This document shows positions 1 to 32,129 of a DNA stretch of 32,129 nucleotides, piece by piece (position 1 is the stretch's first letter; every line of letters begins with the position of its first letter). A program made the translations under genes and the position numbers. Origin of the DNA: Deltaproteobacteria bacterium (GTDB lineage Bacteria; Desulfobacterota; Binatia; UBA12015); NCBI GenBank assembly GCA_029262355.1, contig JAJCZO010000200.1, forward strand, positions 1-32,129. The letters run 5' to 3'. A model generated the notes under the pieces. That model had not been told where the DNA came from. It made no database searches and saw only the letters and a list, made by a program, of their open reading frames with translations.

Positions 1-1
1 G

Positions 2-715
2 CTCCACGGCGATGCGATCGCGATCAACGTAGGAGATACGCTCTCGCTGGTAGGCCTTCGCGCGCTCATGGACAGCCGCCCCCGGCTCGGGCCCGCGCTC
101 ACACTAAGACTGCTGGAGGAGGCGGAGCAGATGGCGCGCGAGAGTGTCGAGGGGCAGTCCATCGAGCTCGGATGGCGCCAGGACAACACGCTGGACCTTA
201 CCGACGGCGACTACCTGAAGATGGTTCTGAAGAAGACGGGTTGGTACACGGCGATCTTTCCCCTTCGGATCGGTGCGCTCATCGGGCGGCGCGGTAACTT
301 CGACCCATGCGACCTCGTCCCGTTCGGCTCGTACCTCGGTGCCGCGTTTCAGATTCAGGACGACCTCCTGACCCTCCAACGCGACGATCGCTACGGGAAA
401 GAGGCCAACGGCGACATCTGGGAGGGGAAGCGGACTCTGATGCTCATCCACCTCCTGCGAAAAGCCAAGGGGCCGGAGCGCCGTAGGCTCGAGCGATTTC
501 TCGCGCACCCCCGCAAGGAGCGAACCTCCGCAGACGTTCTGTGGGTGCGTGAACGAATGGACGATCATCGATGTCTCGAGTACGCGCGGACCATAGCCAA
601 CGCGCTTGCAGGCGCTGCGACAGAACTCGGTTCGAAGGCTCTCTCGGCCGTCCCGGAGTCGCGCGACAAACGCTTCATTCTAGGTCTGGCCGTCTGGGTG
701 TTGAACCGGACGTGA
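2..715 (+). CDS. Polyprenyl (geranylgeranyl-type) diphosphate synthase, C-terminal part
   Basis: The reading frame is open from base 2, so the gene starts outside the window and only about 237 C-terminal residues are present. The family condenses isopentenyl diphosphate onto an allylic diphosphate to build isoprenoid chains. Seen here: an HGDAIAINVGD helix near the left edge, the second aspartate-rich region as FQIQDDLLTL, and the following G-KEANGDIWEGKRT stretch that positions the diphosphate. The DD is followed by LL rather than the usual xxD, a common variation. The first DDxxD motif must lie upstream and cannot be checked. The gene ends with TGA 62 bases before the next gene on the same strand. 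Product chain length cannot be told from this fragment. Any functional link to the kinase cluster that follows is inference from position. Confidence 0.88.
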   Translation, partial: LHGDAIAINVGDTLSLVGLRALMDSRPRLGPALTLRLLEEAEQMARESVEGQSIELGWRQDNTLDLTDGDYLKMVLKKTGWYTAIFPLRIGALIGRRGNFDPCDLVPFGSYLGAAFQIQDDLLTLQRDDRYGKEANGDIWEGKRTLMLIHLLRKAKGPERRRLERFLAHPRKERTSADVLWVRERMDDHRCLEYARTIANALAGAATELGSKALSAVPESRDKRFILGLAVWVLNRT

Positions 716-777
716 GCGTTCGGCTTGCGATGTAGCCCGAACTTGGGCTCTATTGGCTTCGGCAGGAGGCCAAGCCG

Positions 778-1272
778 ATGCGTAGGACGAGGATGTACGG
801 GCCCGTCGGGGCATGGATGAGTCTGATCGATGGCTATGGCTGGGCCCGCACACGGGGTGGGCAGGCGCGCTACTCCTACCCGGATTGGGTCGCCGACACG
901 GTCGACATGTGGGCCGATCTCGGCTCGGCATGGTGGGGTGGTGGCCGCGACGAGGGTGAACGTCCCAATCTCGTTCTGTTTACGCTGCCGGCCGATGCGG
1001 ATGCCGAGCAAAAGAAGACGTTCGACCTCTGCCGCGGAGACTGGGGCAAGGACGAGGTCGGCGTGATCTGGTTGGGACCCGAGGGGGACTCCAAAGGCGT
1101 GAAGGGCTCACTATCCGCAGAGAACCTGAGCGTCGGGATCTCCAACGATGAGCTCACGATTGAGCTCAAGAACGTGAAGCCACAGTCCGGCGAACTTGCG
1201 AAGGCGGATTACAGGGCCCTCGTCCATCACAAGGACGTGATCCTGTCCGAGGTGTTCATCCGCGTTCGCTAG
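778..1272 (+). CDS. Unrecognised 164-residue protein: Trp-rich N-terminal helix, beta-type C-terminal half
   Basis: I do not recognise a family. A GGAGG ribosome binding site 8 bases before the ATG supports the start. Residues 10-55 are rich in Trp and Tyr, with the core PDWVADTVDMW around residue 36. The C-terminal half alternates hydrophobic and polar residues, as in a beta-sandwich, and ends in VFIRVR. Both halves resemble the 201-residue protein at 7601-8206 (PRRWIGTVERLW; ending VIVRVG), so the two look like distant paralogues on either side of the kinase gene. There is no signal peptide or membrane segment, so it is probably cytoplasmic. Its last 17 bases overlap the 3' end of the convergent kinase gene. 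It may be an accessory or substrate of the kinase (inference). Confidence 0.72.
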   Translation: MRRTRMYGPVGAWMSLIDGYGWARTRGGQARYSYPDWVADTVDMWADLGSAWWGGGRDEGERPNLVLFTLPADADAEQKKTFDLCRGDWGKDEVGVIWLGPEGDSKGVKGSLSAENLSVGISNDELTIELKNVKPQSGELAKADYRALVHHKDVILSEVFIRVR

Positions 1273-4200
1273 GCGCGCTGCGAAGCTCTTCCAGAAGTCG
1301 GGCTGCGTCGCGAAGCGGCTTGGTATCAAACCCCTCGGTGAAGCCCTCGTAAAGCGGTGCCAGGATCTGGACGGCTTCGGCGGAACGAGACGTCTCCGTC
1401 AGAACGCGTGCCAGCGCACTGCCGGCGCGAAGGGCAAACGTAGGGGCGCCCCGCTTCGTCCCAAGGGCGAGCGCATCTCGCAGTACCCCCTCCGCCGCCA
1501 CCAAGTCGCCCTTCATGGCGAGAAGCTCCCCTCGATAGCGCATGATCTCGGGTAGGTGGATCGACGCCCAGAGCCGCCCGCAGAGCTCAGTGCCTTCCTC
1601 GACGGCTCCGGCCACGTCATCGAGACGCCCTGCCCCCAGAGCCGCCTGGGCAAGATACGCCTGGTACGAATTGACGCTGCACATGGCGCCCACCGCCCGG
1701 TAGCGGTCGATTCCGTCGCGAATGAGGGCAAGCCCCTGGTCCGCCTGACCGGCCGCGGCCAGGGCAACCCCCACGGCGATCGCACCTGGCCCCCACCATC
1801 CGTAGAGCAATTGCTCCTCGGCGAGCTTCATCAGCCGCTCGCCTTGTGACTTGGCAGACTCGAGATCTCCTCGCTCGACTTCCAGCATCGTGCTGAACGC
1901 GAGGATGAGCGCCACCGAATACGGGTCGCGTCGCCGCTCGGCGAGCGCCAACCCTTCGTCGCGAAGGGCCGTTGCCTGATCGAAGAAGCCAAGCGACGAA
2001 AGCGCACTGAACTGAAACGCGAACGTATACAGGCCTCCGTCGTACCCCTCGAACTGGTCTTCTTCGCGGTAGTGCTTCATCGCTTCGACGAAGCACTTCT
2101 GCGCCTCCGGAACCTCACCACGCCAGTAGGCGGCGATGCCGAGGCAGCTCCAGCCCTGGTGAGCGAGGATCGGCTCCGACGTCCTCTCCGACCACGCCCG
2201 GACGCGCGGCAGCAGGCTCTCGACGCCGGTAGGGTCACTCCGTGTGATGTAGACACCCCAGATCCCGTAGATCACCATGAGCGGCGGCTCGACGCCGAGT
2301 TCGTCGCTGAGGTCGAGTGCGCGACGGAACGTAGATTCGGTCTCCGGGACAGCCCACCCCCGAGTCGAGAGGTACACGGTCCCTCGCAAGACGAGTAGGT
2401 CGAGCTCGCGCCGAACCAAGGCTGAATCGGCCGCGTTGCTTCGAGTCGTGGTGAGGCCGCGGTCGGTCTGCTTTAGCGCCTCTTCGAACGCGGCGCGCCG
2501 GTAGCTCTGGGCGCTGGCCCGAATCCACTGATCAGCCGCGTCGTGGCTTGCCCCCGCGCCGTCGAAGTGGATCGCGAGAATCTCCGGGCGGTCGGCGGCA
2601 ATCTCGGGGAAGTGATTCGACAGCGAGTCGGCCGCCCGCTGGTGGGCCGCGGTGCGAGCCCGTCTCGTCAACGCGTCGTAAGCAGCATCCCGTAGGAGCG
2701 CATGACGGAACAGGTACCGCGTTCCGTCGACACCCCGGCGCGGCTGAACCAGTCCAGCCTCGACGAGCTCGTCGAGGTCTGCGCGCACCCGCCCTGCCTC
2801 GCGACTGCTCACATGGCTGAGAAGCTCCGCCGAGAAATCCCGGCCCAGCGCCGCTGCGAGCTGGGCAGTTTCCCGGGCACCGGGGGAGACGCGGTCCAAA
2901 CGTGCCGTGAGTAAGTCTCGAACCGTCGATGGCACCGCCTGGAGGTCGGCTGAAGACTGGGACGCGTCGCCGCCAGCGTCGGCCCGCGCAATCGCGCGCG
3001 CGATCTCTGCGACGAAGAGGGGGACGCCGTCCGAGCGCTCGACGACAGCCTGAACGAGCGCATCAGGCAGGGGCTCGCCACGATCGAGGGTCTTCGCGAC
3101 CATCTCGGAGACCTGATCAGGTTTCAGCCGCTTGAGCGGCACGAGGCTCCAGGAGCCCACGGATGACGGCACGAACTCCGGCCGCGCCGTTCCCAAGAGG
3201 AGAGCGCTGCCCTGTTCCGCGGCGGCGAATGATTGGTCGGACGCCACGTCTTGGCCGATCATCGCGATCAGCTCCAGCGTGGTCGGATCGGCCCAATGCA
3301 GATTCTCGAAGAGAATGACGAGCGGGTGGTCGATGCAGATGGCGCGCACGAGAGCTGCCATCGCCTCGAGGGTCATCTCCTTGCGTCGTGGCGCGGATAG
3401 CTCGAGGCTCGAGCCGCCACTCGTTACGTCGCCAATCGCATCGCGGAGGAGCGTCTCGTACTCCGCTCTGCCGACCGGGTAGCGTTCGATGAGCTTCGAG
3501 AGCGGCGCCATCCGAAGAGCGGAAACGACCGGATGAAGTGGCGTCGTCTGGCTCTCTGGCTCGCAACGCAGCTCCAACCATGCGTCGCTGCCGACCTGCT
3601 CTCTAATCTCGCGAAGGAGTCGTGTCTTGCCGATCCCCGCTTCGCCGATCAGAAGCGCCGCCGCCCCTTCGCCGGCCTGCACTCCAGTCCAAAGCTCCAG
3701 AATCTGGCGCATCTCACGATCACGGCCAACGAACGCGGTCGGCGACCCCTCGGCGTCGGCAACGCCCGGACCACTGTGCAGAGCGTAGTATGGCAGCGGG
3801 CGGGAGAGCTCTCTTATCTCGCAATCGCCGACGCGTTCGCTGGCAAAGTCGCGTCGCAGGAGCAGCTGGGAATCGAGACTCACCAGCACTTCTCCGTCGC
3901 TCGCCCGGTCCGCAAGATAGCCCGCGACCGCGGGCGTGGAGCCCCGGAGCTCCGGCCGACTCGTCGCGCCGACTCGCTCCGGCACGACAACCAGGCCGGT
4001 GTGGATTCCCGCGCGTCGCTCGAAGCGCAGGGCGGCACCCTCTTCGTCGTCAAGGGCGGACACGCGAGCCACGAAATCCAATGCAAGCTGGCCGGCCCGT
4101 CGACAGTCGTTCTCGCTCGCGGAGAGATGGCCGAACACGAGGAAGACACGTCCGCCGACCGCGCCACCAATCGCGGCGCCGACCTCGATAGCGCTCGCCT

Positions 4201-5224
4201 CGAGCGCGGCCTGCTCTGCGTGAAGACGCTCGTCGACCTCGTCGAAGGTGAGTCCTTCGGCATCGGCTCCGGCGGCCGAAAAGGAGCAGCACGCGACCGT
4301 CACCTGCCGCCGAACACGGCCCGGCCCGCGCGCAGCGTTCGGACTCGAAGGGACTTGCGCGGCCAGGGCCGTCAGTTCGGCAAGAACGGCGCCGGCGTCG
4401 GACATTCGGCGGCGCGGGTCCTTCGCGACCACCGCTTCCAAGACCCGCCCGAGCGGCTGCGCGCGCAACGCATCAGGGATCGGGACCGGTGACGAGCCGA
4501 GTTGCCGATAGATCACCTCCTGCGCAGAGGCGCCGCGAATTGGGACGTCTCCCGTGAGGCACTCGAGTACCACGAGGCCCCACGAGTACAGGTCGGAGGT
4601 CGGCTCGGGCGCCTCACCACGGAGCTGCTCCGGTGAAGCGTAGCAGGGCGTGCCGAGCATCTGGCCCGTCTCCGTGATCCGCATCTCGTTGTGGGCGCGA
4701 AGGTCCCGCGCGAACCCGCCGAGTCCAAAGTCGACCAGGATCGCGTTCCGCCGCGCCCCCGTGCGCGTTAGCATGATGTTCGCGGGTGTGAGGTCGCGAT
4801 GCACGATGCCTCTGGAGTGGGCGCAGCTGAGCGCGTCCAGGACCTGCCCCATCAAGTGCAATGCCTCGCTCGGCTCGAGCTGTTCCTCCTCGACGAGAAC
4901 TTCTTGCAGTGAGGTCCCGGAGATGTGCTCAAACACGGCGTACAGGAAGTCTTCCCCAGCGTTGCTCGAATCGATGAGCCGCGCGATGTTCGGGTGGGCG
5001 AGTTCAGCGCAGACACCCAGCTCCCGCTCGAAGCGGGCCGTCAGCTGCGCGAGTTGGCCCGAAGTTTCGTCGCGAACCCGAAGCACTTTGATGGCCACGC
5101 GCTGGCCGGTTGAGAGCTGCTGGGCTTCATATACGCGTCCGTAGCTGCCCTCACCGAGAGGCGCGACGATGCGATAGGCGTCTTGGAACACGGTGCCGGG
5201 AACGAGATCTGGAGCCTGGAACAT
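1256..5224 (-). CDS. Ser/Thr kinase - nucleotide-cyclase-like - AAA ATPase - TPR fusion (TOMM kinase/cyclase type)
   Basis: This 1322-residue cytoplasmic signalling protein has four parts. Residues 17-285 are a Hanks-type kinase: glycine loop GEGSYG, VAIK (K46), HRDLTPAN (D144), DFG (D165) and SPEQ at 197-200, so it should be active. Residues 305-485 resemble a class III nucleotide cyclase (VTVACCSFS, GIHTGLVV), but the first metal aspartate is replaced (ACCS instead of a CDL-type motif), so this domain is probably a non-catalytic sensor. From about 497 there is an AAA_16-type ATPase: FVGRDREM, Walker A GEAGIGKTR at 527-535, and a Walker B-like region ending FENLHWADP. The last ~450 residues are TPR-like helices. 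The order matches the kinase/cyclase fusion proteins of TOMM loci and PknK-like kinases. No TOMM cyclodehydratase or precursor is visible nearby. It is divergent from the operon at 5367 and overlaps the end of the 778-1272 gene. Confidence 0.9.
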   Translation of the reverse strand: MFQAPDLVPGTVFQDAYRIVAPLGEGSYGRVYEAQQLSTGQRVAIKVLRVRDETSGQLAQLTARFERELGVCAELAHPNIARLIDSSNAGEDFLYAVFEHISGTSLQEVLVEEEQLEPSEALHLMGQVLDALSCAHSRGIVHRDLTPANIMLTRTGARRNAILVDFGLGGFARDLRAHNEMRITETGQMLGTPCYASPEQLRGEAPEPTSDLYSWGLVVLECLTGDVPIRGASAQEVIYRQLGSSPVPIPDALRAQPLGRVLEAVVAKDPRRRMSDAGAVLAELTALAAQVPSSPNAARGPGRVRRQVTVACCSFSAAGADAEGLTFDEVDERLHAEQAALEASAIEVGAAIGGAVGGRVFLVFGHLSASENDCRRAGQLALDFVARVSALDDEEGAALRFERRAGIHTGLVVVPERVGATSRPELRGSTPAVAGYLADRASDGEVLVSLDSQLLLRRDFASERVGDCEIRELSRPLPYYALHSGPGVADAEGSPTAFVGRDREMRQILELWTGVQAGEGAAALLIGEAGIGKTRLLREIREQVGSDAWLELRCEPESQTTPLHPVVSALRMAPLSKLIERYPVGRAEYETLLRDAIGDVTSGGSSLELSAPRRKEMTLEAMAALVRAICIDHPLVILFENLHWADPTTLELIAMIGQDVASDQSFAAAEQGSALLLGTARPEFVPSSVGSWSLVPLKRLKPDQVSEMVAKTLDRGEPLPDALVQAVVERSDGVPLFVAEIARAIARADAGGDASQSSADLQAVPSTVRDLLTARLDRVSPGARETAQLAAALGRDFSAELLSHVSSREAGRVRADLDELVEAGLVQPRRGVDGTRYLFRHALLRDAAYDALTRRARTAAHQRAADSLSNHFPEIAADRPEILAIHFDGAGASHDAADQWIRASAQSYRRAAFEEALKQTDRGLTTTRSNAADSALVRRELDLLVLRGTVYLSTRGWAVPETESTFRRALDLSDELGVEPPLMVIYGIWGVYITRSDPTGVESLLPRVRAWSERTSEPILAHQGWSCLGIAAYWRGEVPEAQKCFVEAMKHYREEDQFEGYDGGLYTFAFQFSALSSLGFFDQATALRDEGLALAERRRDPYSVALILAFSTMLEVERGDLESAKSQGERLMKLAEEQLLYGWWGPGAIAVGVALAAAGQADQGLALIRDGIDRYRAVGAMCSVNSYQAYLAQAALGAGRLDDVAGAVEEGTELCGRLWASIHLPEIMRYRGELLAMKGDLVAAEGVLRDALALGTKRGAPTFALRAGSALARVLTETSRSAEAVQILAPLYEGFTEGFDTKPLRDAARLLEELRSAPSERG

Positions 5225-5366
5225 GTAACTGATTAGACCGCTTCCGTCGCCGACGGCAAGCTGCGCCAGTTCGCGGATTCGCTTGCCCGGGCCAGCCCAC
5301 CAAGCCTATGATCCCGCCACATTGGTGTCGGACGGCCTCGGCTCGTCCAAGACGAGGGCGAGGCGC

Positions 5367-6377
5367 ATGTTCGGAACATTCGGGACTTCACCGGCATGGG
5401 GTACGGCGGAGCAAGCAACGCATTCGGCGCTCTGGAGCGTCTTCGTCGACATCGATCGGGTGAAAGACGCCGAGAGGTTCAGCAGGCGCTATGACGTCGA
5501 CGACGCGGAGAGCGTCGGCCGCCAGCTCCTTTCGTTGTTGGACTTGAAGAAGCACTCGGGCGAAACGCCGTTGGCCCCGGTCCGCACGGCTTACACGAAG
5601 CTCGCGCTCTGGACGCTCGCGCCCAGGTTCGAGTTCATTGCGCGCCGCAAGCCGGCTACGGCTGGTGCGCTCCGCCAGGCCTTCGTCGACACGTTTGGCT
5701 TCCCCCCTGCCGCGCGTCGTCCCCGTGCGGACGACGGAAACCTCGTGCCCGACATGCCGGAACTAGGCATCGAAGACGCCGAATGCACGGTCGAGGCGCA
5801 CCGGCGAAGGGTTCGGGGCCACCTCACGAGCACGATCCACCTGCCGTTCGCAGACCTGAAGGAATCGATTCACCCGCCGAACTGGGGCGACAGTCCGTTC
5901 TGGACCGATGTCGTGCAAGCCAAGGATTCCGCCGGCCGGTGGGGCTGCGGACTGCGCCTCCCCGGGGGCAAGGACCCCGGGCCCGAGAAGACGAGAAGCG
6001 TGCTCCTCCACTGTGACATCGCAATGTCTGCATTCGACGCCCGTGTCGACTACCGTGGCTGCGAGGCTGCGGCCCTGACGCACCCTGAGGTGGTCGATGG
6101 CCAGGAAGCCGTCGTCGATTCCCCGGAAGGCGAGAGCGGGAAGCCCGAGCGCTGGGTCGAGGTGGGCGACTTCAACGGGTTTCTCGCCATCGAAAAGTTG
6201 GCCGGGCGCCCGTTCAGCTGCCGAGTCTCACTCCAAAGAGAGGTCACGTTTCTGCAGATCAATCACCAGCTTCGTGCGTCTGAGACTCTGCGCTACTGGC
6301 TGGCCACCGACCTTCTCGCTCTCGCCGAGGCAGCCTACGAGCGCCTGAACCCCAAACCCCTGTACCCGCTGGGCTGA
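5367..6377 (+). CDS. Unrecognised 336-residue protein, first of a paralogous pair
   Basis: I do not recognise a family. The frame is open back to a TTG at 5283, but the ATG at 5367 follows a GAGGGCGAGG purine-rich stretch and is the better start. Residues 155-175 hold HLPFADLKESIHPPNWGDSP, and residues 271-292 hold GFLAIEKLAGRPFSCRV. Both blocks recur at the same relative place in the next gene (VPLDAFKP-IDPKNW and GFIEARRVPGRPQWC), so the two are tandem paralogues of similar length (336 and 328). The alternation of strands and an ending amphipathic helix would suit a lipid- or ligand-binding helix-grip fold, but this is only a guess. There is no signal peptide. It is the first gene of a four-gene operon (11-base gap to the next gene), divergent from the kinase gene, so co-regulation with the kinase is plausible. 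Confidence 0.78.
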   Translation: MFGTFGTSPAWGTAEQATHSALWSVFVDIDRVKDAERFSRRYDVDDAESVGRQLLSLLDLKKHSGETPLAPVRTAYTKLALWTLAPRFEFIARRKPATAGALRQAFVDTFGFPPAARRPRADDGNLVPDMPELGIEDAECTVEAHRRRVRGHLTSTIHLPFADLKESIHPPNWGDSPFWTDVVQAKDSAGRWGCGLRLPGGKDPGPEKTRSVLLHCDIAMSAFDARVDYRGCEAAALTHPEVVDGQEAVVDSPEGESGKPERWVEVGDFNGFLAIEKLAGRPFSCRVSLQREVTFLQINHQLRASETLRYWLATDLLALAEAAYERLNPKPLYPLG

Positions 6378-6388
6378 GGGCAGACGAC

Positions 6389-7375
6389 GTGGCCAATTCC
6401 ACGATGGGTGCGAGAAGCACCGCAGACGCACTGCGAGCCAGAGAGCGCGCGCTTCTATGGAACACGACGTTCCGAACGCTCTATGGAGCGCCGAGCGGGG
6501 AGACGTTGGCTGGGATCGAACCCGGCCAGCTACCTGGACCAGAGGTCATCGGTCAGCTGAGTCGATCACAACTCGTGGCGAGGCCGGAGCTGCTCCGACG
6601 GGTTCTTGGCCCGCCGATCGCGACCGGAGACGCCGCCCCCTACCGCCCCCACCTCGACTACCGAGAACTCGTGATCGCTTCAGTGCGCGACATCGCGCCG
6701 TGGCCGCGATCGTTCGACGATGCGTTCGAAGAGCTTCGGCGGATTTTTAGTAAGAGTTCCGACTTCCTCCCGGGGGACGATGTCGAGAAGGAGCTCTTTG
6801 CGCTCGAGCGCCTGCTGGCACCGGAGGAGTTGATCCTCACCGAAGGGCCCGTCATTCGGCAACACCACGGTGTCTCGACGGTGAGTCGTAGGGCGCGGTT
6901 CCGCGTGCCGCTGGACGCTTTCAAGCCGATGATCGATCCGAAGAACTGGCTCCAGATGGGGCCCTTCTTCGAGGCGGTCGGCCCTATCGAGAGCGAGAAA
7001 ACCGAGCGGGACGACGGGTGGGAAGGCGTTCTGGAAGAACGGTTCGTAGTCGACTGGAGCGGTTTGGAACTCCAACGATTTCACACGTTCCTCAAGGTCG
7101 ACTACACCTTCGATGACGACCGGGTTCGCGCCGACTACTCGCTGATCTACGAGATCGACGATCAGATCGAGCGCGACAGCGGGTTCATCGAAGCACGTCG
7201 AGTTCCCGGCCGCCCGCAATGGTGTGAGTATTATGCGGAGAAGGTCATGCGATTTCGGGCGGCTCAAGCGAACCTTTATTCTCCGATCATCATGTCGGCG
7301 TTCCTCCAGAGCGGACTCAATGCGATGGAAGAGAAAGCGGTCGGCTACAACTTGAGGGCTCGGATATGGGGATGA
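6389..7375 (+). CDS. Unrecognised 328-residue protein, second of a paralogous pair
   Basis: Translation starts with GTG 11 bases after the previous stop, which implies transcription in one unit. Residues 172-195 contain VPLDAFKPMIDPKNW followed by GPFF; residues 265-290 contain GFIEARRVPGRPQWCEYYAEKVMRF. These align with the corresponding blocks of the upstream gene product, including the invariant NW, GRP and Cys positions, while the N-terminal halves have diverged. The stretch at 218-258 (FVVDWSGLELQRF, then VDYTFDDD) alternates as beta strands. There is no signal peptide or membrane helix. The family is unknown to me. Its stop overlaps the next start by 10 bases, so translation is probably coupled. 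Confidence 0.78.
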   Translation: MANSTMGARSTADALRARERALLWNTTFRTLYGAPSGETLAGIEPGQLPGPEVIGQLSRSQLVARPELLRRVLGPPIATGDAAPYRPHLDYRELVIASVRDIAPWPRSFDDAFEELRRIFSKSSDFLPGDDVEKELFALERLLAPEELILTEGPVIRQHHGVSTVSRRARFRVPLDAFKPMIDPKNWLQMGPFFEAVGPIESEKTERDDGWEGVLEERFVVDWSGLELQRFHTFLKVDYTFDDDRVRADYSLIYEIDDQIERDSGFIEARRVPGRPQWCEYYAEKVMRFRAAQANLYSPIIMSAFLQSGLNAMEEKAVGYNLRARIWG

Positions 7376-7608
7376 ACGACCGCGATCCACTCGCCCGCGT
7401 CCTGGAGCTCCAGGCACGTACGATCCGTCGTACGGCCCGGTGGTGGATGACCGCCGTCGAACGGGTCCAGGGAGGCGACTTGGCGCCCGGCACATGGCTC
7501 GACGCGCAGGCGCAGTTCGTCAACGGTGTCATCGAGGATTCCGAAGAGTTACTCCGCAAAGAGCGTCCGCGGAAGAACAGCCCCGCCGAGGAGAAATCCG
7601 ATGACTAA
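7366..7608 (+). CDS. Unrecognised 80-residue protein with the Trp-helix motif
   Basis: This is a small basic/acidic helical protein. A GAGGG at 7354-7358, seven bases before the ATG at 7366, supports that start; the ATG at 7372, which overlaps the previous stop as ATGA, is an alternative. Residues 25-62 read RWWMTAVERVQ, then GGDLAPGTWLDAQAQ and NGVIEDSEEL. This matches the first 60 residues of the next gene product, with the same G-x4-P-x2-W spacing and a GV(I/A)EDS block. The protein stops after this helical segment and lacks the beta-type half. It overlaps its neighbours by 10 and 8 bases, so it sits inside a tightly coupled operon. A small adaptor or granule-type protein is possible, but function is unknown. 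Confidence 0.72.
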   Translation: MGMNDRDPLARVLELQARTIRRTARWWMTAVERVQGGDLAPGTWLDAQAQFVNGVIEDSEELLRKERPRKNSPAEEKSDD

Positions 7609-8206
7609 GAGGCGAGTCGAGTACGCGTTGGGGGCACCGCTCCTCGATAGGTGGACCCGTTATCTTCAAGACGTGCAGGAGCTGACGCTGGAGGGCTCGG
7701 TCGAGCCCCGACGCTGGATCGGTACGGTCGAGCGGCTCTGGCTGGGCGTTGCCGAGGACTCGGGAGACTGGGTCCGCCAACTCGACGATGGTGGGGTGGG
7801 TGATGCTCGAGCGCGCAGCACTGCGCAGAGCGCCAGCAATGTCTTCTGTGTCGAGCACGAACGCAAGAGCTCCGCCATGATCCGGGTTCCGCTCGAGGCG
7901 TTCGACACCCTCCGCGCCGACAAGTTGCGATTGCGCCCCGCCCCGCTGCTCTGCTGCGGGGAGATCGTCGCGCGGCCAGGACGAAACCTCTTGATCGCCA
8001 CACCGGGAGAGGCACCCGATCGGTCCGACGCCATCGTGGACCGGAACCAGCGTTCGAAAGAGCTTCACATATTCGACCTACCGCAGCTCACTGCGGGGAT
8101 GATTTTGAATGGCACCGTATGGGCAGAAGCCGACCGCGGTCCTGGCAAGACGAGCATGACGAACGTCCCGATGCCGGTCGCAACGGTCATCGTCCGCGTT
8201 GGCTGA
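7601..8206 (+). CDS. Unrecognised 201-residue protein: Trp-helix plus beta-type domain
   Basis: The ATG at 7601 is preceded by GAGGAG and overlaps the preceding gene by 8 bases; the longer frame from 7526 would run far into that gene and is not preferred. Residues 15-60 carry the segment DRWTRYLQDVQ, then GSVEPRRWIGTVERLW and GVAEDSGDW, shared with the 80-residue protein just upstream. Residues 95-201 look beta-rich (IRVPLEAFDTLRADKL, ending VATVIVRVG) and resemble the C-terminal half of the 778-1272 product. A cysteine pair (LLCCGE) lies in the middle. No secretion signal. This is the last gene of the operon; the following region is degraded. The family is unknown to me. Confidence 0.74.
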   Translation: MTKRRVEYALGAPLLDRWTRYLQDVQELTLEGSVEPRRWIGTVERLWLGVAEDSGDWVRQLDDGGVGDARARSTAQSASNVFCVEHERKSSAMIRVPLEAFDTLRADKLRLRPAPLLCCGEIVARPGRNLLIATPGEAPDRSDAIVDRNQRSKELHIFDLPQLTAGMILNGTVWAEADRGPGKTSMTNVPMPVATVIVRVG

Positions 8207-8232
8207 CAAACGCACGCACCTGGGGTGCCTCG

Positions 8233-8427
8233 CTACGCAACACAGCCGGGCGTTGGCTTGGAGCTGAAAGTAGGTGGCCGGCCGTCTTCTTTGCAGCCCG
8301 ACTCGCCGAGCGCTTCCACTGGTGGGCCCTGGACGTTTACCCAGCCCAGGGTCGCGGCGGCGAGCGTCAGGCTGTGTGCGACCCTGAAGGCGCAGATCGT
8401 GCCGATGAGCGGGCGCCAGCTCTTCAC
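8233..8427 (-). pseudogene. Fragment of a HupE/UreJ-type membrane protein
   Basis: The stretch begins directly after the stop of the TetR-like gene, in the same direction. About 40 residues (RPLIGTICAFRVAHSLTLAA, then LGWVNVQGPPVEAL) look like the middle of HupE/UreJ_2 family membrane proteins, which typically have a FT-AHSLTLALAALG pattern followed by a PVEALIALS helix. Here the similarity ends after PVEALGES and the frame runs into unrelated residues and a stop. Neither the N-terminal nor the C-terminal helices of the family are present. I read this as a remnant of a gene that once followed the regulator. The similarity is short, so confidence is moderate. Confidence 0.45.
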
Positions 8428-8438
8428 CGCTGCGCGGC

Positions 8439-8990
8439 CTACGCGGGTAACTTTGCGCGCGCCTCTTTCATTCCAGCGACCAGGGTCTCGGTCGCGGTGT
8501 CGACGAAGGCGGCCAGGTTTCGCTTGGATTCGACCAGGACTCCGGCCGCCACGAGTTCCGCGATGCCGTGAACCAGCGACCAGGCAGTTCGCGCGAGAGG
8601 CGTCGGATCGCCGGTCCTGAGCAGGTCTGCCTCCTGGCCCTCACGGATCAGGCCCTCGACGACACCGAACACTGCGTTCGCGATCTCGCGCGAGACCGCG
8701 TCCTTTCGCGGACGGAACATGACGCGGAAGTGCGACGGTCTCCGGCGGGCGAACTCGACGTAGGCGAGTCCGGCACGCTGCAACCGGCCCGTGGGCGAGG
8801 ACTCGTCGGCCATGGCCAACGTCATAGACTTCCCGAGTTCCCCGAAGCCCTCACTCGCGATGGCGGTGACGAGGGCGTCCTTGTCGGGGAAGTGCGGATA
8901 GGGAGCGTTGTGGGAAACTCCCGCCCGGCGGGCGACTTCCCGGAGCGTCAGCCCATCCGGCCCGGCCTCCTTGATCAGTTCCAGGCCCAG
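8439..8990 (-). pseudogene. TetR-family regulator lacking its own start
   Basis: TetR regulators bind DNA through an N-terminal helix-turn-helix. The block LTLREVARRAGVSHNAPYPHF is the classical TetR recognition segment, and the helical ligand-binding part follows to the stop at 8439 (ending EARAKLPA). The first helix begins at LGLELIKEAG and then the similarity stops; the usual 10-25 preceding residues and start codon are absent. The frame stays open far upstream, but only as the antisense of the carotenoid oxygenase remnant. The nearest GTG in frame lies about 100 bases inside that remnant, and I see no ATG or TTG closer. The gene is therefore 5'-truncated at about 8990. A functional hybrid using an upstream GTG cannot be excluded. 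Confidence 0.7.
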
Positions 8991-9713
8991 CGGCCTTTCT
9001 TCGGTCTCGTCGAGTCCCTGCCCGACGAGAAGTCGTACCGCCCGCGGGTGGAGGGGCGGATTCCCGAGGGGCTTCGCGGCACGCTCTACCGCAACGGTCC
9101 GGGGCTCTTCGAGCGCGACGGCCACCGCCTGCGCTGTCTCCTCGACGGAGATGGGATGGTTCAGGCCTTCACGTTCGGCGACGCGAGTGTGCACTACCAG
9201 ACCCGCTTCGTGCGCACGGCGAAGTACGAGCGCGACGAACGGGCAGGGCGCTTCGTCGGTCAGAGCTGGACGACGCCCGCCCCCGGAGGCTGGATCGCGA
9301 ACCTGGGCGTCGGCCACTTCCCGGATACGTCTGGAGTGAACGCGCAGGTGTGGGCGGGGAAGCTCTACGCGCTGGAGGACGCAAACCCGGCGCATCGGAT
9401 GGACCCCGAGACTCTCGCGACGGAGGGACTCGAGCGGTTCGGGCTCGACAGAGCGTTGTTTTCCGCACATCCAAAGCAGGATCGCCGCCGCGGCGCTTGG
9501 GTCCACTTCGGGCTCGGCGTTGGGTTGCGCGAACTGTTCCTATCGACCCTCGACGCCGCGGGTCGTGCCACCGACGCACGGCGGAGCCCTCTCGCCATCC
9601 TACGGGCCGACGCGATTTCGGAGGGCCCGGTTGCACGTGTCCTGCTCGACCACCACACACCGCTCAGCTTTCACGGAAGCTGGGAGCCCACCGGGGGCTA
9701 CGCCGCCGTCTAG
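8991..9713 (+). pseudogene. Carotenoid oxygenase (RPE65/CCD family) remnant, truncated at both ends
   Basis: The family cleaves carotenoids or related polyenes with an iron held by four histidines. Recognisable here are VEGRIPEGLRGTLYRNGPGL near the start, LLDGDGMVQAF, and a YALEDANPAHRMDPETL block that matches the N-terminal half of the family. Family members are about 450-500 residues; this stretch gives about 240 and then loses similarity after LSTLDAAGRATDA, with a stop at 9713. At least the later iron-binding histidines are therefore missing. At the 5' side there is no start codon near PFFGLVESLP: the sequence runs directly into the antisense of the TetR gene. It cannot make a working enzyme. 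Confidence 0.75.
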
Positions 9714-9903
9714 CGGCATCTCGACCCCACTCGCGAATGCATCGTTCGGGCCTCGTCCGAGATGGTCGGCGAAGGGCGAATTTACCGAAGCCTAACCGCA
9801 ACCTTAGGACTCCTGTGCGTTCGCCGCGCTAGGTTTCGTGACGAACACGGGGTCTGGCATGAACGCGGCCCCGCGATGAAGGCCCTACGGGAGGATTTCC
9901 ACC

Positions 9904-10800
9904 ATGATGAGAATCAAACTTCTACCGTTGCTCGCGACCGCCGCCTTTCTGGCGATCGTAGGCCCGCCGCCGGGAGGGGCCTCCGCCTCTCTCGACCCGT
10001 CGATCGTTCTCTCCATCGAGACGCCGACAGACGGCGTCAACACTGGCGTCGGCCTCGTCCGGGGCTTCGCGTTGTCGCCCGGCGGGATCGACTATGTCGA
10101 ATGGACCCTCGACGGCGACGACATGGGGCCACTCCCGTACGGTGGCGCGCGCGGCGATGTAAGCGCCATCCACCCTGGCTTTCCCGACAGCCCGGCGCCT
10201 GGTTACGCTACGGCTTGGAACTGGGGCCTGCTCGATCCAGGCGAGCACACGATCGTCGTCACCGCGCACGGCCTCGATGGGGGAGAGAAGTCGGTCTTGC
10301 GCGCGTTCGAGACCACGCGGTTCGGACCCGAGACCTTTCTCTCCGCCGATGAAATCAGTCTTGACAGCTTCAAGATCCAGGGGCTTTCCACCACGGGGGG
10401 GTCCTTCCATGACGTGACGCTCAAATGGTCGAAGGCCGATCAGCAGTTCATGATTCACGCCATCGAGACGACCTGTTCGCCGTGCGCCGGCATCCTGGTC
10501 TCCGCACCCAGCAACCTGATGGTCACGTCTTCGGGGGGCCTCGCGGATCTCAGCTGGACGGCACCACTGCTACCCAGCTCGAGCTTCCCGGCCCCACTCG
10601 GGTACCTCGTCGAGCGTCGTTTCGATGGTGCCCCGTTCGAGACGGTCGGCCTCGTCGCCATCGGAAAAACGGAGTTCACCGACGATGTAGACGTCTCCAC
10701 CGAGGCCGATCCAGGAACGTTCGACTGGCGGGTCCGTGCCGTCTTCGCCAGCATGGTCACGGCCCCGAGTAACGTCGACTCCATCACGATCGCCCCGTAG
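9904..10800 (+). CDS. Exported protein with Ig-like and fibronectin type III-like domains
   Basis: 298 residues. GGGAGGA 8-9 bases before the tandem ATG ATG supports the start. Residues 1-28 form a signal peptide (MMRIKLLPLLATAAFLAIVG, then a small-residue region ending ASAS). Residues 35-135 resemble bacterial Ig-like modules (IETPTDGVNTGVGLVRGFAL, WTLDG, TIVVTAHG). Residues 205-298 resemble an Fn3 domain (VSAPSNLMVTSSGGLADLSW, GYLVERRFDG, FDWRVRAVF). The linker has a C-x-x-C (CSPC). Such proteins are secreted or surface-attached and usually mediate adhesion or carry no catalytic activity; the precise role is unknown. The gene is followed at once by a 12-bp hairpin, so it is probably monocistronic. 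Confidence 0.75.
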   Translation: MMRIKLLPLLATAAFLAIVGPPPGGASASLDPSIVLSIETPTDGVNTGVGLVRGFALSPGGIDYVEWTLDGDDMGPLPYGGARGDVSAIHPGFPDSPAPGYATAWNWGLLDPGEHTIVVTAHGLDGGEKSVLRAFETTRFGPETFLSADEISLDSFKIQGLSTTGGSFHDVTLKWSKADQQFMIHAIETTCSPCAGILVSAPSNLMVTSSGGLADLSWTAPLLPSSSFPAPLGYLVERRFDGAPFETVGLVAIGKTEFTDDVDVSTEADPGTFDWRVRAVFASMVTAPSNVDSITIAP

Positions 10801-10841
10801 CTGGTGTGGACGTCGCCGAAGCCCGGTGGCGTCCACACCAG
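10801..10841 (+). terminator. Strong hairpin directly after the Ig/Fn3 gene
   Basis: CTGGTGTGGACG at 10801-10812 is exactly complementary to CGTCCACACCAG at 10830-10841, a perfect 12-bp stem with a 17-base loop. It starts at the base after the stop codon. No run of T follows, so it is not a textbook intrinsic terminator. It may act as a terminator with an auxiliary factor or as an mRNA 3'-end stabiliser. Confidence 0.6.
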
Positions 10842-10908
10842 CGGCCAGAGCAAATCGTCGTAGAGGCAGAGAAGAACGTCGCCTCGGGCGTGGGTTTCGC
10901 GGGGAGCT

Positions 10909-13095
10909 GTGGCTTCGGCTAAACAGTGCGCGATGCCAGGAGCACGCTCAGCCACCAGTGATTCGGCGATCTCACGGGCGAACGAGCTCTGGGTGCTGAA
11001 CTCCTTGGCCGTCGCGCAACCGCTCTTCGACCTGATCGGCGCGAACCCGCCGTTTCTGATCGCGCACCGGGCGGAAGTCATCGATGTGCTGGTCCTCGTG
11101 GCAACGCTGCTGCTCGGAGTGCCGATTCTCGGGCTACTCGTAGAGGCGCTCGCCGGTGTCGTCGGGGGAACGTTCCAGCGCGCCCTCCATCGGTTCTCGA
11201 TGGTCGCATTGGTGACGCTCGCGCTCTACCCCGTGCTTGTTCGGTCGATCGATGCCCCCGAGGCCGTCACCATCGGGGGGGGCGTGGTGGGCGGTGTCGG
11301 CTTCGTGTTGTTGCACCGGTCGTCGACAACTCTACGTGAGTTGCTCCGCTTCATGGCACCTGTGCCGATCGTCTTCGCCGCGATCTTCTTGAGCGCCGAG
11401 AGTGTGCGGCCGTTGATGGCCCGATCGGAGAATCCCGCGCTCGAGGCGCCTCGTCGCGCAGAGGCACCCATCGTCTTCCTGCTGCTCGACGAGCTGCCTC
11501 TTTACGCGCTCCTCAACCAGGAACTCGAGGTCGACGCGGAGCTCTTCCCCTCATTCGCGCGCCTTGCCTCCGACAGCATTTGGCTGCGCAATGCGACGGC
11601 CGTCCATCCCCTCACCACCATCGCCGTACCGTCGATCCTGAACGGTCGTCGCGCTCGTCGGAGCTTCGAGGGGTCCCTCCGGGGCTCCAAGGAGCAGAAC
11701 CTCTTCACATGGCTCGGGAGCTCGCACCGGCTGGTCGTTCGCGAGAAGATCACGGCCCTCTGTCCGCCCGAGGCGTGCGAGGAGCTCGTGGCGCCGGTGG
11801 CGCCCGGTGTGCGGATCCAGACCCTCCTCCGCGACGCCGCTGTAGTCTGGGGACATTCAGCTTTGCCTCGTTCGGTCGCCGGCACCCTACCCTCGGTCGA
11901 TACGCGTTGGGCCGACTTCGCAGGAGCAATCGAGCCGACGGAGGAAGGGGAAGTCTTCCGGGCCTTGATCAGCTCGGTCGATGGCGGCTCGCGCCCGACA
12001 CTCTACTTCCTCCATCTCCTCGTGCCGCACGTTCCGTGGTTTGGGTTACCGACAGGTCTGACCTACCCCCAAGGGCGCGCGGGGGCGACCCTCGGCTTGG
12101 AAGACATGCCAGACGTCTTCCGTCGCCACCTGGCCACTCGACCGCCCCGCAAGGGGCCCCTGCTGGGGGGGCGCGAGCGGTCGCTCGAACCATGGCCAGC
12201 GAAGCTCGCCTTTCAGCGCCACCTGCTCCAGGTGGGGTACGTGGATTCGCTTCTGGGCGAGTTGCTGGATCGGCTCGAAGAGACCGGAATCTACGACCGG
12301 GCCCTCATCGTGGTCACGAGTGATCACGGCGTCGCATTCCAGCCAGGAGAGCATCGACGTCGCGTCGTCGACGCGAATTTACGCGACATCGTTCATGTCC
12401 CGCTCTTCGTGAAACCGCCCTTTTCCCGTGAGCCGCTCATCGACGACCGCAACGTCGAGTCGATGGACATCCTGCCGACGATGGCAGACGCGCTCGGCAT
12501 CGAGATTCCCGATTGGGTCGACGGACAGTCCGCACTCGACGACTCGGCCCCGCGCCGGCCGACGAAGATCGTGGTCGACCGGAAACGAGAGCATGAGATC
12601 GACGCGCGGCTTCCGACGACGTGGTACGGGCTGCGGCTCAAGAATGAACTCTTCGGGCCGCACCCCAGCTGGGACGATGTCTACGCGTTGAGCTCGAGGC
12701 CTGCCTTGCTCGGGCGGCGTGCGGACGCCGTCGCCGCCGAGGCGCGGTCGGATCTGTCGTATCGACTTCTCTTCCCCGAGTGGTTCGCCGACGTCGACCC
12801 GGAGAGCGGCCGCTTCCCGGCCTATGTGCCGGGCATCGTGAAGGCCACTGAAGCGGCAGCTCTTCCCGAGGAGGTCGCGCTCGCTGTCAACGGCGTGATC
12901 CGGGGCGTCGGGCGCACTTTCGCACGAGTGAGCGACACCGCCGCGTTCGCCATGATGCTCCCCCCCGACGCCTTCCGGGCCGGCGAGAATCGAGTGGAGA
13001 TCTTCGCGCTGGACGGGCAGGCCCGCCTCCGTCCGATTGCGGCCGGACACTGGCCAGCGGTCCGCCCGGACTCCTACGGCCTCCCAAACAGGTGA
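10909..13095 (+). CDS. Membrane-anchored sulfatase-fold (alkaline phosphatase superfamily) protein
   Basis: 728 residues from a GTG start; an ATG at 10933 is an alternative and neither has a well-spaced ribosome binding site. The N-terminal ~185 residues hold about four membrane helices (for example VIDVLVLVATLLLGVPILGL and a segment near PVPIVFAAIFLSAE). The rest is a periplasmic sulfatase/phosphoglycerol-transferase-like domain: IVFLLLDELPLY supplies the first metal aspartate, AVHPLTTIAVPSILNGR is the nucleophile region with Thr rather than Cys, and VVTSDHGVAFQPGEH gives the distal metal DH pair. Lack of Cys rules out a formylglycine sulfatase; phospho-group transfer or hydrolysis on envelope lipids or polymers is more likely (inference). 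It converges on the next gene, 143 bases away. Confidence 0.85.
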   Translation: MASAKQCAMPGARSATSDSAISRANELWVLNSLAVAQPLFDLIGANPPFLIAHRAEVIDVLVLVATLLLGVPILGLLVEALAGVVGGTFQRALHRFSMVALVTLALYPVLVRSIDAPEAVTIGGGVVGGVGFVLLHRSSTTLRELLRFMAPVPIVFAAIFLSAESVRPLMARSENPALEAPRRAEAPIVFLLLDELPLYALLNQELEVDAELFPSFARLASDSIWLRNATAVHPLTTIAVPSILNGRRARRSFEGSLRGSKEQNLFTWLGSSHRLVVREKITALCPPEACEELVAPVAPGVRIQTLLRDAAVVWGHSALPRSVAGTLPSVDTRWADFAGAIEPTEEGEVFRALISSVDGGSRPTLYFLHLLVPHVPWFGLPTGLTYPQGRAGATLGLEDMPDVFRRHLATRPPRKGPLLGGRERSLEPWPAKLAFQRHLLQVGYVDSLLGELLDRLEETGIYDRALIVVTSDHGVAFQPGEHRRRVVDANLRDIVHVPLFVKPPFSREPLIDDRNVESMDILPTMADALGIEIPDWVDGQSALDDSAPRRPTKIVVDRKREHEIDARLPTTWYGLRLKNELFGPHPSWDDVYALSSRPALLGRRADAVAAEARSDLSYRLLFPEWFADVDPESGRFPAYVPGIVKATEAAALPEEVALAVNGVIRGVGRTFARVSDTAAFAMMLPPDAFRAGENRVEIFALDGQARLRPIAAGHWPAVRPDSYGLPNR

Positions 13096-13238
13096 GACTT
13101 CGCTCCTGGCCGTGACCTCGGAGACTTGCGCAGGTGAGGCATCGGGCGGCTGCGCGACGCGGGCCCGCGTAGAGGCGAGGACGTCGTCGAAAGTCGGCAC
13201 GGTCCGCGCCGCTGTGGTCGCTTTGGCCCACCTTCGCC

Positions 13239-15068
13239 CTACTCGACGTACCCCAAGGACCGGAGCCGACGCACTTCTTCGAGCGGCAGCTCCAGGGCCT
13301 CTGGCGAGGCGCCGTGTCGATCGAGCTCGACCTGCTGCAGTCTCTCCATGTCCCTCAGCCTGCGCCGGAACGGGCCGCGGCGTTTCGGGTGATTTCGCAG
13401 GAGCTCGTCTCGCTGAAAGGGGTCCTCGGCCACGTCGTACATCTCGCTCCGTCCGTAGCGTTCGAAGTATCGATGTCGGCCGACGGCGAGCGCGCGTGTG
13501 TCGTAGGACACGGCAAGCGCCCTTCGCTCGTCCTCGGAACGTGTCTTTGGCTGCTCGATGGCACTCCGAAGCGCGTTGCGCGGAGTCGGCAGCCCGGCGG
13601 CCTCCAGCATCAATGCGGCGAGATCCCAGTTTTGTACGGGCCCGTCCACGACCAGGCCCCCGCTGATGCCCGGACCCCGTACGATGAGCGGTACGCGCCA
13701 CACCTCCTCGAAGAAGTCGCGGTGCAGGAACTTCCCGTGCTCACCGAACTCCTCACCGTGGTCGGAGGTGACGATGATCAACGTGTTCGGGGCGTGACTC
13801 TCGATGGCTGCCACGAGTCTGGCGATCTGGGCGTCGACGTACGCGATGGCGCCGTCGTACAGGCAGACCGCCTCGGCGAGCGCCTCGGCACTGGGCGGGG
13901 TCCGATTCCAAGCGAGCAGGAGGTCCGAGCCGGTCGGTCCGCCCCGGATTGCATCGCGGAGTCGGGGGGTGTCGCAGTACTGACCGTCATACGGTGCCGG
14001 GGCGGCGTACGGAAGCCCGTGGGGGCGTGAGTGCACCTCGTAGGTGTGAAGGAAGAGAAACCATGGTCGGCGCCGTGAGGTGATCCACCGTAGGGCCGCA
14101 TCGACTTGCCCCTCCAGAACACCCACGAATCCGCGGATCCAGTAGCCGTAGAGCTGCACCAGTTCGCGCAGGAGCGAGCCCGGCACGACGGGGTAGGGTG
14201 GATGCTGGTACCGGGCGAACCCTTGCGCGAGACCGGTTTCCGACCCCACGAAGGAGTAACGTCCCATCCCCACGAGAGCGGCGGTGTCGTACCCCTGGTC
14301 CCGCAGTCGCTCGGCCACGGTGGCGATCTGCTCGGAGAGTCGTTGCCCGGGTTTGCGAACGCCGTGCGCCAAGGGCCCGAGTCCTGTGAGCATGGAAGCG
14401 TGCGACGGTAGCGTCCACCACGACGCGGCGTAGGCTTCGGAAAACCGCACGCCTCGCGCGGCCAGGCGGTCCAGATTCGGACTCGTATCCCGATGGTAGC
14501 CGTACGCGCCCAGGTGGTCTGCTCGCATCGTGTCGACAGAGATCAACGCCACGTTTGGGGGCCCCGCAGCGATCTCTTGGGCTCCGTGCGGGGCGTGTGT
14601 CACGGCGAGTCCGATGACCAACAGCGGCACTGCGGCGACGGTCTTTGGGTTGCGGGCGCATCGCTCGCCGACTGCCAACCAGCGAGCCGAAGAGAGCCGC
14701 AACACGACCGGGGCGAGCGCGACAGCGAGGGCCGTCGCGGCGAGGCTGACCACGACCGGCGTCTTCACTCCTGCCTGCCGACCGAGGAAGAAGGCCAGAC
14801 CGCCTATGAGGAGCGGCAGCATGAGCGTGCGGGTCCACGCGAGTTGCGTGAACTCGGAGCGGTGCGAGCCCAGCCGAGCCGGCACCCAGCACAGTGCGAA
14901 CGCGAGCGTCACGAGAATCGCCGGCGTGAGAACGCTGGCCGCGAGGAGGACGAGGTTTAGCTGCCAAGGCCCGGCCAGCACGTTCGCGCCCAAGGCCGCA
15001 TCGAATGCCCCGATCCAGAGCCCCATGCACGCCCAGGAGAGCGCGGCTTTGAGAAGACACGGCCGCAT
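13239..15068 (-). CDS. Membrane sulfatase-fold hydrolase with Thr nucleophile
   Basis: 609 residues. Residues 5-165 contain four or five hydrophobic helices (LNLVLLAASVLTPAILVTLA, TLMLPLLIGGLAFFLG, TVAAVPLLVIGLAV). A periplasmic domain follows: PNVALISVDTMRADHLGAYG gives a first metal aspartate, ASWWTLPSHASMLTGL is the nucleophile motif with Thr in the Cys/Ser position, and IVTSDHGEEFGEHG gives the distal metal residues. The C-terminal LRSLGYVE ending is typical of this sulfatase subgroup. Without Cys or Ser, the formylglycine mechanism is unlikely, so a phosphatase or phosphotransferase role is possible. It starts 82 bases after the stop of the upstream sulfatase gene on the same strand and may share its promoter. 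Confidence 0.86.
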   Translation of the reverse strand: MRPCLLKAALSWACMGLWIGAFDAALGANVLAGPWQLNLVLLAASVLTPAILVTLAFALCWVPARLGSHRSEFTQLAWTRTLMLPLLIGGLAFFLGRQAGVKTPVVVSLAATALAVALAPVVLRLSSARWLAVGERCARNPKTVAAVPLLVIGLAVTHAPHGAQEIAAGPPNVALISVDTMRADHLGAYGYHRDTSPNLDRLAARGVRFSEAYAASWWTLPSHASMLTGLGPLAHGVRKPGQRLSEQIATVAERLRDQGYDTAALVGMGRYSFVGSETGLAQGFARYQHPPYPVVPGSLLRELVQLYGYWIRGFVGVLEGQVDAALRWITSRRRPWFLFLHTYEVHSRPHGLPYAAPAPYDGQYCDTPRLRDAIRGGPTGSDLLLAWNRTPPSAEALAEAVCLYDGAIAYVDAQIARLVAAIESHAPNTLIIVTSDHGEEFGEHGKFLHRDFFEEVWRVPLIVRGPGISGGLVVDGPVQNWDLAALMLEAAGLPTPRNALRSAIEQPKTRSEDERRALAVSYDTRALAVGRHRYFERYGRSEMYDVAEDPFQRDELLRNHPKRRGPFRRRLRDMERLQQVELDRHGASPEALELPLEEVRRLRSLGYVE

Positions 15069-15150
15069 GATCCGTTGGCACCGTTAGCAGACGTGCTCTC
15101 GGGTCGACGAAGCGATCCCGACGCCGCGGGATCGCATGGAATCGCCGCCG

Positions 15151-16812
15151 TCAGTTCGACCAATAGATGTACTCGTCGTCCGGCGCGTCCGGAATCGAGA
15201 GGTCCTTGTCGATGTTGATCGGGAACGAACCGCCCGAGGGCCAGCGCGACGGGGTCTGCTGCGCGTTGTGAGCCGCGAGCGCTCTCGTCAACTCCGCGAG
15301 CTTCTCGGGGCGTTCGGCGGAGAGATCATGCTGCTCGGTAGGGTCGGCGCGGAGGTCGAAGAGCCAACTGCGTCCCGGCGGATTGCTGACGTTGAGCTTC
15401 CACCCGTTCACGAGCGCGCTCTGAGAGGCTCCACTGCGCCAGAAGAGCGCCTCGTGCGTCGCTCCAGCCGCCTCCCCGCGCGCGAAGGGCACCAGGTCGA
15501 CTCCATCGATCTTGCGATCGGTCGGCAGCGGCGCAGCGGCGGCGGCCGCCGCGGTCGCGAATGCGTCGAAGTGGTGCACCGGTTGGTCGACGGTTGTCCC
15601 AGGGGCGATCTTGGCGGGCCACTTCACGAAGTAAGGGACGTGGATGCCGCCCTCGAAGAGCGTGATCTTCCAGCCGCGGAAGGGGTCGTTGACGTCCGGC
15701 AAGCCGATGTATCCTGCGCCTCCGTTGTCGGAAGTGAAGATCACGAGCGTGTTCTCCTCGAGTCCGTTCTCGCGGAGCGCGTCCAGCACCTGCCCGACGC
15801 CGCGATCGAGAGCTCGGATCATCGCCGCGTACACCCGCTCGCGATGCAGCTCGATGTGAGACAGAGCATCGTAGTCTTCCTTGGTCGCCTGGAGCGGAGT
15901 GTGGGGAGCCCAGTGAGCGAGGTAGAGGAAGAACGGGCGGTCCTTGTTCGCCTCGATCACCTTGACGGCTTCATCGGTGTAGTAGTCGGTGAGGTAGCCG
16001 GCCGGCTCGAAAGCGTCGCCGCCGTTGAAGCTTGCGGCGTACCTCATCGCGGCCCACAGGAATCGATCGATTGGGTCGAAGTCCTGCTTTGCGTTGACGA
16101 CCTCTGGGTCGTCCTCGGGCAGATAGAGACCACTGGCCATGAGCAGGCTCTCGTCGAAGCCCTGATCCTCCGGCGCCATCCCGCTGGTGCGGCCGAGATG
16201 CCACTTCCCGATGTGCACCGTGTGATATCCCTGCTCCGACAGAAGCTCCGCGATCGTGATCTCCGAGGCGGGCATCCCCATCTCGTCGTAGTCGACCGAG
16301 TCGCCACCCTCGCCGGGGAGCCCGAGGCGCAGTCTGTCGGTCGACTCGCCGGCCATCATCCCGACGAGCGTTCCCATGCCGGGTGGAGTGGGCGTGAACT
16401 CGAAACCGAAGCGCGTTCCGTAGCGCCCGGACAGGAGCGCTGCGCGCGACGGTGCGCACGTCCCGTTCGCCGCGTAGCCGTTCACGAAGTTCGCCCCCTC
16501 GGCAGCGATCGAATCGATTCGCGGCGTCGGAACTGTTCCTCCCGCGACACCGCCACCTCCGAACGTCAGGTCGTTCCACCCGAGGTCGTCGGCGAGAATC
16601 AGCACGATGTTTGGAGGCCGATCCCCCGGAGTACTCGGGGGTGGGGGGCCCTGCTCCCACTGGACCGGGATGTTCGGACCGGCTGCTACCCGGCGATCCA
16701 TCACGACTCCGATGGCACCCAACATCAGGGTGCTGCGGTTCGACCACGCCACGGCGAGCAGGATCGCGAGGACTAGGGTGACTCCGAGGGCGACTCTTGT
16801 GATCTTCTTCAC
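15151..16812 (-). CDS. Type I (formylglycine) sulfatase, arylsulfatase-like
   Basis: 553 residues. Sulfatases hydrolyse sulfate esters using a formylglycine made from Cys. Seen here: NIVLILADDLGWNDLTFGG (metal-binding DD), NGTCAPSRAALLSGRYGTRF (complete C-x-P-S-R signature), GKWHLGR, and VIFTSDNGGAGY (distal metal residues). A single N-terminal hydrophobic helix (residues 5-22, after KKITR) anchors or exports it. I prefer the GTG at 16812 to the ATG at 16905. The GTG directly precedes the signal helix and has GGAG 11 bases upstream, while the ATG lies in the -35 box of a good promoter. No maturase (formylglycine-generating enzyme) gene is in the window. The next gene on the strand encodes another sulfatase-fold protein. 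Confidence 0.9.
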   Translation of the reverse strand: MKKITRVALGVTLVLAILLAVAWSNRSTLMLGAIGVVMDRRVAAGPNIPVQWEQGPPPPSTPGDRPPNIVLILADDLGWNDLTFGGGGVAGGTVPTPRIDSIAAEGANFVNGYAANGTCAPSRAALLSGRYGTRFGFEFTPTPPGMGTLVGMMAGESTDRLRLGLPGEGGDSVDYDEMGMPASEITIAELLSEQGYHTVHIGKWHLGRTSGMAPEDQGFDESLLMASGLYLPEDDPEVVNAKQDFDPIDRFLWAAMRYAASFNGGDAFEPAGYLTDYYTDEAVKVIEANKDRPFFLYLAHWAPHTPLQATKEDYDALSHIELHRERVYAAMIRALDRGVGQVLDALRENGLEENTLVIFTSDNGGAGYIGLPDVNDPFRGWKITLFEGGIHVPYFVKWPAKIAPGTTVDQPVHHFDAFATAAAAAAAPLPTDRKIDGVDLVPFARGEAAGATHEALFWRSGASQSALVNGWKLNVSNPPGRSWLFDLRADPTEQHDLSAERPEKLAELTRALAAHNAQQTPSRWPSGGSFPINIDKDLSIPDAPDDEYIYWSN

Positions 16813-16875
16813 GGTTTCGTGGGCTCCGATCGGGGGCGTGCTTTGGACGACGGCCGCGCGGGAGAGGCGCCTGAA

Positions 16876-16905
16876 ATTATGGCATATCCTCTGCCATATG
16901 ATCAA
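16876..16905 (-). promoter_or_regulatory. Sigma70-like promoter with internal palindrome, upstream of the sulfatase gene
   Basis: On the minus strand TTGATC (16905-16900) and CATAAT (16881-16876) are 18 bases apart, a good -35/-10 pair in an AT-rich island. TATGGCA at 16878-16884 and TGCCATA at 16892-16898 form a 7-bp inverted repeat covering the spacer and the edge of the -10 box, as a repressor operator would. Transcription would start about 57 bases before the GTG at 16812. Confidence 0.55.
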
Positions 16906-17201
16906 TGTGGAGCTGATTGTCCGTCGGTGTCCGAGGATTCCGCAGGATCAAGCGGGAACGCGGCTTCGTCGTCGCAATCCGGCGGACGCCCGGCGAGCAG
17001 AGCTCCGCGTACCGCGAGGTACGCCGGCCGCGAGCGTTTTAGGCAGATCCGTCGCCGCGAGGGCCGATGACCGGCTGGGCTTCGGTCTGCATCGGGGATA
17101 GGTATATCGGGGCACGATGGATGGCCTAGAACCAAACGCGCTGCGCTTCGTGAGGCACTCGCTTCGGGGATTCTGGGGACTCGCCAAGAACCCAAGCGCG
17201 A
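16906..17201. other. Non-coding stretch between the flavin oxidoreductase and sulfatase genes
   Basis: With the revised sulfatase start, about 390 bases lie between the two genes. The lower part is the promoter region described separately. In the rest I find no open frame resembling a known protein, no convincing hairpin terminator and no repeat. Confidence 0.5.
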
Positions 17202-18461
17202 TTACGGCAGCCTCATGGAGATCGTGGAGGCTTCGGGGCGCCCGGCCCCATCGACGTCCCCGCGAAACGTTTCATTGAGTGTGCAGCGAATCCCATCGGG
17301 GTGCAGGATCAGGGTCGCGCACTGGTTGCAGTGGGTGCAGCCGTTCACATAGCGGGGGTCGGCCATGGCGTTCCTCACGAAGAAGGGATCTTTGATGAGC
17401 GCCCTCCCCATCTGAACGAAGTCGAACTCGCGCATTACCGTCTCGAGGCTCTCCAGGGTGCTGGCGCCACCGATGTAACAGAGCTTCGCGTTCTTGATTC
17501 GGTCACGCACCCGCTTGGCGCCGTCGAGGAAGTAGACCTCTTCGTAGGGATAGTTGCGGAACATCGAAGAGGCGACCATCCGCATCCCGAGGCGCATGAG
17601 GGCACTCTTCTCCAAGGCGAGCATTCCGGGAACCAGGCTATCCCCGCGGAACAGGAGCATGGGGTTCATGCTGCTGGTGCCGCCGCTGGGGATCAGGGCA
17701 TCGATGCCGCCCTCGTCGAGGAAGGCAGCCACCTCCACCGCCTCATCCGTGGTGAGCCCGCCCTTCACGCCGTCGGTGAGGCCCATCTTCCCGAGGATGG
17801 GAAAGTCGTCGCCGACGGCCTTGCGCACCGCTTCGAGGGCCCGCAACGGATAACGCATGCGGTTGCTGAGCGAGCCGCCGTACTGGTCGGTACGCCGATT
17901 GGTCTTGGGGCTGATGAACTGGCTGAGCCCGTAGCCGTGGCCGAAGTGTATCTCCACCGCGTCGAAGCCCGCGGACTTCATGAACAGCGCCGCGTCGTGG
18001 AAGCACTGCACCACGTGGTCGATGTCTGCGTGGTTCATGGCACCAGCGAAGGGCAGGCCGACAGGGATGCCGCCCATGTTGATCATGGGCGACGGCCCGA
18101 GCGGGCGCTTACCTTCGAAGGCCCTGTTCTGGGAGAAGTTCCCGCAGTGACCCATCTGGCCCGAGATCTTCCCGCCGGCTTCGTGCACCGCACGGGTCAT
18201 GGCCTCGACTTGTGAGCGGATCCCCTCGTGCATGTACATCATCTCTTGCTTGACGCGCCCGTTGGCCTCCACGGCGCAATAGGCCACGGTGGTCAGCCCC
18301 ACGCCCCCTTCGGCCATCTCCCGATGCAGCGCGATCAGGTCGTCGTTGGGGTAACCGTCGGGGCATTTCCCCTCGAAGGTCGCCGCGCGGATCACGCGGT
18401 TGCGCAGTTCCAGTCCGTTGAGCCTTGCGGGGGCGAAGAGTTTGTCGCGGTATTCGGACAT
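17202..18461 (-). CDS. NADH:flavin oxidoreductase (Old Yellow Enzyme family)
   Basis: 419 residues from the ATG at 18461, which has GAGG at a proper distance; a GTG nine bases upstream is less likely. The family is an FMN-binding TIM barrel that reduces activated C=C bonds with NAD(P)H. Seen here: KLFAPARLNGLELRNRVIRA at the N-terminus, GFDAVEIHFGHGYGLSQFIS followed by NRRTDQYGGS (FMN/substrate region), and FVQMGRALIKDP (phosphate-binding region). Near the C-terminus CTHCNQC followed 11 residues later by Cys resembles the 4Fe-4S site of the 2,4-dienoyl-CoA reductase branch, but the second FAD/NADPH domain of that branch is absent. The gene is divergent from the amidohydrolase gene and may act with it in degrading an aromatic or unsaturated substrate (inference). 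Confidence 0.9.
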   Translation of the reverse strand: MSEYRDKLFAPARLNGLELRNRVIRAATFEGKCPDGYPNDDLIALHREMAEGGVGLTTVAYCAVEANGRVKQEMMYMHEGIRSQVEAMTRAVHEAGGKISGQMGHCGNFSQNRAFEGKRPLGPSPMINMGGIPVGLPFAGAMNHADIDHVVQCFHDAALFMKSAGFDAVEIHFGHGYGLSQFISPKTNRRTDQYGGSLSNRMRYPLRALEAVRKAVGDDFPILGKMGLTDGVKGGLTTDEAVEVAAFLDEGGIDALIPSGGTSSMNPMLLFRGDSLVPGMLALEKSALMRLGMRMVASSMFRNYPYEEVYFLDGAKRVRDRIKNAKLCYIGGASTLESLETVMREFDFVQMGRALIKDPFFVRNAMADPRYVNGCTHCNQCATLILHPDGIRCTLNETFRGDVDGAGRPEASTISMRLP

Positions 18462-18504
18462 GGCGCGCACCTCACTTGCGTCAGATCGAGCCTACGTGAA
18501 CAGA

Positions 18505-18536
18505 ACCACGGCGGCCATCGCTCGCCGGCCCGTGGT
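18505..18536. promoter_or_regulatory. Inverted repeat in the divergent oxidoreductase/amidohydrolase spacer
   Basis: ACCACGG (18505-18511) pairs exactly with CCGTGGT (18530-18536) across an 18-base centre, in the 235-base region between two divergent genes. It could be an operator shared by both. I see no clear -35/-10 pairs, so support is limited to the symmetry and the location. Confidence 0.3.
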
Positions 18537-18696
18537 GAAACCGCCATGCAGGAGAGGACTCGGATGAAGGCGACTGCGCGGTTGGGTCGCCATGTCGTCA
18601 CCGGATGGTAGACGTGCATGAGGCGTACCTGTGCTCGGGCACGCCCGGAGTTCGGGCATGATCGGGTGTGCGAACGATCTGCCCCCGGGAGGAGCC

Positions 18697-19890
18697 ATGA
18701 ACGACAGCCCCACGATATGCGATTGGGTGATCGACACCGACACCCACATTACCGAACCAGGCGACCTTTGGAGTAGCCGTTTGCCCGCGAAGTTCGTCGA
18801 TCGCGCCCCGCGCATTGCGATGGATCCGGCGATGGGGCTCGAGATTTGGTACATCGACGGAGAGCCGGCCGGTCTGCCCGTGGGACACACGGCGGTGGCC
18901 GGTTGGCACGAGCCGTTCCCCGCGGCGCCGAGTTCGATGGCCGAGGTGCCGGCCGCGGCGTACGACGCGAGTGCCCGGCTCGAATATATGGATTCGATCG
19001 GGATCTGGGCGATGGCGCTCTATCCGAATCTAGGCGGCTTCGGTAACCAGACGTTTCTGCGACTCGGCGATGCCGAGATGATGCTCGCGTGCGTGCAGGC
19101 CTACAACGATTTCTTGACCGAGTGGGTAGCCGCGGATCCCCGTCGTTTCATTCCGATCACGGCGATCCCGTTCTGGGATGTTCCCGCCAGCGTCGCCGAG
19201 ATCGAGCGTTGCGCAAAACTCGGGCACAAAGGCGTTCTGTTCAGCGGGGAGCCGCAATCGCTGGGGCAGCCGTTTCTCGGCGATCACCACTGGGACCCGA
19301 TCTGGAACGCGGCCGTCGATGCGGATTTGCCCGTCAGCTTCCACATCGGCAGCGGCAATTTCATGGAAGGGTTTTCTCCGGAACGAATAGAGGTGGACGG
19401 CATCGGAGCAACCAATGCGCGCATCGCGAGTTCGTTGTTCCTGGAGAACGGCAAGCAATTGATCGATCTGCTGGTTTCGGGGGTCCTGGCCCGTCACGAG
19501 AAGCTGAAGGTGGTTTCCGTCGAGAGCGGAATCGGTTTCTTGCCGTTCATCCTCGAATCGGTCGACTACACGTTCAAGTACTCCCAGATTCGCAAGGAGC
19601 GGCCCGAGTTCAAGATGCTGCCGAGCGAATACTTTCGGCGTCAAGTTTACGGGTGCTATTTCTTCGAGGAGCTGGCGCCCGACAGGCTGCTCGACGTCAT
19701 CGGCGAAGATAACGTACTTTTCGAAACCGACTATCCGCACCCCGTTTGCTTGTACGGGAACGTGCGCGAAACGATCGATGCTGGTCTGCGCAATCAAAGC
19801 GAGAGCGTGCGGCGCAAACTACTGTTCGACAACGCGGCCAAACTCTACAAGATCGAGGCACCCGACCGGCCTTGTGTGTTCGGAGACTGA
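18697..19890 (+). CDS. Amidohydrolase family 2 (ACMSD-like) metal-dependent hydrolase
   Basis: 397 residues. The ATG at 18697 is preceded by GGAGGAG and is preferred to upstream in-frame starts. The family is a metal-dependent TIM barrel acting on C-N, C-O or carboxyl groups, as in aminocarboxymuconate semialdehyde decarboxylase. Metal ligands seen: DTDTHITEP near residue 15 (first-strand Asp/His), SFHIGSG (H216), and FETDYPHP (D345 and H348). The middle contains YDASARLEYMDSIGIWAMAL and ITAIPFWDVPASVAEIERC, typical of the uncharacterised amidohydrolase group common in xenobiotic-degrading soil bacteria. Substrate unknown. It is divergent from the flavin oxidoreductase and followed, 125 bases on, by a DUF1330-like gene. 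Confidence 0.9.
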   Translation: MNDSPTICDWVIDTDTHITEPGDLWSSRLPAKFVDRAPRIAMDPAMGLEIWYIDGEPAGLPVGHTAVAGWHEPFPAAPSSMAEVPAAAYDASARLEYMDSIGIWAMALYPNLGGFGNQTFLRLGDAEMMLACVQAYNDFLTEWVAADPRRFIPITAIPFWDVPASVAEIERCAKLGHKGVLFSGEPQSLGQPFLGDHHWDPIWNAAVDADLPVSFHIGSGNFMEGFSPERIEVDGIGATNARIASSLFLENGKQLIDLLVSGVLARHEKLKVVSVESGIGFLPFILESVDYTFKYSQIRKERPEFKMLPSEYFRRQVYGCYFFEELAPDRLLDVIGEDNVLFETDYPHPVCLYGNVRETIDAGLRNQSESVRRKLLFDNAAKLYKIEAPDRPCVFGD

Positions 19891-20015
19891 CGACATTGGA
19901 TCCGGTCCCCGATCCCCTCCGCCCGATGGGCCGGGCGCGACGTTCTCGGTAACCTTCGACGCCCGCGTGCGTACTCGCCGTCGGAGTCGTAGGAATCGAG
20001 ACGGAGGTGATCGAG

Positions 20016-20339
20016 ATGAGTGACGCGATCTACATGCTCAACGTCCTGTGGTTCAAGGAGGACGGCGGTGCTGAGAAGTACGCCGAGTACGCGGCGGCGG
20101 CGGCGCCCTTCGTCGAGGAGATCGGGGGCAAACTCGTGGAGAGCTACCGACCCGAGGCCGCGCTCATCGGCGAGTGGAATCCCGACCTGTTCTTCGTCGT
20201 CGAGTGGCCGAGTTGGGAGACGTTCTTGAAGCTTCCCGAGAATCCCGGCTACCAGAGCATCGCGCACCTACGGGAGGAAGCGCTCCGCGACTCGCTGTTG
20301 ATCCGCTGCCGTCGTGAGGCCCTCGGACTCCCAGAGTAG
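20016..20339 (+). CDS. DUF1330-like small protein (dimeric alpha+beta barrel)
   Basis: 107 residues. A near-perfect ribosome binding site, GGAGGTGA, ends five bases before the ATG at 20016. Residues include NVLWFKEDGG, YAEYAAAAAPFVEEIGGKLV, and FVVEWPSWETFLKL with a terminal NPGYQSIAHLREEALRDS. That order of strand, helix and strand, and the W/F-xxFL-NPxYQ pattern, fit the DUF1330/EthD-like ferredoxin-fold superfamily, whose members are often encoded beside oxidative catabolic genes. The catalytic role is not established for the family. Probably co-transcribed with the amidohydrolase. Confidence 0.78.
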   Translation: MSDAIYMLNVLWFKEDGGAEKYAEYAAAAAPFVEEIGGKLVESYRPEAALIGEWNPDLFFVVEWPSWETFLKLPENPGYQSIAHLREEALRDSLLIRCRREALGLPE

Positions 20340-20698
20340 CCACACCAACGACCTTCCGAGTCCGAGCGGCGTTTTGGGAGGCGAGTGGTTCAAGATCTGC
20401 CATCGCCCGGACTTTCATCCATCAGTCTCCGCCGGTTTGTGCCGGCGCACCCCATGATGGACGAGGGCGCATGGCGGCAACGCGGGCCGCGAGCCTGGGA
20501 GCGCTTGGTTTGCGCGGGGCACGCACGCCCCCGCGGCCTCTCGAACATTCCTGCGCACGCAGCCCCTGGGGCGACTTCCCGGCAACTGCGACTTTTTGGT
20601 CATTGCGGCTCGTTCGACCCCCGGGCTAAAGTCGCCGTGGCCCTTTGTTGCGTGCTGCTGACACGCCGCACTCACTCGGGCAAAAGGAGCCGTCAAGA
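20340..20698. other. 359-base intergenic region with a leader hairpin
   Basis: I see no gene-like frame. At 20588-20595 GCGACTTT is exactly complementary to AAAGTCGC at 20628-20635 (8-bp stem, 32-base loop). It lies about 65 bases before the ATG of the next gene, so it would fall in that gene's leader if transcription starts upstream. The first arm is also echoed by GCGACTTC at 20571-20578. It does not match a riboswitch consensus I know. Confidence 0.4.
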
Positions 20699-21385
20699 AT
20701 GAGAATCAAGACGAGATTGATTGCGGTCGTGTGCGTCCTCCCTCTGATCTCCGGCGGTCCAGCTTTCGCGTTCTCTAGTGGGGTCGCGACGACGACTTTT
20801 CTCGACCCGGCCGCGGGATGCAATCATGTCGCCTGTCACGGCGGCGGGCTTCCGCCGACGGTCACCCTGACCGGCCCGGCAACGGTCTTGCCCGACTCGA
20901 TCAACGAGTACCTGCTCACCATCCTCGAGGTCGGCTCTCAGTCCCATGGCGGTCTCAACGCCTCCGCAGACCTCGGAATCTTGACGGTAGGGGGAGCTTC
21001 GGGCTCCGGCACGAAGAGCCTCGTCGGCACCGGCGGCCTGATGGAGGTCACGCACATGGGCGCCAAGGCGAGCGTTGCGGGAGAGACGTTGTTCAGCTTC
21101 CTGTGGCAGGCGCCGAGCAGTGGTTCGGCGACGCTGCGGGCATGGGGGAATGCGGTGAACCTCAGTTCCACCAGCATGGGCGACTTGGCCAGCCTCGCGA
21201 CTCTCGCGGTCGCGGTCGCGACGCCGGTTCCGACGCCGAGCCCGACTCCAATGCCGACCCAAACCCCTGAAGTTCCGCCACCGGCCGTCCCCACGATGAA
21301 CAGCCTGGCCGGGCCGGCCGTTCTCGTTCTGTTGCTGCTGCTCTCGGGAGCATGGGTTCTCTTTCGTCGCGAGTCCGATCACTAA
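20699..21385 (+). CDS. Exported CX4CH protein with choice-of-anchor-type domain and C-terminal membrane anchor
   Basis: 228 residues. AAAGGAG before the ATG at 20699 supports the start. Residues 1-25 are a signal peptide (RLIAVVCVLPLISGGPAFAF). CNHVACHGGG near residue 41 gives a C-x4-C-H arrangement. The domain that follows (TVTLTGPATVLPDSINEYLL, GLNASADLGIL, FLWQAPSSGSATLRAWGNAV) resembles the choice-of-anchor V/Reeler-like domain that follows a CxxCHGG motif in other bacteria. A Pro/Thr-rich linker, then VPTMNSLAGPAVLVLLLLLS and an RRE tail, resembles an IPTL-type sorting or anchoring signal. Probably a surface protein; whether it binds heme is uncertain because the spacing is not CXXCH. 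Confidence 0.75.
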   Translation: MRIKTRLIAVVCVLPLISGGPAFAFSSGVATTTFLDPAAGCNHVACHGGGLPPTVTLTGPATVLPDSINEYLLTILEVGSQSHGGLNASADLGILTVGGASGSGTKSLVGTGGLMEVTHMGAKASVAGETLFSFLWQAPSSGSATLRAWGNAVNLSSTSMGDLASLATLAVAVATPVPTPSPTPMPTQTPEVPPPAVPTMNSLAGPAVLVLLLLLSGAWVLFRRESDH

Positions 21386-21503
21386 GAGAGCGCGCCGCCA
21401 AGAATCCAGGCTTCGACGTCACTCGAGTCGGCGTTGCTGAGGTTCGCGTTGGGCGGGGGTGGCATCTCGGTCTCTGGCTCGGCCGTCCTCTGAGCCGGAG
21501 CGG

Positions 21504-22856
21504 CTAGAGCGTACGCATGAACGCGACCAAGTCGGCCTTGTTCGTCGAGTTCAGGTGGAGCTCGAGCACCAGGTTGAAGAACTCGACGGTGTCCTCGAGT
21601 GTCATCAGTCTGCCGTCATGGAGATACGGCGGCGAATCCTTGATCCCTCGCAAGGGGAAGGTCTTGATCAGGCCCTCGGGGCGCCCCGAGTAGAATCGCT
21701 CCACCTGCAAGTCGTGGGCCGAGTTGTCGGTGTAGTACGGCGGTACATGACAGGACGCGCAGTCTCGCGCGAAAATCTTCTCACCCCGCAGCTCCGACTC
21801 GGTCGCCTTCGCGGCATCCAGCCGGCCGTGCACGTTGAGCTTGGGCGCCGGGGGGAACGCGATCATGTTCTGCATCGCGGCCATGGCGGCGACTTCTTCG
21901 CGCGTGAAACGGCGTGCGCCCTTCTTCAGCGCGATCACTGGGTCTCCGTCGAAGTAGGCCGTCTTGGCCTCCACCTCACTGAAATCTTCCAGCGTGCGGA
22001 GCGCTCGCTTCGATCCGAAGAAGTGCTGAATGTTCACGCCGCGCAGACTGACGGTGCCAATCCGGAACCGGGTGTCCTGGGGACGGTTGTCCGGGTTCAA
22101 GTGGAACACGCCCGATGTGTGGCCGTTGACGTGACAGGTGAAACAAGAGACCGCATCTTGGGCGACCTCGGCCTTGCGATCGTCGGTGACGTTGAACTGC
22201 TGTTGCGCCACTGGCGTGACCAGAAGACGCATTCCCTCTAGCTGAAACGGCGTCAGGATGCCGTTCAGCTTGTGAAAGTAGTTGTTGATCGTGATCTCTT
22301 CGCCGTCCGAGACATCGCCGAGCTCGGGGCGCGAAATCAAATACAACGGTGCCGGAAACTCGGGCAGGTAGGCGTCCGGAAGGTCGAAGTCCATGTCGAA
22401 GCGCGCGAGCTCCGGATGAGACTTCAACTGAACGGGTGGCACGACGAGCCCGCCGCCTGCCGGGCTCACATGCGGCAGCGGAGGATACGGGAACAGCCCC
22501 TGCTTTTTGATTTCCCCAGGCGACATCTTCGCCAGGGAGTCGAAACCGCGGCTCTTCTCCATGCGTGCTGTCGGACCAACCGGCAAGGGCTTGCCACCCG
22601 ACATCGTGGCCTCGGGGTCCGTGTCCCCCGATAGGTCGTAGCGCTCCTGCAACAGTTTCAGATGCCGCTTCATCAGTTCGGGCTTGTTCTTGATGTCGGC
22701 CGCCCGGGTCTCATCGAACCCCGTCGTGATGCTCACCGGTGCATAGCTCGTGTCGGATGCCGGCGCGGGCTGAGATGCGCCGAAACTGATCAGGCCAGCG
22801 CACACCAATCCCATGACGAAGTGGTGATTTTGAGGCCATCGCTGCTGTTCATTCAT
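21504..22856 (-). CDS. Di-heme cytochrome c peroxidase/MauG-like protein
   Basis: 450 residues, with GGGAGG before the ATG. Family members reduce hydrogen peroxide with electrons from small cytochromes or carry out related oxidations, in the periplasm. Residues 12-34 form the signal peptide. Two c-type heme sites are CFTCH (238-242) and CASCH (366-370). The C-terminal TFPLRGIKDSPPYLHDGRLM followed by TLEDTVEFFN is the classic CCP/MauG ending, where a His or Tyr coordinates or tunes the second heme. The N-terminal ~230 residues before the first heme are much longer than in ordinary cytochrome c peroxidases (about 330 residues in total), so this is an extended subgroup. It is divergent from an OxyR-type gene, which supports a peroxide-linked role. 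Confidence 0.85.
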   Translation of the reverse strand: MNEQQRWPQNHHFVMGLVCAGLISFGASQPAPASDTSYAPVSITTGFDETRAADIKNKPELMKRHLKLLQERYDLSGDTDPEATMSGGKPLPVGPTARMEKSRGFDSLAKMSPGEIKKQGLFPYPPLPHVSPAGGGLVVPPVQLKSHPELARFDMDFDLPDAYLPEFPAPLYLISRPELGDVSDGEEITINNYFHKLNGILTPFQLEGMRLLVTPVAQQQFNVTDDRKAEVAQDAVSCFTCHVNGHTSGVFHLNPDNRPQDTRFRIGTVSLRGVNIQHFFGSKRALRTLEDFSEVEAKTAYFDGDPVIALKKGARRFTREEVAAMAAMQNMIAFPPAPKLNVHGRLDAAKATESELRGEKIFARDCASCHVPPYYTDNSAHDLQVERFYSGRPEGLIKTFPLRGIKDSPPYLHDGRLMTLEDTVEFFNLVLELHLNSTNKADLVAFMRTL

Positions 22857-22950
22857 CCTGCAATCCTCCCTGTTCGCCCGGCCGTACGACAGGACGTTCG
22901 CTTCGACTCAGGAGACGATCTTCGGGCGTCGAGGGGCATAGTTCCAATTG

Positions 22951-22979
22951 ATTATAGGTATCGGATTAGTAATCTGAAG
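22951..22979 (-). promoter_or_regulatory. Promoter of the di-heme peroxidase gene with LysR-type operator
   Basis: On the minus strand a perfect TATAAT (22956-22951) lies 17 bases from a poor -35, CTTCAG (22979-22974), as expected for an activator-dependent promoter. The exact palindrome GATTA-G-TAATC at 22964-22974 overlaps the spacer and -35 and fits the T-N11-A style of LysR-family sites. ATAG-type half-sites occur at 22938-22941 and 22954-22957. The start codon of the regulator is only a few bases beyond. Confidence 0.5.
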
Positions 22980-22981
22980 TT

Positions 22982-23902
22982 ATGACCACCATCCGCCAGC
23001 TCGAGTACATCGCGGCCATCGAGGACCACGGAACTTTCCAGGCGGCCGCCGACGCCTGTCACGTCACACAGCCGGGGCTGAGCACGCAGGTGCGCCAGCT
23101 CGAGGACTTCCTCGAGGTCCAGCTCTTCGAGCGCGGACGCAAGCCGATGCTCGTGACTGCGGCAGGCCGAGAGGTCTTGGGCCATGCGCGCCAGGTCCTG
23201 AGCGCCGTCGAAGCACTGCACGAGGCAGCGCGCGGTGTGAATCAACCGCTCGCGGGACGACTGCGTCTCGGCGTGATCCCGACGGTTGCTCCGTTCTTGT
23301 TGCCCGCAGCGTTGCCAGCGGTGCGACGTGCGTTCCCTGCCTTACGGCTCGAGCTCCACGAAGCGCAGACCGACCAGCTCGTAAAGAGTCTCGAGCGCGG
23401 GGATCTCGACCTCCTGCTCCTGGCGCTGGAGGCACCACTGGGCGATGTCGCCACTCTCCCGCTATTCGAGGATGCCTTCTTGCTGGCGGTGCCCCGGGGG
23501 CACCGTCTCGCGGAACGCAAACGAGTTCGGGAATCCGATCTCGCGGGCGAGGCGGTGCTTCTTCTGGAGGATGGTCATTGCCTGCGCAGTCAGGCGCTGT
23601 CTGTTTGCAGCAGGGCCGGCGCCTCGGAGATGGGCGACTTCCGGGCCAGCAGCCTCAGTACGCTGATTCCCATGGTCGCAGGTGGCGCTGGGGTGACTCT
23701 GCTCCCGGCACTCGCGACGCGGGTGTCTGCGGGGCTCGACAGGGATCTCTGCCTCGTGCCGTTCGCCAAGCCCCAGCCGAAGCGGATGATCGGGTTCGCG
23801 TGGCGCAAGACCTCACCGCGCATGCGCGAGCTCAGCGAGCTGGGCCAGCTGTTTCTGACGCCCTCCGGGACGCCTGCGGCACGGCGAAAAGCGAAGCGTT
23901 AG
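22982..23902 (+). CDS. oxyR: OxyR-type LysR-family hydrogen peroxide sensor and regulator
   Basis: 306 residues. The N-terminal winged helix-turn-helix is typical of LysR regulators (RQLEYIAAIEDHGTFQAAA, ending in the TQPGLSTQVRQLE recognition segment). In the effector domain LLLEDGHCLRSQALSVC holds C200 and C209, with the same nine-residue spacing as the peroxide-sensing C199/C208 pair of E. coli OxyR; the following FRASSLSTLIPMVAGGAGVT also matches OxyR closely. OxyR activates defence genes when this pair forms a disulfide. The start ATG is 125 bases from the divergent di-heme peroxidase gene, the likely target. The leader seems very short and the upstream ribosome binding site is weak (GAAG). 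C-terminus ends in a basic tail (RRKAKR). Confidence 0.9.
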   Translation: MTTIRQLEYIAAIEDHGTFQAAADACHVTQPGLSTQVRQLEDFLEVQLFERGRKPMLVTAAGREVLGHARQVLSAVEALHEAARGVNQPLAGRLRLGVIPTVAPFLLPAALPAVRRAFPALRLELHEAQTDQLVKSLERGDLDLLLLALEAPLGDVATLPLFEDAFLLAVPRGHRLAERKRVRESDLAGEAVLLLEDGHCLRSQALSVCSRAGASEMGDFRASSLSTLIPMVAGGAGVTLLPALATRVSAGLDRDLCLVPFAKPQPKRMIGFAWRKTSPRMRELSELGQLFLTPSGTPAARRKAKR

Positions 23903-23998
23903 CGGCAAGGACACCTGGGGTGGGCACTCCGGCTGGCGGTGTTCAGCGGCGCCTTCGGCGGGATAGGTTGAGGCGGTGGGCGACTGCTCCGTGAGCGC

Positions 23999-25585
23999 TC
24001 ACTCGTCGAGCCCGGCCTTGCGCAAGCCCTCCATCAGGTGGTCGAAGTCCTCCGGCGCGGCGTTCCACTTGGCAAGCTCGACCTCCGCGGAGAAATTTGG
24101 CTTGAGCTCGTAGATCGCCGCGAGCGAGGCAGCCGCTTCCGGGCGCTCCAACTGCCCGAGGGCAGCCGTACTCAGGAGATGGGTCCAGTAGAAGTGCGGC
24201 ATGCTGATCCGCTGCACGTCGGCGAGCACCTCCTCGTAGGCACGGCGATCGTAGTCGTATCGCGCGGCGCTGAAGAAGTACCATCCAGGGTGGAGAGGAT
24301 TGAGCTTTTGCGCCTGCTGGGACAGTTCGAGGCCCCGCTCGAACTCGCCCATGAATGCCAGGTAGTGACCGATGTCAGCGAGCGTCTCGGGGTCGTTCGG
24401 GTTGAGGTCCAGAGCGCGCCGCACCTCGGCCTTGAACGTGTCGTTCTCGCCGCGAAAGAAGTGGACGATGCCGAGCCAGCACCGCGCGTAGGCGCTCTGA
24501 GGATCTAGGCGTGTCGCGACCTGAGCCATGTGCAGAGCGCGGCTGATCGAATCCGGGCGTGGGTTGGTGTCGAACCGATGCTCCGCCAGGTACACGTTCG
24601 CGAGCAGAGCATGTGCTTCGGCATGGCTCGGATCCTGTGCCGTGGCCTGCTCGAGAAGATCGCGAGCCTCCGCGTGCACTTCGGCGCTCAGCATGGACGT
24701 GTACCGGCGAGCCCGAAGAAGACAATCATAGGCATCGAGCTCGGCACGACTCTTCCTGAGCGCACGTTGTGTCGCGACATCCTGCAGCTTCACGCCGAGT
24801 GTCGCGGCGATCGTCCGCGTGACCTCGTCCTGAACGGCGAAGATGTCCTCCATCTCCCGGTCGTACTTGTCGGCCCATAGGTGGAATCCGGTGGCGGCAT
24901 CGACCAGTTGCGCGGTGATGCGGACCCTTCCGGCGGCTCGCCGGACGCTGCCTTCGACGACGTAGTCCGCAGAGAGCTTCTCACGGACCTCGGGCAGCTC
25001 GATCGCCTGGCCCTTGAACCGAAAGGTCGAAGCTCTCCCGATCACCGCCAGCTCGCGAAATCGCGACAGATTGGTGATGATGTCCTCGGTCAGCCCGTCC
25101 GCGAAGTACTCGTCGATGTCCGCGCTCAGGTTGCTGAACGGCAAGACGGCCAGCACGGCTTTCTCGGCCGGCACTGGCCAACGAGGATCCGAGATCCTGG
25201 AGGTCGGTGGCGGATCGTCCGCCCCAGCCTCCTCGGGCGCGGGCGCCGGCGGCACCGCGCTCGGCCGAGCGGCCTCGCTCGACGAGACGTCCACCGCGAA
25301 CTCATAGCCCCGCCCCCGAACCGTTCGAATGTAGCTCTGGTTGTCGCCGTCATCTCCGAGGGCCCGGCGCGCTTGCTTGATGCACGTGGAGATCGTTGCA
25401 TCCGCCACGATCCGCCCCTTCCACACCCGCTTCATGATCTCGTCGCGGGTGACGACGCGCTGCGGATTCTCCGCGAAGTAGAGCAATAGGTCGAAGACCA
25501 GCGGCTCTACCTCGAGGACGGCCCCGCTGTTCCGCAGTTCGAACTTGTCGCTGTCGATTAGGAAGTCGTCGAAACGGAACTGCAT
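23999..25585 (-). CDS. Winged-helix regulator with TolB-like and TPR domains (CadC/OmpR-type DNA binding)
   Basis: 528 residues. GAGGTGAG just before the ATG at 25585 fixes the start; the frame stays open much further upstream only because GC-rich antisense DNA lacks stops. Residues 1-97 form an OmpR-type winged helix (FDLLLYFAENPQRVVTRDEI, DATISTCIKQARRALGDDG, YIRTVRGRGYEF). A Pro/Ala linker follows, then a TolB N-terminal-like domain at about 143-265 (VLAVLPFSNLSADIDEYFAD, the ASTFRFKG strand, YVVEGSVRRAAGRVRITAQL, LWADKYDRE). Residues 300-520 are tetratricopeptide-like helices. This is the architecture of many orphan regulators fused to TPR regions; no membrane helix is seen. It is divergent from a methyltransferase gene, its most likely target (inference). 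Confidence 0.88.
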   Translation of the reverse strand: MQFRFDDFLIDSDKFELRNSGAVLEVEPLVFDLLLYFAENPQRVVTRDEIMKRVWKGRIVADATISTCIKQARRALGDDGDNQSYIRTVRGRGYEFAVDVSSSEAARPSAVPPAPAPEEAGADDPPPTSRISDPRWPVPAEKAVLAVLPFSNLSADIDEYFADGLTEDIITNLSRFRELAVIGRASTFRFKGQAIELPEVREKLSADYVVEGSVRRAAGRVRITAQLVDAATGFHLWADKYDREMEDIFAVQDEVTRTIAATLGVKLQDVATQRALRKSRAELDAYDCLLRARRYTSMLSAEVHAEARDLLEQATAQDPSHAEAHALLANVYLAEHRFDTNPRPDSISRALHMAQVATRLDPQSAYARCWLGIVHFFRGENDTFKAEVRRALDLNPNDPETLADIGHYLAFMGEFERGLELSQQAQKLNPLHPGWYFFSAARYDYDRRAYEEVLADVQRISMPHFYWTHLLSTAALGQLERPEAAASLAAIYELKPNFSAEVELAKWNAAPEDFDHLMEGLRKAGLDE

Positions 25586-25810
25586 TCTCACCTCGAGAAA
25601 CCGGAGTCTGAACCTAGAGGAACGGCCGTTCGCGAGCCAGGCCTGGGCGATTCTCGCTCGATTCCGAATCCACACGCAATGCGCGTGGAACCCGCACTGA
25701 ATCCGCACCAAGCGCTCAAGCAACGCGAAGCAGCATCGTCGATAACCATCACATCCAGCGGCGTGGTGCTCGCTGGGAGGCAGAATCGGACAGCCGAAAA
25801 GGAGCTTCAA

Positions 25811-26641
25811 ATGCAGACCGCGACGAACATCGACATGCCCCCCGACTACACCGCCATCAAGGCGAAGCAGAATACTGCCTGGGCGTCGGGAGACTACGCC
25901 AAGATCGGTACGACGCTCCAGATCGCCGGTGAGACTCTCGCCGAGGCGATGGATCTCGCCCCCGACTCGACCGTACTCGATGTGGCTGCCGGCAACGGCA
26001 ATGCAACCCTCGCTTTCGCTCGCCGCTGGTGTCGCGTGACCTCGACCGACTACGTCGACAGCCTGCTCGCACGCACCCGGACCCGCGCGGCGGCCGAAGC
26101 CGCGGACGTCACGTTCCAGATCGCAGACGCCGAGGACCTCCCGTTCGCGGACGCCGCCTTCGAAGCTGTCGTCTCGACCTTCGGTGTCATGTTCACTCCG
26201 AACCAGAGACAGGCCGCCAGCGAGCTGATGCGGTGTTGCCGACGCGGGGGAAAAATCGGGCTTGCCAACTGGACGCCTGATGGATTCATCGGTCAGCTGT
26301 TCGTGACACTGGGGAAGCACGTGCCTCCCCCGGCTGGTGTCGACTCTCCCGCGCTCTGGGGCACGAAAGATTGGCTCGAAGAGGTCTTCGGTGCGAGCGC
26401 GAGGTCGCTCGCGGTGAGAAAGCGGGAGTTCATCTTCCGCTACCGCTCCCCGGGCCACTTCGTCGACTTCTTCCGCACGTTCTACGGGCCCGTGCACAAG
26501 GCCTTCCTCGCCCTCGACGCGACCGAAGGAGCCGCTCTGGAAGCCGACCTGCGCGAGACCGTCGCACGCTTCGACACGGCGCCCGACCACTCGATGCGTG
26601 TCCCCGCGGACTACCTCGAGGTCGTCATCACGAAGGGCTGA
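25811..26641 (+). CDS. SAM-dependent methyltransferase (UbiE/class I-like)
   Basis: 276 residues. AAAGGAG seven bases before the ATG at 25811 supports this start over an in-frame ATG 132 bases upstream. SAM-binding motif I is VLDVAAGNGNATLAFARR at residues 55-72; an acidic residue ends the next strand (TSTDYVDSLL); FQIADAEDLPFADAAFEAVV is motif II/III; GGKIGLANWTPDGFIGQL follows as the post-motif strand. The substrate is not predictable; close relatives methylate small molecules. Divergent from the winged-helix regulator, and followed 79 bases later by an unrelated exported protein gene. Confidence 0.87.
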   Translation: MQTATNIDMPPDYTAIKAKQNTAWASGDYAKIGTTLQIAGETLAEAMDLAPDSTVLDVAAGNGNATLAFARRWCRVTSTDYVDSLLARTRTRAAAEAADVTFQIADAEDLPFADAAFEAVVSTFGVMFTPNQRQAASELMRCCRRGGKIGLANWTPDGFIGQLFVTLGKHVPPPAGVDSPALWGTKDWLEEVFGASARSLAVRKREFIFRYRSPGHFVDFFRTFYGPVHKAFLALDATEGAALEADLRETVARFDTAPDHSMRVPADYLEVVITKG

Positions 26642-26720
26642 AGCCCGACGGACAGAAGAGCTTGCGCGGGCGGCCGGATTGGCCGGAGCGCTCCGCGCCT
26701 CAACCTTACGGAGAACCATC

Positions 26721-27593
26721 ATGGTCACACGACTCGCCTTCATTGCCCCCATACGAATTCGCCCGGGCGCCCCCGGCTCCACGGCTGGGGGGATCGCCGC
26801 TGTCGCCGTACTCCTTGCCCTCGCGGGAAGCTCCGCGCTCGCGCAGAACATCGGCAAGGATGCGTGCGTCGGCCCCGGAGCCTGCGTCTCCAATACCGGC
26901 TCGGTAGGCGCCCGTAGCTGCGTCGGCGTCGCCTCCTGCTTTGGCAACGCGGAGAGGGTCGGTAGCGGCGCCTGCCAGGACAACCAGAGCTGCGCGGGCA
27001 ATACCGGCAGAATTGCGAGCGGCAGCTGCGTGAGCCTCGGCGCCTGCGAGGACAATAGCGCCACCGTGAGCAGCAAGAGCTGCCACGGCGTCAACGCCTG
27101 TCGACTCAACACGAGCGACGTCAAGTCGAATAGCTGCCATGGCTCGCTCGCCTGCGAGGCGAGCCGGGCCGCCGTAAAGAGCAACAGCTGCCACGGCCGC
27201 GAAGCCTGTCAGGGGAATTTCGCTAGTGTGAGTAGCGACAGCTGTCACGGAGAGCGCGCCTGCCACCAGAACGAGGGCCCTATCCAGGCCAAGAGTTGTA
27301 TCGGTGACACCGCGTGCGTCGGCAACGCCGGAGGCGTGGGAAGCGGCTCTTGCCGCGGGATCGACTCGTGCCGTGGGAAAGAGCAGCTCGTCGGCAAGAG
27401 GAGCTGCATTGGCCTGAATGCCTGCAACAGCAGCGTGGCCCCGATTGGTGACGGGAGCTGCATCGGCCCCGAAGCCTGCGACGGAAACGAGGCGGAGATC
27501 GGCAAAGGCAGCTGTATTGGCTTCCGCGCTTGCTTCAACAACCAAGAGGTCCGCGGCGACGGGGAGTGCCTCGGCGACAGCGCCTGCCCCTAA
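26721..27593 (+). CDS. Exported protein built of thirteen 18-residue cysteine repeats
   Basis: 290 residues. An ACGGAG ribosome binding site lies before the ATG. Residues 1-41 form a signal peptide with an unusually long N-region (GGIAAVAVLLALAGSSALA, cleavage before QN). From residue 48 to 281 the sequence is 13 consecutive units of exactly 18 residues with consensus S-C-x-G-x2-A-C-x2-N-x3-(V/I)-x3, then half a unit that ends the protein. Every unit has both Cys, five residues apart, giving 28 cysteines in the repeat region. The fixed period without insertions suggests a beta-solenoid, with the two Cys columns stacked either as disulfides or metal ligands (inference). Similar SC-G-AC repeats occur in other uncharacterised proteins, but I know no function. 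Units 5-8 (SCHG) also carry a His next to the Cys. Confidence 0.85.
   Translation: MVTRLAFIAPIRIRPGAPGSTAGGIAAVAVLLALAGSSALAQNIGKDACVGPGACVSNTGSVGARSCVGVASCFGNAERVGSGACQDNQSCAGNTGRIASGSCVSLGACEDNSATVSSKSCHGVNACRLNTSDVKSNSCHGSLACEASRAAVKSNSCHGREACQGNFASVSSDSCHGERACHQNEGPIQAKSCIGDTACVGNAGGVGSGSCRGIDSCRGKEQLVGKRSCIGLNACNSSVAPIGDGSCIGPEACDGNEAEIGKGSCIGFRACFNNQEVRGDGECLGDSACP
26862..27590 (+). repeat. 54-bp coding tandem repeat, 13.5 units
   Basis: DNA encoding the 18-residue repeats. Unit length is constant at 54 bases with no insertion or deletion; the units share mainly the AGCTGC/AGCTGT Cys codons and GCCTGC/GCCTGT, while other positions have diverged. Units 5-8 (about 27078-27293) are the most alike, which suggests a later internal duplication. 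Confidence 0.8.
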
Positions 27594-27632
27594 CGCGAAA
27601 GGCCTCGCCCCGCCTCCGTGTGGCGCTCATCG

Positions 27633-27680
27633 ACGCGGCCGTGCTCGTCAGAGGCAGTCGATCTCGGCCGCGTTAGTTTT
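27633..27680 (+). terminator. Intrinsic terminator-like hairpin after the cysteine-repeat gene
   Basis: ACGCGGCCG (27633-27641) pairs exactly with CGGCCGCGT (27665-27673), a 9-bp GC-rich stem, followed by TAG and TTTT at 27677-27680. The loop is long (23 bases). It lies 40 bases beyond the stop codon and separates this gene from the next exported protein gene. Confidence 0.55.
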
Positions 27681-27790
27681 GCGTGAGGTTGCCGCTGAGG
27701 GGCTGGCCTAGCGACGTTGGGCCGTGAAACTCTCACGATTCCTCCTGATTCCTGCCGCCGAAACGATCCACACTCGAGGAGAGAATCGAA

Positions 27791-28957
27791 ATGATCCGTG
27801 CCCTGAAGACCGCCCTTGCCGTGGTCCTGCTGGCGAGCCCCGCGTTCGCGAACTCCAACGTGAACGTCAGCGTCAATACGTTCTCGATCTACAGCGATCG
27901 GATCACCGAGGTCGAGGTCGATGGAGGCGGGCTCTACACGTTCCCCGATCCCCTGGCGGCGCCGGAACTCTCCGAGGAAAATCAGGCGATCGAGACGGCC
28001 CTGGCCGGTCTCGGATACCCTGTCGGCACGACGGCAACCGTGCAACAGACCTCGTCGATCGGGAACGACGAAGTCGTCGACAGGGTGGTCACGTCGAGCC
28101 ACAACCCGATCGACGATCCGGCGATCGTGATCGGTCTTCCGGACGACTATCTTACCTGGATCGCCATCGGAGCCGTGGACGTACAGGTCGACGTCGAGCT
28201 TACGACGACCTTCTACGAGTTCTATCGACTGGTCGTCGCGATCACTCCGCCCTGCGGGGATGGCACGTTGCAAGCAGGCGAGGCGTGTGATGACGGCAAC
28301 GCCGAGGATGGCGACTGTTGCTCGTCGACGTGTCAGCACGAGGCGCTGGGCAGTTCGTGTGACGACGGTGTCGTCTGCACGGCTCTCGACACCTGCGATG
28401 GCGCGGGGGCGTGTCAGTCGGGTGGGCCGGCGACGACATGTATCTCCTGGCCGAAGGCAAACCTGCTGATCAAGGAGAAGAAGGCGGGGAAGGAGAAGTT
28501 GATTGCCAAGTTCCTCCGTGGACCGGCCTTGGGGCAGGGGGACTTTGGGAACCCGGAAGCCGGGTCGACGGGCTACGAGATCTGCGTGTTCGACGACGCC
28601 GGCAATCTGGCGGGGTCGATGTCGGTCGATCGAGCCGGGGACCTCTGCGCGCAAAAGGCGTGCTGGAAGGCAAAGAAGGAAACCGGCTGGCAGTACAAGG
28701 ACAAGAGCGCCGCGTCGGACGGGGTGACCAAGGTGAAGCTGTTCGGCGGTTCCGCGGGGAAGACGCAGATCCAGGTGCAGGCTGGGAACAACGGCAAGAA
28801 GGGGCAGCTCTCGATGCCGGTTGGGGTGGCCGCTGCGCTGATGGGAACTACGAGCGCGACGGTGCAGGTCCTTGCGAGCGACGCGCAGTGCTTCGACGTC
28901 ACTCTGAATCAGATCAAGAAGCAGGAGCAGGATTTCTTCAAGGCGATCAAGAAGTAG
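27791..28957 (+). CDS. Exported protein with a Myxococcus-type cysteine-rich (DUF4215-like) repeat
   Basis: 388 residues. GAGGAGAG precedes the ATG. Residues 1-20 are a signal peptide ending SPAFA|NSNV. Residues 21-150 look beta-rich and have no family that I recognise. Residues 155-217 hold CGDGTLQAGEACDDGNAEDG and the following CCSSTC, the CGDG-GE-CDDGN-C-C pattern of the Myxococcus cysteine-rich repeat, and then a Cys-rich stretch resembling CDDGVVCTALDTCDG units. The C-terminal 170 residues (ISWPKANLLIKEKKAGKEKL to the end) are Lys-rich with a regular FLRGPALGQGDFGNPE-type region that I have seen only as an unnamed C-terminal region of such proteins. It ends in a lysine-rich helix. Probably a surface protein; no enzyme motif seen. 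Confidence 0.8.
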   Translation: MIRALKTALAVVLLASPAFANSNVNVSVNTFSIYSDRITEVEVDGGGLYTFPDPLAAPELSEENQAIETALAGLGYPVGTTATVQQTSSIGNDEVVDRVVTSSHNPIDDPAIVIGLPDDYLTWIAIGAVDVQVDVELTTTFYEFYRLVVAITPPCGDGTLQAGEACDDGNAEDGDCCSSTCQHEALGSSCDDGVVCTALDTCDGAGACQSGGPATTCISWPKANLLIKEKKAGKEKLIAKFLRGPALGQGDFGNPEAGSTGYEICVFDDAGNLAGSMSVDRAGDLCAQKACWKAKKETGWQYKDKSAASDGVTKVKLFGGSAGKTQIQVQAGNNGKKGQLSMPVGVAAALMGTTSATVQVLASDAQCFDVTLNQIKKQEQDFFKAIKK

Positions 28958-29102
28958 ACGGAGGAGTTGCCCAATGACCAGCGGTCCGCGGAGACTCCGA
29001 CTTCTGCCTCGAATTGTCCCCACGCTTGGCGGCATCGGTCACCAGCCCTGAGGCGTTGGTCGACCTCGTAGGGGATTCGCTCGCAGCGCGTCCGGGCCTG
29101 CC

Positions 29103-31438
29103 TCAGGGTGAATCGAGATGAGCGATCGTCTCGATCGTCGCGTGTCGCGTGCTCACATCGTCGAGACGGCGATCGACTTCGTCGGGGATTCGCACGAGAA
29201 GTGCCACGTTCACATCTCCGGGCCGGTCGAGGTTGATGGCCTGCCCCCGTACCTCGAGGTTCCCGAGCGCGAGTCGGCGGCCCGTGTCGAGAAGTGGGTC
29301 CATGCCCACCCCCGGCTCGAATACCGTGCCGTATACCGTGAGCGTCCCGTCGTTGTTGTCGACGAGCTCGATCACGCGCGCATCGAAAGGCCAATCGACC
29401 GTCGACGCCGTCTGGATCTCGTAGTAGCCCACTCCCGGTTGCCCGCCGACCTTCGAGCACGGGTCGAGCTCATGCCCGTCCGCGGGCTTCCCGCCGTCGA
29501 GCGAGTTGGCAACGGTCTTTCCGTTGCTGCAAACCCCCGTGATCTTGTTGAAGTGGGAATGCCCATCGAGGTGGAGAGCGACGTTCGGGCTCGTGGCCAG
29601 CTTCGTTCGGAAAGCGGCCGGGCTCAGGGGGTCGATCGGATCTGGAAGGAGGCTGCGGATCGTGAACAGAAGATTGAACGCCTCCAGCTCCTGCTGGAAC
29701 TCTTTCCCGTTCATGTTCGCGTGCCTGTCGAGGTCGGCCTGCGGTCAGGCTCGGGTAGTCCGTCGCGCCCAACAGCTTTGCGAACAACTTCAAGGCAGCT
29801 TGGTTGCCCGGCGCTTGCGGGCCGTCGATCGGCTCGAACAGGCCGCAGTCGCCGTAGGGCTCGCAGATCCCGAGGGCGAGTCCGAGCCGGAGGAAGTTCT
29901 TCACCTCCAAGCTCGCGGACGGCTGGTGGCTCAGGAAGATCGCCAGCTGATTCTCCTGCTCTGCGAGTGCGATCTGCTGACTCGATGAAGGCGATCTGGT
30001 CGTAGGCGGGATCGTTGCGGAGTGCATCCACGGCCGCACCCTGTAGCGCAGGCACCTGGAACAGCGGGATGGCAGTCCCCGGACGAAGCAGGATCCCTTC
30101 ATCCGAGGTCGAGAACTCGCGGGAGAGCGGCTCATCGACCTCGGCGAGCGTGGAAGAATCGTACGCCTGCTGGGGGCGCGAGATCATGCCCTGCGAAAAG
30201 CCGTACTCGAAATTCAGATCGAGATTCACGATGCGGAGGACCGGGTTCCCGGGTGGGGTGTAGGCATACCACCCCGGGCAGCCCGCGTTCTCCGGTGCGG
30301 GGCCATTGGCGTCCTCACGAAACCCGTGTCCCGCGGGACCTGAGCCGTCGTTCTTGGGATCGAAGAAGCGGTCGATGAATCCACATCGGTCGTGAGCGAG
30401 GCGTGCCGGGTTGGGCGTCGCGGCGATGGGGTCGAGTGTGCCGGCATCGTAGTAGGCCTCGAACGAGTCACGAAAGTCGAGGGCGGAGACCACCACGTCG
30501 AGGTCGAGCTGGGCGTTCAGCGCGGGCACGACGCCTGGCGCCGACACGCCGAGGATCTGATCTGCCGTGAGTCGGTTCCTGCGGTGATCCGCTGTGGAGT
30601 GCGGCGGAAGCGCGATGCCCTTCTCCCCAAAGAACCGCTGCAGCTCCTCGCTGATGCCCGGCGTGTTGAGGTAGTCGATGAAGCCCTGGGGATAGTTCCC
30701 TTGCGCGAGCAAGTCGTGGTTGCCGATGGAGACGAGCCATGGAATTCCGGACCGGAGGCCTTCGGTGTCGAAGGCGGCCAGCGGATCGTCGTCGCCCGGC
30801 GGGACCATCGGCGGCGCATCGCCCGTATTCGGATCGATCCGGCCACCGTTCATCACGGCGAAGAACCAGTCCTGCTCGTTGTCCTGGGCGTTCTCGCACG
30901 AGTCGCCCGTGTGGACCGCGAGATCGTAGGGGCGAGTTTCGTCAACCAACCGATTCGCAGTTCGGATCATTCCGTCGGCCGAGCGAGGCAAGTACGGGCT
31001 CTGTGGTCGAAACGAGCCGAGTCCCAATCGCTCACCGTCGAGCTTCAACGCGTACTTGTTCGTCGGCGTGAAGGCGGGCGTCTGCGCGTCGGGAATCTGG
31101 AAGTCCGAGATGTGCAGAAGATAGAAGACGCTGGCGGGATCACTCGGCGAGCTCTGTACTTCGAGGTTGTTGCGCTCGGTTCTCGGGTCGAGATCCGGGT
31201 CGAACCCGACGGAGCCGAGGTCCGGATAGCTCGTGATCGGTGTCTTGTCCGAGGTTCGGAGGAACTCCGCCTGGGGAGGGACGTGGTTCGGGTCGCCGTT
31301 CTCAACCGGTGGGTTCTCCCACACCTCGTACCCCTGCACGGGAACCAGGCGGCCAGCGGCCGTCGTCTCCGTGAGTTCCGCATCGCCACAGGCGCCGGCG
31401 AGCGCCGCGAGTACGACGATCGATGTTGTTCTCCACAT
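29103..31438 (-). pseudogene. Lipoprotein-like metallophosphoesterase gene interrupted by two frameshifts
   Basis: Three reading-frame pieces join into one protein of about 777 residues: 31438-29981, then 29979-29746, then 29744-29103. In each junction one base must be skipped (near 29980 and near 29745), after which sequence sense continues: AFIES then QQIALAEQENQLAIFLSHQP; ATDYPSL then PQADLDRHANMNGKEF. The calcineurin-like motifs are spread over the pieces: ISDFQI, HTGDSCEN and SIGNHDLL in the first, FLSHQPS in the second, HLDGHSHFN in the third. The N-terminus (SIVVLAALAGACGD) looks like a lipoprotein signal. Long inserts between motifs fit the unusual phosphoesterase group around TIGR03768 (from memory, unverified). 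As sequenced, only a truncated, non-metal-complete product could be made. Real decay and indel errors are both possible. Confidence 0.75.
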
Positions 31439-31710
31439 CCCTACCCCTCCACGACCACACCCGACGAGCCGACGAGCCGTCGAGCCCGTGGATGATCCCT
31501 TCCACCGGCGCTCGGCGCAAGTGCCGGCACCGCGGGGGGCACCCGGTTGGGCATCGCTGTGGGCAGCGGTTCGAACAGTCGTCCCCCCGGACGGGGTGAT
31601 CGGCGCTGGTCACGACGACGAGGCTGGAGAAGCGTGTGGAAGAGGGGAGCCGGTACGCGGTCCGTCTGTCAAGTCGACGTCGGTACGGCTCTTTGGTTCG
31701 GTCTGACGGG

Positions 31711-32129
31711 ATGACGACGCAACTACAGGTGCTGCACGAGGCGACGGTCGGCCCCGAGGAGATCGACCATCTGGGCCACATGAACGTCCGCTTCTACGCG
31801 GAGAAGGCACTCCGCGCGACGCATGCGCTGGCGCGCCAGGTGGGCCTGACACCGGAGTACTGCGCGGATCAGGCGAGCGTTCTCGAGCTGCGTGGCGCCT
31901 TCACCCGTCACTATCGCGAGCAGATGAAGGGCGCGCGGCTCGTGGTGAAGGGCGGCGTCGTCGATATTCACGCGGACGGCTTCCGGCTCTACCACGAGCT
32001 GATGAACCCGTCGCGCGGCGAGCTCGCCCCGACGGTAGGTAAACACATTGGCTTTCGCGACGAGCGCCAACCGACGCCGAGGCCGCTGAACGAGATGATC
32101 TCGGACCACGCCGCCCAGAGGCGGGGCGA
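31711..32129 (+). CDS. HotDog-fold acyl-CoA thioesterase (4HBT-like), cut by the window end
   Basis: The frame from ATG 31711 is open to the last base, giving about 139 residues. GPEEIDHLGHMNVRFYAEKA near the start carries the D-x-x-G-H-M-N-x-x-x-Y signature of the 4-hydroxybenzoyl-CoA thioesterase/YbgC-like family, whose Asp is catalytic. The following FTRHYREQMKGARLVVKGGV matches the central strands of the fold. The family hydrolyses acyl-CoA thioesters in the cytoplasm. Only weak GACGGG precedes the ATG. Because the 3' end is missing, a second fused domain cannot be excluded. Confidence 0.82.
   Translation, partial: MTTQLQVLHEATVGPEEIDHLGHMNVRFYAEKALRATHALARQVGLTPEYCADQASVLELRGAFTRHYREQMKGARLVVKGGVVDIHADGFRLYHELMNPSRGELAPTVGKHIGFRDERQPTPRPLNEMISDHAAQRRG

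Follow-up and report, generated by a model that had tools for sequence, protein, structure and literature searches.

What does a giant signalling protein of TOMM-associated type do when it is flanked by five genes that resemble no named family? The window analysed here, a stretch of 32,129 nucleotides, encodes such a protein (hereafter K), in which a kinase, a cyclase-homology domain, an AAA-ATPase and a TPR region are joined in 1322 residues. The NCBIfam model TIGR03903 matches K over its whole length at 742 bits (curated cut-off 705.75), which together with the domains bears out the type assigned in an earlier note on this DNA. The same note had proposed that the kinase was recruited to a function other than TOMM, and this was corroborated by the missing YcaO and by conserved metabolic partners. 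YcaO (PF02624) gave 0 matches in the source genome, which is about 93% complete (control matches in 5/14), so a TOMM role for K is unlikely. Inspection by eye of the gene calls in the window revealed no TOMM precursor peptide and no cyclodehydratase/docking protein. The function label carried by TIGR03903 does not fit here.

The kinase domain of K retains the Gly loop, the VAIK Lys, the HRD Asp and the DFG Asp, with the catalytic-loop Lys replaced by Thr (HRDLT instead of HRDLK). Both cyclase metal Asp residues are absent from the window copy, and the cyclase-homology domain is predicted to make no cyclic nucleotide.

K and its five neighbours, genes A, B, C, E and D, were confirmed as real (Table 1). 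The locus extends leftwards beyond the window, which covers its right half alone and begins within the gene of a polyprenyl diphosphate synthase (PPS). The end of a second contig of the same genome, C272, is identical to the first 20 bases of the window, and the PPS reading frame runs on across the join. C272 completes PPS and also encodes a small protein (H1), a flavin oxidoreductase of ~700 aa (FADox) and a saccharopine-dehydrogenase-like reductase (SDH), giving the gene order SDH-FADox-H1-PPS-A-K-B-C-E-D. Whether the polyprenyl synthase belonged had previously been left undecided; the contig join, and orthologues in the same set, place it within the locus. Promoters for both K and the B-C-E-D operon would be expected in the divergent intergenic region.

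Table 1. Features of the locus within the window (G numbers denote other genomes).
Feature	Position	Strand	Basis and remarks
PPS, C-terminal 237 residues; N-terminal 118 residues on C272	2..715	+	PF00348 95.8 bits (window part); 20-base contig overlap; orthologues in same set
Gene A, predicted helical pair + beta-sandwich	778..1272	+	First base 778 or 793; in G020 and G096, counterparts adjoin K
K, Ser/Thr kinase + degenerate cyclase-homology domain + AAA_16 ATPase + TPR	1256..5224	-	Pfam, TIGR03903
Divergent intergenic region, K versus B-C-E-D operon	5225..5366	.	Gene coordinates
Gene B, probable START-like	5367..6377	+	hhalign to C family; G051 relative; ATG start, TTG at 5283 possible
Gene C, helical domain + predicted START/SRPBCC domain (residues about 150-328)	6389..7375	+	GTG start, ATG at 6404 possible
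Gene E, 78-aa predicted helical-pair protein	7372..7608	+	Overlaps C and D; G051 counterpart
Gene D, predicted helical pair + C-terminal region	7601..8206	+	G051 counterpart

The comparison of neighbourhoods in relatives favours a conserved system. The enzyme set adjoins K in 7/8 genomes with a K running from kinase to TPR, and five families are represented among them. The exception is one locus, G057:C8, where K stands without the enzyme set and alone within the 20 kb read. That single case is what speaks for an orphan kinase next to unrelated genes, a reading that is scarcely credible given the set common to the other seven loci; with only one full-length K match in the 7.8 Mb of the source genome, K would seldom lie within 6 kb of such genes by chance. 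Counted from the enzymes, a kinase and/or cyclase-ATPase protein lies 2-6167 bases from FADox in 17 of the 19 loci that are not cut by a contig end, the only ones counted. In two genomes, G077 and G079, the enzymes are present and the DNA read contains no regulator. No ADC-like partner, as present in the sister loci, turned up in the source genome.

The activities of these enzymes are inferred from remote similarity. PPS matches the trans-polyprenyl (isoprenyl) diphosphate synthases of PF00348 and has both Asp-rich motifs, the first of which (DDVED) lies on C272; it differs from known synthases in exceeding the cut-off of no NCBIfam equivalog model and in its second motif, which reads DDLLT in the window as against DDxLN in the 19 others listed. 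Judged by HRDLT for HRDLK in K and DDLLT for DDxLN in PPS, the window copy may be weakened. FADox, with NAD_binding_8 and amine-oxidase domains, is nearest to the hydroxysqualene dehydroxylase HpnE and the carotene desaturases, but its best NCBIfam match, TIGR03467 at 56 bits, falls far under the cut-off of 283, and the protein is about 700 residues long. No PDB relative of FADox was found by sequence at E 0.001, and no gene of the loci was recognised as encoding a terpene or phytoene synthase.

The company of K suggests that a kinase directly controls isoprenoid lipid metabolism here. With a probability of roughly one half, K belongs to a conserved locus whose products synthesise and transport an isoprenoid lipid, and which the kinase is predicted to switch. 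The place of PPS in this reading can be questioned, as FADox and its partners might instead form a general redox- or metabolite-sensing module of giant regulators, with PPS a lineage-specific extra and isoprenoids not the main point. FADox relatives adjoin giant regulators in three of the four plasmid records read outside the class (Azospirillum, Rufibacter and Qingshengfaniella), all three with no polyprenyl synthase annotated nearby, and within the class the most divergent pair of FADox proteins (G025 and G048) have a regulator and no PPS. Conversely, PPS is next to FADox in 17/19 uncut loci within the class, and the FADox of Catenovulum, accompanied by ADC, has no giant regulator annotated within 9 kb. 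The redox module is, in our judgement, distinctly unlikely.

The five flanking proteins had been described as nameless, and they stayed so: searches with Pfam, NCBIfam, PADLOC and PHROGs gave no family match beyond chance. An AlphaFold model and PDB comparison predict for gene C a START fold, that is, a helix-grip fold with a long C-terminal helix. B and C are probably related to each other, as suggested by hhalign of B against the C family (E 1e-4, yet a probability of only 58%) and by BLASTP (E 0.004). Among 5.8 billion proteins C has 12 relatives besides itself and B has none. The grouping of the five genes into two families was not confirmed; beyond the probable kinship of B and C, the pairwise profile and BLASTP comparisons among A, D and E returned no significant similarity.

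A, E, D and H1 are predicted to share a helical-pair layout, with kinship not shown: the four profile pairs compared (H1-A, H1-D, A-E and D-E) each have a probability under 8%, and A-D gave a BLASTP E of 0.5. The structure model of A has a pLDDT of 66. Helix 1 of E and of D and both helices of one H1 exceeded shuffled sequences in amphipathicity (fraction 0.0025-0.0085), with fractions of 0.05 for helix 2 of E, 0.11 for helix 2 of D, and 0.06 and 0.80 for the helices of A. No Pfam family, those of phasins or lipid-body coat proteins included, matched A, D, E or H1 of the source genome, nor H1 of G043 and G020. It is somewhat unlikely, though conceivable, that the same locus yields a secondary metabolite, terpenoid or carotenoid-like, which is soluble or exported, in which case the START-like proteins would be cyclases, there would be no storage or coat, and K would only tune expression.

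Genes B-C-E-D recur in the same order in one further genome, G051, where B is truncated at the contig end (identities of 44% for B over the part present, 43% for C, 39% for E and 45% for D). No full-length K was found in G051, whose contig stops short of where K would lie; the four genes are known from two genomes and together with K in only one. The conserved partners of K are mainly metabolic enzymes, to which the five small genes have been added less often.

The earlier note had offered a stress- or phage-responsive system and an assembly or storage system as readings, and the latter lies nearer. PADLOC kinase models such as PD-T4-6 do match the kinase domain of K, as would suit a kinase-run defence against phage or stress. 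However, K was the only protein matched, the matches are generic and mostly on the kinase domain (best 25 of 37), the five small proteins had 0 matches in PADLOC and no PHROG family beyond chance, and the conserved partners are metabolic enzymes; defence is highly improbable.

The regulators beside these enzymes come in two versions, which differ in their output domains and which the FADox tree separates with one change. The kinase-bearing regulators have lost the first cyclase metal Asp in 8/8 cases and the second in 4/8, the kinase-less cyclase-ATPase regulators keep both in 7/7 readable cases, and START-like genes lie beside 5/7 kinase-version loci versus 0/10 others, counts that are not independent because the versions track related lineages. 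One genome, G043, has K and the enzymes with no START-like gene within 20 kb. A kinase with a degenerate cyclase versus a cyclase without kinase over the same enzymes amounts to a natural experiment, in which the output was exchanged and the target pathway kept.

For the lipid locus we infer the following chemistry, product and kinase targets. PPS would make a short prenyl diphosphate, likely C20, whose chain FADox and SDH would desaturate or reduce; the START-like B and C could bind, transport or cyclise the oily product, and H1, A, D and E could serve as an amphipathic coat or scaffold. The ATPase-TPR part of K would sense a signal, and its kinase would phosphorylate at least one protein of the kinase version, the START-like and A-type proteins being the first candidates. 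In the sister version, these enzymes would be under the control of the kinase-less regulator, whose cyclase metal sites are intact, via a cyclic nucleotide. Several nameless protein families thereby gain a first testable role. A bolder and unlikely elaboration is a bacterial prenyl-lipid globule, in which the isoprenoid lipid is coated by helical-pair proteins and ferried by START folds, and the store is opened or closed by phosphorylation; in the sister version a nucleotide cyclase would have taken the place of the kinase on a shared ATPase-TPR chassis, leaving each regulator one live output domain to act on the same enzymes.

Word matching in the open-access literature found no published description of this gene set. 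K matches the TOMM kinase/cyclase fusion of TIGR03903 at full length and above the cut-off, but its genome lacks YcaO, its cyclase metal residues are lost, and its gene company is a polyprenyl synthase with oxidoreductases rather than what would be expected of a TOMM neighbourhood. C shares its predicted helix-grip fold with START/SRPBCC ligand-binding and aromatase/cyclase proteins, from which it differs by an additional N-terminal helical domain, by the lack of a family match by sequence, and by an identity of at most 15% among the structure matches listed. The cyanobacterial cyanoglobules and plant plastoglobules, which are prenyl-lipid droplets, offer a parallel in working only. Their kinase is of the ABC1 type and their carrier proteins are fibrillins, unlike those of this locus; their proteome, as given in PMC12923008, includes an FAD-dependent oxidoreductase, an acetoacetate-decarboxylase-family protein, reductases and a kinase.

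The window begins within the polyprenyl synthase (PPS) gene, and its first 20 bases are identical to the end of C272, another contig of the same genome. C272 carries, all in one direction, a saccharopine-dehydrogenase-like reductase (SDH), a flavin oxidoreductase of ~700 aa (FADox), a small protein (H1) and the N-terminal 118 residues of PPS, the reading frame of which is unbroken across the overlap. With bases drawn evenly, the chance expectation for such an overlap with any of 452 other contigs is about 1e-9. The window thus appears to be half of a locus with the rest on C272, a join that rests on the end overlap and the continued frame rather than on read-level proof. The joined order reads SDH-FADox-H1-PPS-A, K on the opposite strand, then B-C-E-D.

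Features of the window
Feature	Position	Strand	Description
A	778-1272	+	flanks K; no family match beyond chance
K	1256-5224	-	1322 aa; Ser/Thr kinase, cyclase-homology domain, AAA_16 ATPase, TPR repeats
B	5367-6377	+	flanks K; no family match beyond chance
C	6389-7375	+	flanks K; no family match beyond chance
E	7372-7608	+	flanks K; no family match beyond chance
D	7601-8206	+	flanks K; no family match beyond chance
TetR-type regulator	8442-9506	-	TetR_N, TetR_C_33; overlaps carotenoid-oxygenase fragment on opposite strand
Carotenoid-oxygenase (RPE65) gene fragment	9042-9557	+	inside frame 8568-9713; best stretch profile positions 14-185 of 469 only; looks incomplete; adjoins D
Sulfatase-family genes	10933-16812		three, consecutive

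In the NCBIfam profile search K scored 742 bits against TIGR03903 (cut-off 705.75). At E 0.001 the genome holds 45 stretches that match this profile. Most are pieces of cyclase-ATPase-TPR proteins, and only K matches at full length and above the cut-off. The five small genes were compared with Pfam, NCBIfam, PADLOC and PHROGs, with no match beyond chance. Their products are rare: protein searches returned eight relatives of A, none of B and, itself excluded, 12 of C among 5.8 billion proteins; the predicted fold of C is START. As E overlaps both of its neighbours, C and D, and 11-26 bases separate B from C, B-C-E-D looks like one operon. The carotenoid-oxygenase fragment was not seen among the set in sister loci.

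A K-related protein was found in 42 of 98 relatives (E 1e-60, best 6 candidates per genome scored), and in eight (G000, G020, G031, G032, G037, G043, G057 and G096, the last with its start cut by a contig end) the match begins in the kinase domain and reaches the TPR end. Neighbouring DNA was read for all eight: FADox, SDH, PPS and H1 adjoin K in seven, five families being represented. The most distant K of these seven, from G031 (33%), has HGD in place of HRD in its kinase. The eighth, G057:C8, stands alone without the enzyme set, which G057 holds elsewhere with a kinase-less regulator.

Taken from the enzyme side, FADox is present in 24 of the 98 relatives, and all 24 loci were read, of which five (G039, G051, G052, G073, G097) run into a contig end. 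A kinase and/or cyclase-ATPase protein lies 2-6167 bases from FADox in 17 of the 19 uncut loci: 7 kinase plus cyclase-homology, 1 kinase plus ATPase and 9 cyclase plus ATPase, the nine including G053, where the protein start is unread and may hold a kinase part. No regulator was seen within the DNA read at G079 or at G077, whose contig measures 11.7 kb. Seventeen of the 19 uncut loci have PPS. A sample of 395 genomes from the phylum yielded FADox in 5 (threshold E 1e-100), each belonging to the window's own class. The distribution is patchy, since FADox was not found in the 13 other own-family genomes searched. At G053 FADox has the cyclase-ATPase protein on one side and, about 3 kb away on the other, a second, different kinase gene (L101:14308-16218, 636 aa). 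Distant FADox relatives without PPS (L105 in G025, L106 in G048) are adjoined by a kinase-ATPase and a cyclase-ATPase protein.

The kinase-bearing and kinase-less regulators differ in their cyclase domains. The first metal-binding Asp is missing in 8/8 kinase-bearing regulators compared and the second in 4/8, including K of the window; both are retained in 7/7 readable kinase-less regulators (G021, G046, G057, G064, G069, G074, G084). In the FADox tree one branch (support 78/86) separates the two versions (8 and 7 rows), with one change between them in 100% of 200 bootstrap trees. The region before the first Asp-rich motif of polyprenyl synthases sets chain length; four residues before this motif PPS has F in 7/7 kinase loci and L in 8/8 cyclase-ATPase loci of the printed alignment, and the motif presumably fits C20. 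START-like genes occur at 5/7 kinase loci (G000, G020, G031, G032, G096), with a weak match at G037 and none found at G043, and at 0/10 of the remaining loci with a regulator; G039 and G051, both cut, carry them too. As the lineages are related, these version, motif and START counts are not independent events.

The B-C-E-D order recurs in one other genome (L015, contig G051:C73), at identities of 44 (B, cut by the contig end), 43 (C), 39 (E) and 45% (D). The K search in G051 gave six matches, five without a kinase part and the sixth the beginning of a kinase, truncated where its contig stops and not next to B. The G051 contigs with SDH-FADox-H1-PPS and with B-C-E-D each stop where K would sit, their ends without overlap, so either the assembly or the genome itself may lack K. 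This result counts against the link between B-C-E-D and K.

PPS matches PF00348 (trans-polyprenyl synthases), SDH carries a saccharopine dehydrogenase NADP-binding domain, and FADox is closest to HpnE and carotene desaturases, far under their cut-offs. Sister loci have additional ADC-like proteins, found in 8/11 chosen genomes; a search of the window's own genome found none. Long proteins (735-1010 aa) resembling two fused ADC-like halves adjoin PPS or FADox in sister loci (L097:7807-10014, L098:5730-7937, L094:4200-6809, L096:15223-18255). Outside the class, FADox relatives occur on 11 plasmid records, of which four were read. In three (Qingshengfaniella, Catenovulum, Azospirillum) an ADC-family protein lies next to FADox or forms a fusion with it, and a large regulator adjoins FADox in three: kinase-ATPase-GAF-PAS-histidine kinase in Azospirillum, kinase-ATPase-GAF-cyclase in Rufibacter and cyclase-ATPase-TPR in Qingshengfaniella. 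The FADox-regulator pairing consequently extends beyond the class.

Gene content, recurrence and residue changes of the locus are observed, and the likeliest reading of them is an isoprenoid-lipid pathway controlled by K. PPS would yield a prenyl product, the chain would then be modified, START-like proteins would carry the product, the small proteins would serve as coat or scaffold, and K would exert control by phosphorylation. The window copy may be weakened or specialised, judging from its residues: the kinase has HRDLT (DLK in seven other kinase-bearing regulators, DLT also in the G025 kinase-ATPase), and PPS has DDLLT (DDxLN in 19 others printed). A parallel, though not proof, is offered by the cyanobacterial prenyl-lipid droplet, the proteome of which includes an FAD-dependent oxidoreductase, several reductases, a fibrillin, a kinase and an acetoacetate-decarboxylase-family protein described as an NXD1 homologue (PMC12923008); the likeness lies in the kinds of protein present.
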